Positions 1 through 64,000 of a stretch of 64,000 nt of DNA are shown one piece after another. Under the pieces are notes generated by a model. It saw only the letters and a list, made by a program, of their open reading frames with translations. It ran no database searches and was not told the DNA's origin. Source of the DNA: Chthoniobacter flavus. Lineage in GTDB: Bacteria; Verrucomicrobiota; Verrucomicrobiia; Chthoniobacterales; Chthoniobacteraceae. A program made the position numbers and the translations under genes. The stretch covers positions 1-64,000 of the forward strand of contig CAMAUX010000029.1 in NCBI GenBank assembly GCA_945861435.1, given 5' to 3'. How positions within the stretch are numbered: the first letter of the stretch is position 1; each line of letters opens with the position of its first letter.

Positions 1-1
1 C

Positions 2-112
2 GAAGCCTCCCTCCTGCGCCTCGTCTCCGCTCTCCTCGCGGAAACCTCCGACGATTGGCAATCCTCCAAAACTTACCTCAACATGAATCCATCCATCCCG
101 CCTTCCGCCTGA
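2..112 (+). pseudogene. C-terminal end of an IS256-family (mutator-type) transposase, cut by the window edge
   Basis: An open frame enters from the left edge and stops at a TGA at 110-112. Its last 36 residues read like the end of IS256-type transposases, where a leucine-rich helix is followed by a Trp and then a terminal TYLNM-like motif (here KTYLNMN). The match is from memory of the family, and only the tail is visible, so I cannot tell whether the element is intact upstream of the window. A repeat-like end sequence follows immediately, which supports the mobile-element reading. Confidence 0.6.
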
Positions 113-119
113 CTCCCGC

Positions 120-150
120 TGCTTTTACAGAAAAAAATTGGCGCCGCCCG
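120..150. mobile_element. Probable right terminal inverted repeat of the IS256-type element
   Basis: Eight bases after the transposase stop lies a stretch that reads ttttacagaaaaaaattgg and continues into GC-rich sequence. IS256-family ends typically have a TTTACA(G/C)A..ATTGG core, so this is probably the element's right end. The partner repeat and the target-site duplication would lie outside the window, so the exact border is not fixed. Confidence 0.5.
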
Positions 151-202
151 TCCCATCACCGTTTTTTAAGTATCACCCCACACCCACACTCCAAAGAACC
201 CT

Positions 203-535
203 CTAAATACCCATTCCCGAAAGCGTGAGTGCGATGCGGTTGACGGCTGCCACGAGGCGCGGATGGGTGTTTTCCAGGCCTTCCACCGACGCAACAAGCC
301 CCTGCAGCGTCTCCCCAAGCACCTCAGGCCGGCGAGGAATGCGGACGGCTTCGCGGGCTGAAGCCGCAGCGAGCAGGGAAACGTCCATGGCATCGCGATC
401 CCGACTACGCGCAAGAGCGTCCACCTCGGCGCGCAATTCCCCAAGCAACTCCAAAAGCCGCAACTTCTCAGCTGCGGACAGTTTCTCAACCCCCTCCAAG
501 GACTCCCGGATCTGCGCGAAGTGTTCGTCAATCAT
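203..535 (-). CDS. DUF4404-like small protein
   Basis: This encodes 110 residues. The N-terminal half is charged and helical. The C-terminal half ends in a HPRL..AVNRI...LSGMGI segment that resembles the conserved end of DUF4404 proteins. No signal peptide or membrane segment is visible, so it is probably cytoplasmic; the function of the family is unknown. I chose the ATG at 535 because a GGGGAG ribosome-binding site precedes it. A longer reading frame to 670 adds residues without family character. It stands alone between the IS remnant and a basic repeat protein. Confidence 0.65.
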   Translation of the reverse strand: MIDEHFAQIRESLEGVEKLSAAEKLRLLELLGELRAEVDALARSRDRDAMDVSLLAAASAREAVRIPRRPEVLGETLQGLVASVEGLENTHPRLVAAVNRIALTLSGMGI

Positions 536-733
536 GCCCAATCTCCCCCCCGTCATCGAAAGAATCGATGCAGGGAGGGCAAACGGGCGCAAGATCGTGA
601 TTGCGAGATATACAAAGACCCATGCCGTTTCCGAAGGCCGGGCAGCCCGAAACCACAGGCTCGTAAGCAAGCGATCCGGGGGCGCATACCCCCCGTCGCA
701 TTACTTCACTCCCACTAACACTCTATCTGGCGC

Positions 734-1096
734 TTAGGCCTTGCCTTCGCGCTTCTTGGCCCAGCGCTTGCGAGCAGCCTCCGCCATCTTCGCACGCGTC
801 GCAGGGCTCATCTTGCGCTTGCCACCGCGCGCCTTGCGGGCCCCCTTCTCAGCAGCAGCGCCGTTCTCAGCGCCTGCGTCAGTCTTGCGCACCTTGCTCC
901 AACGGGCCTTCTGAGCGGCAACGATGCGTGCGCGGGCTTCAGGAGAAAGATTGCGGCGGCCTCCGCGGCGGGAACCTGCGGCGGCATCACGCGTTCCGAA
1001 AATCTGAGCCATTTCCGCCTCCAGATTTTCGATCTGCTGTGCGATCTCGAGCGCGCGCTTTAGTTGTTCAACGGTTAGGGTGTGAGTCTGGGCCAT
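734..1096 (-). CDS. Small basic protein with two SP(E/A)(A/T)RA.....A..RW.K repeats
   Basis: This 120-residue protein begins with a helical, possibly coiled-coil stretch (about 8-32, ELKRALEIAQQIENLEAEM-like). It then carries two copies of a basic motif: LSPEARARIVAAQKARWSK near the middle and MSPATRAKMAEAARKRWAK at the C-terminus, joined by an Ala/Lys-rich linker. The motif resembles the short basic helices of nuclease-associated NUMOD-type modules and of small verrucomicrobial proteins, and may bind nucleic acid; that is inference. The start has a good AGGGAG ribosome-binding site. The upstream 170 bp are AT-rich at 1138-1190, a likely promoter region. Confidence 0.65.
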   Translation of the reverse strand: MAQTHTLTVEQLKRALEIAQQIENLEAEMAQIFGTRDAAAGSRRGGRRNLSPEARARIVAAQKARWSKVRKTDAGAENGAAAEKGARKARGGKRKMSPATRAKMAEAARKRWAKKREGKA

Positions 1097-1267
1097 GCCG
1101 ACTCCCTAGCGTCCGAAGTTATCCCCGTCAACGATTTGTATTCTAATAAACACCACCCATGCGCCCCGTATCTTATTACTAAAGTCGGCATACTCCGATG
1201 CCGTGCACGCGCGCGGCGCATCTTCACAGCGCCGATTTTTGCACCTCTCCCCGGCCTCAAATTTCAA

Positions 1268-1708
1268 TCAGATTTCAAATGCCACCGGACCGCCGTCGCC
1301 CGCCAAACGCAACATATCTTCGATGCTTCGCTGGTCCAGAGCCGCACTCAGGTTCCTATGCACCTCCTGCATTACAGCCCGCACCGGGCAGGTGCGTGGA
1401 TCCGGGCAGGAGCAGCGTTCGGTGGGTTTCTCCGCCACGCAGGGCACGGGTGCAAGGGGTCCGTCCAAGGCCCGGATCACCTCTCCCACGCTGATGGACT
1501 GGGGGCTGCGCAGCAGAGCATAACCGCCGCCCACCCCCCGCTTGGCACTCAGCATCCCCGCATGCCTGAGAGTAAGCAGGATCTGCTCGAGAAACTTCAC
1601 CGGTATCTTCTCCCGAACACTCAATTCCTCAGTCCGCCATGCCTTGGGCTCTCTCGCCATGACCCCAAGGGCCCGCAGAGCGTATTCAGCTTTCTTGGAG
1701 ATGCGCAT
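1268..1708 (-). CDS. Rrf2-family transcriptional regulator with a four-cysteine cluster
   Basis: This 146-residue protein has the Rrf2 winged-helix N-terminus (MRISKKAEYALRAL, then a recognition region ending in GGYAL.R). Its C-terminal half holds Cys90, Cys99, Cys101 and Cys107. IscR and NsrR bind Fe-S clusters through three cysteines in this same region (IscR 92/98/104), so this is probably a redox, iron or nitrosative-stress sensor acting at promoter DNA. The spacing differs from IscR, so I give no gene symbol. No isc or suf genes are nearby; the gene lies downstream of the large ThuA/cupredoxin fusion on the same strand, with 138 bp between them. Confidence 0.85.
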   Translation of the reverse strand: MRISKKAEYALRALGVMAREPKAWRTEELSVREKIPVKFLEQILLTLRHAGMLSAKRGVGGGYALLRSPQSISVGEVIRALDGPLAPVPCVAEKPTERCSCPDPRTCPVRAVMQEVHRNLSAALDQRSIEDMLRLAGDGGPVAFEI

Positions 1709-1846
1709 GACAGGTGAACCGCAATCTTAGACAGACCACGCGCACGGATACAGGAAGGAAATCCAACCAGGCTACGGCGCGACACCGCCACGATCCCAAA
1801 GGATCGAACCCTGCACAGGCCGCGTGTTTCTCCGCCCTCCGGGTAA

Positions 1847-4800
1847 CTAAGGCTTCACCTTGAACACCCCGCGCATCAGCAGGTGATGACCGGGGAAAGT
1901 GCACACGAAAGGATAATCCCCCGGTGCTGCGGGCGCGGTGAATTCGATGGTGTCCTGCTTGCCTCCGTCGATGAGTTTGGTGGAGGCGAGCACATCGGGG
2001 CCCTGCGGCACGAAGGTCGGCTCGATGGCCCTTGCGCCGAGAGCCGCCACGGCCATGGCCACCTCATCCGCCTTACCCGGATTCACCACCGCGAGGTTGT
2101 GCGGCATGTGGTCCGGGTTGGCGAGCGTAAGCCGGATCTTCTTCCCAGCCTTCAGCGGAAGTTCCTTCACGTCGTAGCTCATCTTCTCCACCACCGTCGC
2201 GATCCGGATTTCGGTGAGCTCGGGCTTGTCCGAAACGATCCCGGACTTCCCCGAAAGCGTGGTCTCCTTTTCGTTGGAGGCGAGGCTCGTCGTGGCCGGA
2301 GACGCATTGAACCATTGCTGCGCGTGGAGCGCCGCGAAGCGTGCATGCGGCTCAGGCGAGGCGAGAAGCTTGCCCAGCAATTCCCTGTCGTTGACCCCAT
2401 GCTGCTGCTGCGCCCAAAGCGCCTCCAGCAGGTGATGCGCGTCCTCTTTCTTCGCCGCATCAAACTGCCCGGCCCACTTCTTCACGGCCGCCACGACCTC
2501 GGCCGAGTTGCGTCCACTCAACTCCACGCGCGTCCGGTGGCGCACACCGTCCACCGGATGCTTCAAGTTCTCTAGAAGGGCCGCGATGGGCTGGCCAGCG
2601 ATCGCCACCTTGGGCTGCAGGGGACGCCCCTCCGCAGTCACCCGGTAAACGCGGCCGTGCGCATGGTCGCGGTTCGGGTCGCGGACATTGTGCTGCATGT
2701 GACCGATGATCACGTTCTGCCAGTCCGCCACGTACAGCGCGCCGTCCTCGCCGAAGATGGCGTCCGCCGGGCGGAAGTTCTTGTCGCCGCTCATCAGCAA
2801 GCCGCGCGAAGTCTGGGGCGTCTTGGAACCGTCGGGCTGCACCTCGTCCACCTTGAGCTCATCCCCGGCCGGCTCACCCCACACGCTTCCGTCCAGAAGG
2901 TTTCGCGCAAGGTGGTACTGCTTGATCCCGCGGAAACCGATCACGTTGCAGATGAGAAAATCCCCCTGCATCGCATCTGGAAAATGGCTGCTGGAGACAA
3001 TCTCCGAGGCGGTCACGGGACGGACCTCCTTTTTGAGCAACTCAAACATCTTGAAGCCCGCGCCTGCCGGACGGACTTGGTAAGCCCGCCCGCCGGTGCC
3101 GTCGGTCGCGTACTGGTAGCCCCATGTGTCGAAGGAGATGCCATGCGGGTTCGGGCTGTTCTTGGCCTGGATCGCCACGCTCGAACGGCGCGGATCAAAG
3201 CGGTACATGGCGCTTTCACCCGTGTTCAAAGAAGGCCCCCACGGACTTTCAAAGCTGTTCACGAGAAAGATCCCGCTCTGCCAGTAGATGCCGCCGTCGG
3301 GCCCCATGATGAGGTTGTTCGCCGCGTGATGCGTGTCCGCCGTCCCGAACCCCTGCAGCAACACCGTGCGCTGATCCGCCTTGTCGTCTCCATCCGTATC
3401 CTTCAGGAAAACCATCTCCGACCCCGTGGTGACCACCACGCCCCCGTTCCAAAACTCGAACCCGAGCGGGTTCTGGATCTTGGCAAACTCAGTGACCCGG
3501 TCGGCCTTTCCGTCACCATCGTCGTCGTGAAGAATGACGAGTGCGTCGTCCATCGGCTTGCCTGGCTCCCACTTCGGATACGTGGGCCAGACGGCGGCCC
3601 AGAGCCGGCCTTTGGCGTCGACCTGCAGTTGCACCGGATTGACGAGTTGCGGGAAGCGTTTCTCGTCGGCAAAGAGCGCAATCTTGAATCCCTTGGTCAC
3701 GGCGAGCTGCTCGATGGCCTTCTGTCCGTCCTGATAAGTGAGCAATCCTTCCTTCATCTGACTGGAGCTCTTGCTGCCGCCGCCCACGTTCGAGATCACC
3801 GGCACGGGCTTGGGCACGTTGCTGTCGTCCACCTTGATCTCCCGGCCCTGCGCACGCGCCCAGACCAGCGCGTCGCGGTTGGCGGTCATCGCTTCGTACA
3901 TGGCCAGTTCATGCACGAGCACCTCGGCATTGGACTGCTCGTTGACGAACTTGAGCGTCGAGCGCCCGCCCCACACATCATTGCCGTCCGTCGCGCGATA
4001 CCGATTGAACCAGTGATGGTCCTTGTCGAGAACGGCCTCGCGCAGCTTTGCCATGGAGGAGGAACTCCCCACCTCGCGTTGGAAGAAAGCCTTCGCCACC
4101 ACCTCCGCCAACTGCCGATCACCGTCCTCGCTCAGATGCACGCCGTTGAGGGTCAGCGGCGTCTTCGCTCCGGCGTAAAGCGCCTGCATCGGATGGAACA
4201 AGTCCACAAACGCGACCCCCGCCTCCTTCGCCGCCTGTTCAGTGGCCTTGGTGTACGCCTCCAGACGCACGTTGTTCTCACGGCCGTCCGGCAGGTTCGG
4301 GCTCTTGAGATTCTCGTGTGCGATGGGGCTGAAGAGCACGATGCGCGGGAAGCCCTTCCCATTGGGCTGCAGGGCGCGCGTCTTCTGCACGAACTCCACC
4401 AGCTTGCGCCGGTAATCGTCGGGCTTGTTCTCGAACGACTCGTTGTATCCGTAGAACGCGAACACCACGTCCGCCTTCACCTCCAGCAGATGCTGCGCAA
4501 CCCCCGGCATTCCACTCGTGCGCTTGGCCGCGTCCACCGTGTCGCCGCTCACCGCCATGTTGCGGAAACGCACCCCCTTGCCCTGCAACTGGCTCTGGAG
4601 CACGGTTTCCAGCCATCCATCGTGCTGCATCCGATCCCCCAGCCCGTTGCCAAGCAGCGCCACCACATCCCCCTGCTGGAAAGCAAAAGGCGCCGGATCC
4701 TTGTAACCTGCAGGCACCTCCACATTCGGCAGCGCCGCTTTCGCCTGCTCGGCCTTCTTGGGCTCCTCCTTCTTCTTTTCTTGCCGCTTTGAATCCTTCT

Positions 4801-5911
4801 TCGGTTCCTCCTTTTTCGGTTCCTCCTTCTTCGATTCCTCCTTTTTTGGTTCGGCCTTCTTCGGTTCCGCTTTCCTGGCAGTCTCGTGATTGGCAGGGAT
4901 CGGGCTTTCGAAACCATTGTAAGCCGCGGGTTTAATCCCCTTCGCATGCCCCATGTTGCTGAAGGTGTTCGGTTCGTACTTGCCCACAAAACCCACCTCC
5001 GAGTCCGGCTGGATCTGGCTCTCAAGCCCCAGCGTCCAGTACACGGCGTTCACCAGCATGCGGCGGTAGCCCGGGTTGAGCAGGTCTTCGGACGCCCCGT
5101 AGAGGGAGGTGAACACGCGGCCCTCCCGGCCGTTGGCGCCTTTGTAAGTGCGGGTCCACTCACCCGCCATCGGCTTCTTGGCGGGATCCGCAGGAGCCGT
5201 GGCCTCCATGCCATTGAGCGGCTGCGCCATGGTAAGGATGGTCCAATCGGGGGCGGGCTCGGCGTTGTAACCGCCGGCCTGGACATGAACGTCCCGCACG
5301 CCACGCAGGATGGGATGCTGGGCCTGCGCGGGCACGATGCTCATCAGGGTGCTCTGCTGATGATTCCTTCCGTAATGCCCCACCCACGTCTGCCCCAGCA
5401 CCTGGTGGCCGAACCCGTTGCGGTAATCAGCCCCATCGTACTTGAAGTGGTATTTATAAAACGGGTCGTCCTTCTTGGAGTAATTGAACGCGTGCGTGGA
5501 GGTGCGCAGGCCCACCACCGGCCCGCCACGCTGCACATACGCATCGATGTGCTTCATCTGCTCGGGTGGCAGCGCAAGAAACCGCGCAAAGATCACCAGA
5601 CCGTCCGCATCCTTCAACGCCTCAAGCCCGGGGATGTTCGACGCACCCGCCTCGATCTCCCCGTTCTTGTCCAAACCGAAGAGCACGTGGCACTCAAACC
5701 CATGGTGCATCGCGAGGATCCGCGCCAGCGCCGGGATCGTCTCCTCCGAGCGGTACTCGTGGTCGCTCGCGAGCAACACGATCTTCTTCCCCTTCACCCC
5801 GGCCTTGGAAGGTGCCGCGTAGATCACGGGATTGGCATGGACCACATTCGAAAGCCCACCCACCCAGAAGGCGGCGGCAAGGGACAACAGGAGACGGAGG
5901 CTCGTTTTCAT
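1847..5911 (-). CDS. Giant secreted fusion: ThuA-like, SGNH-like, PVC-type dehydrogenase, HEAT-like and azurin-type cupredoxin
   Basis: This is a 1354-residue exported protein. Residues about 1-27 form a signal peptide ([15 protein letters not shown]...). A ThuA-like glutamine-amidotransferase-fold domain spans about 38-320 and a Lys/Glu/Pro repeat linker 340-395. An SGNH-hydrolase-like domain spans 410-620 with NGVHLS near its end, but the usual GDS serine block reads [12 protein letters not shown]-type membrane-bound dehydrogenase beta-propeller spans 735-1095 and a HEAT-like helical stretch 1100-1195. The C-terminus (1230-1354) is a type-1 copper domain with His1271, Cys1337, His1342 and Met1346, the azurin spacing. 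Relatives of this propeller usually end in a c-type cytochrome; none is present here. I chose the ATG at 5911 as it begins the signal peptide; an in-frame ATG lies at 5917. It is probably a periplasmic sugar-oxidising enzyme passing electrons to its own copper site. Confidence 0.85.
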
Positions 5912-6125
5912 AAGCATTAATAGACAGTCAGCAGGGCGTGCGTGGAGGGGGTGAGGCCGTGAGCCAGACAAGGCTCAAGCCGAAGATGACAGGGGGGTGG
6001 ATTTCTGGGGGGGATGAGAAGGCAGAAGGCTTAACCCGCCCTTCCCGGCCCGGCAAGCCCTCCGGTCTTCGTTCATGGGCGACCCCACGCCAGACTGGTT
6101 CTTAGGAACAAACGGCCCCGCAACC

Positions 6126-7874
6126 CTAGTTGGCGCCGGACTCTCCGCGCCTCCCCGCCTTCCCAGACTTCTTAGCCTCGATCGGCCAAGGATGCACACC
6201 GACGCGCTGCGCCCACACACTCCAGAGCGCCGCCATCTCCGCCACGCGTTCGGGATGCTGCGCTGCAAAATCGTGCATCTCCGTGCGGTCGGCCGCCATG
6301 TCATAAAGCTCCCACCCCCGGGGATGCATGGAAACGAGCTTCCAATCCCCCACCCGCACAGCCCGGTTACCCTCATGCTCCCAAAACAAAGGCTGCATGC
6401 GCCCGAGCGACCGGCCCGCAAGCGCAGGCACCAGGCTCACCCCCTCCATCGGCGCAACCGCGCGCCCGTCCCTCTGCGCGGGATACCGAGCCCCCGCCAC
6501 TTCCACGCAGGTGGCCATGATGTCGATGAGATGACCGGGCTGCCGCTCAAGCGATCCCGCCCTCGCCGTAGGAATCCCCGCCGGCCAGTGCGCGATGAGC
6601 GGTGTGCTGATGCCGCCCTCGTGCTCCCAATGCTTGTACTCGCGGAAGGGAGTGTTGCTCACATTCGCCCAGTCGCGTCCGTAAGCGATGAAGGTATCCG
6701 GCGGTCCCGGCATCACGCCAACCCCCTGCCTCACGGGGTACCCATCCCGCGTCTGCTTCGGGATCATGTCGCGTTGCAAGGCCCCTGCTTCCATCGGAGG
6801 CAGCGTCGGATGGTCGGCACGCACCGCGGACTGCTTTTGATTCCGCCCCAGCATCTCAGCGCAACCCCCGTTGTCCTGCAGGAAAAAGACGAGCGTGTTC
6901 TCCCACTGCCCGCTGCACCTCAGGGCCTCCAGCACGCGGCCGATCCCCTGATCCATCGAGTCAACCATCGCCGCGAACACCTCCATGCAACGCGACTCCC
7001 ATTCGCGGTTCGCCACGGCTTCCCAATCCCCCGTCTGAGCCGACACCTCCCAACGCGGATCCAACAACCCGAGGCCACGCATCTTCTCCACACGCGCACG
7101 CCGCACGGGTTCATATCCCCCATCGTACTTGCCGCGGTACCGCGCGATGTCCGCCTCCTTCGCATGCATCGGCCAATGGGCCGCCGTGTACGCCATGTAG
7201 AGCAGGAACGGCCTCTGCGGCGTCCGCACCGCATGCTCTCCAATCCACCGCACCGCATGATCGCTTATCGCATCGGTGTAATAAAATGCCTCCGGTTGAT
7301 ACTCCGGATCCGCATACGGCGAAACGAACGCATTGTCCCGGGCGAGAGTGTTCGGATCGTAAAAGCTCCCCGCCCCGTGGATGGTTCCGTAGAAGCGTTC
7401 AAAACCACGCTGCAGCGGCCAGTTACCGCGGTCCGCAGCGTTCTTGGGCGCCGTCTTCGCGGTCACGTGCCACTTACCCACCGCGTACGTTGCGTATCCG
7501 GCCGGCCTGAGCACCTCCGCCAGGGTCGCGGCGTGACCGCCGAGCTCACCCGCATAGGCCTCGCCGGCGGTCGCACGGCGGTCCTCCATCATGTGCCCGA
7601 TCCCGGCTTGGTGGGAGTAAAGGCCCGTCAGTAAGGCGGCACGCGTCGGACAGCACCGCGCCGTGTTGTAAAATTGAGTGAAACGCACACCGCCCGCCGC
7701 CAGCGCATCCAGATTCGGCGTCCGGATCTCCCCGCCGAAACAGCCGATATCCGAGTACCCCATGTCGTCCGCCAGGATCACCACGATATTTGGGGGCCGT
7801 CCCTCGGCCGCGGCCGGACCAATCACAGCAAACAAAAACAGACAGGAGAACACCGCAGCAGAAAGGCGCAGCAT
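6126..7874 (-). CDS. Secreted formylglycine-dependent sulfatase (arylsulfatase family)
   Basis: This 582-residue enzyme should hydrolyse sulfate esters outside the cytoplasm. The start at 7874 gives a signal peptide (MLRLSAAVFSCLFLF, cleavage after AAA). It is followed by the sulfatase N-terminal motif PNIVVILADDMGYSD, whose paired aspartates bind calcium. The maturation motif is Cys74-Cys-Pro-Thr-Arg78, where Cys74 would become formylglycine. A conserved GKWH motif follows, and the C-terminal subdomain holds a KLVSMHPRGWELYDM-like segment. A longer frame upstream is Cys-rich and lacks sulfatase character. The substrate cannot be read from sequence; carbohydrate sulfates are the usual target in this superphylum. 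No maturation enzyme gene is visible nearby. Confidence 0.93.
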   Translation of the reverse strand: MLRLSAAVFSCLFLFAVIGPAAAEGRPPNIVVILADDMGYSDIGCFGGEIRTPNLDALAAGGVRFTQFYNTARCCPTRAALLTGLYSHQAGIGHMMEDRRATAGEAYAGELGGHAATLAEVLRPAGYATYAVGKWHVTAKTAPKNAADRGNWPLQRGFERFYGTIHGAGSFYDPNTLARDNAFVSPYADPEYQPEAFYYTDAISDHAVRWIGEHAVRTPQRPFLLYMAYTAAHWPMHAKEADIARYRGKYDGGYEPVRRARVEKMRGLGLLDPRWEVSAQTGDWEAVANREWESRCMEVFAAMVDSMDQGIGRVLEALRCSGQWENTLVFFLQDNGGCAEMLGRNQKQSAVRADHPTLPPMEAGALQRDMIPKQTRDGYPVRQGVGVMPGPPDTFIAYGRDWANVSNTPFREYKHWEHEGGISTPLIAHWPAGIPTARAGSLERQPGHLIDIMATCVEVAGARYPAQRDGRAVAPMEGVSLVPALAGRSLGRMQPLFWEHEGNRAVRVGDWKLVSMHPRGWELYDMAADRTEMHDFAAQHPERVAEMAALWSVWAQRVGVHPWPIEAKKSGKAGRRGESGAN

Positions 7875-7991
7875 GGGAGCGAAGGTCAGGGGGGAGGAAC
7901 GGACGCCGCAGCAGATTGCAGCGCACCCGCAACACCATTCGTAGCCAACACACCCCGGCTTCCACAAGCCGTGAGCACTCACCGACAAGCC

Positions 7992-8648
7992 TCAGTCTTC
8001 CACGAGCCCAACAGCGCGGACGGGCGATCCATCATTGCCGGGCACGTTGAGAGGGAAGCCCATGAACGTGAACTGGTCCGGCAAACTTTCCAGATTGGCG
8101 AGGGACTGCACGAGCACCATCTCCACACCGGGCGCAAAGAGGATCTCGTGGACCCGCGTCGCTTCGCGGCTGGGAGTGGGCGTGTCCATGGCCAGCATCC
8201 GCAGACGACGGGAGGCCAGATACTCAGCCGCCTCTTCCGTGAGCGAGGGGAACTCCACAAAGAAACGGACGGTGCCAAACTCCATCCCCCAACCCGTGGC
8301 GATAACGATCTTGGCTTCAGGCTGGAGGATTTCCTCAAAGGGCTTCAGATCCTCGGGCGTAATGTCCGCACGCGCCTCCTTGGGAAGACGCAGGACGTGG
8401 GCGGTTCCGTAGAACCAGTCCAAAGGGATCTGATCCACCGACCGGCCATCAGGAATGAAGTGGCTCATCGCGTCCACATGTGTGCCCTGATGCGTGCCGA
8501 CCGTGATCGACGGCGCTTTGTGGCGCGCAGGCAGAAACTTCGCATGCGACTCTCCTCTCTTCAGATGAGTCCCGCTCAACAGGGACTGGCTTTCGCTCTT
8601 GATGGGGTGCGAGAGATCAACAAGTCGCATTCCTTCATCATCGGCCAT
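7992..8648 (-). CDS. Cyclase-family metal-dependent hydrolase (kynurenine formamidase-like)
   Basis: This 218-residue protein has the cyclase/KynB fold signature: LVDLSHPI near the N-terminus, then His53-x-Gly-Thr-His57-x-Asp59...His63, the metal-binding HxGTHxDxxxH motif. The family hydrolyses amide or lactone bonds, the best-known member being N-formylkynurenine formamidase. No kynurenine pathway genes lie near, so the substrate is open. Two starts are possible: 8648, preceded by AAGGGAA, and 8630, preceded by GAAGGA; I kept the longer. It lies 117 bp upstream of the sulfatase start on the same strand. Confidence 0.85.
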   Translation of the reverse strand: MADDEGMRLVDLSHPIKSESQSLLSGTHLKRGESHAKFLPARHKAPSITVGTHQGTHVDAMSHFIPDGRSVDQIPLDWFYGTAHVLRLPKEARADITPEDLKPFEEILQPEAKIVIATGWGMEFGTVRFFVEFPSLTEEAAEYLASRRLRMLAMDTPTPSREATRVHEILFAPGVEMVLVQSLANLESLPDQFTFMGFPLNVPGNDGSPVRAVGLVED

Positions 8649-9074
8649 TTCCCTTCGGACGAAAGGCAAAAAACCATGCCACCGACTCCCACTGCCTCTT
8701 AATTTTTCAAACCCGCACGAATCGCACGGCGAGGATGAGGGGAGGCTTGGGTCGGAAACAGGAACGCCAGCGACCAAAATGGATACGGGCAAGCAGCAGG
8801 AAGCCCATCAAACGACCGGCACTCCTGATCGGCGCAGGCCATCCACCCCTCCCCGCGCAAGGAACGTCCGGCCAAGGCCGATCGGAAAGACCGCCGAGCA
8901 TCCCCGGAACAGGATCTCCACACCCATGCACTAGAAAAAACTTCACGCGAACCCGGCGGCCGCTCACCATCCTTCCCAGTCGCCCCCCCTTTCCGTCGGA
9001 GCGGAAGCCATTGCGTTTTCCCCGCCCCACGGAGACCGCACAACATCCACCTTTCCCCACAGCCCTCAACCGCC
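8649..9074. other. Intergenic stretch between divergent genes, no gene seen
   Basis: These 426 bases separate the cyclase-family gene (leftward) from the FAH-family gene (rightward) and must hold both promoters. Open frames cross it on both strands, but their translations are Arg/Pro-rich with no recognisable family or start signal. I see no strong hairpin, repeat or RNA gene. Confidence 0.5.
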
Positions 9075-9878
9075 ATGCATATCATCCGATATCTCGACTC
9101 ACAGTCCCGCACCCAGTACGCCTCCGAGCAACCCGACGGCTCGGCGTTGCGCATTGAAGGGGACATCTACGGCAGCTTCACTGTGACCAAGGACGCGGCC
9201 GACGTGGCGCAGCTCCTCGCTCCGGTGGCGGCGACCCAGATCCTCTGCATCGGCCTCAACTACAAGCGGCACGCCGAGGAGACGGGTGCGAAGCTGCCCG
9301 AACGCCCGGTGCTCTTTGTAAAAGGCAACAACGCGCTCCAACATCCCGGACTGCCGATCCTGCTGCCGCGCCACCTCCGCAGCGACGAGGTGGACTACGA
9401 GTGCGAGCTGGCAGTTGTCATCGGCAAACCCTGCAAGAATGTCTCTCCGGAACACGCTCTCGACTATGTGCTGGGCTACACCTGCGCCAACGACGTGTCC
9501 GCGCGCGACCACCAGATCAAGCTCGGCGGCGGCCAGTGGTGCCGCGGCAAGTTCTTCGACACCTTCGCACCGCTCGGGCCGCGCCTCGTGACCCCTGCTT
9601 CCATCCCCAACCCGAACGCTCTGCGCATCCGCACCGAACTCAATGGCGAGACGGTTCAGGACTCCAACACGAACGACATGGCCTTCGACGTCCGGACCAT
9701 CATCTCGTACCTGAGCGGAAGCACCACCCTGCTGCCCGGCACCGTGATCCTGACAGGCACGCCGAGCGGAGTCGGCATGGCGGCCAAGCCCGAACCCCGG
9801 TGGCTGCGTGCCGGCGATGTGGTCACCATCGACATCGAGGGCATCGGCCGGCTCACCAACCCGGTGGCCGAGGAATAA
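9075..9878 (+). CDS. Fumarylacetoacetate hydrolase (FAH) family protein
   Basis: This 267-residue protein carries the complete FAH-family core. The sequence CIGLNYKRHAEE opens the domain, and YECELAVVIG supplies the metal-binding E-x-E. VLGYTCANDVSARD supplies the third carboxylate region, and GTPSGVG lies near the C-terminus. Members hydrolyse or decarboxylate beta-diketo acids in aromatic and sugar-acid breakdown (ureidoglycolate-lyase-like, 2,4-diketo-3-deoxy-sugar acid hydrolases). The latter would fit a polysaccharide-degrading cell, but nothing here decides it. No signal peptide; cytoplasmic. It is convergent with the cytochrome-WD40 gene across a hairpin. Confidence 0.9.
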   Translation: MHIIRYLDSQSRTQYASEQPDGSALRIEGDIYGSFTVTKDAADVAQLLAPVAATQILCIGLNYKRHAEETGAKLPERPVLFVKGNNALQHPGLPILLPRHLRSDEVDYECELAVVIGKPCKNVSPEHALDYVLGYTCANDVSARDHQIKLGGGQWCRGKFFDTFAPLGPRLVTPASIPNPNALRIRTELNGETVQDSNTNDMAFDVRTIISYLSGSTTLLPGTVILTGTPSGVGMAAKPEPRWLRAGDVVTIDIEGIGRLTNPVAEE

Positions 9879-9898
9879 TCCGGCGCGGTCTCCATCAA

Positions 9899-9913
9899 CC
9901 CGGCAAAGCCGGG
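9899..9913. terminator. Hairpin between convergent genes, possible shared terminator
   Basis: CCCGGC-AAA-GCCGGG forms a perfect 6-bp stem with a 3-base loop, 21 bases after the FAH-family stop and 9 bases before the end of the convergent cytochrome-WD40 gene. There is no T-run on either side, so intrinsic termination would be weak. Confidence 0.4.
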
Positions 9914-9921
9914 CGTCTGCA

Positions 9922-12828
9922 TCACTGAGCCTCGCGGAATTCCGCGGCCTTGGCGCCGTCGGTGGGATTCCATAAACGCAGCACGCCGTCGTCCCCGCCG
10001 GCCAGCACCCTGGCTCCATCAACCGGGACGGCGATGGCGTTCACGAAGTCGCCGTTCTCGGACATGGTCTTCGCCACCGTCCCATCGCGCGCCAGCACGC
10101 GCACCTTTCCATCCCCCGAAGCCGCAACGAACTGGTTTCCAGCGCCGAGAAAGCGCACCGCAGTGACCTCCTTGTCCACGCCCTCCACGCTCTTCCTGCG
10201 AGTACCCGTGGCGACATCCCATGTCTTCACGGAATTGTCGGCGCCGGCCGTCACGATGGCGCGTCCCTCCGGGCTCCATGCCACGCCCAGCACATGATGC
10301 GTGTGCCCCTCGAAGCTCTTCACCACCTTGCCAGACGCCACATCCACGACGCGCGCGGTCTTGTCCGCGCCGCCCGTCACCAGCGCCTTTCCATCCGGCG
10401 AAAACGCAAGGCTCAGCACCGTGTCTGAATGCACGCCGGCAATCCGCGCGGGCGCTGCATCCAACGCAGCCGTCTTCCAAAGCACGATCTCCCCCTCGCG
10501 CGACGGATCACCTCCGCCAGCCGCGAGCAGGCTGCCATCCGGGCTGAACGCGAGCGTCAGCACACGATCTCGGAGCGGCGTCACCGACTTGCCGTCGCCA
10601 AGGGTCCGCGCCAGCTTCCAACGCTCAGCCAGAGGCCAGCGCCATGCAGCGCCATCCTCCACAGCCGCGGCCACCACACCCCCAGCGCACGAGATTCCAC
10701 GGACAGCACCGCCCTGCTCGCGCCGTTCGCCAAAACTTCCCAACACCGCGCCATTCGTGGCAGAGCACACCTGCACCAAACCGGAACCGTGCCCGACCAC
10801 CAGAACACCGTCCTTCTCTGAAAAGAGCACCTCCGTAATGGCTGGCGCTGCCGCCGCCGCCTTCTTGCGCGCCTCAAGTTCGGCCGCCGCTGCGGTCTTC
10901 ACAGCCTCCTGCGCCGCAAGCGCACCCTTGGCTTTCTCAGCCGCTGTCGCCGTCGTCTTCTCCTCCGCCTGCGCGAGTTCGGCCTCGTGGGCCGCGGCAA
11001 TCCGTCCCTTCTCCGCCGAATCACGCTGCTCGCCCGCCGTGGTATGCCGCTTCGCAGCGGCCTCCTGCTCGTCCTTCGCCGTCTTGAGTGCCGCCGTCCG
11101 CTTTGCGATCTCCGCTTCCGCGGCCTTCGCGGCTTCGGCCAGCTTCGCGGGATCAGGCGCGGGAGCAGCAGCAGGAACCGCCGGCTTTGCATCGCCCTCC
11201 GGACTCGGCGCCGGTGACGGTGTGCCCGCAGGGGCTGCTGCAGCCGGGGCGGGAGCAGGATCGGACACTGCCTTCAACGCGGCCTCCGCATCAGCCACCT
11301 TCTTGTCCGCTGCGGCCAGCTGAGTCTTCGCATCATCGAGCGCCTTCTGCTTCGTCTCGACGTCCTTCGCCTTTGCAGGTGCGGCCTCCGCGGTCTTCTT
11401 AACCCGGTCTTTTGCGCCCTGAACGGCCTTGTCAGCCTCGGCCAGCATCTCCTTGCGGTAGGCAACCGTGCCATCCTCCATCTCCAACTTCCGCTGGGCG
11501 AGAGCCACCGCCGCGGTCGCCGCAGGATCCCCCTTCACCGAAGCCAGCACCTTGCCTGCGGCATCAAAAAGACGCGCGGTCTGGTCGGCACAACCTGCGA
11601 GAATCCTGCTCCCATCAGCATTCACGGACACTGCGGTCACTGCGACGGGTGCCTTGATGCGGACCGCGGGTTCAGCTCCATCGCCATCCCAAACGAAGAT
11701 CGCTCCGTCCGTGCCACCCGACACGAGGCGCGTCCCTACGCGTGCCAAGGCCAACACCTCGGCGGGATGCCCCTTGCGCTCACGGACCATCGTGCCGGCC
11801 GCCACGTCCCATTCGCGCACGACGGCGTCGCCGCCCGCAGCATGCACCGCCTTGCCATCGGCCCGCCATGCGAGCGCCTTTGCCGCGGCGGGCAGTTCGA
11901 GGGGCGTTCCAAGCCGTGCCTGCTCGCGGCTCCACACCGCCAGCTTCTTCCCATTCCCAACCACCGCAAGCTGCGCACCCGCGGGATCCCACGCCATCGC
12001 AACGACCGGCTCCGTAAACTGGAATACGACGGGAGCCGGAGACTCCTTCCCAAAGGCACGCACGGTCACCGAAGCGCCATCTGCCGTCGCGGTCCACTGA
12101 CCGTCCTCGGAGAACACAGTGAGCCCCTTGGGAACTCCTGCAACACGCGCGGGCGCGGATGCCTCGCGCTTCCAGAGCTTCAGCTCACGGAAGCCGCCGG
12201 AAACCAGCGTGCCACCATCCGGCGAGAACACGAGCGACTGGACCTGGTCCGGATGCGCCTCCGTGCGGAAGACCTCGCGGCCAAGCAGGGTGTCGTAAAC
12301 GAAGAGGCGGTTGCTTCGCGAGCAGGCGGCGAAACGTCCATCGGGCGAGACGGCCACCGCGAAGATCGAGCGCAGATGCGGCGGAAGCGGCTGCCACTTC
12401 AGCTCCCGCACCACGGCGCGGCCGGGCTTCGCTCCCTGATCGATCCAGCGTTTGAGCAGGCCGATCTGCGCCGGGGTGAGGTTCTTCGCCTTCACTTTGT
12501 TGTCGCGCGGCGGCATCGCCGCATCCGCGTCGGCGTGGCGTGCAGCCTCGAGCAGCGGACTTTCAGCACCCTTGGCCGGGATGGCAGCTGGTCCGGAATC
12601 ACCGCCCTTGAGGATGTCGGCGGCGGTCTCGAGATTGAGGCCGCCCTTGTGGGTGGACTTCGAATGGCACGACACGCAGTTGTCGGCAAGGAACGGCGCG
12701 ATGTCGGCGAGGAAATCCACGGCACGCTCCGGAGGCGGCTCCTGCACAGGGATTGGAGCCCCCTCCACTGCACCGCAACACAGCAGCGCAGCGACTGCGG
12801 TGCACGGAAGAAGACGTTTCGTATTCAT
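9922..12828 (-). CDS. Exported c-type cytochrome/WD40 beta-propeller protein with a coiled-coil insert
   Basis: This 968-residue protein starts with a signal peptide (about 1-25). A planctomycetal-type cytochrome domain (about 35-125) follows, with the haem motif Cys51-V-S-Cys54-His55 and a later MPPRDN segment; MPP.. commonly holds the axial Met. WD40 repeats fill about 130-435 (FSPDG...SGG...LW-type units). An Ala/Lys/Glu-rich coiled coil with a Pro/Ala linker spans about 440-660, and further WD40 repeats (about 680-968) close the protein. The insert splits the propeller, an unusual layout. The start ATG at 12828 overlaps the previous gene's stop as TGATG, so it is translationally coupled to it. 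It is the last gene of the DUF1501/DUF1549 operon and probably its electron-transfer and scaffold subunit; function unproven. Confidence 0.88.
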   Translation of the reverse strand: MNTKRLLPCTAVAALLCCGAVEGAPIPVQEPPPERAVDFLADIAPFLADNCVSCHSKSTHKGGLNLETAADILKGGDSGPAAIPAKGAESPLLEAARHADADAAMPPRDNKVKAKNLTPAQIGLLKRWIDQGAKPGRAVVRELKWQPLPPHLRSIFAVAVSPDGRFAACSRSNRLFVYDTLLGREVFRTEAHPDQVQSLVFSPDGGTLVSGGFRELKLWKREASAPARVAGVPKGLTVFSEDGQWTATADGASVTVRAFGKESPAPVVFQFTEPVVAMAWDPAGAQLAVVGNGKKLAVWSREQARLGTPLELPAAAKALAWRADGKAVHAAGGDAVVREWDVAAGTMVRERKGHPAEVLALARVGTRLVSGGTDGAIFVWDGDGAEPAVRIKAPVAVTAVSVNADGSRILAGCADQTARLFDAAGKVLASVKGDPAATAAVALAQRKLEMEDGTVAYRKEMLAEADKAVQGAKDRVKKTAEAAPAKAKDVETKQKALDDAKTQLAAADKKVADAEAALKAVSDPAPAPAAAAPAGTPSPAPSPEGDAKPAVPAAAPAPDPAKLAEAAKAAEAEIAKRTAALKTAKDEQEAAAKRHTTAGEQRDSAEKGRIAAAHEAELAQAEEKTTATAAEKAKGALAAQEAVKTAAAAELEARKKAAAAAPAITEVLFSEKDGVLVVGHGSGLVQVCSATNGAVLGSFGERREQGGAVRGISCAGGVVAAAVEDGAAWRWPLAERWKLARTLGDGKSVTPLRDRVLTLAFSPDGSLLAAGGGDPSREGEIVLWKTAALDAAPARIAGVHSDTVLSLAFSPDGKALVTGGADKTARVVDVASGKVVKSFEGHTHHVLGVAWSPEGRAIVTAGADNSVKTWDVATGTRRKSVEGVDKEVTAVRFLGAGNQFVAASGDGKVRVLARDGTVAKTMSENGDFVNAIAVPVDGARVLAGGDDGVLRLWNPTDGAKAAEFREAQ

Positions 12829-15113
12829 CACTTGGGAGATTCTCCCGGCACGGCGGGCTTGGCTTCGGGTTTCACTTCGGCTTTGGTGTCCGGCTTGGCT
12901 TCAGCCTTGGGCGCCGGCGGACGCACTTCAAAGGATACGGGGGTGGAATACGCCGTGGTGACGACATCGCGTCCGGCGATCTTCGCCTTCCCCGTGGTGG
13001 TGAAGTAGACGGTGTGGCGCCCGGCGGGAACCTTGAGCGCACCGAGATCCAGCTTCACCTTCACCTCGCCGGTCTTCGCATCGGCATCCACCTCCTTCAC
13101 CGTCTCCGCCCCTGCAAACCCGGCGGCCTTGACCTTGAGGACCTCCTTGAAATCGGGCACGCGGGTCAGCTTGACGCCGACCTCCAGGGATCCGCCCACC
13201 GTCGCCTCCGGTGCTCCATTCACACTGGCGGCGAGCGTCAGAGGCGCGGGTTCGGCGGCCATTCCGAGCACCAGCCCCTCCCCGCGCGCGAGCCTCTGCG
13301 AGGCTGTGTCCAGGTTGGTATCCGCAATGGTCCAGCCAGTCGCCAACACCGACGCAGGCCGCACCAGCTTTCCATCCGCACTCCTGCCCTCAAGCCGCAC
13401 GACCGCCGATCCCTTCGCAAGACCGGGATCGGCTCGCAGGATCAGCACTCCCTCTGTCTTGCCTGCCGGGATCCGCGTCGGCTCGCAGGCCACGCCCGGC
13501 GGAAGTTCGACGGCGCCCAGTTCGATCGCCTCGTTGAACCCGCCGCCACGCAGCGCCACCACGCGAATGCCCACAGTCCCCCCGGCCCGGAGGGTCACTC
13601 CGCGAGGCTCCACCTTGCGGTCATTGGCATCCGCAGCAGGAGGATCAAGGGCTGCGACCAGCCGGAAATCAGGACTGTCGCGGCGCAGCACCACGGTGTG
13701 GACGGCGGTCGTCCCGGGACGATCTGCGCCTGAAAGATCCGAGACGACGACGCTGTAGCGGCCGTCCTCCTTGATGTCCATGCGCATCGTCGGGTCGTTG
13801 TGGAGAAGGTTCAGTTTCGGTCCGCCGATGTTCTGCTCGGGACTGTAGGCCTCGGCGAGATGAGCCCCGGCCTTCTCAAGGCGCAGGAACGCGTTCACGG
13901 ACGGGAAGCCAAGCCGCTGCGCGAAAACCTCGGCGAACACCACCTCCCCCTTCTTCGCGTCGAACTCGAGGCGCGTACCGCCAAAGCCCTTTTCAAAAAA
14001 ACCAGAGAACGCACCGGGCACCGGCACGAGCGGCGCGGGCTGATCCTTCGCGGATGCGGCGCCGGCCGTCCCTTGCCCCTGCACCGCCAGCACGGGCGTG
14101 TCCACCACCGCGAGCGGCAGACCATTGGAGGCGCCGGAGGGACCGCGCAACCGGTACACGAACACGGGCAGACCTGCCGCGGAAGGCGGGAGAGTGGCGT
14201 CTGCACTGCCGCGCAGCGTATCGAGCGGCGGCACCTCCACCTCCACCGCGAGCATCTCCATGGGCTCGCCCTTCCGACCCGCAAAAGCAGGCGCCGGCAC
14301 GGAACCAGAAAGACCCCGGCCGAAAAGGGTGAGGCGGTTCTTCATCCCCGGTTGCACCGCGGACGGCACCACCGCCTCGAGAATCGGTGATTCGTCCACC
14401 AGCAGACGGTAGCCAAACTCGGCCCCGCCGCCGAACTGCAGGTCGTTCAAGACCACCAGATAGGTACCCTCCTTGGGGGCAGTGAAGCTGAGTTGTTCGC
14501 GGCGCTCATTGGAGGCAAGCCGGCGGCCGCCCTCACCAAGCACGGAAAACAACGGCACGAGCCGGGAATCAAGTTCGCGAGCCGCGCAGCGCACCGTGAC
14601 CCTCTGGCCCTGCCGGAGCTTGATGCGGAAGTGATCGCGCGCCGCGGCCACCGTCGCGCCTGAGACCGGGACGCCGAGCGCAATGTCCATGGGCAGCGCG
14701 AGCGAGCACTCACCAGTCCTGCGCTGCGCTTGCGATCGGCCGACCATGATCGTACGCGGATTCGAAACGCCGTTCTTGCCGACGGCACGCACGTCATAAA
14801 GGCCCTCGGGAACGGAGGGATCCACCTTCACGGTGAACGCCTTGTCCTTCACGAAGGCCGCGGAGATGCCTGGATGCGAGAACCAGAGGCGGTCCACCCC
14901 CTCGAGATCGGCTCCGGCCAGCACCAGCGCCTCATCCGGACCGGGGGCGAAGGATGCGCAGGAAAGGGAGTCGATCTTAGCGATCGGCAGGTCGAGGGCG
15001 TGCAGCCGGGGCGCCGGAAGCGCAGCCAGCAGAAGAGCGCAGCACATCCACAACGGCATCCATGGAGTGCGGGCGCGCATCCGTGTACAGCAGGGGCTCG
15101 GCGAGTGCCTCAT
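12828..15113 (-). CDS. Exported protein with bacterial pre-peptidase C-terminal (PPC)-like domains
   Basis: This 761-residue protein has a long signal region (to about residue 40, ending RLHA). The rest is a series of beta-sandwich domains. IPT/Ig-like repeats lie at the N-terminus (LAGADLEGVDRLWF, then VDPSVPEGLYDVRAVGKNG). A PPC-like module follows (DHFRIKLRQGQRVTVRC ... DSRLVPLFSVLGEGG ... GTYLVVLNDLQ), and a second PPC-like module sits mid-protein. It ends in a Pro/Lys/Glu-rich tail. No catalytic motif is visible; such proteins are predicted to bind or display partners at the cell surface. The start at 15113 overlaps the stop of the upstream DUF1549/1553 gene as TGATG, and its own stop overlaps the next gene the same way. 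Confidence 0.8.
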   Translation of the reverse strand: MRHSPSPCCTRMRARTPWMPLWMCCALLLAALPAPRLHALDLPIAKIDSLSCASFAPGPDEALVLAGADLEGVDRLWFSHPGISAAFVKDKAFTVKVDPSVPEGLYDVRAVGKNGVSNPRTIMVGRSQAQRRTGECSLALPMDIALGVPVSGATVAAARDHFRIKLRQGQRVTVRCAARELDSRLVPLFSVLGEGGRRLASNERREQLSFTAPKEGTYLVVLNDLQFGGGAEFGYRLLVDESPILEAVVPSAVQPGMKNRLTLFGRGLSGSVPAPAFAGRKGEPMEMLAVEVEVPPLDTLRGSADATLPPSAAGLPVFVYRLRGPSGASNGLPLAVVDTPVLAVQGQGTAGAASAKDQPAPLVPVPGAFSGFFEKGFGGTRLEFDAKKGEVVFAEVFAQRLGFPSVNAFLRLEKAGAHLAEAYSPEQNIGGPKLNLLHNDPTMRMDIKEDGRYSVVVSDLSGADRPGTTAVHTVVLRRDSPDFRLVAALDPPAADANDRKVEPRGVTLRAGGTVGIRVVALRGGGFNEAIELGAVELPPGVACEPTRIPAGKTEGVLILRADPGLAKGSAVVRLEGRSADGKLVRPASVLATGWTIADTNLDTASQRLARGEGLVLGMAAEPAPLTLAASVNGAPEATVGGSLEVGVKLTRVPDFKEVLKVKAAGFAGAETVKEVDADAKTGEVKVKLDLGALKVPAGRHTVYFTTTGKAKIAGRDVVTTAYSTPVSFEVRPPAPKAEAKPDTKAEVKPEAKPAVPGESPK

Positions 15114-17707
15114 CAGTGGTTGAAGAGAAACTCCTTCGAGTTGATGAGCGTCCACACAAGATCCTCATAGGCCTCGCGACGGCCCTTCACCGGATCCACC
15201 GGCTGCCCGTCCCCACCCACGCGGGGTTTGCGGAGATGCTTGAGCGCAAGGGTCGATTCCTCGGGCATCGGCGGCCGGCTCAACGCACCGAGGTAGAGTT
15301 CCTCCAGCTTACGCTCGTCCGGATCGGATCCCTGTGCGTAACGGGCGGCCGCGCCAGTGTCCGACGCAAGGCGGGTCTGGATGTCCTTCGCGTTGATGAG
15401 ATGCAGGGCCTGCGCGAGGCTCGCGTCCTGGCTGCGCTCACACTCGCAGGCACTCGAGGATTCGGGCCGCCCGAAGACGGTGAGGAAGTAGCTGCCCGCA
15501 TTGAAGCTGTTGTCCGGAAGGCTGATGGCGCGCGTGCCCTGCGGAAGCCCCGCGAAGCTCCCTCCCACCATCGTCACACGGCTGATTGCATCGTGCAGCA
15601 CCTCGGCCGGAAGACGCTTCGGATAATAACGCGAAAAGTTCTGCCGGTCGGCGCTGTTGAAGGCGTTCGGGATCGCACTGCGCTGATAGGTCTCCGAACG
15701 CGTGATCTCGCGGATCAACGCCCGCTGATCGAACCCGCTCGCGACAAAGTGCCGCGCGAGCGTGTCGAGAAGTTCGGGATTCGAGGGAGGGTTGGTGTCG
15801 CGCATGTCATCCTCCGGCTCCACGATCCCGCGGTTGAAGAAGTGCTTCCAGTAACGATTCACGAGCGCGCGCGCGAAGAAGGGGTTCTCCGGCGAACGCA
15901 TCCAATCGGCAAGCACCACGCGCGGGTCGACCTCCGGGGCGATGCGCATCTCGCCGGAGCCCAGTGCGGCTGGCTTCACAGGCTGCTTCGTCTTCTTGTT
16001 CACGGCCGCGGCCTCACCGCGCTTGTGCATCACAAGGTCGCCCGGCTTGCGGCCCACCTGGGTGAAGAACGCCGAGAAGCGGTAGTAGTCCGCCTGGCTC
16101 CACTTCTCAAAGGGATGATGATGGCATTGCGCGCACTGCAGCCGGGTGCCAAGGAAGAGCTGGGCCGTGTCCTCGAGCTGCTGCTGCGGTTCCTTCACCT
16201 GCTTGTACCATGCAGCGGGCGGGTTCTCGGCCGGGGTGCCGCTTGCCGCCAGCACCTCGCGCACCATCGCGTCGTACGGCTTGTTGGTGCGGAACGCATC
16301 CACCAGCCACTGCGCAAACGCGAAGTTCATCGGCGCGTCCTGCGCTTTTGTGCGCTTGTTGCGCAGCAAGGCGTTCCACTTGCTGGCGAAGTATTCCGCG
16401 TGCTCGTCGCTCTCCAGAAGCCTGTCCACAAGCGCATCCCGCTTGTCCGCGCTCTTGTCGACCACGAACGCGGCCACCTCCGCAGCATCGGGCAGGCGCC
16501 CCGCGATATCGATGCTGGCCCGGCGCAGGAAGGTCGCGTCGTCGCAGCGGTCCGAGGGCGGCATGCCCATGGCCTTGAGCTTCGCGAACACGGCGCGGTC
16601 CACATCGTTGCGAGGTTGCGGCAGGTGGTCGACCGGCGCACCCAGCGGAATCGTGGCACGGAACACGGTCGAGAGACCCTGGTAACGGACCATCACCGCG
16701 ACATCACCAGGTTGGTCGGCGACAGCCACGTTGCCCTCCTCGTCCACGGTGGCGAGGCTCTTCTCGTTGGGCTCGTAGAGGGCGCTGCGCGTCACGTCCC
16801 CGACGCTGCCATCGCTGTAACGAACCAGCACCGCGAGCTGCTGCGATCCCTTGAGCGCCATCACCCGCGCATCCGGAAACACCTCCAGCGACTGCACCTT
16901 CGGATCCTCGGGCTTGCCGCAGGGCATCCCCTGCTGGATCCAGCGAAGGACCAGACGGTAGTCGTCCGATGCCGTATCCATGCGCTTTCCACCCCCATGC
17001 GGCGAAATCCCCGTGCCCTTGAGCAACAGCAGGCTGTTCTCCGGTGAGGCCGGGAAAAGACGGCGTCCGCGCGCCTCCCGCACCAGATGCTCGTAATCCT
17101 CATCCGGCTCAAACCCAAGCAGCGACAGCTTGAATCCATTCTGGCCGCCGGATTTCCCGTGGCATCCGCCCGAGTTGCAGGAGGCCTTCGTGAAAACCGG
17201 GACGACGTCGTTGGCAAAATTGATCGGCTTTGCCGCCTGCGCACCCTCGACCCGCACGCGCATTTCGGCCTGCGTCCCACTCGCCTCATGCAGCGCGCGC
17301 ACCACCGCACTGCCATTCCCGCGCACACTCATCCGCCCCCCTTCATCGATCTGAACGACGCCCGCGGGCTCGATCGTGAATTTCACGGACCGGGTGGCGT
17401 CGCGTAGCGCGCCGGTTGGAGCGCGCAGCGCGATGTTCAGCTGCCGCACCGCATCCGCACCCCGAAGAAGCAGCTCCCCGTTCGCGGGCTTCGCCAACTC
17501 CGCGAATTCGAACTGCAGCACCCCGGAAGATCCCGCCGCAGCCTGCTCCAACGCAGCCTGCGCAACGCCCGCAGACACAAGGAGGAGGCATGCCGCGGAA
17601 GCTTGAAGAGTCCGCGCAAACCAACCCGCCGAACGCCATCCATGAAGTCCATGCCCTCCGTGAATGAGTGGCACGGCGGTTTCTAAAATCGGTAGCTTCA
17701 GGCGCAT
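15113..17707 (-). CDS. DUF1549/DUF1553 cytochrome-like secreted protein
   Basis: This 864-residue protein has a signal sequence ending around VAQA (about 50) and a bacterial Ig-like region (60-165). Next comes a haem-like segment with Cys177-x4-Cys182-His183, a CX4CH variant I recall as common in this family. DUF1549 runs from about 360 to 550 and contains a canonical Cys525-A-Q-Cys528-His529 followed by HHPFEKW..DYY. DUF1553 covers about 620-835 with RALVNRYWKHFF and QRSAIPNAFN-like motifs. The protein could carry two covalent haems in the periplasm. The reaction is unknown. It lies 39 bp downstream of a DUF1501 gene and is coupled by TGATG to the PPC-like gene. Confidence 0.9.
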   Translation of the reverse strand: MRLKLPILETAVPLIHGGHGLHGWRSAGWFARTLQASAACLLLVSAGVAQAALEQAAAGSSGVLQFEFAELAKPANGELLLRGADAVRQLNIALRAPTGALRDATRSVKFTIEPAGVVQIDEGGRMSVRGNGSAVVRALHEASGTQAEMRVRVEGAQAAKPINFANDVVPVFTKASCNSGGCHGKSGGQNGFKLSLLGFEPDEDYEHLVREARGRRLFPASPENSLLLLKGTGISPHGGGKRMDTASDDYRLVLRWIQQGMPCGKPEDPKVQSLEVFPDARVMALKGSQQLAVLVRYSDGSVGDVTRSALYEPNEKSLATVDEEGNVAVADQPGDVAVMVRYQGLSTVFRATIPLGAPVDHLPQPRNDVDRAVFAKLKAMGMPPSDRCDDATFLRRASIDIAGRLPDAAEVAAFVVDKSADKRDALVDRLLESDEHAEYFASKWNALLRNKRTKAQDAPMNFAFAQWLVDAFRTNKPYDAMVREVLAASGTPAENPPAAWYKQVKEPQQQLEDTAQLFLGTRLQCAQCHHHPFEKWSQADYYRFSAFFTQVGRKPGDLVMHKRGEAAAVNKKTKQPVKPAALGSGEMRIAPEVDPRVVLADWMRSPENPFFARALVNRYWKHFFNRGIVEPEDDMRDTNPPSNPELLDTLARHFVASGFDQRALIREITRSETYQRSAIPNAFNSADRQNFSRYYPKRLPAEVLHDAISRVTMVGGSFAGLPQGTRAISLPDNSFNAGSYFLTVFGRPESSSACECERSQDASLAQALHLINAKDIQTRLASDTGAAARYAQGSDPDERKLEELYLGALSRPPMPEESTLALKHLRKPRVGGDGQPVDPVKGRREAYEDLVWTLINSKEFLFNH

Positions 17708-17746
17708 GGGGTGGTGCGGGGGTTGATCTGGTGGGGGACGGATCGT

Positions 17747-19093
17747 CTAGAGGAGCTCCCTCATCGGCGACCAGCCGTCGACGAGGTACTGCGGGCGGCC
17801 GGAAAGATCAGGCAGAGTGGTATTCGCAAGGTCGATCCCGAGCCAGTGGTAAAGCGTCGCGAAAACCTCGCCGAAATGCACCGGACGATCCGTGGGCTCG
17901 CCGCCGAGGCGGTCGGTCGCTCCGATCACCTGCCCGGTCTTGAAGCCGCCACCGGCCAGCACCGCGCATCCCACTCGCGGCCAGTGATCGCGCCCAGCGT
18001 CCTTGTTAATCTGCGGCGTGCGGCCGAACTCCCCCCACGCCACGACCGCGACATCCTTGTCGAGACCGCGCTCGTGCAGATCCTCCACCAACGCCGTCAG
18101 CCCTTGATCAAAAAGCGGCAGGTGCGTGAGCAGCTCCGAGTGGTTCGCGGAATGGAAATCCCAGCGCCCGAAATTCATCGTCACACAACGCGCCCCGGCC
18201 TCCACAAGACGGCGCGCGACAAGGAAGTGCTCGTTGTTGCGAGGCGCACCATCGCCGTAGTTTTTGGTGTCGCCCTTGCCATAGCGCTCGCGGGTTTTGG
18301 CGCTTTCCTTGGAGACATCGAGGGCTTCGAGCAGTCGGCTGGAGGTCAGCACGTCGAAGGCCTGCTGGTTGAAGGTGTCGAGCCCCGCCATCAGCCCGCT
18401 CTGATCCGCATCGCGACGCATTCTGTCAAACGCACCAAGAAGCGCGCGCCGATCGCCAAGACGATCGCTAGAAATCCCGTTGAGCGTCAGATCACCAACC
18501 CCCTCCCCGTTCGGTCGAAACGCCGAATAGGCGGGGCCAAGGAAACCGGGATGGCCGGGCGATCCGTACGGGGGGTGACCCGCCTTCGGTGCAAGCCCCA
18601 CGAAGGGAGGCACCTCACGGGCGCTGCGGGGAACCAGCTTCGTCATCACCGATCCAATCGAAGGCCAGCCTCCGGGCGGCACCGGCACGCCCCTCGCGCT
18701 GCGGCCCGTGTAGCACACGTGCGAATCGTGGTCGCCCGTCACCGACCCCCACATCGAGCGGATCGGCACCAGCTTGTCCATGATCCGCGCCGAATGCGGC
18801 ATGTGCTCGGAAATCTGGATCCCGGGCACCTTGGTGGAGATCGGCTTGTAAGGTCCGCGGTATTCGAGCGGCGCGTCCATCTTCAGGTCGAACATGTCCT
18901 GATGAGGCGGCGCGCCCGCCATGTAGATCATGATCACCGATTTCGCGGATCTGCCCACACGCGAAGCCGCCTCCGCCTGCAGCAGCTGCGGCAGACCGAT
19001 TCCACCCATCGCAAGGCCGCCAATCCGCAGGAAATCGCGGCGCGAAACACCATCGCAAAAAGCGCGTCCTAGATTGCCGGGAATGGTCAGCAT
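17747..19093 (-). CDS. DUF1501 protein, Tat-type signal (first of a tandem pair)
   Basis: This 448-residue protein begins with a twin-arginine-type signal ([15 protein letters not shown]), implying export folded, perhaps with metal. The core shows DUF1501 features: [20 protein letters not shown], a VCYTGRSARG region, an HSANHSELLTH-like segment and [17 protein letters not shown] near the C-terminus. DUF1501 is related in fold to the alkaline phosphatase/sulfatase superfamily, so metal-dependent ester hydrolysis is plausible but unproven. The start at 19093 is the first Met before the Tat motif; upstream sequence is non-family. It follows the paralogous gene by 28 bp and precedes the DUF1549/1553 gene by 39 bp, so the three are probably co-transcribed. 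Confidence 0.9.
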   Translation of the reverse strand: MLTIPGNLGRAFCDGVSRRDFLRIGGLAMGGIGLPQLLQAEAASRVGRSAKSVIMIYMAGAPPHQDMFDLKMDAPLEYRGPYKPISTKVPGIQISEHMPHSARIMDKLVPIRSMWGSVTGDHDSHVCYTGRSARGVPVPPGGWPSIGSVMTKLVPRSAREVPPFVGLAPKAGHPPYGSPGHPGFLGPAYSAFRPNGEGVGDLTLNGISSDRLGDRRALLGAFDRMRRDADQSGLMAGLDTFNQQAFDVLTSSRLLEALDVSKESAKTRERYGKGDTKNYGDGAPRNNEHFLVARRLVEAGARCVTMNFGRWDFHSANHSELLTHLPLFDQGLTALVEDLHERGLDKDVAVVAWGEFGRTPQINKDAGRDHWPRVGCAVLAGGGFKTGQVIGATDRLGGEPTDRPVHFGEVFATLYHWLGIDLANTTLPDLSGRPQYLVDGWSPMRELL

Positions 19094-19121
19094 GGGGGGG
19101 AAGGACGAGAAGCTGTCGGGA

Positions 19122-20465
19122 TCAGACAAGCTCGCGCAACGGGTTGCACCCAGGTTCCACGAGGTACTGGGGCCGGCCGGAGAGGTCGTTGAGAGTCGCC
19201 TTTGCAGCGTCGATGCCGAGGTGATGGTAGAGCGTCGAGAACACCTCGCCAAAACGCACCGGCCGCTCATCCGCCTCGCCGCCGAGACGATCTGTGGAGC
19301 CGATCACCTGTCCATGACGCAGCGCCCCACCGGCCATCAGCGCGCACGAGACGCGCGGCCAGTGGTCGCGGCCGCCGTTTTTATTGATCACCGGCGTGCG
19401 CCCGAACTCGCCCCAAACCACCACCGCCACATCCTTCTCCATGCCGCGGTCGCGCAGATCATCGAGCAGCGCGGTCAGTCCTTGGTCCAGCAACGGAAGA
19501 TCCTGGCGCAGCGCACCGAAATTGTCGCCGTGATGATCCCAGCGGCTGAACGCCACCGTCACCACCCGGGCACCCGCTTCCACGAGACGACGTGCCGCGA
19601 GGAAGTGCGTCATCAGCTTCGGGCCGCCGTCGTCCCGGTTCTTCGCATCCCCCTTGCCGTAGCGCTCCAAGAGCGCGGGGGATTCCTTGGAAACATCGAG
19701 CGCATCCAGGAGCTTGCTCGAGGTCAGCACCCCAAACGCCTGCTGGTTGAAGGTGTCGAGCCCTCCCATCAATCCGGATCCGTCCACATCGCGGCGGAAT
19801 TTGTCGAAGCCTTCAAGAAGCGCACGCCGATCCGCCAACCGATCCAAGGTCACCCCGTTGAGCGTCATGTCCTCCACCCCGCTGCCTTTGTTCGGCTGGA
19901 ACGGCGCGTGCCGCACACCAAGGAATCCGGGCTCACCGGAACGCGCCCACTCCATGTGCCCCATCTTCGGAGGCAGCCCCACGAAGGCCGGAACCGAAAG
20001 GTCCCGCTGCCCTTGAAGACTCGACACCACCGAACCAAACGCAGGCCACCCGCCCGGAGGCTGGTTTTTCTGCGAGCGCCCGGTCAGGCACTGGAAAGCG
20101 TCGTGCTGCACATCGCACTCCACCATCGAACGGATCAACGTGCAGCGATCCATCCGCTTTGCCAGAAGCGGAAGATGCTCCGAAATCTGGATCCCGGCCA
20201 CATTGGTCCCGATCGGGCGGAACTCCCCGCGGATCTCGCCCGGGGCATCCATCTTCAAGTCAAACATGTCCTGATGCGAAGGACCGCCCGGCAGGAAGAT
20301 CATGATGACGGACTTGGCCGAAGTGGCCGCGCCGCTCAAAGCCTGGGCTGCGAGCACACGAGGAAGGGAAGCACCGCCGAGCGCGAGGCCACCGATGCGG
20401 AGGAAATCGCGACGGGAAACACCATCGCAGAACCGGCCGCCTTTGCTGCCAGAGATCGTGATCAT
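19122..20465 (-). CDS. DUF1501 protein, Tat-type signal (second of a tandem pair)
   Basis: This 447-residue paralogue of the next gene downstream shares almost the same signal ([15 protein letters not shown]) and length. It also shares the C-terminal [18 protein letters not shown] motif and the [23 protein letters not shown] region. Its fold relation is to the alkaline phosphatase/sulfatase superfamily. The similarity along the whole length, including the signal, indicates a tandem duplication. It is the first gene of the putative five-gene operon; 221 bp separate it from the third DUF1501 gene. I set the start at the ATG at 20465, directly before the Tat region. Confidence 0.9.
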
Positions 20466-20686
20466 GGGGGTGGTTTTCTGGGGAAAATAGAGTTGCCGGA
20501 GCCTCATGCCGCCGGGAACCTTTTTCCCCCACAAGAGTCAATCCGCGAGCCCGCCTTCTCTTTGAAGAGAATTCAGACAAAAATCCAACGCTGGAACGCC
20601 AGATGCGCCATTGATGGATAGGGACTTACAATCCAAGTCAGCATCCCGCTCGCCAGACACTACTCAAACGGGGCCCTGCGGCCCGT

Positions 20687-22111
20687 TCACACCCCCACCA
20701 ATTCGCGCAGCGCCAACCCGGAATCCGTCACCATCCGCGGGCGCCCGAGCGGGTCGATGAACTCGCTGGAAGGAGGAATCCCGAGCAGGTGAAAAATCGT
20801 CGCCGCAAGATCCGCCGGCCGCACCGGACGATCCTCGGGAACCCCGCCGATCCGGTCACTGGCACCGATGACCTGCCCGCCCGCAATCCCCGCACCGGCC
20901 AGCGCCACGGAGAACACCTGCCCCCAGTGGTCGCGACCCCCCGCCGCGTTGATCTTGGGGGACCGCCCGAACTCTCCAATCACAACCACAAGCGTTTCAT
21001 CGAGCAGTCCGCGGGCGGCAAGATCCTCGATCAGGGTCGCATAAGTGCGGTCAAACTGGGGGCACAGCACTTCACGAACCCGCTCCGCGTTCTTGGAATG
21101 CGTGTCCCAAAGCGGGTTGCCGACCGCGGTGTCGCCGGATTCGCGCGGCCAGTTCAACTGCACCATCCGCACTCCGGCCTCGATCAGACGCCGCGCCAGA
21201 AGTGCGCTCTGGCCAAACTTGTGGCGCCCGTACGCCTCGCGCACAGAGGCAGGCTCGCGGTCCATCTCGAACGCCTCGCGACTTTTCGCAGCATGCAGCA
21301 ATTCAAAAGCCTTCTGCTGGACCCGGCTGAAATCGGCAAGCCCCGCTCCTGAGACACTCTCAGCAAAGTGCCGGTCAAACTGACCAAGCAGATCCGTGCG
21401 CTCCTGCAACCGCAGTTCACTCACCTCCGCAGGACGACTCATCCCCTCGATATGCACTTGCGCCTCCCGCGGATCGCACCGCAGCACATGCGGATGCCAT
21501 GCCGCACCCATGAACCCGCCGTTCTGCCCGGGCCACGTGATGTTCGGGTTGTTGTGGATCGATTCCGGCAGCACCACCGAACCCATGGGCGAAGATACCG
21601 ACGGCTTCATCGCCCCCACAACGGATGCGATGCTCGGCCAGTCCGACACATCCGGCGGGACGCTCTCCGCCTTCGAAGAATGCCGGTAGCCCGTCAGCAT
21701 GAAATACCCACCCGCAGAGTGGCTGTTCACCTCGGTAGTCATCGATCGAATCACCGCCATCTGATGCGCCACCCGCGCCGTGTACGGCAACGTCTCGCAG
21801 AAATGCACACCCGGGACGGAAGTCGGGATCGATCCGAAGTTGCCTCGGATCTCCACGGGCGCCCCGGGCTTTGGATCAAACGTCTCATGCTGCGGTGGGC
21901 CACCGCTCAAAAAAATCAGGATGCACGACTTCGCACGTCCGAAGGATGGCACTGCAGGCCCAGACGCCGACGCGAGAACAGGCGTCCTCAGAAGCGATGA
22001 GAGCGAGACGCCCAGCGTGCCAAGCCCACCCACACGCAGCCATTCCCTGCGCGTGAATCCAAGGGATTCCACGGAGTGGCGAATAAGAGAACCTGAACCG
22101 GGGGAGTTCAC
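20687..22111 (-). CDS. DUF1501 protein, Tat-type signal (third, divergent paralogue)
   Basis: This protein of about 474 residues has a Tat-like signal with TRREWLRVGGLGTLGV. Its DUF1501 core includes LIFLSGGPPQHETFDPK, PGFLG-equivalent GFMGAAWHP, the QLNWPRE...WDTH segment and VIGEFGRSPKI...GRDHW. It is clearly more distant from the tandem pair than those are from each other. No ATG fits well before the signal; the frame can start at GTG 22111 or TTG 22123, and I chose GTG. It is divergent from the ferritin-like gene with about 170 bp between them. Whether it is co-transcribed with the operon 221 bp downstream is unclear. Confidence 0.88.
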   Translation of the reverse strand: MNSPGSGSLIRHSVESLGFTRREWLRVGGLGTLGVSLSSLLRTPVLASASGPAVPSFGRAKSCILIFLSGGPPQHETFDPKPGAPVEIRGNFGSIPTSVPGVHFCETLPYTARVAHQMAVIRSMTTEVNSHSAGGYFMLTGYRHSSKAESVPPDVSDWPSIASVVGAMKPSVSSPMGSVVLPESIHNNPNITWPGQNGGFMGAAWHPHVLRCDPREAQVHIEGMSRPAEVSELRLQERTDLLGQFDRHFAESVSGAGLADFSRVQQKAFELLHAAKSREAFEMDREPASVREAYGRHKFGQSALLARRLIEAGVRMVQLNWPRESGDTAVGNPLWDTHSKNAERVREVLCPQFDRTYATLIEDLAARGLLDETLVVVIGEFGRSPKINAAGGRDHWGQVFSVALAGAGIAGGQVIGASDRIGGVPEDRPVRPADLAATIFHLLGIPPSSEFIDPLGRPRMVTDSGLALRELVGV

Positions 22112-22283
22112 GCAGGCGGCCAAAAGCGGCCACTTCCACTCGAGGCAATCTGCTTCCTCCAGTCAAGCACCGAGACAGGACACGGACTCCGTCCACACCG
22201 TCCGCGGCTCCACGCATCCGATCCCCCGTACTCACAATCACGCCAAGGCGACCACCCTCGGCTCCGGCCCCGATTCAGCAGTC

Positions 22284-22802
22284 ATGCACGCGATATCTGA
22301 ACACGAAATAGCTGTCGGAGACCAGCGGGTCCCCATCGTTGACAAGGAGGAACTGGTGCGGTTGATGAATGGAGACCTGAGCCGTGAGTATCAGGCCATC
22401 ATCACCTACATTCAGTACGCCGCTTCGGTGACAGGTCCGTACAGGCAGGAACTCAAGGAATTCTTTGAAAAGGAAATTCCAGATGAACTGCGCCATGCTC
22501 GGTATCTCGCCGACAAGATCGCCACTTTCGGCGAGGTGCCCACCGTCGAACCAGAAACAGTCCTTCCGGAAACCGAGGCCAGACGCATGCTCGAGAATAT
22601 CTTCGAAGCCGAGCGGACAGCCCGCAATGCGTTCTCAGCGCGAACCGCCCAGGCCGAGGCTCTGGGCGAAGTGGGCCTGTCCAACCATCTCCAGCAGTTC
22701 GCCGACGACGAAGCGCATCACCTGGACGAAACCCTCAAGATGCTGCGCGGGTGGCCGCAGGAGCAGCCGACCATTTTGGAATCAGGGGAACAACTCGTCT
22801 GA
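22284..22802 (+). CDS. Ferritin-like di-iron protein (bacterioferritin-type)
   Basis: This 172-residue all-helical protein has the four-helix di-iron ligand pattern. Glu35 lies in the first helix (SREYQAIITYIQYA) and Glu68-x-x-His71 in the second (PDELRHARYLADKI). Glu residues 104/108 lie in the third and Glu143-x-x-His146 in the fourth (DDEAHHLDE). Such proteins oxidise and store iron or protect from peroxide. I took the ATG at 22284 because conserved sequence begins soon after; a longer frame upstream overlaps the opposite-strand DUF1501 gene. No strong ribosome-binding site precedes it. A haem-ligand Met for true bacterioferritin is not assured, so it may be a ferritin-like or Dps-like variant. 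Confidence 0.82.
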   Translation: MHAISEHEIAVGDQRVPIVDKEELVRLMNGDLSREYQAIITYIQYAASVTGPYRQELKEFFEKEIPDELRHARYLADKIATFGEVPTVEPETVLPETEARRMLENIFEAERTARNAFSARTAQAEALGEVGLSNHLQQFADDEAHHLDETLKMLRGWPQEQPTILESGEQLV

Positions 22803-22925
22803 GGCTGCGCCCATCCGATCTAGGAGCCGCCGGTCGGGCTGGGCTCAGAATGAAAATCTGAGAAATCCGATGTTGCCGGAGGAAGAGGCAGAACCCGGGT
22901 CGCCCCGCTCGGGCTCAGCCGAACT

Positions 22926-23339
22926 TTAGTTGAAGGTGAGGTTCTTCACCCCGGAGGCCGAGGCGGCGTTGAGCACGTCGATGATCCGCTCGTGCCGCGC
23001 ATCAGGCGCGGGCCGGATGATGACCGGATCCTTGTCACCGAAACTCTCAATGGCATTCTTCAACCAATCGCGCAGGGTGCCAAGCGAACGATCCGCTGGC
23101 GCCCCATAATTCTGGCTGTTCATGGAGATGGTACCATCACCGGCGATGTCGATAATGATTGGGGTCACCGCGCTTCCACCCGCGCCCTTGCCAGCGGGGA
23201 GGCTCATGTTGAGCTCTTTCTCCACAACCTTGGCGCCAGCGCTAGCCATGAAAAAGATCATCAGCACGAACACCACGTCGATCATCGGGGCTATCTGAAA
23301 CCCCATGTCTCCATCATCTGATCCAACTGATCCGGCCAT
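22926..23339 (-). CDS. ExbD/TolR biopolymer transport protein (second of two)
   Basis: This 137-residue protein has a short cytoplasmic N-terminus and the ExbD transmembrane helix. The conserved aspartate falls at its start (QIAPMIDVVFVLMIFF), and the C-terminal periplasmic domain closes with VLNAASASGVKNLTF. With ExbB it would conduct protons across the inner membrane and couple this to outer-membrane work. It lies 15 bp downstream of another ExbD gene. The pair may assemble as a heterodimer in the ExbB ring. Confidence 0.93.
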   Translation of the reverse strand: MAGSVGSDDGDMGFQIAPMIDVVFVLMIFFMASAGAKVVEKELNMSLPAGKGAGGSAVTPIIIDIAGDGTISMNSQNYGAPADRSLGTLRDWLKNAIESFGDKDPVIIRPAPDARHERIIDVLNAASASGVKNLTFN

Positions 23340-23354
23340 AGCGCAGTAAGTGGG

Positions 23355-23843
23355 TTATTTGCTTTCTTCCTTGTCCACCACGGAGAAGGTGACGTTGCTC
23401 ACGCCGTTGGCGCCTGCTGCTGAAAGGATGGTACGCAGATACTCATAACGCACCTCTTTGTCCGCCCGGACCAGCACCCGGAACTCCGGGGTTGCGGCGA
23501 GTTTGGTCACCAAAATCGGTCCAAGTTGATCCGCTCTCTCAAAAGCCGGCTGCCCATCAATTTCGATCGCCCCCGAGTTGGTGTTGCTGTTCCACAAAAC
23601 GTTGATCAACAACTGCCCCTCCCCAGCAGCCAATTTCTTCTTCTCCTTCGAATCCTTAGCCACGGGCAACCGAACATTCTCGTTTGTCTGCAGAACTTCA
23701 GTCGAACTGATCGACATGAAGAACACCAAGAGCACCAGAAGGATGTCGATCATCGGCGCGATCTGAAACTCCGGATCCTCCTCGGGAGGCAGGCGCGTCT
23801 CCGCCTTTTTTCCACCGCCACGACCGTGAGCGCTGCCAGACAT
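23355..23843 (-). CDS. ExbD/TolR biopolymer transport protein (first of two)
   Basis: This 162-residue protein is the longer of two adjacent ExbD-like proteins. It has a charged Gly/Lys/Glu-rich N-terminal tail (about 30 residues), then the transmembrane segment FQIAPMIDILLVLLVFF with its proton-relay Asp. A periplasmic domain follows, ending in ILSAAGANGVSNVTFSV. The periplasmic domain has an insertion compared with the second copy. It is 36 bp downstream of the ExbB gene and 15 bp before the second ExbD. Confidence 0.93.
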   Translation of the reverse strand: MSGSAHGRGGGKKAETRLPPEEDPEFQIAPMIDILLVLLVFFMSISSTEVLQTNENVRLPVAKDSKEKKKLAAGEGQLLINVLWNSNTNSGAIEIDGQPAFERADQLGPILVTKLAATPEFRVLVRADKEVRYEYLRTILSAAGANGVSNVTFSVVDKEESK

Positions 23844-23879
23844 ACGCCTTGGGAAAGTAACTCAGGAAACTGGCGCCAA

Positions 23880-24779
23880 TCAGGCAGCCCAATCCAACGT
23901 GGAACCGCAGTGCGGGCACGGATTCACTCCGGCCTCGACGCCCCCGTTGCAAACGGGACAGGCCGTGCTGAAAGCGACTGACATCTTGCGAGCTCCACCC
24001 AGAGGAGCACCGGGGCTGAAATTCTCGCCGATCTTCATCCCGTGAATCTCGTCGTGGTTGATGTCTTCCACCAAAGCACTAACCACGTCGTCAGCGTGCA
24101 CGATGCACGTCTGAGAGATGTTCCGAAACAGATAGTAGGAAACGAAAGCTGGGATCGCGATCCCAATGCCCGTCGCCGTCGCCAGCAGCACCTCACCGAT
24201 CTTTCCAGAAAGCGCGCGCGGATCGAAACCCGAACCGGACAACACCGCAAACGCACCCATCATGCCGATAACGGTTCCCAGCAACCCGATCATGGGCGCC
24301 ACGACCCCGATTACCGAAAGATAGCTGTTCCGGGTACGGAGCAGCGAGGCCTCGCGCAACGCCTGCGTGGTCAGGGCATCCTCCATGGACGTCTTCCCCT
24401 GCCCGAGGCGGTAAAGACCGGCCTTGAGAACGTTAGCTACATAATTCTTGTTGGCACCGCAGGTCACCCAAGCCTCCTGATAATTGCCCGAACTGATTTG
24501 CTGACGCAGCACATCGATCAGCGCCGGGGGAGCCAGCTTCGAGACCCGCAACTCAATCACGTTCTGGATGATCAAAGTCAGCATGATCATCGAGGTAATC
24601 AGAATGACCACCCAAACGGCCACTACACCGGCGCCACCGCTCAGAATCATATGCATGACGCTGTGGGAACCGGCCTCACCTCCGCCCTCTTCCTCAGCAA
24701 AACTCAGCACGGGCAGAAAGGTGAGCGCCAGAAACAAAAGCACTAGAGGAAGGGAACGAAACAGGCGGGAAGACTTCAT
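23880..24779 (-). CDS. MotA/TolQ/ExbB proton channel with a C-terminal zinc ribbon
   Basis: This 299-residue protein has a cleavable-looking signal (1-29) and three membrane segments typical of ExbB. The first is near 45-75, and the paired ones carry SYLSVIGVVAPMIGLLGTVIGMMGAF and ATGIGIAIPAFVSYYLF. The last 26 residues hold Cys274-x2-Cys277 and Cys288-x2-Cys291 (CPVC...CPHC), a zinc-ribbon signature that ordinary ExbB/TolQ proteins lack. By topology it should sit in the cytoplasm. It forms a unit with two ExbD genes downstream and a TPR gene upstream. The AT-rich 113 bp before it may hold its own promoter. Confidence 0.92.
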   Translation of the reverse strand: MKSSRLFRSLPLVLLFLALTFLPVLSFAEEEGGGEAGSHSVMHMILSGGAGVVAVWVVILITSMIMLTLIIQNVIELRVSKLAPPALIDVLRQQISSGNYQEAWVTCGANKNYVANVLKAGLYRLGQGKTSMEDALTTQALREASLLRTRNSYLSVIGVVAPMIGLLGTVIGMMGAFAVLSGSGFDPRALSGKIGEVLLATATGIGIAIPAFVSYYLFRNISQTCIVHADDVVSALVEDINHDEIHGMKIGENFSPGAPLGGARKMSVAFSTACPVCNGGVEAGVNPCPHCGSTLDWAA

Positions 24780-24804
24780 GTGGTCGTTGAGGGTTGAATG
24801 ATGT

Positions 24805-24832
24805 TCTTTATGCGAATGGATCAGGATTTCAA
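24805..24832 (-). promoter_or_regulatory. Possible sigma70-like promoter for the exbB-exbD-exbD genes
   Basis: Read on the minus strand, TTGAAA (24832-24827) and TAAAGA (24810-24805) are separated by 16 bp and lie about 25 bases before the exbB start. The surrounding 113-bp gap is unusually AT-rich for this window. The match is by eye only. Confidence 0.3.
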
Positions 24833-24892
24833 AACACCGTTTTTGAAAAAGTCGGGCAAGAGCAAAGATCCAAAATCTTTTTCAGGAAACAA

Positions 24893-25675
24893 TCAAGGAA
24901 CGGTGACTTTTTTTGCTATTAGCTCGTCCGCCCGCTCCTGAGCTAACGAAGCGGCCGATGCGTCTTGGGGAAACAGCGCCACCGTGCGCAGGTAACTTTC
25001 CAAAGCCGCGGAGAGTTCCCCCTCCTTCTCCCGAAGCTGCCCAAGCGCAAGAAACGCCTGCGAATAGATTCCAGCAGCCTCACGGGAAACTGCTTTGTCG
25101 GCGAGCGCCTTCTGCGTCACCTCCTCAAGCTTCCCCTTCACTGACGCCCCCTCACCCTTTGCCACCGCAATGCGAGCCATGCCGACCTCGGACTCCAGAG
25201 AGCCGCTGCCCGGATAATAAGCCTGCGCTTCCTTGTAAGTGTCCTCAGCACCCTTGAAATCCCCAAGACTGAGATACAAGCCCGCCATGGTGCTCAACGA
25301 CTGCCGAGCCCATAACACCGGAATGCCCCGGTACTTCTGCGCAACCGGACGAATCAACTGGATGGCCTTCTCGTGCTCCTTCGCCGCGACCAACTTCTGC
25401 GCCTGGGCCACCTCCGGAGGCACCGGCATCTCCACCGAGCGCACATTGCGCAGCGGCACACCAATCTGCCCGGTCCCCACGCTCACCATCATCGTCTGCC
25501 CCTTCACCTCGAGAATCTTCGCCTCGGTACGCTTCCCGTCGATTGTCGTATAAGCGTCGGCAAACACCCCTTGAACGCCCACAAGGCAAGATACAACGAC
25601 TCCAAGCAAAGAGCCCCAACTCGGGGTGTTGCTAAAATTAAGTTGTCGCTGGGGGAAAACGGCACGTAGGTTCAT
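24893..25675 (-). CDS. Exported TPR-repeat protein of the ExbB/ExbD cluster
   Basis: This 260-residue protein has an N-terminal signal or anchor (about 17-40, LLGVVVSCLVGVQGVFA). A short beta-rich domain (45-85, TTIDGKRTEAKILEVKGQTMMV) follows, and helical TPR-like repeats run to the C-terminus (SLGDFKGAEDTYKEAQAYYPGS; KEGELSAALESYLRTVALFPQD). TPR proteins beside ExbB/ExbD pairs are frequent in this superphylum and probably form a periplasmic partner. The start at 25675 is the Met before the signal; a longer frame overlaps the divergent PpiD-like gene. It is 113 bp upstream of exbB. Confidence 0.8.
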   Translation of the reverse strand: MNLRAVFPQRQLNFSNTPSWGSLLGVVVSCLVGVQGVFADAYTTIDGKRTEAKILEVKGQTMMVSVGTGQIGVPLRNVRSVEMPVPPEVAQAQKLVAAKEHEKAIQLIRPVAQKYRGIPVLWARQSLSTMAGLYLSLGDFKGAEDTYKEAQAYYPGSGSLESEVGMARIAVAKGEGASVKGKLEEVTQKALADKAVSREAAGIYSQAFLALGQLREKEGELSAALESYLRTVALFPQDASAASLAQERADELIAKKVTVP

Positions 25676-25754
25676 GCGCTTTTTCGGGGTGGGACATCCT
25701 AAGTCTCGGCCCGACTCAAAAGCAACACCGAAACCTCCGTCCGCCTCACTCCCC

Positions 25755-27251
25755 ATGGTCAACCTCATGCGCAAGTACCAGCAGAGCATCATGCTCCTGG
25801 TCACCGCCGTAGTCATCGTTTCTTTTGTCTGGTTCTACAACGGCCAGAAGACGCAACGCAGCGCCGTCGACCGGGTGGCCGGAATCTACGGACAAAATGT
25901 CACAATGGCCCAATTTCAGAGGGAGTACCGCAAGTTCAGCTTGGGGCAGTTCCTCGGGATGTTCGACCTCCTCGGCGCTCTCGTCGGCAACGAAGCCCGC
26001 ACCGAATCGCAGGCCGTCGACAACTACGTATTCAACACCATCATCCTCCGACACGAAGCAGAGGCCCTCGGCATCGCCCCCTCCGACAAGGAGGTTGCCA
26101 ACGCCATCATGCAGATGCCGAGCTTCCAAACCAACGCCGCCTTCGACAACGCGAAGTACAAGGATTTCCTCGCGCGCATCCTGCCAAGGGGCCTCACCAA
26201 CGAACAGGTCGAGGAAATCGTCCGGGACGACCTTCGCCTCCAGAAGATCAAGCGCCTCCTAAGCGCCACCATGGGCGCCACCCCCACCGAAGTCCGCAGC
26301 CTCTTTGAACGCCAGCATCAGAAAAGCGAGGTCAGCTTCGTGCGATTCAAGACTGAGGACTTCTCCAAGGCAGTCCAGATCAGCGATGCAGACGTGAAAA
26401 AACTCTTCGAGGAACGCAAGGCAGGCCTCAACTCCGAGGAACTCCGGAAAGTCAAACTTGTCGCATTCACCTTGGAAAAGCAGGAGAAACCCCTCGCAGG
26501 CAAGGAACGCGCCACCGCACTCTCCAAACTCGGCGAACGCGCCCAAGAGTTCACCGTAGCGATGACGGAGAAAGACGCAAAATTCGATGCCGTCGCGGAA
26601 AAGTTCGGGGTCAAGGTCACCCAAACCGAATCCTTCGCCGCAGACGCGCTCCCTATGGAGCTGGGCGTTTCCCCGCAGGTCGGTCAGGCTGTCTTCCATC
26701 TCACCACCGAGCAACCCCACAGCGATGTGCTCACAGGCGACACCGGGTACTTTGTTGTAGAACTGGCCGGCATCACCCCAGCCAGACCGCTCACCCTGGA
26801 GGAAGCCAAACCCAAACTCGAAACACAACTGCGCGACGAACGCACCCGCGAGTCCCTCGAACTCAAGGTCAACGGGACGCGCGCCAAACTCGCCGAATCC
26901 CTCAAGGCGGGAAAACCCTTTGCTGAAGCTGTCGAAGCTGCAGGTCTCAAAGCAGAATCCCTCCCGGCATTCTCCATGGCGGAACCGCCCAAGTCCGAGG
27001 CACCCGAAGTGAGGATGGTCGCCGGACGCTCATTCGACCTGAAGGAAGGCGAACTCAGCGAGCCCATCCCCCTCAGCGATGGAAGCGCCCTTGTTTGCGT
27101 TCAGAAACGCTTGCCGATCGACGAACAGAAGCTCGAACAGGAAAAGACCGGCCTCTCAGAGAACATCATCCGCGGCAAGCAGTCCGCCGCACTCGAACTC
27201 TGGATCAAGGAACGCCGCGGCCTCGCCAAGGTGGACTCCGGCCGGAGCTGA
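25755..27251 (+). CDS. Membrane-anchored SurA/PpiD-like periplasmic chaperone
   Basis: This 498-residue protein has a short cytoplasmic start, one transmembrane helix (about 12-31, LLVTAVVIVSFVWFY) and a periplasmic body. The body opens with a SurA-type chaperone domain (VAGIYGQNVTMAQFQREY ... IILRHEAEALGIAPSDKEV). Parvulin-type isomerase sequence is not obvious; the central part resembles the degenerate PPIase region of PpiD. It should assist folding of exported proteins. The start at 25755 is supported by the anchor position; an upstream in-frame start would overlap the divergent TPR gene. A TPR gene follows after 12 bp and metG after that. Confidence 0.85.
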   Translation: MVNLMRKYQQSIMLLVTAVVIVSFVWFYNGQKTQRSAVDRVAGIYGQNVTMAQFQREYRKFSLGQFLGMFDLLGALVGNEARTESQAVDNYVFNTIILRHEAEALGIAPSDKEVANAIMQMPSFQTNAAFDNAKYKDFLARILPRGLTNEQVEEIVRDDLRLQKIKRLLSATMGATPTEVRSLFERQHQKSEVSFVRFKTEDFSKAVQISDADVKKLFEERKAGLNSEELRKVKLVAFTLEKQEKPLAGKERATALSKLGERAQEFTVAMTEKDAKFDAVAEKFGVKVTQTESFAADALPMELGVSPQVGQAVFHLTTEQPHSDVLTGDTGYFVVELAGITPARPLTLEEAKPKLETQLRDERTRESLELKVNGTRAKLAESLKAGKPFAEAVEAAGLKAESLPAFSMAEPPKSEAPEVRMVAGRSFDLKEGELSEPIPLSDGSALVCVQKRLPIDEQKLEQEKTGLSENIIRGKQSAALELWIKERRGLAKVDSGRS

Positions 27252-27263
27252 GTCACACCGCCC

Positions 27264-27650
27264 ATGACACTGCCTGCTGACGTCGAGGCGTTGTTCGACG
27301 CGGCCAACGACGACCTCGCGCTCGGCGAACTAGACGCCGCCGCCCTGAAGTACGCCCGCTGCACGGAACTCGCACCCGACTTCTTCGACGCCTGGCACGC
27401 CCTCGGCATGGCGCTCATGAAGCTCGGACGTTTTCCAGAGGCCATCACCGCCGGCCTGCGCACCGTCGAACTCAGCCCCAACGACCAGCTCGCATGGTCC
27501 AGCCTCTCGCTCTTCTACGTCCGCAACCAGCAGATCCGCGAGGCGGAGGCTGCCGGCGCAAAAGCCAAAATCCTCGGATGGGGCGGAAAAATCAAAAAGC
27601 CCACCGACCAACCTAAGGACCTGCCGCCACCGAGCAACGGCATTGCCTAA
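27264..27650 (+). CDS. Small tetratricopeptide-repeat protein
   Basis: This 128-residue cytoplasmic protein consists of about two and a half TPR units (ALGELDAAALKYARCTELAPDF; KLGRFPEAITAGLRTVELSPND). A basic Pro/Gly-rich tail follows. TPRs bind partner proteins; no partner is evident. It is 12 bp after the PpiD-like gene and 31 bp before the metG start, so it is probably part of that operon. Confidence 0.82.
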   Translation: MTLPADVEALFDAANDDLALGELDAAALKYARCTELAPDFFDAWHALGMALMKLGRFPEAITAGLRTVELSPNDQLAWSSLSLFYVRNQQIREAEAAGAKAKILGWGGKIKKPTDQPKDLPPPSNGIA

Positions 27651-27681
27651 TTCATTAGCGCCACACAACTTCTGCACTCCC

Positions 27682-29256
27682 ATGGCCGAAACCTTCTTCA
27701 TCACCACGGCGATCGACTACACCAACGGCGCGCCGCACATCGGCCATGCCTACGAAAAGGTGCTGGCCGACGTCCTCGCTCGCTACCACAGACTCACGGG
27801 CGAGGAGGTCTTCTTCCTCACCGGTGTCGACCAGCACGGCCAGAAGGTCCAGCAGAGCGCAGAAAAGCAGGCTGTCGCGCCCCAGACCTTCGTCGACGGC
27901 GTCACTGAAAAATTCGTCGCACTCTGGGAAAAGCTCGGCGTCCAGTATGACCGCTGGGCCGCCACCACCAATCCCCTCCACAAGGAGTGCGTCCGCAACA
28001 TTCTGCAGCGCTTGATGGACGAAGGCCATCTCTACAAAGCCACGCGCGCAGGCCACTACAGCGTCCGTCAGGAGCAGTTTCTCACTGACAAGGAGCGCGG
28101 CGAAGACGGCCAGTTCGGCCCCGAATGGGGGGAGGTCGTCTTCCTTGAGGAGGAAAATTACCTCTTCCGCCTCGCAGAACACCGCGACTGGCTGCTCAAC
28201 CTCCTCGACCAGCGGCCCCACCTCATCCAGCCGGACTTCCGCCGCGCAGAACTACGCAACGCCGTCGAAAAGCTCAGCGGCGACCTCACCATCTCACGCC
28301 CCAAGTCCCGCCTCACCTGGGGCATCGAATTCCCCTTCGACGCCGACTTCGTCACCTACGTCTGGTTCGACGCATTGGTGAACTACATCAGCTTCGCACC
28401 CGGCTATAACCCGGCTCCTCAGGCGCAACTCAGCGAGTTTGAACGCTGGTGGCCCGCCCTCCACGTCATCGGCAAGGACATCCTCATCCCCGCCCACGGC
28501 GTCTACTGGCTCATCATGCTCAAGGCTCTCGGGTTCCCAGACGCCGCGATGCCCACCCTCCTCGTCCACGGCTGGTGGAATATCGCAGGCGCCAAGATGA
28601 GCAAGAGCCTCGGCAACAGCGTCGATCCCAGCATCCTCGCCGACCAGTACGGATCCGAAGCCCTGCGCTACTACCTCATGAGCGACATCGCCACCGGCCG
28701 CGATGCCGACTTCAACGAGGAACGCCTCATCCAGCGCTTCAATGCAGACCTCGCCAACAGCCTCGGCAACTTGCTCAACCGCTCGCTCAACATGGCCCAC
28801 AAGTACCGTCACGGCGCACTCCGGGCCACCACCTCCACCGAGCTCCTCACCCTCACCCGCGACGCACTCTCCATCGACCGCGTCGCCCCCGAGTACCGCG
28901 CACACTTCGACCAGCACGCCGTCCACGCCGCACTCGAACGCGTGTTCGCCCTCGTCACCGCCTGCAACCAGTTCATCGACACCCAGAAGCCATGGACCGT
29001 CGCCAAGCACCCGGAACTCGCAGACCGCCTCGACGCCATCCTCTACCTCCTCGCTGAAGCCCTCCGCATCAGCGCCATCCTCCTCTCCCCCGTCCTCCCT
29101 TCTGCCGCGCGCGGCATCTTCGACCAGCTCGGCCTCCAAGGCCCCCTGCGCATCGAGGACGCACACTGGGGCGTACTCCCCGACGGCCACACACTCAGCC
29201 GCCCCGTCCCGCTCTTCCCTCGCATCGAACCTCAGGAACCCACCACCAAGGCCTGA
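27682..29256 (+). CDS. metG: Methionyl-tRNA synthetase
   Basis: This 524-residue class I synthetase charges tRNA-Met. The HIGH motif is at His19-Ile-Gly-His22 and the KMSKS motif at 305-309. The anticodon-binding helical domain follows (DFNEERLIQRFNADLANSLGNLLNR), and the C-terminus ends without the dimerisation/tRNA-binding domain seen in longer forms. In the connective region, where many MetRS carry zinc-binding cysteines, this one reads GHYSVRQEQFLTDKERGEDG with no cysteine. A zinc-free knuckle is therefore likely. The start at 27682 fits the family N-terminus; an upstream in-frame ATG at 27643 overlaps the TPR gene. Confidence 0.96.
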   Translation: MAETFFITTAIDYTNGAPHIGHAYEKVLADVLARYHRLTGEEVFFLTGVDQHGQKVQQSAEKQAVAPQTFVDGVTEKFVALWEKLGVQYDRWAATTNPLHKECVRNILQRLMDEGHLYKATRAGHYSVRQEQFLTDKERGEDGQFGPEWGEVVFLEEENYLFRLAEHRDWLLNLLDQRPHLIQPDFRRAELRNAVEKLSGDLTISRPKSRLTWGIEFPFDADFVTYVWFDALVNYISFAPGYNPAPQAQLSEFERWWPALHVIGKDILIPAHGVYWLIMLKALGFPDAAMPTLLVHGWWNIAGAKMSKSLGNSVDPSILADQYGSEALRYYLMSDIATGRDADFNEERLIQRFNADLANSLGNLLNRSLNMAHKYRHGALRATTSTELLTLTRDALSIDRVAPEYRAHFDQHAVHAALERVFALVTACNQFIDTQKPWTVAKHPELADRLDAILYLLAEALRISAILLSPVLPSAARGIFDQLGLQGPLRIEDAHWGVLPDGHTLSRPVPLFPRIEPQEPTTKA

Positions 29257-29266
29257 ACGGCCCCGA

Positions 29267-30232
29267 TCACGCGGAGCGATGCGGCTCCGTAAACCTGCGG
29301 TGCTTCTCCACTCCGGCCTCCAGCCGCTCCCTCAGTCTGCCAAGCGGATCGGACGGACCCGCGACGGCTGCTGCACAACACAGCCGCCACATCGCCTCGA
29401 CATCACTCACCGCCACGTACTCGGGTTCGATCCGGTCCGCCTCGCCACAGTTGTGATAGTTGCCCAGCGCAACGCACAGCGCAGCCGTCGTGTATCCATA
29501 AAGCTGGTAGGCGCTCGCCTCGCATGTGCCACCACTCATCAACGCCCGCTGGAATGTGATTCCCTCCCGCTGCGCGCACTCCACCAGCGCCGCCGTGCTC
29601 TCCGAATCGAAAATGGAAGTCCGGTCCCCCACCCGCACAATCACCCCGGCCCCCATCGTGCAGGCACCACCCCGCTCCGAACTGGTTTCCAGAGAGACAA
29701 AGCGCACCGCTTTGGGAATACGCCCCGACCTCGCCAGCTCGATGGCCCCCACAAACCCGACCTCCTCAGCCCTGGTGAACACCCCGTACACACTCGCCTG
29801 GGCGCCCGTGCGCTCCAACTCCTGCATCATCCCCACGATCACCGCGCACCCGATCAAGTCGTCGCACGCCCGCGAATACACGCGCCCGTCGCGCAATTCA
29901 CACGCCGGCAGCGCCCACATCGCAAACTCCCCGAACTCCTCCACAGCAGGACCCGCCGCACGATAACTCTCCGGCACACCACCCAAGAAAACCCGCTCAC
30001 CGCCACCAGGATCATTCACGTACCCTGGATGGTCCATGTGGGCCGCAAACGCCCACCGCGCCCTGAGCCGCCCCCGCTTGTAATGCGCGATCAAGTTGCC
30101 GAAGTCATCCTGCACCAGCTCCACATGCGGCAACCCCTCGAGTTCACGCCGGACCTGGGCACGCACCGCCTCCTCGTGAAACGGGGCGGTGGGCTGCGCA
30201 AGCAATCGCTGAACAACTTGGGTGAGAGACAT
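29267..30232 (-). CDS. M42/M20-type metallo-aminopeptidase
   Basis: This 321-residue protein shows co-catalytic metallopeptidase motifs: AAHMDHPG, ACDDLIGCAVIVG with the bridging Asp, FTRAEEVGFVGA with the catalytic Glu pair, and LGNYHN near the end. Together these fit the M42 glutamyl-aminopeptidase family with two zinc or cobalt ions. It would trim peptides in the cytoplasm; no signal peptide is seen. The Met at 30232 starts the first family-like helix. It is convergent with metG (10 bp apart) and divergent from the acyltransferase gene. Confidence 0.85.
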   Translation of the reverse strand: MSLTQVVQRLLAQPTAPFHEEAVRAQVRRELEGLPHVELVQDDFGNLIAHYKRGRLRARWAFAAHMDHPGYVNDPGGGERVFLGGVPESYRAAGPAVEEFGEFAMWALPACELRDGRVYSRACDDLIGCAVIVGMMQELERTGAQASVYGVFTRAEEVGFVGAIELARSGRIPKAVRFVSLETSSERGGACTMGAGVIVRVGDRTSIFDSESTAALVECAQREGITFQRALMSGGTCEASAYQLYGYTTAALCVALGNYHNCGEADRIEPEYVAVSDVEAMWRLCCAAAVAGPSDPLGRLRERLEAGVEKHRRFTEPHRSA

Positions 30233-30302
30233 CGCGAAGCGGTATCCTACAAAGCCGTAGCTTTCGGGCAAGCGACGGTGGAATACTCCCCCCTCTCGCG
30301 CT

Positions 30303-31286
30303 ATGCGCCTTTGGAAAAAAATCCGTCACCACTTTGAATCCCTAGCCTGCAGGACGCTCGCACGCAGCATCCCCATGCTCTCCCGCCAGCGGTGCATCAG
30401 CCTCGCCCACCTTCTCGGCACCCTCGCATTCCACATCGACCGCCGGGGCCGCAAAGTCGCGATCGACAATATCGCATGCGCTTTCGGGGACAGGCACTCC
30501 CCCGGGGAACGCATCCGCATCGCGCATGCATCCTACCGCAACTTCGCGCGCACCATGCTCGACCTGTTCTGGGCGCGCAGGCTCACCACGGAAAACTTCA
30601 GCGACTGGATCCGCCTCGAAGGCTTCGACGAACTGCGATCGACCCTCTCCCAAACCAACCGTTCCTGCGTGCTCATGTGCGTGCATCAGGGCAACTGGGA
30701 ATGGGCCAACCTCGGCACGGGCTTCTTCGGCGTCCACACCCTCACCCTCGCCGAGAATTTCAAAAACCCGAGCCTCACGAGTGTTTTCTCCACCGCCAGG
30801 GAACATTCCGGCATGAAGATCATCGCGCAGGAAAACTCGATGCTCAGGATGCTGCGGGCGGCCCTGCGCGGACAGGCACTCGGCATGCTCGTCGACCTCA
30901 CCCTGCCACCCACCCAAGCCGCCACCATCATCGAGGCCTTCGGCATGGAAATTTGCGTGCCCATCCTCCATGCCGTCCTCGCCCAACGCGCAAACACCGC
31001 CCTCGTCCCGGTACTCACCGAACCCCTTCCCAACGGCCAGTGCAGGGTCAAAGCTCTCGCTCCCGTCAGCTTTCCATCGGACGCCAGCCCGCGGGAAATC
31101 GCCCAGCGCTGCTGGAATCAATTCGAGCCGTTTCTCCATGCCAGACCCGAGCTCTACCTTTGGGCCTACAAACATTTCCGCTACAGGCCCCGCGACACCG
31201 CGCGCAGGTTTCCCGCGTACTCGAATGAATCCATCCTCTTCGAGCACCTCAGAGCCTCCTCCGTGGAACAGCACCCGACCCGTTGA
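30303..31286 (+). CDS. Lipid A biosynthesis (LpxL/HtrB-like) acyltransferase
   Basis: This 327-residue inner-membrane-associated protein contains the catalytic His128-x4-Glu133 motif (HQGNWEW) and matches the LpxL family in length and layout. It has a basic amphipathic N-terminus, the AIDNI..AFGD region, and a C-terminal RPELYLWAYKHFRYRP that parallels the family's P..Y.W.H.R.K.RP. It should add a secondary acyl chain to lipid A or a related lipid, which implies an outer membrane with lipopolysaccharide-like lipids. Its stop overlaps or nearly abuts the next small gene. Confidence 0.87.
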   Translation: MRLWKKIRHHFESLACRTLARSIPMLSRQRCISLAHLLGTLAFHIDRRGRKVAIDNIACAFGDRHSPGERIRIAHASYRNFARTMLDLFWARRLTTENFSDWIRLEGFDELRSTLSQTNRSCVLMCVHQGNWEWANLGTGFFGVHTLTLAENFKNPSLTSVFSTAREHSGMKIIAQENSMLRMLRAALRGQALGMLVDLTLPPTQAATIIEAFGMEICVPILHAVLAQRANTALVPVLTEPLPNGQCRVKALAPVSFPSDASPREIAQRCWNQFEPFLHARPELYLWAYKHFRYRPRDTARRFPAYSNESILFEHLRASSVEQHPTR

Positions 31287-31318
31287 CTTTCTCCGGCCAA
31301 CGGTATCCCATCCCCGCC

Positions 31319-31654
31319 GTGCGCCCCACCGCCCTCCTCTGGCTGAACGCCGCCCTCATGACCCTGCTCTGCTCAGGCTGCGTAGAGGACCATTACGGAG
31401 CGCCGCGACACTACGGCAGGAGGCTACCGGTCTATTACGGCAGCCCCGCCGTCGAGACCGTCTACTACCAACCAACCACCTCTTACCGCCGCAGCTACCG
31501 CGAGACGCCCCCGCCGATCTACTCACACGGCTACACCACCCACCAGCGCCCCTACTGCCCACCCCCTCCCACCCAAGTCCGCCTTCAATACACTTCGGAC
31601 GACTCCAAATACAGAGGCGACGACAACAAGAAGAAAAGAAAGCACCAGCACTAA
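31319..31654 (+). CDS. Small Tyr-rich secreted protein, possible lipoprotein
   Basis: This protein of about 111 residues (GTG start at 31319, or TTG at 31283 overlapping the acyltransferase stop) has a hydrophobic signal ending in LLCSGC. It could be a lipobox, although Cys at the -3 position is atypical. The mature part is rich in Tyr, Pro and Arg (YYGSPAVETVYYQPTTSYRRSYRE) and ends in a Lys/His tail. No known domain. It sits between the acyltransferase and the L,D-transpeptidase genes, so an envelope role is inferred from position only. Confidence 0.55.
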   Translation: MRPTALLWLNAALMTLLCSGCVEDHYGAPRHYGRRLPVYYGSPAVETVYYQPTTSYRRSYRETPPPIYSHGYTTHQRPYCPPPPTQVRLQYTSDDSKYRGDDNKKKRKHQH

Positions 31655-31689
31655 TCCCCACTCTCCTTCACCCACCCTCCCACACCACT

Positions 31690-32283
31690 ATGAAACGCAT
31701 CCTCCTGCTCATCGGTTGCGCCGCTCTGCTCGGCGCCTGCGCCACGGCCCCCAAGACCGGCTCCAAGACCTCCTACAAAGTCACGGCCTACAAACCCAAG
31801 GACCCCGCCAGCGTCCGCATCAAGGTCTCCACAAGCACCCAAAACATCTACGTCATGGAAGGCGACCGCCTGCTCATGGCCGTCCAAGGCTGCGTCGGCG
31901 CCAACAACGCCACACCCCTCGGCAACTTCTCCATTCTCGATAAAATCAAAAAGAAACGCCGCATCAGCAATCCGGACGCAGGATATCCTATGGCATACTG
32001 GTGCGAGTTCCAGTCCGCCTACGGTTTCCACGAGGGCTTCGTCCATCCCGCTCCCCGCACCCATGGGTGCATCCGCCTGCACCGCGAAGCCGCCGCACGC
32101 CTCTACGAACTCGTGCGCGTCGGAACCCCCGTCAACATCGCGCGCTCCCAACCCGAAGACGCTAAGTACGGCGCCTCCGTCCGCAAACTCGACGAAAGCC
32201 AGCTGCCCGACCCCCCTCGCGAACTGCTCCTTTCCGAACGCTGGTTCCAAGACCCGGCAGGCCCGCTCCTCCAGGAGCAATAG
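31690..32283 (+). CDS. L,D-transpeptidase (YkuD-family) lipoprotein
   Basis: This 197-residue protein has a lipoprotein signal (MKRILLLIGCAALLGAC, lipobox LGAC). A YkuD catalytic domain follows with the motif His125-Gly-Cys127-Ile-Arg129 inside HPAPRTHGCIRLH. Cys127 would attack the peptidoglycan stem peptide to make 3-3 crosslinks or attach a protein to the wall. The substrate loop NNATPLGNFSI precedes it. It lies 35 bp after the small Tyr-rich gene and 69 bp before ispH, all on the same strand. Confidence 0.9.
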   Translation: MKRILLLIGCAALLGACATAPKTGSKTSYKVTAYKPKDPASVRIKVSTSTQNIYVMEGDRLLMAVQGCVGANNATPLGNFSILDKIKKKRRISNPDAGYPMAYWCEFQSAYGFHEGFVHPAPRTHGCIRLHREAAARLYELVRVGTPVNIARSQPEDAKYGASVRKLDESQLPDPPRELLLSERWFQDPAGPLLQEQ

Positions 32284-32352
32284 CCGCCCTCGGGAACCCC
32301 GCCGCACCGCCGTTCCCCCGCCCACTCGCGCTCCGCGCATGACTGCATCCTC

Positions 32353-33579
32353 ATGACCACACAGGCGACGCCTTCTCCCCGCATCAATCTCCGCACCCCG
32401 GATGTGATGTCGGCCGTTCAGGCACAGGTCGAAAGCCACTACCGAAGCGAAGTTGTCGAAAAACTCCGTCTCAGCGGAGGCACTCTCCGACGCGGCGGCC
32501 TCACCGTCCGACTCGCGAAGGAGTTCGGCTTCTGCTACGGAGTGGAACGGGCGATCGACCTCGCCTATGCGGCAGCGCGGGTCTTCCAAGGGCGCAGGCT
32601 CTTCATCCTCGGCGAGATCATCCACAATCCGGAGGTCAACGAGCAGATCAGCGCGCTCGGCATCCGCAACCTCATTGGCGACCACAGGCAGGCAGCCGTC
32701 GAAGACCTCACCGCTGCGGACGTCGTGATCGTCCCCGCCTTCGGCACGGATGTGCAGACGCTCGCAACCGTCCGCACAAAGGGCTGCCAGATTGTCGACA
32801 CCACCTGCGGCGATGTGATGAGCGTATGGAAACGCGTCAGACAGAATGCCTCCGACGAGGTCACATCCATCATCCACGGCAAGGCCGAGCACGAAGAGAC
32901 CAAGGCCACCGCCAGCCGCGCCATCCTCGATGGAAAGGGGCACTACCTCATTGTCCTCACACTCGCCGACACCGACTACGTCTGCGACTACCTCCGCAGA
33001 GGCGGCAGCCGCGAGGAATTCCTCGCACGCTTTCAGGGCGCACACAGCCCCGGCTTCGATCCGGAAAAGCACCTCGCCCGCATCGGCGTCGCCAACCAGA
33101 CCACGATGATGCGCGGCGAAACCGAGGAGGTCCAGCGACGCCTCCAAGCCGCCATCACCGACCGCGACCACGCTGCCGAAACCGCCAACACCGGCAACTT
33201 CCGCTTCTTCGACACCATCTGCGGCGCCACCCAGGAACGCCAGGACGCCCTGCGCGACATGCTTCAGGAGAACCTCGACCTCCTCCTCGTCGTTGGCGGC
33301 TACAACAGCTCCAACACCTCGCACCTCGCAGAAATGGGCGAGGCTAAGCTTCCCACCTACTTCATCCGAAACGGCTCCCGCCTCGAATCCTGCGACCGCA
33401 TCGTCCACTTCGACCTCCACGCAAAGCAGGAGATCGCCTCCGCCTCATGGCTCAAGCCCGCCCCTCTCACGGTGGGCATCACCGCCGGAGCGAGTTGCCC
33501 GAACAACCTCATCGAGGAAGTCATCCTCCGCCTCTTCCACCTCCACGGCATCGGCCGGGAGCAGATCCTCGCAAGCTAA
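32353..33579 (+). CDS. ispH: 4-Hydroxy-3-methylbut-2-enyl diphosphate reductase
   Basis: This 408-residue Fe-S enzyme makes IPP and DMAPP in the last step of the MEP isoprenoid pathway. Three cysteines for the cluster are at Cys61 (FGFCYGVERA), Cys152 (DTTCGDV) and Cys382 (GASCPNN). The substrate-binding IHNPEVN and IIHGKAEHEET histidines are also present. It belongs to the long form (about 400 residues) known from cyanobacteria, Chlamydiae relatives and plants rather than the 316-residue E. coli type. The stop overlaps by 4 bp the end of the convergent glycosyltransferase-like gene. Confidence 0.95.
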   Translation: MTTQATPSPRINLRTPDVMSAVQAQVESHYRSEVVEKLRLSGGTLRRGGLTVRLAKEFGFCYGVERAIDLAYAAARVFQGRRLFILGEIIHNPEVNEQISALGIRNLIGDHRQAAVEDLTAADVVIVPAFGTDVQTLATVRTKGCQIVDTTCGDVMSVWKRVRQNASDEVTSIIHGKAEHEETKATASRAILDGKGHYLIVLTLADTDYVCDYLRRGGSREEFLARFQGAHSPGFDPEKHLARIGVANQTTMMRGETEEVQRRLQAAITDRDHAAETANTGNFRFFDTICGATQERQDALRDMLQENLDLLLVVGGYNSSNTSHLAEMGEAKLPTYFIRNGSRLESCDRIVHFDLHAKQEIASASWLKPAPLTVGITAGASCPNNLIEEVILRLFHLHGIGREQILAS

Positions 33580-34592
33580 CTCCTCCCCACGCGCCGCAGG
33601 AAATCCCCCAGCCTGCGCCGGACCGCCTCGTAGCCAAGCTGCCCGCGAGCCCGCTCCATTGCACGGTCCACCATCTCCATCGAGTCGTAGGGATGCTCGA
33701 GAAAGCGCGCCGCCATGTCAGAAAGCTGCTCGAACGTGCGCCCGTGTCCGCACCATTCCCCAAACGCGATCCTCTCCACCGCCCCGTCGCCACCGATACA
33801 CGGCACCCGGCATAGCAGCGCATCGCCAGCCACCTGCCCCGGCACCGCGCTGGCGTCGAGTTGGAACACCAGCTTGTGCTTGGCCATGATGCGCAGATAA
33901 GCCGGATACGGCCGCCTGCCCTCCACCACGCGCAGCAACCCCTCAGGATACTCAAGACCAGCGAGCCTCCGTCGGCCGCTCCACCCATCCACATTGAACA
34001 CCGTCACTGGCTCGTACATCGCCTCCGCCAGCGGCCGCAGCATCAGCAGCGCGGCAAGATGATTGCGCGATGGCACGTCCCATTCCCGCGTCCCCAGCAA
34101 AATCCCGGACCGCTCTTCCAAAGGCACCGAAAAATTCCAGCGCTCATCCTCCAGAGGGTAAGGCGTCGGGATCATCTCCACACTCCGCGCACCCAGCGCG
34201 TGCAGCCACTGCACCGCGTCCGACGTTGCCGCCAGCGCTCCATCCGCGCGCCTGCAGATCTCGCGCACCAGCTTCAGCCTCGAGGAACTGTCCATCAGCG
34301 ACGCAATCTGCGCAGCCCCAGTCTCCTTGAAACTCACCAACACCGTTTTCCCGGCCCGCCTCAACTCGATCAGCGCCTGTCGCGCTGCCTTCAGGTCCCG
34401 CCGGATCAGCACCAACACATTCCCCGTGTCCGAAGGAATCCGGTCATCCCTCCGATGAAAGCTCCCGCCGGTGCATGCCGCGAACCCGTGGAAGTTCACC
34501 GGTGCGTGGTCCTTCTCCGAAGGTGCGCCGGCAAAGTCGGGAAAGGCCAGTTCAGGATCGTTGCCACCGGGATTGAGCACTGCGAGTTTCAT
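33576..34592 (-). CDS. GT-B-like glycosyltransferase
   Basis: This 338-residue cytoplasmic protein lacks a signal peptide. Its layout suggests a GT-B glycosyltransferase: an N-terminal half with VLVLIRRDLKAARQALIELRRAGKTVLVSFKET and ADGALAATSDAVQWLHALGA. The C-terminal half carries a nucleotide-binding pattern (RRPYPAYLRIMAKHKLVFQLDASAVPGQVAGDALLCRVPCIGGDGAVER), similar to the E-x7-G-like site of family 1/4 enzymes. The first Rossmann half is degenerate, so donor and acceptor cannot be predicted. It stands 58 bp downstream of the NlpC/P60-like gene. Confidence 0.6.
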   Translation of the reverse strand: MKLAVLNPGGNDPELAFPDFAGAPSEKDHAPVNFHGFAACTGGSFHRRDDRIPSDTGNVLVLIRRDLKAARQALIELRRAGKTVLVSFKETGAAQIASLMDSSSRLKLVREICRRADGALAATSDAVQWLHALGARSVEMIPTPYPLEDERWNFSVPLEERSGILLGTREWDVPSRNHLAALLMLRPLAEAMYEPVTVFNVDGWSGRRRLAGLEYPEGLLRVVEGRRPYPAYLRIMAKHKLVFQLDASAVPGQVAGDALLCRVPCIGGDGAVERIAFGEWCGHGRTFEQLSDMAARFLEHPYDSMEMVDRAMERARGQLGYEAVRRRLGDFLRRVGRS

Positions 34593-34650
34593 CGCTGCAC
34601 ACTATGGGGCCCTCCCCCCGGGCCCCGGCAACCGCAGAAATTCCCCCGCC

Positions 34651-35919
34651 TCAACTCCCTGATGCGACAGGCTCCAAATCCACCTTCCGCCGATAGGCCT
34701 GCACCGTCCCGTCCCTGTCTGAGAAGTACACCTGCTTCAGATCGCTGATGCGCACAAGGATCCACGGGGTCAGCAGGTTGTCGCCGTTCTTTGTGAACAC
34801 AAGGTCGTCCGCCAGATAGACGCAGGAATGCAGCGCACCACCAGTCTGCGCCTCCACAAACATCAACACATCGCCGAAACGCCACGCCCCCTCCACCCGC
34901 ACATAGCTCTCCAGCACCTTGCTCGTGGCCATCCGCGTGTCCCGGTAAAGATCCTGCGGCACCGCACTGAAAAAGTTCAGCGACGTCCAGTGGCAGTCCG
35001 GCAGACGCCCACCCGCCGCAGTGCCCAGCGTCGGAAAGCTGTAGAGCAGCTTGCGCCCACCCGCCGGCATCAGGTGTGACACATCCAACTCCACCGCCTC
35101 CGACTCCAAAAACGAGTCCAGCAGCGGCAGCGATTCCCTGAAATGAAACTGGTTGCTCCAATACTCCCGCAACGCCGCATGGTCCGCACCCGCGTCCACA
35201 CGCAAACGCGCAATCAGCGCACGCGTCCGCGAGCACAGCCTGAAAAGCTGCCGCGCCTCCGAATCCGACTCCGCATACCCCAGCAGCGCCGACACATCAC
35301 TGAAGGCCAACCCATCCCCCCTCGGATAACACAGCCGACGGATCTTCTCCTCCAACTCCGGACGCACACCGCTGTTGCGAAACCACTCCCCCACATCTCC
35401 CGAGGAAATGAACACAGGATCTTTATGATAAGTATTCCGCTCCGACTTCGCCAACTCCCGGTAGATCACCGCGCGCTCCTCCGGCGTGATCGACTCCAAC
35501 TCCGCCACCGGAACAGAAACAACCAGCGCCCCTTCGTCAGCACGCATGTTCTCCGGTGCACCAAGCTTCGCCACCGCCTCACCACCGAGCCCTGCCTTCA
35601 CCAGCAGCGCCCGGAAACCCACCTCGCTGAACCCCTCCAACACCCAATACGTCGCCGTGTTCGGCATCGGGAACTGCTCGAGCAACTCGGCTGGGGCCTC
35701 AAGGTAAACCGACGAACACACCACCCGCCCCCACGGCCCCGGATTCAACACGACCTCCCCCTCGTGAAGCCCCCCCTCACGCCCACTCGAACGGGCGCCA
35801 TTCACCCCACCCAGCAACCTTAGTCCGAATAATGCACAGAGGCCGCCAGCCAGCAGCACGATGAACACAATGTTCATCATCCTTCTTCGCCAAAGCACTC
35901 TGGAAGCGGTACTTACCAT
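34651..35919 (-). CDS. Membrane-anchored protein with an NlpC/P60-like C-terminal region
   Basis: This protein of about 422 residues has one N-terminal membrane helix (NIVFIVLLAGGLCALFGL) after a basic segment. The C-terminal third resembles the NlpC/P60 papain-like order: a Cys in PDCHWTSLNFF, then FGDVLMFVE, then a His in LHSCVYLADDLVF. That layout fits GD.V.F....H..VYL of peptidoglycan endopeptidases. The assignment is by pattern only. The middle (SERNTYHKDP...DVSALLGYAESDSEARQLF) matches nothing I recognise. Start could be 35919 or ATGATG at 35880/35877, the latter preceded by GAAGAAGG. It is probably in one unit with the repeat protein upstream. Confidence 0.6.
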   Translation of the reverse strand: MVSTASRVLWRRRMMNIVFIVLLAGGLCALFGLRLLGGVNGARSSGREGGLHEGEVVLNPGPWGRVVCSSVYLEAPAELLEQFPMPNTATYWVLEGFSEVGFRALLVKAGLGGEAVAKLGAPENMRADEGALVVSVPVAELESITPEERAVIYRELAKSERNTYHKDPVFISSGDVGEWFRNSGVRPELEEKIRRLCYPRGDGLAFSDVSALLGYAESDSEARQLFRLCSRTRALIARLRVDAGADHAALREYWSNQFHFRESLPLLDSFLESEAVELDVSHLMPAGGRKLLYSFPTLGTAAGGRLPDCHWTSLNFFSAVPQDLYRDTRMATSKVLESYVRVEGAWRFGDVLMFVEAQTGGALHSCVYLADDLVFTKNGDNLLTPWILVRISDLKQVYFSDRDGTVQAYRRKVDLEPVASGS

Positions 35920-36001
35920 TAGAAAAAAGCGCGCAGGATAACGCCTCCGCCCCAACTTGCAATGGATACTTACAGGAAAGAAAGCCCGCCAACCCGCACC
36001 A

Positions 36002-36847
36002 TCACCCCCCCCGCCCATTGCGCAGAAACCGTCCAAAAAACCTCCCAATCGGAGATCCACCCGGCCGCGTCCCCCCCCCCGCCGACCTTCCCCTGTCCTC
36101 CCCTCCAACACCCACCGTTCTCTGGGGTGCCGGCCGCGAAGGTCGCTGCGCAGGGATGATCGGCGGTTCCTCGAACGGCGTGGAAACCGTCGGCCGCGGA
36201 GATCGCTGTCCAGGGATGATCGGCGTCGCCTCCAGAGGAGCCGATACCGCCGGCCGCGCAGGCCGCTGCTCGGGGATGACCGGCGGCACATCACGTGGAG
36301 TAGAAACCTGCATCTGAGCCGGCACGATCGGCAGCCCATCATGCGCCAACACGCTGCCACCCGATGCACTCACCATAAGCTGCCCCAGCTTGCGCCCCCC
36401 CTCATCCATGCACGCCACCAACCACACCGGCACCGCCCGCTCGCCGTCCTTGGCGAGGTCGAAGTGCAGGCGCCTCACTGGGACGTCGTTGCACATCGCA
36501 TAGGCCCGCGCGATGCGCGCAACCTTATCGGAATCCACGCGCAGCGTCTCCTGCCCGAGGATCTGCTCAGGCAGCAGCTTCGTCGCAAACTGCGAAATCT
36601 CACGCACCGCACCAATCTCCCCCCCCACCACCGCATACTCACGCACGCCACTCTCCGCAGCCGGATCGTACACGAGCACATACCATCGGTCCGGCTGCAG
36701 CGCTCCGTCGCGCCCCACCACGCGGACCACGCGCGCCGCATCCTGCTTGGGCAGAAGCCGGACCGCCTGAAACGCACTCACCACCTCCTCCGCGAAACAC
36801 GGGGATACCGCCATCCACAAAGAAAGAAGCAGAAGCGCACGTTTCAC
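36002..36847 (-). CDS. Secreted hypothetical with C-terminal Pro-rich 19-residue repeats
   Basis: This 281-residue protein starts with GTG and a signal peptide (MKRALLLLSLWMAVSPCFA). Residues 20-170 form a folded domain (VVSAFQAVRLLPKQDAARVV ... YAMCNDVPVRRLHFDLA) without a recognised family. The remainder is low complexity: three 19-residue repeats of the form PP.IP.QRP.RP.VS.P.E, matched by 57-bp repeats in the DNA, then a Gly/Arg-rich end. Proline-rich repeats suggest spanning or binding the cell wall; this is inference. Confidence 0.65.
   Translation of the reverse strand: MKRALLLLSLWMAVSPCFAEEVVSAFQAVRLLPKQDAARVVRVVGRDGALQPDRWYVLVYDPAAESGVREYAVVGGEIGAVREISQFATKLLPEQILGQETLRVDSDKVARIARAYAMCNDVPVRRLHFDLAKDGERAVPVWLVACMDEGGRKLGQLMVSASGGSVLAHDGLPIVPAQMQVSTPRDVPPVIPEQRPARPAVSAPLEATPIIPGQRSPRPTVSTPFEEPPIIPAQRPSRPAPQRTVGVGGEDRGRSAGGGTRPGGSPIGRFFGRFLRNGRGG
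36120..36300. repeat. 57-bp tandem repeat within the Pro-rich repeat gene
   Basis: Three imperfect units of about 57 bp, each beginning near GGCCGCG..GGTCGCTG and containing GGGATGATCGGCG, run through the 3' part of the gene at 36002-36847. The units preserve frame (57 = 19 codons), so copy number can change without breaking the protein. Confidence 0.7.
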
Positions 36848-36959
36848 TCACCCACCTTCCGACCATGGCACGCCACCACGCCACCTGAGTGGGACATGGG
36901 AACCACGCCCCACCCCGGCAAACTGCCCCCAAGGCGGGAGTCTGGTCTTCCGAACCCGC

Positions 36960-39900
36960 CTAACGCCTGGCCGCCAGATCCTTGTGGAACTCCTGGACCG
37001 TCTTCACGCTGAGCCCGTGCTCGCGCAGCGCGCGGATGCCCTCCGCACTGGCTCTCGCAGCCCGCAGGGTCGTCATGATCGGCAGCCGGTTGGCGGCCGC
37101 CGTACTGCGAATCTTCACCTCGTCCACGCGCGGATTCTTCCCCGCAGGCGTGTTGATGATGAGGCTGAGCTCCCCGTTCTTGATCATGTCCAGCGCGTTG
37201 GGCCGCCCCTCGGCAAGCTTGAAGAGCTTGATCGAATCCACCCCGCCCTCCTTCAGGGCCTGCGCCGTGCCGCTCGTCGCAAACAACCGGAACCCGAGCT
37301 CCGCCAGCTGCCTCGCGATCCCCACGATGTGCGGCTTGTCACTGTCCTTCACACTCAAAAACACGTTGCCCCCGGTGGGTAGCGGCGGCTGGGCCGCCAT
37401 CTGCGCCTTCGCATAAGCGAGCCCCATGCTGGCATCCACGCCCATCACCTCGCCCGTGCTCTTCATCTCCGGCCCCAGCACAATGTCGATGCCCGGGAAC
37501 CGCACAAACGGGAACACCGCCTCCTTCACCGAGTAATACCCGGGTGTGACCTCCTCGGTGAACCCCAACTCCTTGAGGCTGTGCCCCGCCATGACCTTCG
37601 CCGCGAGCTTTGCCAGCGGCACGCCGATCGCCTTGCTCACAAAGGGCACGGTCCGGCTCGCACGCGGGTTGACCTCCAACACGTAAAGCTGCTCGTCCTT
37701 CACCGCAAACTGCACGTTCATCAGCCCCTTCACCTTCAACTCCCGCGCCATCGCCTTCGTCGCACGGCTGATCTCCCCACGCACCGCCTCGCTCAGCGAG
37801 AACGACGGAATCACGCACGCACTGTCGCCACTGTGGATCCCTGCCTGCTCGATGTGCTCCATGATCGCACCCAGCACCACCGTCTCCCCGTCGCAGATGC
37901 AGTCCACGTCCACCTCCGTCGCGTCCTCGAGAAAATGATCCACCAGCACCGGACGTTCCGGACTGGCCTCCACCGCCGTGCGGATGTACCGGCGCAGGTC
38001 GGCCTCGTTGTGCACCAGCTCCATCGCCCGCCCACCCAGCACGAACGAGGGACGCACCAGCACCGGATAACCAATCCGCGCCGCCACAGCCACCGCCTCG
38101 TCCTCGTTGGTCGCCGTGCCACCAGGCGTCTGCCGGATGCTGAGCTTGTCGAGCATCGCCGAGAACAGCTTGCGGTCCTCCGCGATCTCAATGCTCTGAG
38201 GCGATGTACCGATGATCGGCACCCCCGCTGCCTGCAGCCCCGCGGCAAGGTTCAGCGGCGTCTGCCCTCCAAACTGCACGATCACCCCGTGCAGGTTCTC
38301 GCTCTCCTGCTCGCAGATGTTCAGCACGTCCTCCAAAGTCAGTGGCTCGAAATAGAGCTTGTCGCTCGTGTCGTAATCCGTCGAAACCGTCTCAGGATTC
38401 GAGTTCACCATGATGGTCTCAAACCCCAGCTCCTTGAGCGCAAACGCCGCGTGCACGCAGCAGTAGTCGAACTCAATCCCCTGCCCGATCCGGTTCGGCC
38501 CGCCGCCCAAAATGATCACCTTCCGCCGACCCGTCTCACGCCGCTCGTTCTCATCACCGTACGTCGAATAATAATACGGCGTGTACGCCTCGAACTCCGC
38601 AGCACAGGTGTCCACCAGACGATAGGTGGGCACCACCCCAGCCGCCTTGCGCGCCGCGCGCACTTTCTCAAGGGAAACACCCGCCGCCACCGCCAGCTGC
38701 ACATCGGAAAAACCCATCTTCTTCGCACGCCGCAGCGCCGCGGGATCCTCAAGCACAGACCGTTCCCCACCACCGGGCGCCAGCAGCCCGCTGTCCATCG
38801 AACGGCTCGCACCGGGCATCTGAAGGCGCACCTCTTCCTCCACAATCTGACGCAGATGCTCAAGGAACCACCGGTCGATCTTCGTCAGCTCAAAAATCTC
38901 CTCCACTCCCAAACCCGCCAGCAGAGCATCGCGCAGGAAAAAGATCCGCTCCGCATTCGGAACCGCGAGCCTGCCCTTGATGAGCTCCAGATCAAAGACG
39001 TCCTCCGCCTTGTAATGTCCGGCCGCCTCGGCCCGGCTTAAGGGCCCAGTCCAGGAAGGCAGCGTCCTGCCATCCCCGCCCAATCCGAAGCGCTTGATCT
39101 CCAAGGAACGCAGCGCCTTCTGCATGGCCTCCTTGAAGGTCCGCCCGATGGACATCGCCTCGCCCACGCTCTTCATCTGCGTGGTCAGCGTCGCATCGGC
39201 CTGCGGGAATTTCTCAAATGTGAACCGCGGCACCTTCACCACCACGTAGTCGATCGTCGGCTCAAAGCTCGCGGGCGTCTCGCGCGTGATGTCGTTGCGC
39301 ACCTCGTCCAGCGTGTAACCCACCGCCAGCTTCGCCGCGATCTTCGCAATCGGGAACCCCGTCGCCTTCGACGCCAGCGCCGAACTGCGCGAAACCCGCG
39401 GGTTCATCTCAATCACAATCATCCGCCCGTTGTCCGGGTTCACCGCAAACTGGATGTTGGAACCGCCCGTCTCCACGCCAATCTCACGGATCACCGCGAA
39501 GGAGGCATCGCGCATCATCTGGTACTCCCGGTCGGTCAGCGTCTGCGCGGGCGCCACGGTGATCGAATCGCCCGTGTGCACCCCCATCGGATCCAGATTC
39601 TCGATCGAACACACGATGACACAGTTGTCGTTGCGATCGCGCATCACCTCCATCTCGAACTCCTTCCAACCAAGGAGCGACTCCTCAATCAGCACCTCCG
39701 ACACCGGCGAAAGATCCAGACCACGCGCCACGATCACCTCAAACTCCTCCCGATTGTATGCGATGCCACCGCCCGAACCCCCGAGCGTGAACGCCGGCCG
39801 GATGATGAGCGGCATCGTCCCGATCTTCTGCGCCACCACCCGCGCCTCCTCCATCGCGTGGGCGGTCCCCGAGGTGGGCATGTCGAGGCCGATCTTCAAC

Positions 39901-40307
39901 ATCGCATCCTTGAAGGCCTGCCGATCCTCCCCCTTGTGAATCGCCTCCGCATTGGCACCAATCATCTTCACCCCGTGCTTCGCAAGCACACCGCTCTCGT
40001 ACAGCTTCATCGCGCAGTTGAGCGCCGTCTGCCCACCAAGCGTCGGCAGCAACGCGTCGGGCTTCTCCCGCTCAATGATCTTCTCCACCACCTCCGGCGT
40101 GATCGGCTCAATGTACGTGCGGTCCGCAAACTCCGGATCCGTCATGATCGTGGCCGGATTCGAATTCACCAGAATCACGCTGTACCCCTCCTCCTTCAAC
40201 GCCTTGCAAGCCTGCACCCCAGAGTAGTCAAATTCACAACCCTGCCCAATCACGATGGGACCCGAACCAATCAGGAGAATTCTGCGAAGCGAGGTGTCTT
40301 TAGGCAT
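36960..40307 (-). CDS. carB: Carbamoyl-phosphate synthase, large subunit
   Basis: This 1115-residue enzyme makes carbamoyl phosphate for pyrimidines and arginine. It has two ATP-grasp halves. The first starts [23 protein letters not shown] and contains [11 protein letters not shown]; the second starts [21 protein letters not shown] and contains [16 protein letters not shown]-terminal MGS-like allosteric domain ([25 protein letters not shown]) closes it. The start at 40307 fits the family; an upstream in-frame ATG at 40340 adds 11 residues. The small subunit carA is not in the window. Confidence 0.97.
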
Positions 40308-40425
40308 TGGAAAACGGGGTGGCGCCGCTGGGCCTCCCACGGGGACGGGGCTGCCTTCTGCGGCAAAAGTGCGCAGGTTCTAGCAGACCCCCTCGGCCGC
40401 GGCAATTACTCGTCCGCAGAAAACA

Positions 40426-40439
40426 GGGTTTTTTAACCC
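40426..40439 (-). terminator. Small hairpin between the LolA-like gene and carB
   Basis: GGGTT-AAAA-AACCC read on the minus strand forms a 5-bp stem, followed by TGTTTT. It lies 48 bases after the LolA-like stop and 119 bases before carB, so it may end the upstream transcript. The T-run is short and broken. Confidence 0.35.
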
Positions 40440-40486
40440 AACACACCCCGCACCCGGGACGCCCTCCGCAAGCCCCATGGACCGAG

Positions 40487-41293
40487 CTACTTGGAATCCT
40501 GCGTCTTCTCTTCCCTTCCGCCGGTCACCAAATTCAGCAGCTGTCGGAACTGGCCGGCGGAGAGCCGCCGCAGATCCTTGCTCTGCTCCTCGCTGGGCTT
40601 CCACGTATCCGCGCCGAGGGGGGCGAAGTACCGCACCGAATCAATGCGCACCACCACCTCCCAGTCCGGCTGCCGCACCCGAATGCGCATCGGAACGGCA
40701 TCCTCGCCGGCCCAGACCCGCGCTTTCCAACCCGACCCCTTCAGAATCTTGACCAGTTCAGGCATCATCTCCACATCGATCACCCGGCACGCCACGCCAT
40801 CCAGCGTCTCCGAGTCCAGCTCCTGCACTTGAAAAAGGGCGGGCAAAAAAACCAGCTGGAGCTCCGAAAGCGGCAGCTCCATGGCCTTCACACGCGCATT
40901 CGGATCCACCTTCCCCAGCCTGCCCGCGGCCTCCGCCGACGCCAGCACGGCATCCAGCTTGCTGCCCGGCGACACCCAGAACTCCTGTCCGTCCCGGCAA
41001 ATAGTCACCTCCTGCCCCATCACAGGCCCGCTCAACAGCACCTTGTCGGGAGCCGCCAGCTTCACGCTCGCCCTCGACCCAGCTAATTCCGCGGGCAGAC
41101 CGGTCATCGACTCCAGCCGCAGCTCCAGCTGCAGAGTCCGATCGGTCAAGGAACTCTTCTTGGCAAAAACCTTCGTGAACGGCGTCAGAATACCGGCAAA
41201 AAGGCCGTTCTTACCACCGGGCTTGGCACCCGATGCCAGCGCCACGCCCAACCCCAAAAACAGCACCACCAAAATTTTCAGGCGGAATATCAC
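40487..41293 (-). CDS. LolA-like/outer-membrane lipoprotein-sorting type protein
   Basis: This exported protein of about 268 residues has a signal peptide (MIFRLKILVVLFLGLGVALASG). The mature part reads like the open beta-barrel of the LolA/DUF4292 superfamily: VKLAAPDKVLLSGPVMGQEVTICRDGQEFWVSPG, then VFLPALFQVQELDSETLDGVACRVIDVEMMPEL. It may bind lipid or lipoprotein in the periplasm; the match is from fold-level resemblance. Start is uncertain: GTG at 41293 begins the signal cleanly, TTG at 41311 adds six residues. It is divergent from the second ExbB gene. Confidence 0.6.
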   Translation of the reverse strand: MIFRLKILVVLFLGLGVALASGAKPGGKNGLFAGILTPFTKVFAKKSSLTDRTLQLELRLESMTGLPAELAGSRASVKLAAPDKVLLSGPVMGQEVTICRDGQEFWVSPGSKLDAVLASAEAAGRLGKVDPNARVKAMELPLSELQLVFLPALFQVQELDSETLDGVACRVIDVEMMPELVKILKGSGWKARVWAGEDAVPMRIRVRQPDWEVVVRIDSVRYFAPLGADTWKPSEEQSKDLRRLSAGQFRQLLNLVTGGREEKTQDSK

Positions 41294-41420
41294 ACGCACA
41301 GCAGCACCCAAGGCGGATTTCTGCCCGATGGCAACGGTTTTTCGGTCCGTTGAATTCCTCTCCCCTCCAAAGCTTTCCCTTTCAGCCAGCCACAGTTTGC
41401 TCTAAACCGAACCCAGTCTC

Positions 41421-42200
41421 ATGGCCCCCACCCCAGTGCTGCTGCCCTTTCTGGCCACCGATGGCGGCCTCGTGTTCGCCTTCGAGAACTCCACCCTGCC
41501 CGGAAAGTCCGTGCTGCTGTGCCTCTTCGCGGCCTCAGTCTTCAGCTGGGCGGTCATGGTCACCAAGTTCCGCATGTTCCGCCGCGCAGCATACAGGCGC
41601 GAAAAATTCCTCGAACGCTTCCGCGCAGACCGCCAGCCCCTCACCCTCTACTCCGAAGGCGCTCGCTTCGAGGGCGCCCCGGTTTTCGCCGTCTACAAAG
41701 CCGGCTGCCGCGAACTCGCCTTCCAGTTGCTCGGCGCCCCGGACGTCGACGAAACCTTCCGCGCTCGCCTCGCAGGCGCATCCCGCATCTCCCCAGCCCA
41801 GATGCGCGTGGTCACCTCCGCCATGGAACGCGCCGTCGGCGAAACCGCCCTCAAACTCGAGGCGCAAATGATCATCCTCTCCACCTCCGTCAGCGGCGCA
41901 CCTTTCCTCGGACTTCTCGGCACCGTCTGGGGCGTCATGGAAACCTTCGCCGACGTTGCCATCGCGGGAAAAGCCAACCTCGCCGCCATGGCACCGGGTG
42001 TCTCGGCCGCGCTGATCACCACCGTCACAGGCCTCCTCGTCGCCATCCCCGCAATGTTCGGCTACAATTACCTCATCACCACACTCCGCGCGATGATCGT
42101 CGAACTCGACAACTTCTCCGCCGAACTCGCCAGCAGCTTCGAACACCGCCACGTCGACCACGGCGAACGCGACACCCCTCGCAGCACACCAGAGCGCTGA
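41421..42200 (+). CDS. MotA/TolQ/ExbB proton channel (second system)
   Basis: This 259-residue inner-membrane protein has three predicted helices: about 30-50 (SVLLCLFAASVFSWAVMVTKF), then GAPFLGLLGTVWGVMETF and TVTGLLVAIPAMFGYNYL. These last two carry the conserved GLLGTV and AIPA motifs. It energises the ExbD-TonB genes that follow at 13 bp and 3 bp. Unlike the first ExbB here it has no zinc ribbon and ends in a short charged tail. Confidence 0.94.
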   Translation: MAPTPVLLPFLATDGGLVFAFENSTLPGKSVLLCLFAASVFSWAVMVTKFRMFRRAAYRREKFLERFRADRQPLTLYSEGARFEGAPVFAVYKAGCRELAFQLLGAPDVDETFRARLAGASRISPAQMRVVTSAMERAVGETALKLEAQMIILSTSVSGAPFLGLLGTVWGVMETFADVAIAGKANLAAMAPGVSAALITTVTGLLVAIPAMFGYNYLITTLRAMIVELDNFSAELASSFEHRHVDHGERDTPRSTPER

Positions 42201-42213
42201 CCTTCCACCACCC

Positions 42214-42627
42214 ATGCGCCGCTTCTCCGACCGCCACGGGCTTCACTCGATCAGCGAACTGAATGTCACCCCGCTGCTCGACCTCGCATTCGTCCTCCTG
42301 ATCATCTTCATGATCACCACCCCCCTCATGGAGAACAGCGTCGACCTCGTGCTCCCCTCCAGCGAGGCCTCCAGCAAGGCCCCACCACCAGACGCCGTCC
42401 AGACCATCTCCATCACTCGCGACGAACAGATCTCCCTCAACGGCAACCCCACCCCTCTCCAAGATCTCCAGCAGATCCTCAGCGACCTCCGCCAGAACCA
42501 GCAGGACATCGGCGTCGTCATCCGCGCCCACAAAGAACTCCCCGTCCAGTCCCTCGTCTCCATCATGGACGCAGTCCAGCGCGCCCAGATCTCCAAGGTC
42601 GGCGTCGTCACCCACACCGAGGACTAG
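42214..42627 (+). CDS. ExbD/TolR biopolymer transport protein (second system)
   Basis: This 137-residue protein has the N-terminal INELNVTPLLDLAFVLLIIF-like segment (ISELNVTPLLDLAF), with the conserved Asp in the transmembrane helix. The C-terminal domain (QKELPVQ-like AHKELPVQSLVSIMDAVQRAQISKVGVV) is typical of ExbD. It sits between ExbB and TonB and stops 3 bp before the TonB start. Confidence 0.94.
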   Translation: MRRFSDRHGLHSISELNVTPLLDLAFVLLIIFMITTPLMENSVDLVLPSSEASSKAPPPDAVQTISITRDEQISLNGNPTPLQDLQQILSDLRQNQQDIGVVIRAHKELPVQSLVSIMDAVQRAQISKVGVVTHTED

Positions 42628-42630
42628 CCC

Positions 42631-43713
42631 ATGCGGCGCGCCGCAGCCGACGAACCAGACCTCCTCGACGGCACCCCCGTATTCCGCCGCACCCTGCTAG
42701 CCGTCGGGGCAGCACACGGCGTCCTCATCCTGCTCTTCTTCCTCCTCTCCCGCCCCGCACCCGAGAAAAAGCCGGAACCCATCCTCTGGCTCGACGGTGG
42801 ATCCATGGGCGGTGGCGCCCCTTCCACCTCCGCACCAGCAGCCACGGAAGATCCCACCCCGTCCCCGCCGCCACTTCCCGAGCCGGATCCCGTCCCTCCG
42901 CCTCCGCCACCAACCCCTCCGCCACCGGATCCCACCCCGGTCCCCACACCCATCCCCGAACCGGACCCTCTTCCTCCAAGCGATCTGGCAACCCCCAAAC
43001 CCACTCCCAAACCGACGCCGGCACCCACTCCGAAGCCCACTCCCAAACCGACGCCAAAATCCACTCCCACACCCAAGCCTACTCCAAAGCCCACGCCGAA
43101 ACCCACGCCAACCGCCACACCGAAACCCACGCCCAAGCCCACCCCAAAATCCAACGCCGAAGCCACGCCAAAAACCACGCCAAAAACCACGCCAAAAACC
43201 ACGGCCAAAACCGACAAAACTGAAAAGACCGACGGGCAAGCCGATCCCAAGGCCGACACCAAAAAAGGCGGCGACTCACAGGGCAAGGCGGCCAAGGGAC
43301 AGGAAAACGGCGACTCCGGCGGGAAGTCTGGCAAAGGCTCCGGACCGGGCTCCGGCAACCAACCCGGCACTGGGGCCGGCAATGGCCCCGGCAAGGGCTC
43401 GGGCCCGGGCGGAGCCTCGCAATTCGGCTGGTACTTTTCCCTCCTCAAGGACCGCTTCGACGAACACTGGCACCAACCCACCTCCATCGTGCGCTCCTCG
43501 CAGGACTTCGTCACCACGCTCAAACTGCGCATCTCCAAGAACGGGTCCATCCTCCTCCGCGAGATCGCCCACTCCTCAGGCAACCCCCTCATGGACGAAA
43601 GCGTCATGGCCGCAGCCCAGCGCGTGCAGGCCGTCCCCGCTCTTCCCTCGGGCCTCAGCGACGGCCCGTTCTACGAGGTGAACATCAACTTCAAGCTCGA
43701 CCAAAGCCCGTAG
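42631..43713 (+). CDS. TonB-like energy transducer with a long Pro/Lys/Thr repeat
   Basis: This 360-residue protein has a short cytoplasmic start and one transmembrane helix (about 28-46, [14 protein letters not shown]). A long periplasmic spacer follows of PTPKP-type repeats (about 70-200, where E. coli TonB has EP/KP repeats), then a Gly/Lys-rich stretch. The C-terminal TonB domain is [34 protein letters not shown], which would bind the TonB box of outer-membrane receptors. It closes the ExbB-ExbD-TonB set. No TonB-dependent receptor gene is in the window. Confidence 0.9.
42975..43245. repeat. Degenerate 6/12-bp repeat encoding the TonB Pro-Lys-Thr spacer
   Basis: CCCAC(T/G)CCNAA(A/G)-type units encoding Pro-Thr-Pro-Lys occur over about 270 bp. 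The DNA is low complexity and its copy number probably varies between strains. Confidence 0.75.
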
Positions 43714-43741
43714 CCCTCGCCCCCCCCCGCGACGCCACCCC

Positions 43742-44494
43742 TCAATCCAACTCCACGGAATCGCTGCGGAGAGAAGTCTTTGCCACTCCCTCACACGCCC
43801 CACCACCAGCACCCGCCGGGGCTCCTGCACCCGAACGGCCTTCGGATTCAGAGCCCGACGACTCCACGTCCCCGGGACTGAGCGTGCGGAAAACCACTGC
43901 CGCAAGGCCTGCCGCAAGCAGATCCGCGACGAGATACACCCAGAGCTCACTCGCGCGCGCAAGCCCCATCCCCACCATGCCCACCGCCACGGCGGGATTG
44001 AACGCGCCGCCCGAGTACCCCCCAAAGACCAGCGCACACGACAGCACGGTGAACCCGATGGCCAACCCGTAAAACCCGTTGTCTGCATTGGCCCGCGCGG
44101 TGGCCACGTTGAGCACCACATACGCCAGCGCAAAGGTGCCCAGAAACTCCGCCGCCAGAGGCACACCCACCCCCTGCGGAAACTCCACCGCCAGCACCTT
44201 CACCCCGGGCTTCATCGCAAGCACCCCCACCGACGCCACCCACGCCCCAAGCACCTGCGCCACCCAGTACCCGGGCACCTGCCCCCACGGAATCCGCCCA
44301 CGAAGCCACACCGCCAGCGTCACCGCAGGATTGTAATGCGCTCCTGAAAGGTGCCCACCCGCAAACACCATCACCAACAACATCGCCCCGATCGCCAGCG
44401 GCGCCAGCATCCCAGCCCCCTCCCCCACTCCGGTATGCCCCACCGCACTCACCAAAAAGAAGGTCCCAATAAACTCCGCCACATACTTCCTCAT
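43742..44494 (-). CDS. Aquaporin (MIP family) with a hydrophilic C-terminal tail
   Basis: This 250-residue membrane channel has six transmembrane segments and both NPA boxes: Asn55-Pro-Ala57 (HYNPAVT) and Asn166-Pro-Ala168 (AFNPAVA). Positions near the second box (GGYSGGAFNPA) fit an aquaporin rather than a glycerol facilitator, so water transport is likely. The last 45 residues (PGDVESSGSESEGRSGAGAPAG) form an unusual Ser/Gly/Glu-rich cytoplasmic tail. The start at 44494 is the family-type MRKYVAEFIGT; a longer frame upstream is Arg-rich. It is divergent from glpX. Confidence 0.93.
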   Translation of the reverse strand: MRKYVAEFIGTFFLVSAVGHTGVGEGAGMLAPLAIGAMLLVMVFAGGHLSGAHYNPAVTLAVWLRGRIPWGQVPGYWVAQVLGAWVASVGVLAMKPGVKVLAVEFPQGVGVPLAAEFLGTFALAYVVLNVATARANADNGFYGLAIGFTVLSCALVFGGYSGGAFNPAVAVGMVGMGLARASELWVYLVADLLAAGLAAVVFRTLSPGDVESSGSESEGRSGAGAPAGAGGGACEGVAKTSLRSDSVELD

Positions 44495-44705
44495 GCCTCC
44501 TGCTTCGGCTGCGAACCTCCCGCGCCGCGTCCTGCGTTCACCTCCCTCAGGCTTGAAACTCTTCCGCCTGACTCCTCTTCCATGCCAGCCCCCGAGCCGA
44601 TTACGTCGCAATCACAACCGCTGCTCACTCCTGATTCACTCCTGAGCGAAAATACCTTGTGAAAACGCTGGTTCCAAGGGGGCTCATCCGCGCACAAAAA
44701 GACCC

Positions 44706-45779
44706 GTGAACGATGCCCCACACTCCCTCACCTCCACCGACCCGGAACGCACCGTAGAATTCGAATTCGTACGCGCCACAGAAAACGCCGCTCTCAACTC
44801 CCTCCAGTGGTTCGGACGCGGCGACAAGGAACTCGCTGACGCCGCCGCCTGCGATGCCATCTACGGCGTGTTCGACCTCGTCGACATCGCCGGCGAAGTC
44901 GTCATCGGCGAGGGCATCAAGGACAACGCCCCAGGCATCTTCCTCGGCGAACAACTCGGCACATGGCGCCAAGGCTCCGCACGCTTCGACATCGCCCTCG
45001 ATCCCATCGACGGCACCACCAACATCGCCGGCGGCATGCCCAACGCCATCTCCGTCATGGCCGCCAGCGAACGACTCGCCGGCGAGGACCGTGCCATGAA
45101 GAACATCCCCTCCTTCTACTCCGCCAAGCTCGCCTACGGCCCCGAGGTAGTCCATGCCATCACCTCCGGCATGGATCCACTCTCCCTCGACGAGCCCCCA
45201 CACCAACTCCTCGCCAAAGTCGCCAAGGCCCTCGGCAAACGCGTCAACGACGTGGTCGTCGTCACCCTCAACCGCCCGCGCCATGCCGATTTCATCCGCG
45301 CCGTGCGCGAAGCCGGTGCCTCCCTGCGCCTCATCACCGACGGCGACATCACCGCCGCCGTCTCCCCCTCCCTCGCCGACAGCGGCGTCGACCTCTTCTA
45401 CGGCATCGGCGGATCGCCCGAGGGCATCCTCACCGCAGCCGCCATGAAGGCCCTCGGCGGCGAAATGCTCCTGCGCATGTGGCCGCGGGATCAGGCCGAA
45501 CGCACCGCTCTCCTCAAACTCGTCGGCGCACACGAACTCGACCGCATCTTCACCAGCTCAGACCTCGTCCACGGCAACAGCGCCCTCTTCTGCGCCACAG
45601 GTATCAGCGACAGCCCCCTGCTCCCAGGCGTCCGCCTCTTCGGCAACAAAGCCGTCACCCACTCCGTCCTCATGCGCGAACGCAGCCGCACCGTCCGCTA
45701 CATCCGCGCCGTCCACGACCTCCGCCACAAGACCATCCACCTCCGCAGCAAACGCGCCGAGAGCAGGCTCCAATCCTGA
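44706..45779 (+). CDS. glpX: Fructose-1,6-bisphosphatase class II (GlpX-type)
   Basis: This 357-residue enzyme dephosphorylates fructose 1,6-bisphosphate in gluconeogenesis or pentose recycling. It starts with GTG and shows the class II signature GEGIKDNAPGIFLGEQLG and the metal site DIALDPIDGTTNIAGG. The downstream motif VVTLNRPRHADFIRAVREAGA also matches. Length agrees with GlpX (about 330-345). Rhamnulokinase begins 27 bp after its stop, so the two probably form one transcript. Some GlpX proteins also act on sedoheptulose bisphosphate. Confidence 0.94.
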   Translation: MNDAPHSLTSTDPERTVEFEFVRATENAALNSLQWFGRGDKELADAAACDAIYGVFDLVDIAGEVVIGEGIKDNAPGIFLGEQLGTWRQGSARFDIALDPIDGTTNIAGGMPNAISVMAASERLAGEDRAMKNIPSFYSAKLAYGPEVVHAITSGMDPLSLDEPPHQLLAKVAKALGKRVNDVVVVTLNRPRHADFIRAVREAGASLRLITDGDITAAVSPSLADSGVDLFYGIGGSPEGILTAAAMKALGGEMLLRMWPRDQAERTALLKLVGAHELDRIFTSSDLVHGNSALFCATGISDSPLLPGVRLFGNKAVTHSVLMRERSRTVRYIRAVHDLRHKTIHLRSKRAESRLQS

Positions 45780-45806
45780 GCCCGCATCCGCCACGCCGCC
45801 ACCCCA

Positions 45807-47303
45807 ATGCCAGACCAAGTCCACCTCGCCATCGACTGCGGTGCAGAAAGCGGCCGCATCATCGCCGGCCTCTGGGACGGCTCCCGCATGCGGCTCGAGG
45901 AACTCCTCCGCTTCCCCACCGGCGGCAGCCTCCACGACGGCGGCCTGCGCTGGGAGGTCGAGCGCTTCTGGACCCAGATCGAAAACGGCCTCGCCGCAGC
46001 TGCAGCACGCTTCGGCAGCAGCATCGTCTCCGTAGGCGCAGACACCTGGGGGCTCGACTACGTCCTCCTCAACTCCGCCGGCAGACTCCTCGAAATGCCA
46101 TGGCATTACCGCGACCGCCGCAGCTTCGGCGTCATGGCACGCATGCTTTCCAAAGTCCCGCGCGCCGAGATCTTCGCCGCCACAGGCACCCAGTTCATGG
46201 AGATCAACACCCTCTGCCAGCTCGCCGCCTCCGAGCTGACACAGCCGGGCATGCTCGCACGCGCCGACCGGCTCCTGATGATCCCGGACTACTTCCACTA
46301 CCGCCTCTGCGGCGCACGCGTCGGCGAATTCACCAACGCCACCACCACCCAGTGCTTCCACCCCACGCAGCGCACTTGGTCCACGGACCTCCTCACGCGC
46401 CTCGGCATCCCCACCAAGATGCTGCCCCCGGTCGTCGCACCCGGCTCGCGCCTCGGCAGCATCCTCAAACCCATCGCCGCGCGCACAGGCCTCAGCTCCG
46501 CAGTCGAAGTCATCGCCCCGGCAACCCACGACACCGCCTCCGCCGTCGCCGGCCTTCCCGCCCTCGACGCAGCAGCCGGCGGCAGGGTCGCCTTCCTGAG
46601 CTCCGGCACATGGTCACTCCTCGGCGTCGAACTTCCGGAACCCAACCTTTCCGAACGCGCCCTCGCTGAAAACTTCACCAACGAGGGCGGCACCGACGGT
46701 CGCTACCGCTTCCTCAAAAACGTCATGGGCCTCTGGCTCGTCCAGCAATGCCGCCGTTCCTTCGAAGAACGCGGCGGCCTCAACGACTACGGCGCCCTCA
46801 TCGCCGGCGCACAGAACGCCCCTGCCTTCCGCTCCCTTGTCGATCCGGACGACTCCCGCTTCCTCAACCCGCCGGACATGATCCCCGCCATCATCGGCTT
46901 CTGCCGCGAAACCGGTCAGCCAGAGCCCGAGTCCAAGGACGCCTTCATCCGCTGCGCCCTCGAAAGCCTCGCCCTCAAATACGCACGCGTGCTGCGCGCC
47001 ATCGTCGACATCACAGGCTCCCCGGTAGCCGCCATCAACATCGTCGGCGGCGGATCCCGCAACCAACTCCTCAACCAATTCACCGCCGACGCCTGCCAAC
47101 TCCCCGTCTTCGCAGGCCCTGTCGAAGCCACCGCACTCGGCAACCTCCTCGTCCAGGCACGCGGTGCAGGCGCTCTCTCCTCCCTCGATCAGATGAAGGC
47201 CGCCGCCAGCGCCTCCAGCGAAATCGAACGCTTCGATCCGCGCCCAGACGCCGCATGGGCCGAGGCCGCCGCCCGCTTCGACTCCCTCTGCAAGCGCCCC
47301 TGA
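45807..47303 (+). CDS. rhaB: Rhamnulokinase (FGGY carbohydrate kinase)
   Basis: This 498-residue kinase phosphorylates L-rhamnulose with ATP in rhamnose catabolism. The N-terminus VHLAIDCGAESGRIIAGLWDG and the DTWGLDYVLLN stretch match RhaB. ATHDTASAVAGLP and the FGGY-like second domain (AAINIVGGGSRNQLLNQFTAD) follow. FGGY kinases vary in sugar use, but the DCGAESGR start and length favour RhaB. The isomerase and aldolase of the pathway are not in the window. It lies 27 bp after glpX. Confidence 0.88.
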   Translation: MPDQVHLAIDCGAESGRIIAGLWDGSRMRLEELLRFPTGGSLHDGGLRWEVERFWTQIENGLAAAAARFGSSIVSVGADTWGLDYVLLNSAGRLLEMPWHYRDRRSFGVMARMLSKVPRAEIFAATGTQFMEINTLCQLAASELTQPGMLARADRLLMIPDYFHYRLCGARVGEFTNATTTQCFHPTQRTWSTDLLTRLGIPTKMLPPVVAPGSRLGSILKPIAARTGLSSAVEVIAPATHDTASAVAGLPALDAAAGGRVAFLSSGTWSLLGVELPEPNLSERALAENFTNEGGTDGRYRFLKNVMGLWLVQQCRRSFEERGGLNDYGALIAGAQNAPAFRSLVDPDDSRFLNPPDMIPAIIGFCRETGQPEPESKDAFIRCALESLALKYARVLRAIVDITGSPVAAINIVGGGSRNQLLNQFTADACQLPVFAGPVEATALGNLLVQARGAGALSSLDQMKAAASASSEIERFDPRPDAAWAEAAARFDSLCKRP

Positions 47304-47476
47304 GGCTCACTCCCCCGCAGCCCCGCCTTGCCCCAAAACTTGGCGAACTTGTTCGCCAGGCAAAACCCCTCGGTGCCGGTCGGCTCACAGGGGGGAATCC
47401 AACAGCGGTCTTCCAGTCACCCGCGCTTTGCCCTATGGACGCGGTGTTCCCGCTCATCGGCAGAACCCCACCCCCC

Positions 47477-47945
47477 ATGCAAACGCACCGGCCTCCTCTC
47501 CCTCGCCGCCGCACTCGCCCTGTCGTCCACGCTCCTCGCTGAAGACGCCGCAATCACCGCCAAGCTCGCCAAGATCCCAGCACCCGCAGCCGAAGCGCTC
47601 AGAAAATCCGCGGGCAGCGCAAAGATCGAATCCGTTTCCACGGAGAAAGACGGCAAGATCACCATCTACGAAATCGAACTCACCGAACCCGGCCGCCCCA
47701 ACCGCGAAATCTCGGTGACCGCAGACGGCAAAATCTTTGCCGAAGAAGAAACCGTCCCCTTGGAAAAAACGCCCGAGCCTGTGCGCAAAGCCATCGAGGC
47801 GGGCAGCAAGGGCGCAAAGATCGAGCGGGTCAACAGGATCAAGCGGGCCGACGGCGTCACCTACGAGGCTCTCTACGTGAAGAAGGGCAGGAAGTCCGAA
47901 GTGGAATTCCTCGAGGACGGCACGCTGCGGCCGGAGGCCAAGTAA
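47477..47945 (+). CDS. PepSY-like exported protein, start apparently shifted by one extra base
   Basis: The frame ending at 47945 encodes a signal-like stretch (KRTGLLSLAAALALSSTLLA) and two PepSY-like modules (PAPAAEALRKSAGSAKIESVSTEKDG; PEPVRKAIEAGSKGAKIERVNRI..DGVTYEALYVKKGRKSEVEF). No ATG or GTG sits just before the signal in that frame. The ATG at 47477-47479 would give M-KRTGLL if the single C at 47480 were absent. Either a one-base insertion is present, or translation starts at an upstream GTG (47373) or TTG (47328). It is 8 bp before the TolC-like gene, suggesting a role near the efflux system. Confidence 0.62.
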
Positions 47946-47952
47946 CGCACGC

Positions 47953-49239
47953 ATGAAGGCCCGGTGCCTCGCTGCGGTCCTGCTCGCCGTGATCACAAAC
48001 GGCTGCGTGCACTACACGCCCCATCCCATCGACCCTGCAGCCACTGCAGAACGCCTTGAGAAAAGATCGCTCGCGCCCAAGGTCTGGTCCCTTGAAGCGC
48101 TCCGGGAGGAAGCCCTCCACGTGCATCCGAGCATCGCCGTCGCGCGCGCCCAGCTTGATGCCGCACGCGCCGCTCTACTCACCGCGGGCGAACTCCCCAA
48201 CCCCACGCTCGCGCTCACCCCGCAGGTCGTCACCCCCTACACCGCCCTGATCAGCGGCACCTACGGCATCGACCTGGACTTCCCCATCGAAACGGCGGGC
48301 AAACGCTCCCATCGCAAAGCCATCGCCCGCAGCGCCGTCGTGCTCGCCACCACACGCCTCACCGAAGCCCAGTGGAAAATCCGCGCCTCCGTGCGCAAAG
48401 CCTTCCTCGATCTCTACGCCGCACAAACACGCGGCCGCCTTCTCAACGAAGCCATCGCCCGCCAGGACGAACTCCTCAAGGCCCTCGACGCCCGGATCGC
48501 CGCCGGCGAAGAACCACGCAGCGCCAGCGCCCAGCCCCGCATCGCGCGCACCCAACTCCGCCTCCAAGCAGCCGATACTGCCAAAAACGAAGCCCTCGCC
48601 GTGGCGGCCCTCGCCGAAGCCGTCGGCGTCTCCTCCCGCGCAATCACCAGCGCCCGCTTCTCCTTCACCGCATTCGAGCGCTTCCCGTCCCTCAAAGCTT
48701 CGGTGCACAAAGAGGCCCTCACTCACCGGGCCGACGTTCTCGCCGCCCTCGCCGAATATGCAGTGACCGAAGCCTCCCTCCGCCTCGAAGTCGCGAGGCA
48801 ATATCCCGACCTCCACCTCGCACCAGGCTACCAACTCGACGCAGGCGAAAACAAATGGGGCCTCGGCATCGGACTCACCCTGCCCATTCTCAACCAAAAC
48901 CGCGGCCCCATCGCAGAAGCCGAAGCCAAGCGCACAGAGAGCGCGGCAAAGTTCGACGTCGTCCAATCCGCAGCCCTCGCGGAATGCGACCGCGCCACCG
49001 CCCTCGTGAAAGCCACGCGCAAAAAAAAGACGGTCGCGGAGGAACTCCTCGCCTCGCAAAACCAGATCCTCGCCTCCGAAACCAAACTCGTCGAAGCCGG
49101 CGAAGGCGACCGGCTCGCACTCCTGAGCGCCCGCGTCGAACAAGCCGTCGTCCGCGCACTGCGCTTCGACGCCATCGTCGAACTCCAAGCCGCCATCGGC
49201 TCGCTGGAGGAAGCCGTCCAATCCACCCTCGCAAAATGA
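47953..49239 (+). CDS. TolC-family outer-membrane efflux lipoprotein (CusC/CzcC-like)
   Basis: This 428-residue protein has a lipoprotein-like signal (LLAVITNGC). Two long helical repeats of the outer-membrane efflux family follow: SIAVARAQLDAARAALLTAGELPNPTLAL in the first and DVLAALAEYAVTEASLRLEVARQYPDLHLAPGYQ in the second. It would form the outer-membrane duct of the tripartite pump. The stop overlaps the adaptor start as ATGA. The order outer-membrane channel, adaptor, RND matches the Cus and Czc layout. Confidence 0.9.
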   Translation: MKARCLAAVLLAVITNGCVHYTPHPIDPAATAERLEKRSLAPKVWSLEALREEALHVHPSIAVARAQLDAARAALLTAGELPNPTLALTPQVVTPYTALISGTYGIDLDFPIETAGKRSHRKAIARSAVVLATTRLTEAQWKIRASVRKAFLDLYAAQTRGRLLNEAIARQDELLKALDARIAAGEEPRSASAQPRIARTQLRLQAADTAKNEALAVAALAEAVGVSSRAITSARFSFTAFERFPSLKASVHKEALTHRADVLAALAEYAVTEASLRLEVARQYPDLHLAPGYQLDAGENKWGLGIGLTLPILNQNRGPIAEAEAKRTESAAKFDVVQSAALAECDRATALVKATRKKKTVAEELLASQNQILASETKLVEAGEGDRLALLSARVEQAVVRALRFDAIVELQAAIGSLEEAVQSTLAK

Positions 49240-50261
49240 GAGGCACACTCCGGACCACCACACTCGCCGCCGCCTGCTTCGCCCTCGGCCTGGGCGCAGG
49301 CATCGCCGTGACGCAACTCCGCCACAACCCAACGGATTCACCCGGAAAATCCGCCGAAACCAAGGAGGAGGAACCACCAGAGGACTTCGTCGTCCGGCTG
49401 GAAAAAGAAAAGTGGCACGCCCTCGCCCTCGACAGAGCCGAGCCGGAGAAGGCCTCCCTCCCTCCCCACCGCACCGCGTACGGACGCGTCCTCGACCCTC
49501 TCCCCCTGCTCACCCTCGACGAGGAACTCTCCTCCGCAGAAGCCGCACTCGCCGTCACACGCGCCGAAAACGAACGCCTCCAGAAGCTCCTCGCCTCCGG
49601 CGAAAACACCTCGCGCAAAAACGCCGAAGCCGTACAAGCCCAGTTCCGGGCGGACGAAATCAAACTCAAAGGTCTCCAGCGCCGCGCCCAGCTTGAATGG
49701 GGAGCGCTCGCACCGGTGAACGACCCCGAGCAGCGAGGCCGTTTCGTGGATGCACTCGCCCACGGCGAGAAGTCCCTCGTCCGCGTCGACCTCCTTCCCG
49801 GCGATGCGCTCACCGAGACTCCCATCCATGCACGAATGCTCATCCTCGGCCGCGAATCCATCCCCGTGGAAACCCACTCCCTCTGCGCCGCATCGGCCGT
49901 GGATCCCAAGACTCAGGCACAAGGGTTCCATCTCCTCGTCGACCACCCGCCCTTCCCCCTTCGCCCCGGCATGGCCCTGAGCGCATGGCTCCAGCTCCCA
50001 GGAAACGCACGCCCCGGCTTCCTGCTGCCACGTTCCGCCGTGCTCCGTCACGACGGCCGCACCTGGGTCTACGTCCAGGAGGAGGAGGAGAAGTTCGTCC
50101 GCAAACCCGTCACGCTCGACACCCCCATGGACGATGATCGCGGCTGGTTCGTCTCCGAAACCGCGGGCGGCATCCATGCCGAAGACCTCCTCGTGCTCAC
50201 CGGCGCCCAATCTCTGCTCTCCGAAGAACTCAAGGCCCAGGGCGGATCCGAGCCCGATTAA
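49236..50261 (+). CDS. RND periplasmic adaptor (membrane fusion protein)
   Basis: This 341-residue protein starts with an anchor or signal (LAAACFALGLGAGIAVTQ) and an acidic linker. A coiled-coil hairpin spans about 90-145 (LSSAEAALAVTRAENERLQKLLASG), and the beta-barrel and membrane-proximal domains follow (LLPRSAVLRHDGRTWVYVQEEEEKFVRKPVTL). It lacks an obvious Cys/Met-rich N-terminal metal site, and it is short for CusB, so the substrate is uncertain. Its ATG overlaps the TolC-like stop and its TAA is 2 bp before the RND gene: a tightly coupled operon. Confidence 0.87.
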   Translation: MRGTLRTTTLAAACFALGLGAGIAVTQLRHNPTDSPGKSAETKEEEPPEDFVVRLEKEKWHALALDRAEPEKASLPPHRTAYGRVLDPLPLLTLDEELSSAEAALAVTRAENERLQKLLASGENTSRKNAEAVQAQFRADEIKLKGLQRRAQLEWGALAPVNDPEQRGRFVDALAHGEKSLVRVDLLPGDALTETPIHARMLILGRESIPVETHSLCAASAVDPKTQAQGFHLLVDHPPFPLRPGMALSAWLQLPGNARPGFLLPRSAVLRHDGRTWVYVQEEEEKFVRKPVTLDTPMDDDRGWFVSETAGGIHAEDLLVLTGAQSLLSEELKAQGGSEPD

Positions 50262-50263
50262 AA

Positions 50264-53200
50264 ATGCTCGGCGCCATCGTCCAAACTGCCCTCCGCCACC
50301 GGGGGCCCGTGATCGCCCTGGCCGTCGCCCTCCTCGCATGGGGCATCCACTGCGCCTCCCAGATCCCTCTCGACGTATTCCCCGAATTCGTCGCCCCGCA
50401 GGTCACCATCCAGACCGAGTCCCCCGGCCTTTCAGCGGAACAGGTGGAAACCCTCGTCACCCGTCCGGTGGAGAGCGCCATCAACGGCGCTGTCGGCCTC
50501 GAATCCGTGCGCTCGGAAAGCATCCAAGGCCTCAGCGTCGTCACCGTGGTTTTCAAGGACGGCTCCGACATCTACGCCGCCCGGCAATCCATCGCCGAGA
50601 AACTTGGCGCACTCGCCCGCCAGATCCCCGACGGCGTCCACGCCCCCACCCTCTCACCACTCACCTCCTCCACCATGGACCTCCTCAAGGTCGGCATGGT
50701 TTCCAAAAAACTCTCCGGCCGCGAACTGCGCACCTTCGTGGATTGGACGCTCAAGCCCCGCCTCCTCGCGGTCGCCGGCGTCGCCCATGCCAACGTCTTC
50801 GGCGGCGAGATCGAACAACTCCAAGTGCAGGTGCTTCCTGAAAGACTCAGCGCCTACGACATCTCCCTCACCGAAATCCTCGAAGCCGCAAAGGCCGCCA
50901 CCGGCGTGCGCGGCGCAGGCTTCATCGACACCCCGGCGCAACGCATCGTCATCGAAACCCACGGACAGACCTTCACCCCGGAGGAACTCGGCGCCGTCGT
51001 TGTGCGCAGGGGCTCGCCCGCCGTCCGGATGCGCGACGTGGCCCGCGTCACCCTCGGCGCCGAGCCCAAGTTCGGAGACACACTGGTCATGGGCGAACCC
51101 GGCGTGTTGATCACGCTGACCAGCCAGTTCGGCGCCAACACCCTCGAAGTCACCCACGCACTCGAAGAAGCACTCGCGCAAATGCAGCCCGTCTTCGAAC
51201 AGCAGGGCATCACCGTCCATTCGCGCCTCCACCGCCCCGCCACCTTCATCGAGACCGCCCTCGCCAACGTCCTCCACTCCCTCTGGATCGGCGCCGCCCT
51301 CGTCGCACTCGTCCTCCTCCTCTTCCTCGCGGACCTCCGCCTCGCCTTCATCTCCCTGGTCTCCATTCCGCTCTCCCTCCTCGCCGCGGTCGCAGTCCTG
51401 CACTGGCGCGGCGTGTCCCTCAACACCATGACCCTCAGCGGATTCGCCGTCGCCATCGGTGTCGTCGTCGACGACGCCATCATCGACATCGAAAACATCG
51501 TGCGCCGCCTCCGCGCAAACGCCGCACTCCCCTCCCCTCTCCCCCTTGCGCGCGTGATCCTCGACGCCTCACTCGAAGTCCGCAGCGCCGTCGTCTACGC
51601 CACCCTCATCGTCGCCGTCGTCTTCCTCCCCGTGCTCGCCATGTCCGGCCTCCATGGCCGCTTCTTCGCTCCCCTCGGCGTCGCCTTCATCCTCTCCACC
51701 CTCGCCTCGCTCGGCGTCGCCCTCACCGTCACCCCCGCACTCGCCCTCGTCTTCCTGCGCCGGGCCCGCGCCCATGTCGATCCCGCGTGGATCGGCCTCC
51801 TCAAGCAATTCCACCGCAGCGCGCTGCTGCGCCTTGCACTGCATCCCGCGCGCACCGCCACCTTCGCCGCCTGCCTCGCCGCGGCATCCTGCGCCCTTCT
51901 CCCCTTCCTCGGCGGCGAACTGCTCCCGGAATTCCGCGAAGGCCACTTCGTCGTCGGCCTCAAGTCGCACCCCGGCACCTCCCTCGCCGAATCCCTGCGC
52001 ATCGGCGCGCTCCTTTCCAAAAGCATCCTCGAGAACGAGAACGTCGCCACGGTCGAGCAGCAGATCGGCCGCGCCGAACAGGGCGAGGACACCTGGGGCC
52101 CCCACCAGAGCGAGTTCCATATCGAACTCAAGCACGGCACCAGCCCGCGCCGCGAAGTCGAGACCCAGGCGTTTCTCCGCGACCTGCTCGAGGAATTCCC
52201 AGGCGTTCAAAGCGAGGTCCTCACCTTCCTCGGCGACCGCATCGGCGAAACCCTCTCCGGCGAAACCGCCGCCGTGGTGGTCAACGTGTTCGGCGAAGAC
52301 CTCGACCGCCTCGACTCCACCGCACGCTCCATCCAGCGCGCACTCACCGCCGTGCACGGCAGCGCCGATGTCCAGATCAAGGCCGATCCCGGCGCACCGG
52401 TCCTCGCCGTCCACCTCCGCCAGGACAGCCTCACCCAGTTCGGCTTCCGCCCGCTCGAAGTCCTCGAGACCGTCCAGACTGCATTCCAAGGCGCCGACAT
52501 CGCCCAAATGGTCCGCGGCAACCGAGTCCACGAACTCGCCGTCATCCTCGCCGATGAAGCCCGGCGCGACCCGGAATCCGTCGGCCGCCTTCTCCTCACC
52601 AACGCGGACGGCCTCCGCCTCCCCCTCGCTCAACTCGCCGACATCACCCTCACCAACGGACGCCCCGTCATCCGGCACGAAGGCGGCCGCCGCCGGCAGA
52701 CCATCACCTGCAACGTGGAAAAACGCGACACCGCCTCCTTCGTCGCCGAGGCACGCACACGCATCGCCCGCGACGTGCATCCCCCCGCCGGCGTCTACCT
52801 CGAATGGAGCGGCACCGCCGAAGAACAGAAGAAGGCGGGAAACGAACTGGCACTCCATTCCGCGCTCGCGCTCCTCGGCATCCTGCTCCTGCTCTCGCTC
52901 GTGTTCCCGCGCGCCAACCATGTGGCCCTCATCCTCGCCAACCTCCCCTTCGCCCTCGTCGGCGGCATCGTCGCCGTGTGCGTGGCCGGCGGCTCCACCT
53001 CCATCGGATCATGGGTCGGATTCGTCACCCTCTTCGGAATCAGCATGCGCAACAGCATCATGCTCGTCTCCCACTACAAGCACCTCACCACCGTGGACCT
53101 CCTCCCATGGTCCCTCGACACCGTGATCCACGGCACCGCCGAACGCCTCGTCCCCATCCTCATGACCGCCACCGTCACCGCACTCGGCGTCCTGCCACTC

Positions 53201-53377
53201 GCGCTCGGCAGCGGCGAAGCTGGACGCGAGATCGAAGGTCCCATGGCCACCGTCATCCTCGGCGGACTCCTCACCTCCACCGCCCTCAACCTCCTCGTCC
53301 TCCCCGTCATCGCATGGAAATGGGGCCGCTTCGAACCAACGCCCCCGGCCCACACGGAGCCGCTGCCCGCCGTCTGA
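50264..53377 (+). CDS. RND efflux pump inner-membrane subunit (CusA/CzcA-like HME family)
   Basis: This 1037-residue proton antiporter has the RND duplication. Helix 1 is near 15-30. A periplasmic porter loop follows (SPGLSAEQVETLVTRPVESAINGAVGLESVRSES, a hallmark of the heavy-metal branch), then TM2-6 with the essential acidic helix GVVVDDAIIDIENIVRRLR. A second porter loop and TM8-12 with GISMRNSIMLVSHY and VTALGVLPLALGSGEAG complete it. The V.TRPVE..INGAVGLE segment favours the metal-exporting branch. The methionine triad of CusA is not evident by eye, so the ion is unassigned. Confidence 0.92.
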   Translation: MLGAIVQTALRHRGPVIALAVALLAWGIHCASQIPLDVFPEFVAPQVTIQTESPGLSAEQVETLVTRPVESAINGAVGLESVRSESIQGLSVVTVVFKDGSDIYAARQSIAEKLGALARQIPDGVHAPTLSPLTSSTMDLLKVGMVSKKLSGRELRTFVDWTLKPRLLAVAGVAHANVFGGEIEQLQVQVLPERLSAYDISLTEILEAAKAATGVRGAGFIDTPAQRIVIETHGQTFTPEELGAVVVRRGSPAVRMRDVARVTLGAEPKFGDTLVMGEPGVLITLTSQFGANTLEVTHALEEALAQMQPVFEQQGITVHSRLHRPATFIETALANVLHSLWIGAALVALVLLLFLADLRLAFISLVSIPLSLLAAVAVLHWRGVSLNTMTLSGFAVAIGVVVDDAIIDIENIVRRLRANAALPSPLPLARVILDASLEVRSAVVYATLIVAVVFLPVLAMSGLHGRFFAPLGVAFILSTLASLGVALTVTPALALVFLRRARAHVDPAWIGLLKQFHRSALLRLALHPARTATFAACLAAASCALLPFLGGELLPEFREGHFVVGLKSHPGTSLAESLRIGALLSKSILENENVATVEQQIGRAEQGEDTWGPHQSEFHIELKHGTSPRREVETQAFLRDLLEEFPGVQSEVLTFLGDRIGETLSGETAAVVVNVFGEDLDRLDSTARSIQRALTAVHGSADVQIKADPGAPVLAVHLRQDSLTQFGFRPLEVLETVQTAFQGADIAQMVRGNRVHELAVILADEARRDPESVGRLLLTNADGLRLPLAQLADITLTNGRPVIRHEGGRRRQTITCNVEKRDTASFVAEARTRIARDVHPPAGVYLEWSGTAEEQKKAGNELALHSALALLGILLLLSLVFPRANHVALILANLPFALVGGIVAVCVAGGSTSIGSWVGFVTLFGISMRNSIMLVSHYKHLTTVDLLPWSLDTVIHGTAERLVPILMTATVTALGVLPLALGSGEAGREIEGPMATVILGGLLTSTALNLLVLPVIAWKWGRFEPTPPAHTEPLPAV

Positions 53378-53430
53378 CACCAGCGCCCACCACCGCGCTC
53401 CACAGGCCAGTCTCCCGACCCGCTTCCTTC

Positions 53431-54816
53431 CTACGGATTGCCCAGCAAGTTGCCGTCCACCCGGCTGTCGCGCACCCCCACCTGCTCGAGCGAAGGCGCC
53501 GTGCTGCGCTCACCCGCGGGCCGTTCATCGCGCACGATGTTCCCCGTCACAATGCTGTCGCGCACATCCTCCAACCGCAGCCCCACCCCGTCCGAGTCCA
53601 GGATGCTGTTGTGTGAAAACTGCAGCCGACTCGCCCCGCGCACCTCCACCGCCGCGCGCTGGTGACGCACCCCCGACACCACATTCCCCGTGAACCCCAC
53701 ATCCTCGCAGCGCACCAGCAACACGCCGTTGTTCTCCGCATCCGCCGCGCCATTCACGAGATAGCGCGGATTGCGGTCGAAATTGTTGCCCGTCACCACC
53801 ACATGGCTGCTGTCCTCCACCACAAGATCCCGGCTGAACCCCTCCCAAAAAGTATTCGCGCTGATCGTCACCCCGCGCGCCTCGCGTACCTCGATGTTCA
53901 CCTGCACGTCGCTGAACACGTTCCCCACGATCGTCACATGCCCCTCCCGCGTCGTCTCACGCCCCGCCCGCCGCAACAGCGACGCATCATTCCCCGCCCC
54001 AAGAATCCGGATGTTCGCAGACCCCGGCGCCTTGCGCGTGTGCTGCAGCGTGCACCCCGTCACCGCCACCTCCGCGATCGATCCCCCGCGCGAGTCCAGC
54101 AGCAGGTTCGCCGTCGGCGGCCCGTCCTCCGCATGGTTCGCCTCAATATCGCACGTCCCCACCTGCAGATTACGCACCTCGCCCCCGCGCGACACGATCC
54201 CGCCGCCCCCGTTGTAGCTGATGTGGCAGCCCACAATGTTCGACTGATGCAGGTTCACCTGGTCGTAAAAAACCCCGATCCCGCGGTTGTGGTAAAAATG
54301 GCACGCGCTCAACAGCACGTTCCGATTCCTCTCCGTGAAATGCACCGCGTGCCGGCACTCCCGCACCACCACCCGCGAAAGCGTCAGCTGCATCACCCCC
54401 GTCGCCTCGATCCCATCCGCCTCCGCGTGCCCGCCCACAATCTCGATCCCCTCCACCATCGGCGCCCGCTCCTTCTCCCACACCTGCGGCTTCACCGTCG
54501 GCGGCGCCGCGGTCCCGCCATGCGAACCCACAAAGTGCAGCGCCGGCCCCGCCCCCTCCATCAACAGCGTCGCCGTCCCATCCCCGCTCAACGCACTGAA
54601 ACCGTTCACGCTCAAATCCACCCGCACGGTCCGCGTCAGCCGATAACGCCCGCGTACGAGCCGCACCGCACCCTGCGTGTCCATCAAGCGCTGCAAGGCG
54701 GCGGTGTCATCCGCCTTCCCATCGCCCACAAGACCATTGCCCGATCCAGACCCCTCCGCACCCACGCACTGAACGGCCACGCTGAAAACCACCACCCAAA
54801 AAAGACGCAGATTCAT
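53431..54816 (-). CDS. Secreted right-handed parallel beta-helix protein (pectate-lyase-like fold)
   Basis: This 461-residue protein has a signal peptide (to about residue 20, VQCVGA). It then has a start resembling pectate-lyase-superfamily domains, GDGKADDTAALQRLMDTQGAVRLVRGRYRLTRTVRVD. Coils with V.ISANTFWEG..RDLVVED and VTGNNFDRNPR-type repeats continue to the C-terminus. The fold is that of polysaccharide lyases and glycoside hydrolases of families such as GH28 and PL1/PL6. No diagnostic catalytic residue can be fixed by eye. It lies 4 bp downstream of the esterase, suggesting joint action on esterified polysaccharide. Confidence 0.82.
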   Translation of the reverse strand: MNLRLFWVVVFSVAVQCVGAEGSGSGNGLVGDGKADDTAALQRLMDTQGAVRLVRGRYRLTRTVRVDLSVNGFSALSGDGTATLLMEGAGPALHFVGSHGGTAAPPTVKPQVWEKERAPMVEGIEIVGGHAEADGIEATGVMQLTLSRVVVRECRHAVHFTERNRNVLLSACHFYHNRGIGVFYDQVNLHQSNIVGCHISYNGGGGIVSRGGEVRNLQVGTCDIEANHAEDGPPTANLLLDSRGGSIAEVAVTGCTLQHTRKAPGSANIRILGAGNDASLLRRAGRETTREGHVTIVGNVFSDVQVNIEVREARGVTISANTFWEGFSRDLVVEDSSHVVVTGNNFDRNPRYLVNGAADAENNGVLLVRCEDVGFTGNVVSGVRHQRAAVEVRGASRLQFSHNSILDSDGVGLRLEDVRDSIVTGNIVRDERPAGERSTAPSLEQVGVRDSRVDGNLLGNP

Positions 54817-54820
54817 GGCT

Positions 54821-55699
54821 TCAAGGAGTGACTGGCTTCAGGAAACCCGACGCCCCCATCCACTCGGCCGCGCGATCCAACCACCCGTCGATGGGAAACT
54901 TCGTCTTCCGCGTTCCAAACCCATGACCGCCCCGCGAGTAGATGTGCAGCTCCGCCGACAGATCCTGCCGCTTGTACGCAAGATAAAGCTCCGCCGCCTC
55001 CACCGGATTCCCACGGTCATCGTGTGCCACCACAAAAAAACACGGCGGCGCATCCGCCGGAACACTGAACCCCTCGCGGAAGCGCGTCTTATCCTCCTTG
55101 TCCAGAAAACCGCCTCCGTACACGAACAGCGTGAAGGCCGGTCCGCGCGGATCATCCACGCCCTCCTTCTGCGCGTAAGTGCGCGCTGTCCGATCCCATG
55201 ACGCATGGCCCACAAGATTCGCGCCCGCCGAGAACCCGATCACGCCGACCCGCGCGGGATCCACGCCCCACTCCCGCGCGCGGTGCCGCACGATGCCGAG
55301 GCTGCGCTGGAGATCCTCCACCGGATACTTGTAGGGAAGCGTCTCATCGGCCGTCGGCGTGCGGTAACGCAGCAGGATCCCCGTCACCCCAATGCTGTTC
55401 AGCCACTCGCACACGCCCGTCCCTTCGTTGATGGTGGAGAGGAACCAGTAACCGCCTCCCGGACACACCACCACCGCCGCGCCATTGGGATGGGCCGCGG
55501 GATAAACCGTGATCGTTGGTTCCAAAATGTCGCTCTCGTGCCCGGGCTTGTTCGGACCGCCCTGCTGCACACGCTTGAGCGTCGCCTCGGACGCCGCCAC
55601 CCGCGGCCCCGTCACGCCCTCAGGCCACAGGGGAATCACCGTCTCAGCCGATGCACGCAACGCAGTGAGAACAAACAGAACAGGAAGCAGATTTCGCAT
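54821..55699 (-). CDS. Secreted alpha/beta-hydrolase esterase (acetylxylan-esterase/BD-FAE-like)
   Basis: This 292-residue protein has a signal peptide (MRNLLPVLFVLTALRASA). The oxyanion segment is VVVCPGGGYWFLS, the nucleophile elbow VGVIGFSAGANL, an Asp lies in VVAHDDRGNPV, and a His in SRGGHGFG. This is the pattern of Ser-Asp-His esterases that remove acetyl groups from plant or algal polysaccharides. The start at 55699 gives the signal; a longer open frame upstream runs through the 100-bp repeat and is not credible. It is transcribed with the beta-helix gene. Confidence 0.88.
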   Translation of the reverse strand: MRNLLPVLFVLTALRASAETVIPLWPEGVTGPRVAASEATLKRVQQGGPNKPGHESDILEPTITVYPAAHPNGAAVVVCPGGGYWFLSTINEGTGVCEWLNSIGVTGILLRYRTPTADETLPYKYPVEDLQRSLGIVRHRAREWGVDPARVGVIGFSAGANLVGHASWDRTARTYAQKEGVDDPRGPAFTLFVYGGGFLDKEDKTRFREGFSVPADAPPCFFVVAHDDRGNPVEAAELYLAYKRQDLSAELHIYSRGGHGFGTRKTKFPIDGWLDRAAEWMGASGFLKPVTP

Positions 55700-56065
55700 A
55701 GGGGGGTGCCAACAAAACAGCAGAGTCCGCCCCCGAAGCCAAACCCGGAGACACCCCGCCAGCACCGCCCCAGCACCCACAAAGGAATTGTCCGGCACGG
55801 GACTTCGATGAGGGACTTCGGAATGGCATTTATGGGCGACGCTGGTGCGCTGACGCCTGCAAACAGTAGAGCCGACAGGGGCAATCAAGGTTTCCCCTAT
55901 AGTCCTCCTTCTCGCGCCCCAGCCCGGGGCGCGAGAAGACCGGCGATGCGAGGAGATTCTACGTGTCCCTGTCGGCTTCACTTCTCGCACGCATCGGCAT
56001 CGCAGCCTCGTCCCCAAATACCACGACCAAACCCCCGGTCTCCCTGCCACTCGGGATCGTCCGCC
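55700..56065. other. Intergenic region holding repeat copy A
   Basis: These 366 bases separate the esterase start from the end of the sulfatase gene on the same strand. They hold the 100-bp repeat at 55834-55933. The rest shows no gene I can support. An esterase promoter is likely on the left side. Confidence 0.6.
55834..55933 (-). repeat. 100-bp dispersed repeat, copy A, with terminal hairpin
   Basis: Read on the minus strand, this starts with CGCGCCCC-GGGCT-GGGGCGCG. With flanking bases the stem reaches 11 bp (TCTCGCGCCCC paired with GGGGCGCGAGA). Then come GAAGGAGGA, GGAAACCTT, ACTGTTTGCAGGCGTC and GTCGCCC. Copy B at 61881-61980 has the same length and aligns without gaps at about 85% by eye. 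The combination of hairpin and conserved tail resembles REP/BIME-type intergenic elements. Confidence 0.8.
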
Positions 56066-57337
56066 TTACTTCCCACCCTTGGGTTTCTTCCCGGCAGCCT
56101 TCGGAACCGTCCTCCCGCCGCCAGGATTCAACGCGTCCAGCACCGCCTTCAATCGGGCCCGCGCGTCCGCGTCCTTGGAAATCTTCTCGCTGAAAGGCGC
56201 ACCGATCATGTCCATCAACGCATCCTCGCTGGTGAGCTTGAATCCACGTTCCCGCACGTACCACCCGTCGCCCAACTGAACGAACACCCAATCCCGCGAC
56301 GCACCCGCCTCCCCGCGCAACTGCGGAGCGAAGCTGCGACCGTCGATCTTCACGCCCTCCGGCAGCTTCGCCCCGCCGATCTCGGCGAACGTCGGAAAGA
56401 AATCGCTGAAGTCGATAAGATCGTCCACCACGCGGCCCGCCGGAGTCACACCCGGCCAACTCGCAATCAGAGGCACGCGGCTTCCCCCCTCCAGCAGCTT
56501 GAGCTTGTGGCCGCTCAGCGGCTTGCCGTCCACCGTGGACTGCCGCGCAAAATCGCCCGAGGTCCCGTTGTCACCGGTGAACAGCACCAGCGTGTTCTCG
56601 CGCAAATGCAGACGCTCAAGCTCCCCCACGAGCCTGCCCACCAACTTGTCCATGTAAGCGATGTTGTCCGCGTAATGCCGCCCGGAATCCGCACCCGCAG
56701 GCGTCTCCGGCGTCCGCGTGATCGTGCCGTGAATGTGCGACATCGGGTAGTACACGAAGAACGGCTCCGACCGGTGCTTCTCCAAAAATCCCGTCAGGAA
56801 CTGATGCAGCAGATCCGGCAGATACGCGCCCTCCGCCAGTTCGCGCTCCGCTCCGTTCACCTCGTAATGCTTGGACTGCGCCTTCTGCCCGCGCCAGTAC
56901 ATGCCGCTTCCCGGAAAAAGGAACACCTCGTCAAAGCCCCACTCCCGCGGCCCGAGCGGCCCCACATGCCACTTGCCCACGCTCGCGGTGACATACCCCG
57001 CCTGCTTCATCACCGAGGAAAACATCCCCTCGTTTTTCGGAAGCACATCCTCACGGTCATGGTTGCCCAAAAGCCCCGTGCGAAACGGATACCGCCCCGT
57101 CAGCAGCACGCACCGGCTCGGCGAACACTGCGGCATCGCGAAACAATGCGAAAACAGCGTGCCCCCCTTCGCCAATGCATCGAGGTGCGGCGTCGCAAAC
57201 GGACCACCCGTGCAACCAAGGTTCCCAAGCCCGACATCATCGGCGAGGATCAGGATCACGTTGGGCTTCCCGGCGGCGTGCAGTGCAGGCTGCGCGCAAA
57301 GAAGCAGGACGGCGAAGACCAGGGGGAGGAGCTTCAT
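56066..57337 (-). CDS. Secreted sulfatase with CSPSR maturation motif
   Basis: This 423-residue protein starts with a signal peptide (MKLLPLVFAVLLLCAQPALHA). It then has the sulfatase signature PNVILILADDVGLGN and the formylglycine motif Cys71-Ser-Pro-Ser-Arg75, with GKWHVGPLG downstream. The C-terminal half holds TGDNGTSGD and a short Gly/Lys-rich tail. It is shorter than the other sulfatase here and likely acts on a different sulfated saccharide. The Met at 57337 begins the signal peptide; upstream in-frame residues are not family-like. Confidence 0.93.
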   Translation of the reverse strand: MKLLPLVFAVLLLCAQPALHAAGKPNVILILADDVGLGNLGCTGGPFATPHLDALAKGGTLFSHCFAMPQCSPSRCVLLTGRYPFRTGLLGNHDREDVLPKNEGMFSSVMKQAGYVTASVGKWHVGPLGPREWGFDEVFLFPGSGMYWRGQKAQSKHYEVNGAERELAEGAYLPDLLHQFLTGFLEKHRSEPFFVYYPMSHIHGTITRTPETPAGADSGRHYADNIAYMDKLVGRLVGELERLHLRENTLVLFTGDNGTSGDFARQSTVDGKPLSGHKLKLLEGGSRVPLIASWPGVTPAGRVVDDLIDFSDFFPTFAEIGGAKLPEGVKIDGRSFAPQLRGEAGASRDWVFVQLGDGWYVRERGFKLTSEDALMDMIGAPFSEKISKDADARARLKAVLDALNPGGGRTVPKAAGKKPKGGK

Positions 57338-57471
57338 GACAGGCCGCACTGAACCCATTGCCATCCCGCAACGCAATGCCATCCACGCCGGGACTCCGGA
57401 CCCCTGCCTCACGAGGCAACACGACGCCGGCGCGTGCGCCACCCTTGACGCCCCGGTCACACTCCTTGTCC

Positions 57472-57741
57472 ATGCGGCCCCGCGTATCCCGAACCCCCTT
57501 CACCTGCCCGGTCTGCGGCGAGGAACTCTCCGCAGACGACCGCGCCTGCCCCTCCTGCGGCGCCTGCGAACGCTCGGGCTGGAGCCAGGAGTCGATGTAC
57601 GACGGACTCGACCTTCCAGAGCCCTACGACAACGAACACCCAGCCCACGACGCAAACAGCCAACCCCTCATGGTCCGCTATGCGTGGGTGGTGGCCCTCG
57701 TCCTGATCATCGCCCTCACCCTGCTCCTCGTCGCGCGCTGA
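57472..57741 (+). CDS. Small zinc-ribbon protein with a C-terminal membrane anchor
   Basis: This 89-residue protein has a zinc ribbon at the N-terminus (Cys12-x2-Cys15 and Cys26-x2-Cys29, CPVC...CPSC), an acidic linker and one transmembrane helix (about 69-87, WVVALVLIIALTLLLV). A cytoplasmic ribbon tethered to the membrane is likely. No partner is evident. A longer frame to 57358 overlaps the promoter region of the divergent sulfatase. Confidence 0.72.
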   Translation: MRPRVSRTPFTCPVCGEELSADDRACPSCGACERSGWSQESMYDGLDLPEPYDNEHPAHDANSQPLMVRYAWVVALVLIIALTLLLVAR

Positions 57742-57793
57742 CCACGCGCGCCATCCCCATCGCGCGCCAGCAGATCACGCCGCGCGCACCGCT

Positions 57794-58510
57794 TCAGCGC
57801 GGACTCTGCAGCGCCTTTGTCACCTCCGCCGCCACCGCCTCGCCCAGCATCTTGTAGGCGGGCCCGGTCCAGTGGAACTGATCCCCACGCGCCAGCGCCA
57901 GTTGGTCCACCAAAAGCAGGTACAGATCGTTCACAGGAACGTCCTTCTCCCTCATCACATTCGCGGCGATCCGGTTGTGCTCCACGATCACCGAATCGAT
58001 CTCAGCATCCAGTTCGCCCGGCTTGCCCTTCACCGTCACAGGAGTCGTGCTCGCCCAAATGAGCCGCGCTTTCGGCGCCGCTTTCCTGAGCACGTCCACC
58101 AGCACCTCGGTGTGATGATCAAACTCGCCTTCGGGAATCCTGCCCGCCTGCCACCCATGCAGCCCCATGTTGAAATGGATCACGTCGTAAGGCCCCTGCG
58201 CGAGCACCTCCGCCACCATCGTATGCAGACGCGCCGAGGCCTGGTGATACGGATTCACCCACGCATCCACATACGCCTTCCCCTCCAGCGCACGCGTCAC
58301 CCCGGCCAGGTACCCGTTCAAAATGAAGTCCCCCGCCAGCAGCACGCGCGGACGCTTCGCATCCGTCACCTGCGCCTTCTGCAGCCGCCATCCAGAGCCA
58401 TCTGCCTGCAACCGCGCGTCCGCTTCCTTGGCCGGTGCAGGGTCTGCGCAAAGCGCCCCTGCTCCGAGCAGGCTCAGCACATTCAGAAAAACCAGGAACC
58501 GGATGGCCAT
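57794..58510 (-). CDS. Exported SGNH/GDSL-hydrolase-like protein lacking the usual serine
   Basis: This 238-residue protein has a signal peptide (MAIRFLVFLNVLSLLGAGALC). SGNH-like blocks follow: VLLAGDFILNGYL where GDS is expected, DVIHFNMGLHGW for the Asn block, and GDQFHWTGPAYKML for the Asp-x-x-His block. The nucleophile position is Phe instead of Ser, so a standard esterase mechanism seems impossible. It may be a carbohydrate-binding pseudoenzyme. It is divergent from the YHYH gene. Confidence 0.75.
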   Translation of the reverse strand: MAIRFLVFLNVLSLLGAGALCADPAPAKEADARLQADGSGWRLQKAQVTDAKRPRVLLAGDFILNGYLAGVTRALEGKAYVDAWVNPYHQASARLHTMVAEVLAQGPYDVIHFNMGLHGWQAGRIPEGEFDHHTEVLVDVLRKAAPKARLIWASTTPVTVKGKPGELDAEIDSVIVEHNRIAANVMREKDVPVNDLYLLLVDQLALARGDQFHWTGPAYKMLGEAVAAEVTKALQSPR

Positions 58511-58689
58511 CGCGCAACCATGCCGCTTTCCGGCCCCACTTCACAACTCCTTTGCCCACCCGCATCCCCCTGTCTCCACCGACACCGCATCTCTCCCTTT
58601 ACCGTTTCTTAACAACTCACCCACACAAAGCCACCGCCTCTTAACATCCCCCGCCCAGCCTCCCCGCAAAGACTTCGCCTCCGCCTCCC

Positions 58690-60375
58690 ATGCGCCCAAC
58701 CCCCGCCGCCCCTCTCCTGTTCCTTCTCTGCGCAATCGCCCCCGCCACACGCACAGTCCTCGCTCATCCCGGACATCCCGATTCCACAGACGCCGCACCC
58801 GCATTCTTCCTCGCGCAAGCCTCCCCGCCACCGGAACAACCCTCCCGCCGGACCGCCTCCGACACCCCGCGCAACGAAGTCCGGATCACTGTGGAAAGCG
58901 ACCGCAGGATCATCGAGTCCAATGGCTGGCCAGACCACGCACCCGGCAGTTTCCCAAGGCGCGGCAACCCCAACATTCCAGAGCCGCAACGTCACCGGTT
59001 CCAAGTCCCGCTCCATCCCGTGCAAGCACCAGAGCCTATCCGCAGCCGGGGCGGTTGGTGGGCCATCGCCGTGAACGGGGTCCCCTTCGAACCCGGCACC
59101 GGCGAGGCATGGAACAACGACATGCGCTCAGGCTGGCATTACGAAGCGGCCACCGGATTTCTCAACCTCGGCCTCGACGAGCACCATGCCCATGTCCAAC
59201 CCCCCGGCGCCTACCACTACCACGCGCTCCCAAACGGCCTCATCCAAAACCTCGGCGGTGATGAATCCAAAATGCTCCTCATCGCATGGGCCGCCGACGG
59301 CTTCCCCGTCTACTCCAGCCGCGCCCACGCCGAGCCAGCCAACGCCGCCAGCCCACTGCGCACCCTCAAGTCCAGCTACCGCCTCCGCCAGGGACCACGA
59401 CCACCAGCCGAAGGCGCTCCCGACGGAAACCACGACGGCCGCTTCACCGAAGACTTTGAATTCGTAAAAAACTCCGGCGACCTCGACGAATGCAACGGCC
59501 GCCAAGGCGTCACCCCCGAATTTCCTGGCGGCACCTACTACTACTGCATCACCGCCGAATTCCCCTTCGTGCCTCGCATGTGGCGCGGCATCCCAGACCC
59601 CAGCTTCGCCAAAGCCGGCCCGCCCCCCGGCGGAACTCCAGGCGGCGGAATGCGCCCGCCCCCTCCCGGCGGCGCCCCGCGCGGCATTCTCGAAGGCGGT
59701 CCGGGACCGCGCCCCCAAGGGGCTTCACCATCCTCCGAACCACTGCAGTCGCAGACCAGAGGCCGCCGCGACACGTCCACCGCGCAACAGCCTCCGGACG
59801 CACGAGAAGCCCGCGACTCTCGAGAAAGCCGAGGCTCGCGCGATGCACAAGACACCCAGCCCAACGCGCATCCACGCGAAGGCCGCTTCCTCCCTCCCAT
59901 CCTCGGCGCACTCGACCTCAACAAGGACGGCGCCCTCGATGAACAGGAAATCGCCGCCGCAGCCACCTCCCTCAAGGCACTCGACAAAAATGGCGACGGA
60001 CGCATCACGCCCGATGAATACCGGCCGATGCCCCCCGGCGGTGATCCCCGCGCCGATGGCCCGCCCAACCGCGACAGGCCACACGAGACATCGCGTGAAG
60101 CCTCCGGTGAAAACCCGCGGCGCGGCCCGGATGCTGAGCGCGCACCCATGCAACGACCCAGCCGTCCCCCCGGGGAAGCGCGCCCCGATGATCGCCGCGA
60201 GCCGACTCCCCGTGATGGCGCTCCCCGTGATGGCGCTCCCCGCGACGGCACCCCCCGCGACGGCACCCCCCGCGACGGCACCCCCCGTGATGGCGCCCCC
60301 CGTGATGGTGCGCATCGCGACGGTGCGCCGCGTCCCGATGGACCGGGCCGCCGTCAGGCCCCGCCTAATTCCTAA
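58690..60375 (+). CDS. YHYH-domain secreted protein with EF-hands and a C-terminal repeat
   Basis: This 561-residue protein has a signal peptide ending near VLAHP. A YHYH domain follows, with GVPFEPGTGEAWNNDMRSGWHYEA and the name-giving AYHYHALPNGL. Further C-terminal are GTYYYCITAEFP and a Pro/Gly-rich region. Two EF-hand loops at about 410-447 (DLNKDGALDEQE; DKNGDGRITPDE) should bind calcium. The tail is Arg/Asp/Pro/Gly-rich (PRDGA repeats). YHYH proteins are of unknown function, often near sulfatases or cytochromes in this superphylum. The stop overlaps by 4 bp the convergent gene. Confidence 0.86.
   Translation: MRPTPAAPLLFLLCAIAPATRTVLAHPGHPDSTDAAPAFFLAQASPPPEQPSRRTASDTPRNEVRITVESDRRIIESNGWPDHAPGSFPRRGNPNIPEPQRHRFQVPLHPVQAPEPIRSRGGWWAIAVNGVPFEPGTGEAWNNDMRSGWHYEAATGFLNLGLDEHHAHVQPPGAYHYHALPNGLIQNLGGDESKMLLIAWAADGFPVYSSRAHAEPANAASPLRTLKSSYRLRQGPRPPAEGAPDGNHDGRFTEDFEFVKNSGDLDECNGRQGVTPEFPGGTYYYCITAEFPFVPRMWRGIPDPSFAKAGPPPGGTPGGGMRPPPPGGAPRGILEGGPGPRPQGASPSSEPLQSQTRGRRDTSTAQQPPDAREARDSRESRGSRDAQDTQPNAHPREGRFLPPILGALDLNKDGALDEQEIAAAATSLKALDKNGDGRITPDEYRPMPPGGDPRADGPPNRDRPHETSREASGENPRRGPDAERAPMQRPSRPPGEARPDDRREPTPRDGAPRDGAPRDGTPRDGTPRDGTPRDGAPRDGAHRDGAPRPDGPGRRQAPPNS
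60205..60345. repeat. 15-bp tandem repeat coding PRDG(A/T)
   Basis: Units of the form CCCCG(T/C)GA(T/C)GGC(G/A)C(T/C) repeat about nine times in tandem near the 3' end of the YHYH gene, coding PRDGA/PRDGT. The 15-bp period keeps the frame if units are gained or lost. Confidence 0.85.
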
Positions 60376-61613
60376 CTGGCGAGGAAGGTCTCCAGTGCGC
60401 CACCGAGGAGTTGGTGCACATCGCGCTCCACCTCAGCACGGGTGGGCTCCCAACCAGTCGCGGCGAGGTCCTCGTATTTCTCAGCGAGCACCTTTCCAAT
60501 GATCGGCCGCGAGTGAGCCCACTTGTAAACCAACTGATCCAGCACGCGGCAGTCGCTGTGCTGCGGGGTCATGCTCAGCCCGATCAATTCAAGGCGCATC
60601 CGCGTCACCTCCTCGATCAGCGACGGATTGTTCATGAACCACCAGCAGCCGAACACATGCAGGTTGCGGAACTTGCGCGCCGCCACACAGAGCGCGTGCT
60701 GGTTCTCACGCGCGAGCAGCGTGCAGAGAAACTTGTTGTCCGGAAACGCCGCGCAAAGCCGCTCCACCGCCCCCACATCCGCAAACCCCACGCTGTCGCC
60801 CGCCAGCCGCAGCCGCGGATTCACGCTGCGCCGCACCCCGATCATCAGCGCAAACGCCTGCTGATGGTCACGCCCATGCGGCATGATCGCCTCCTCAATC
60901 AACCGCGCCGTCGGCCCCTCCGCCGGATACTGAAACTCCGGCCCGAGCGACACCATGCAGTACTGCGCATCGATCTTGCGGGTCCAGTCAGCGAGAAACC
61001 GCCGCACCTCGGCGAATGTCTGTCCGGAAAAATCCGTCTGCACCTTGTAGCCCCAGCCTTGGAGCCGCGGCACAGTGTTCACCCAATCCACCAGCAGCGG
61101 ATCGATCCGCAGTGCCGCCACGAAACGCGGATCCCGCATGAATCCCGTCTCCCACACAGGCCGCTCCAGATCATCGAAGGGTGAGTTCGTCATGCACACC
61201 TTGCGCACGTTCGCCGCCTGCAGCGAGCGGTCGATGAAATCCCCCACCTTCCACCCCGCGTAATGCTGACGCAACGCCGGCAGATCCCGCTTCTTCACAT
61301 CAAACCCCAGCCGGTTCAGCGTCGTGAGCACTCCGCGACACGCCTCCGACACCGGTGAGTTCTTCACAAAAAGCGCATCCCAGATCACCTCCGCCTGACG
61401 CGCCTTCGACAACGCAAAAAACTGCTCCTCGGGAAGCGGCGCCACCCGCAGCGATTCCGCGACGAGGTAATGATACGTGAGCAACTCGTCGATGCCCCAC
61501 AACAGCAGCTCGCCAAAGGGCTGGTCGTACAGGTGCGTGTGGATGTCGTACACCGGGGTCTTCTCAACCACTTCAGCCACCATGGCTCCAACGGGGGTTT
61601 TCGGGAGGTTCAT
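60372..61613 (-). CDS. Glucuronate-isomerase-like (UxaC-family) amidohydrolase-fold protein
   Basis: This 413-residue protein has an amidohydrolase TIM-barrel start VYDIHTHLYDQPFGELLLWGIDELLTYHYL, where HTH is the metal-binding HxH. UxaC-like blocks follow: NRLGFDVKKRDL, TNSPFDDLERPVW and LHVFGCWWFMNNPSLIEEV. UxaC interconverts glucuronate and fructuronate. The protein is about 55 residues shorter than E. coli UxaC, and the DIHTHLYDQPFGEL start is not the standard one. It may therefore act on another uronate or related substrate. The start at 61613 precedes the family sequence. Confidence 0.72.
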   Translation of the reverse strand: MNLPKTPVGAMVAEVVEKTPVYDIHTHLYDQPFGELLLWGIDELLTYHYLVAESLRVAPLPEEQFFALSKARQAEVIWDALFVKNSPVSEACRGVLTTLNRLGFDVKKRDLPALRQHYAGWKVGDFIDRSLQAANVRKVCMTNSPFDDLERPVWETGFMRDPRFVAALRIDPLLVDWVNTVPRLQGWGYKVQTDFSGQTFAEVRRFLADWTRKIDAQYCMVSLGPEFQYPAEGPTARLIEEAIMPHGRDHQQAFALMIGVRRSVNPRLRLAGDSVGFADVGAVERLCAAFPDNKFLCTLLARENQHALCVAARKFRNLHVFGCWWFMNNPSLIEEVTRMRLELIGLSMTPQHSDCRVLDQLVYKWAHSRPIIGKVLAEKYEDLAATGWEPTRAEVERDVHQLLGGALETFLAS

Positions 61614-62150
61614 AAGAAAGCCGCCATGCTCTACGCGCCCACCGGACCGTGCCAAGGTCCAAAAACGCCCCTGCTCTCACGTTCCCACGTTCCCACGTCA
61701 CCCGTGTGACAGTTCCGAATGGCACCGAGTTAAGGCCATCTGCCACGCCTCGATGAGGTGGCCCGCCCACGAAACACTCGCTCCCACCGTCAGCATGCCG
61801 GAGGCATGAAAAGAGCCGGTCGGTACACGCAATCCGCAACGCGGATGGAGCGAACCACCGGAACCCGTTTCCCCACGCGTCGCGCCCCGGGCTGGGGCGC
61901 GAGAAGGAGGACCATGGAGGAAACCTTGCTTGTCCCCATCGGTTCCACTGTTTGCAGGCGTCTGCCTGCCGGCGTTGCCCCCACTCAGACACCACGACGA
62001 AGCACCTTCTCTCAGTGCCATTCGTAACAGTTCCTTTTGGCTCACTGCGCCCCCCGCCCACTCCACGCATCGGAAATCCCCCCGCAAACCCTCGCCACTT
62101 TACTCCGCTCCGACCTCCTGTTTGATTCCCACCCCGCCCGGACCCGCTCC
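61614..62150. other. Intergenic region holding repeat copy B
   Basis: These 537 bases lie between the divergent UxaC-like and EamA genes and contain the 100-bp repeat at 61881-61980. Open frames across it have no family character. Both promoters should lie here. I see no RNA gene or strong extra hairpin. Confidence 0.6.
61881..61980 (+). repeat. 100-bp dispersed repeat, copy B, with terminal hairpin
   Basis: This starts with CGCGCCCC-GGGCT-GGGGCGCG (9-bp stem with the flanking T/A), then GAAGGAGGA, GGAAACCTTG, ACTGTTTGCAGGCGTCTGCC and GTTGCCC. It is equal in length to copy A and gap-free against it, but inverted and about 6 kb away. The TGCAGGCGTCTGCC block recurs at the right window edge. 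Confidence 0.8.
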
Positions 62151-63050
62151 ATGCTGGCCTCCCTTCTCACCACCGTCCTCTTCTCCTTCTCGGTGATCTT
62201 CGCCGCCCGCTCCGCGCGCGTGCTCGGCCCGGGGACAGCCAACCTCTCGCGCATCCTCGTCGCCGCCACCTTCCTCGCGCTCTGGGCGCATACCTGCGGC
62301 GCGGGCCTGCACGGTCCGGCCCTCCCGTGGTTTTTCCTCAGCGGCGTCATCGGCTTCGGCCTCGGCGACATGGCCCTCTTTGGCGCACTGCCGCGCATCG
62401 GCCCAAGGCTCGCCATCCTCCTCACCCAATGCCTCGCCGCACCCATCGCAGGCTTCACAGAATGGGCATGGCTGGGAACCACCCTCCACCCCTCGGACAT
62501 CCTCTGCGCCGCCGTCATCCTCGGCGGGGTCGCCGTCGCCCTCGCGCCGGACCGCAGCCTTTCCGTCCCCCCGCGCACCTTCTGGATCGGTGTCCTCTTC
62601 GGAGTCGGATCCGCTGCAGGACAAGGCATCGGCGCGGTACTCAGCCGCAAGGCCAACGGCGTCGCGGAAGCCGCCCACTTTGCCATCGACGGAGGCAGCG
62701 CCGCCTACCAACGCATCCTCGGCGGCGTGCTCATGACCGCACTCGCTTTCTTCCTCATCAAGCCCATGCGCCCCGCCGCGGACAAAGCGCCCGAATGGCG
62801 ACGCGGTTGGTGGCTCGTGCTTGGCAACGCGCTCGCGGGCCCCACCCTCGGCGTGGCCTGCTACCAATGGGCCCTCAAGACCATGCCGTCCGGCATCGTC
62901 CTGCCCATCGTCGCCACCTCCCCGCTCGTCACCCTCGTCCTTGCGCGCTGGATCGATCAGGAGCGCCCCACCCGCCGCGCCATCCTCGGCGGCCTCATCG
63001 CAGTCGCCGGCGCCGTCGCCCTCAAGATCGTCCAAGCCCAGTCCCACTGA
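62151..63050 (+). CDS. EamA/DMT-family transporter
   Basis: This 299-residue protein has about ten transmembrane segments in two similar halves. Each half carries drug/metabolite-transporter features such as GLGDMALFGALPRIGPRLAILL and GVACYQWALKTMPSGIVLPIVATSPLVTLV. DMT transporters move amino acids, nucleotides or small metabolites; the cargo is unknown. The start at 62151 precedes the first helix; an upstream in-frame start would extend into the spacer. Confidence 0.87.
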   Translation: MLASLLTTVLFSFSVIFAARSARVLGPGTANLSRILVAATFLALWAHTCGAGLHGPALPWFFLSGVIGFGLGDMALFGALPRIGPRLAILLTQCLAAPIAGFTEWAWLGTTLHPSDILCAAVILGGVAVALAPDRSLSVPPRTFWIGVLFGVGSAAGQGIGAVLSRKANGVAEAAHFAIDGGSAAYQRILGGVLMTALAFFLIKPMRPAADKAPEWRRGWWLVLGNALAGPTLGVACYQWALKTMPSGIVLPIVATSPLVTLVLARWIDQERPTRRAILGGLIAVAGAVALKIVQAQSH

Positions 63051-63207
63051 CCCTCAAAAAGGGGACTGCGGCACCAAGACACCGTGATCATGCCCTCCGT
63101 GGTCGGAGGCTTCCGACGGGCGACTCGGCCAGGTGCTCCTGCCTGCGGCGTCGCTGACGCTTGGGTCGTTAGCCCGTCTCAGAACCGCCCTTCTTGTCCA
63201 ATCGCTC

Positions 63208-63621
63208 TTACGTTTTCACAAAGGGATTTACCACCGTCACACTTCCATACTGCTGCCCGTGATTCAGATCTTCACTTAACAATTCATTACACCGGGCACA
63301 CTGAGCAGCTGCGATAATTGCCGCATCCCAATATGACGTTCCGTACCGCTCCTTGAGTTCAAGTGCATTACGTAATACCGAGACCGTATTATCTTGGATC
63401 CGAAATCTCATCCACTTCTCGATCAATCGCACTGCAAAATCGTGCGTTAAAGCATCAGGACGCCGCGAATGAGTGGCTTGCACATAAAACTCCTGAAGTA
63501 CCTGCACCGAAAAGGCCAAATCGGCACTCAACAAGATCTTCCGCGCTATCTCCCCCTTCTCCGATTCCCCGGTGTCTAATTCCAAGGAATACAGGAGGAT
63601 ATTAGTATCAACGAATCTCAC
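63208..63621 (-). CDS. PIN-domain toxin (VapC-type)
   Basis: This 137-residue protein has the PIN acidic set: Asp5 (MRFVDTNILLYS), a central Glu in VQEFYVQ (QVLQEFYV), Asp in SYWDAAIIAAA, and Asp in LSEDLNHG. It should be a Mg-dependent RNase, held in check by the partner upstream. The start overlaps the partner's stop by 14 bp, typical of toxin-antitoxin pairs. It is AT-richer than its neighbours, in line with transfer. Confidence 0.88.
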   Translation of the reverse strand: MRFVDTNILLYSLELDTGESEKGEIARKILLSADLAFSVQVLQEFYVQATHSRRPDALTHDFAVRLIEKWMRFRIQDNTVSVLRNALELKERYGTSYWDAAIIAAAQCARCNELLSEDLNHGQQYGSVTVVNPFVKT

Positions 63622-63871
63622 GGCGGGAATACAACTCTTCTCGGCTTAGATGATGCCCAGCACTCAGGCCAAGCCGTTGAGAACGTAATTCGTCACGGAG
63701 CTCACGCTCCTCACGTTCAAGACGCTGGAATTCAGTTTCTCCCGTTCCGCCGCATGCAATTTGAAGGAGATAAGTCTTCACCAGCGCCGAGACAGAGGTC
63801 GCACGTTCTGCCGCTCGAATGCGGGCCATCCGGTAGGTGTCATCATCCACACTCACGGTGATGTTCTTCAC
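63608..63871 (-). CDS. Probable VapB-type ribbon-helix-helix antitoxin
   Basis: This protein of about 87 residues has an RHH-like start (VKNITVSVDDDTYRMARIRAAERATSVSALVKTYL) followed by a charged C-terminal tail that would wrap the toxin. I used the GTG at 63871, which matches the family N-terminus; an ATG at 63955 gives 28 extra residues. It overlaps the PIN gene by 14 bp and would bind DNA to repress the pair. Confidence 0.8.
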   Translation of the reverse strand: MKNITVSVDDDTYRMARIRAAERATSVSALVKTYLLQIACGGTGETEFQRLEREERELRDELRSQRLGLSAGHHLSREELYSRREIR

Positions 63872-63986
63872 CCCTCCACTTTTCCACAGATTCACAGTTT
63901 CACAAGCAGTGATTCTCTTCCGTAAATCTCTCCAAAAATGAACTTTCAGACCCAATTCCCCCCACGCCCACCCGCATCACAAAAAA

Positions 63987-64000
63987 GGCAGACGCCTGCA
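63987..64000 (-). repeat. Possible third copy of the 100-bp repeat, cut by the window edge
   Basis: Read on the minus strand, the last 14 bases are TGCAGGCGTCTGCC, identical to the block in copy B. The rest of the copy would lie beyond the right edge, upstream of the VapBC pair. Fourteen bases are not proof. Confidence 0.4.

Follow-up and report, generated by a model that had tools for sequence, protein, structure and literature searches.

An exported TIGR02604-family propeller protein with a predicted type-1 copper domain at its C-terminus, and the exchange of that domain for cytochrome c among its relatives

The 64,000-nucleotide stretch of DNA analysed here (the window) contains a minus-strand open reading frame (ATG at 5911, stop at 1847) of 1354 amino acids, the product of which is predicted from its ligands and fold to end in a complete type-1 copper domain. 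Among its relatives the copper tail and a haem tail appear to be functionally interchangeable, with each apparently having replaced the other repeatedly at the same joint. The frame had been reported in the original prediction, without a strand, and does exist; the observation made there is confirmed and lies far beyond chance, whilst the interpretation placed upon it is supported in part.

The chain, all features of which are on the minus strand, begins with what reads by eye in the translation as a Sec-type signal peptide (around residues 1-26; 5834..5911), suggesting that the protein is exported. This is followed by a ThuA-like domain (around residues 41-300; 5012..5791) that matches Pfam PF06283 over residues 93-293 with 39.3 bits, above the cut-off of 33.4, and whose motifs are kept in 68 relatives. 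A K/E/P-rich linker (around residues 345-395; 4727..4879) is evident in the translation and the alignment, and in many relatives Pfam finds a discoidin (F5/8 type C) domain inserted at this position. The next domain is SGNH/GDSL-like (around residues 405-610; 4082..4699), with a PF13472 match of 59 bits at 431-604, above cut-off. Both members of the SGNH catalytic set that were looked for, the nucleophilic Ser of block I and the Asp of DxxH, are absent from the window protein, with GNGL found at the Ser block and NGVH (NxxH) where DxxH is expected. The loss is not peculiar to this protein, as residue counts at the Ser position in around 128 relatives give G in 90, A in 17, S in 12 and T in 9; the domain keeps its fold motifs, but in most relatives the Ser nucleophile is gone.

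The six-bladed propeller (TIGR02604/DUF7133; around residues 730-1100; 2612..3724) is recognised both by profiles and in an AF2 model, with scores over residues 730-1094 of 205.9 bits for DUF7133 and 184.2 bits for TIGR02604 (cut-off 122.2), both above cut-off. Behind it lies a HEAT-like helical block (around residues 1108-1203; 2303..2590), placed by the AF2 helices and the junction alignment. A domain search of the full protein recovered the ThuA, SGNH, propeller and cupredoxin regions in one chain, as had been proposed. The HEAT-like region proposed alongside them finds support in the six helices that follow the propeller in the AF2 model (residues 1109-1203) and in matches to PF13646 (HEAT) in 11/35 relatives at a permissive E<=1 and above cut-off in one relative, but not in the HEAT profile itself, which gives a non-significant E of 0.78 in the window protein.

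The last domain is a type-1 copper cupredoxin of the auracyanin/azurin kind (around residues 1230-1354; 1850..2224), recognised by TIGR02695, by profile matches to PDB entries and in an AF2 model. The NCBIfam azurin model TIGR02695 matches residues 1235-1351 with 48.5 bits (E 1e-12), which does not reach its equivalog cut-off of 105.1 bits, and the Pfam PF13473 score is just under its cut-off. Within the cupredoxin fold the His/Cys/His/Met type-1 ligand set is present, the predicted copper ligands being His1271 (2099..2101), Cys1337 (1901..1903) and His1342 (1886..1888) with Met1346 (1874..1876) as the predicted axial ligand, and the numbering originally given for all four is exact. All four are kept without exception in the full-length orthologues (7/7) and the copper-tailed relatives (100/100), although the latter were picked by the pattern C..[PA]GH...[MQ] and the conservation of Cys1337, His1342 and Met1346 in that set is therefore partly circular. 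His1271 and Asn1272 are outside the selection pattern, hence their conservation is independent of how the set was chosen. Conservation of the ligands in homologues was one of the points at which the original prediction was open to refutation, and it survived. Its naming of the domain as azurin-type needs some adjustment; the type-1 copper site and the azurin-like fold hold, but the cupredoxin is nearer to auracyanin than to azurin. The domain profile finds auracyanins in the PDB at E 9e-26 to 2e-20, with azurins following at about 2e-17, and the AF2 model (pLDDT 90) superposes on auracyanin with Z 18.9 and an rmsd of 1.4 A, compared with Z of about 17 and 1.9 A for azurin.

A motif search of the whole window chain found no CxxCH. 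Relatives of the propeller had been said usually to end in this motif, and in the host genome this is so for 22 of the 26 propeller chains examined, with the other four ending in a copper domain. Each of the 26 has exactly one redox tail, none having both and none neither, and by our own arithmetic the chance of four copper domains falling on exactly the four CxxCH-free chains is 1/14950. Outside the 26 chains counted, the host has an extra copper domain (G000:C93:7253-7591), in a frame of 1382 aa whose match to TIGR02604 is weak. Dozens of independent MAGs encode chains of the window protein's architecture, as do the records of cultured strains, amongst them Verrucomicrobium sp. BvORR106 (L102) and Neorhodopirellula pilleata Pla100 (L119), the chain of the latter being without ThuA and with an added cytochrome; this recurrence rules out an assembly or frameshift artefact. 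The bearers of this large exported protein are soil and freshwater bacteria. The gene is also found in five public MAG records with doubtful names (L077, L081, L085, L098 and L121; Akkermansia muciniphila, Proteobacteria, Kuenenia).

A wider sample of the subfamily, consisting of family genomes and 80 named loci, contains three kinds of tail: copper alone, copper with a TIGR02603 cytochrome c behind it, and a cytochrome c of the PF00034 type alone. The 80 loci are biased to copper tails, since similarity to the window decided their ranking. Among loci at >=50% identity, with the proviso that several MAG labels are doubtful, the Planctomycetota have copper plus cytochrome in 20/20 cases and the Verrucomicrobiota have 43 copper tails, 7 copper plus cytochrome, 2 cytochrome and 2 that are cut. 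The azurin-then-cytochrome chain is thus the rule in Planctomycetota. Altogether 28 relatives, the 20 from Planctomycetota among them, have the two-carrier tail (L103:5386-9552, L119:5275-9483, L130:5914-11073 and 25 others), with the cytochrome lying about 65 residues past the azurin. The idea that the copper domain stands in place of a cytochrome is therefore correct for the subfamily of the window, but not for these 28, which carry both. The further idea, that a tethered acceptor makes electron transfer intramolecular, is right in that the copper domain is tethered, but the copper form has this in common with the cytochrome-tailed relatives, which are tethered likewise.

How the tails are distributed was followed in trees of the propeller and HEAT regions with the tail left out, in which L121 was entered as copper-only, a chain that runs to the contig end and whose tail is possibly incomplete. 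Cytochrome-only chains fall at three places inside copper-tailed clades, and by this tree cytochrome-only tails have at least three origins within the copper-tailed clades of the window's subfamily. A single origin, with all five cytochrome-only chains in one clade, was rejected (p-AU 5e-42), the group tested being defined by tail type and not by the tree; a clade of L144, L078 and L017 was rejected also (p-AU 1.4e-4). One exchange is seen in the cytochrome-tailed L144, whose identity to the copper-tailed L111 and L116 is 92-94% between residues 730 and 900 and 91-92% between 900 and 1100. In the junction alignment it switches to cytochrome directly after a common AGDVEEK, just past the HEAT-like block. 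Between the tails of L144 and L017 the identity is 79%, so that recombination among relatives is the probable way in which tails move. No split azurin gene was found beside the cytochrome-tailed chains of L144, L078, L045 and L046, the single azurin-pattern match in L045 reading through stops.

It might be argued that the cupredoxin serves to bind or store copper and takes no part in electron transfer, as the ligand set alone fits storage as well as it fits electron carriage. This is very improbable, since the cupredoxin and cytochrome c have been exchanged repeatedly at one joint and azurin-cytochrome tandems occur, both of which point to a function that the two domains have in common, and the only such function is the carriage of electrons. 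That copper and haem have replaced one another several times at this joint suggests instead that the chain passes on electrons from sugar-like substrates.

Where these electrons would come from is a question for the propeller. Its AF2 model (pLDDT 87) finds PQQ sugar dehydrogenases as the best structural matches, with Z 27.4 over 279 residues against 3a9g and Z of about 24 for DFPase and lactonases; the six-bladed quinoprotein propeller fold is present, a fold that is common to lactonases and DFPase. A PDB sequence search with the propeller profile returned chance propeller repeats only, and Pfam GSDH (PF07995) had no match to the propeller. In a weak profile alignment to true GSDH (probability 76%) Asn921 and Arg1047 are on conserved PQQ-pocket positions, and the equivalents of two PQQ-contact arginines, which we take to be Arg228 and Arg408 in the numbering of sGDH, are missing in 35/35 relatives, with Pro/Ala/Val/Gly/Thr at 920 and Ser/Thr/Val/Ala/Ile at 1049. 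In the host genome (96% complete) pqqC is absent and pqqE does not rise above cut-off, and pqqC/pqqE are present in 1/38 relatives (G018). A genome with at least 26 chains that have a quinoprotein-fold propeller thus lacks both genes at this cut-off, and it is possible that the host takes up external PQQ. The description of the propeller as a dehydrogenase agrees with the fold but not with the findings on PQQ, and the term oxidase-like is unsupported as no oxygen-reducing site is recognisable. Eight charged residues of the propeller (D859, H861, E888, D1063, H1071, D1078, R1087 and R1090; window 2642-3337, minus strand) are invariant in 35/35 relatives down to around 31% identity, suggesting that the propeller has a functional site, putatively catalytic or metal-binding.

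The chain is likely to take part in breaking down glycosides, and it is plausible that one step of this is oxidative. In favour of a link to carbohydrate are the PQQ-sugar-dehydrogenase-like fold, the ThuA domain and the 27 matches to DUF1080 (3-keto-disaccharide hydrolase) in the host genome. One frame of 1292 aa in the host (G000:C88; L068:6454-10329) combines DUF1080, a TIGR02604 propeller and a CxxCH tail, and is a candidate hydrolase-propeller-cytochrome fusion. Gluconate_2-dh3 has no match in the host genome; a member of this family, which we take to be tied to LacABC, is present in Caulobacter, where LacABC makes 3-ketolactose. Also in favour is Lac161_ORF7 (AGW45552), a purified verrucomicrobial TIGR02604-HEAT-cytochrome c protein which hydrolyses lactose with a Km of 1.8 mM (PMC5342196).

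The activity of Lac161_ORF7 can be read in another way, as that of a propeller which is a redox-independent glycoside hydrolase or a carbohydrate-binding module, the tail then being used for docking to an electron-transfer complex, for redox sensing or to connect the chain with another oxidoreductase from which the electrons come. The missing PQQ-contact arginines and host pqq genes fit with this, which is unlikely yet far from negligible; what counts against it is that one redox tail is kept in 26/26 host chains and that tails are swapped for another carrier and not lost, which would be unexpected if electrons were irrelevant to the work of the chain. A slimmer prospect is that electrons flow in reverse, with the copper tail taking electrons from the respiratory chain and giving them to a step that is reductive or helped by redox chemistry, as in the three-domain nitrite reductases. 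Tethered cytochrome or cupredoxin donors are indeed known in copper nitrite reductases (PMC13324648, PMC6278305), but the proteins that the propeller most resembles in structure are dehydrogenases or lactonases and not reductases.

On balance we lean, with modest assurance, towards a periplasmic member of the PVC-type TIGR02604 family, an exported protein of several domains that processes carbohydrates and has a tethered electron carrier of its own at the C-terminus, the tails being interchangeable. A glycoside would be bound or oxidised at the propeller, a modified quinoprotein-dehydrogenase fold, by means of some cofactor, and its oxidation may yield a 3-keto intermediate that would then be cleaved by a ThuA-like or DUF1080-like activity. 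The tethered copper would receive the electrons, its part being played by haem in relatives and by copper followed by haem in planctomycetes, and the tail would hand them on to periplasmic respiratory cytochromes. The parts of this scheme to be read from the sequence are the domains, the export signal (by eye), the predicted copper ligands and the apparent exchangeability of the tails. The absence of the two arginines and of pqqC/pqqE from the host counts against it, as does the report of Lac161_ORF7 as a hydrolase, given that a hydrolase needs no electron carrier.

The gene neighbourhood also offers the scheme no help. No conserved operon context was found across the loci of relatives, sulfatase and DUF1501-type neighbours occurring at a minority of loci, and the clustering of propeller and DUF1080 genes (4/39, p 0.09) is not significant and was left out of the evidence. 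In the window the same-strand neighbours are an Rrf2-type regulator (1268-1708, minus strand) and a sulfatase (6126-7988, minus strand), which are not conserved beside the gene in most relatives. Further along, at 9922-19303 (minus strand), is a gene run typical of PVC bacteria, comprising PSCyt1-WD40, an unassigned protein, PSCyt2/PSD1 (DUF1549/DUF1553) and DUF1501.

More tentatively, and on present evidence rather doubtfully, the protein could represent a widespread class of periplasmic enzymes that oxidise glycosides at a PQQ-independent propeller and have a plug-in carrier (copper, haem or a copper-to-haem wire) at a fixed joint, and the family could be the missing glycoside 3-dehydrogenase of PVC bacteria. 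If true, it could fill a gap in bacteria that have dozens of 3-keto-glycoside hydrolases and no dehydrogenase subunit of the Gluconate_2-dh3 type. TIGR02604 proteins belong to the most expanded groups in the PVC bacteria covered here, as the host genome illustrates. Azurin and cytochrome c have been exchanged repeatedly in nature on one and the same chain, and this comparison is direct evidence for an electron-carrying tail, with L144 and L111/L116 providing near-identical pairs that differ only in the carrier. The copper-then-haem version of planctomycetes suggests an order of transfer, whilst the single-domain copper tail would be an easy optical handle on the redox function and substrate of the family.

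The TIGR02604 family and the tethered copper or haem partners of nitrite reductases are already known; what appears to be new is the azurin fusion and an unusually clean record of carrier exchange. In the literature searched there was no description of an azurin fusion or of tail exchange, nor was the name "PVC-type heme-binding CxxCH protein" found. The available part of a survey of azurins, with 287 hits in 238 Verrucomicrobia genomes, does not mention the fusion (PMC8779525).

Amongst known systems the copper domain is most like auracyanin and azurin, in fold, in sequence profile and in the His-Asn plus Cys-x4-His-x3-Met layout of its ligands, but those are free carriers, whereas this is the C-terminal domain of an enzyme-like chain of 1354 amino acids and scores below the azurin equivalog cut-off. 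With the PQQ soluble sugar dehydrogenases (3a9g, 2ism, 3das; PF07995) and AA12 pyranose dehydrogenase the propeller has its six blades in common, and with the PQQ sugar dehydrogenases it also has in common Asn921, Arg1047 and a conserved His in corresponding positions; unlike them it lacks a Pfam GSDH match and the two PQQ-contact arginines, and its host lacks pqqC. Lac161_ORF7, the only biochemically studied relative found, has the same TIGR02604-HEAT-cytochrome c plan, but it ends in a cytochrome where the window chain ends in copper, and it is reported as a beta-galactosidase, with no redox activity mentioned in the available part of its description (PMC5342196). The three-domain copper nitrite reductases (PMC13324648, PMC6278305) are likewise enzymes with a fused redox partner of copper or haem type, although their catalytic module is unrelated and in the window's family the type of tail switches within a clade of close orthologues. 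The PVC-type heme-binding CxxCH proteins (TIGR02604 with TIGR02603 or PF00034; formerly "membrane-bound dehydrogenase domain") have the same SGNH-propeller-HEAT core and include orthologues 61-69% identical to the window protein with a CATCH cytochrome tail. The window chain differs from them in having a type-1 copper tail and no haem motif, and for that reason it is misnamed by the label "heme-binding CxxCH", which automatic annotation gives to the family.
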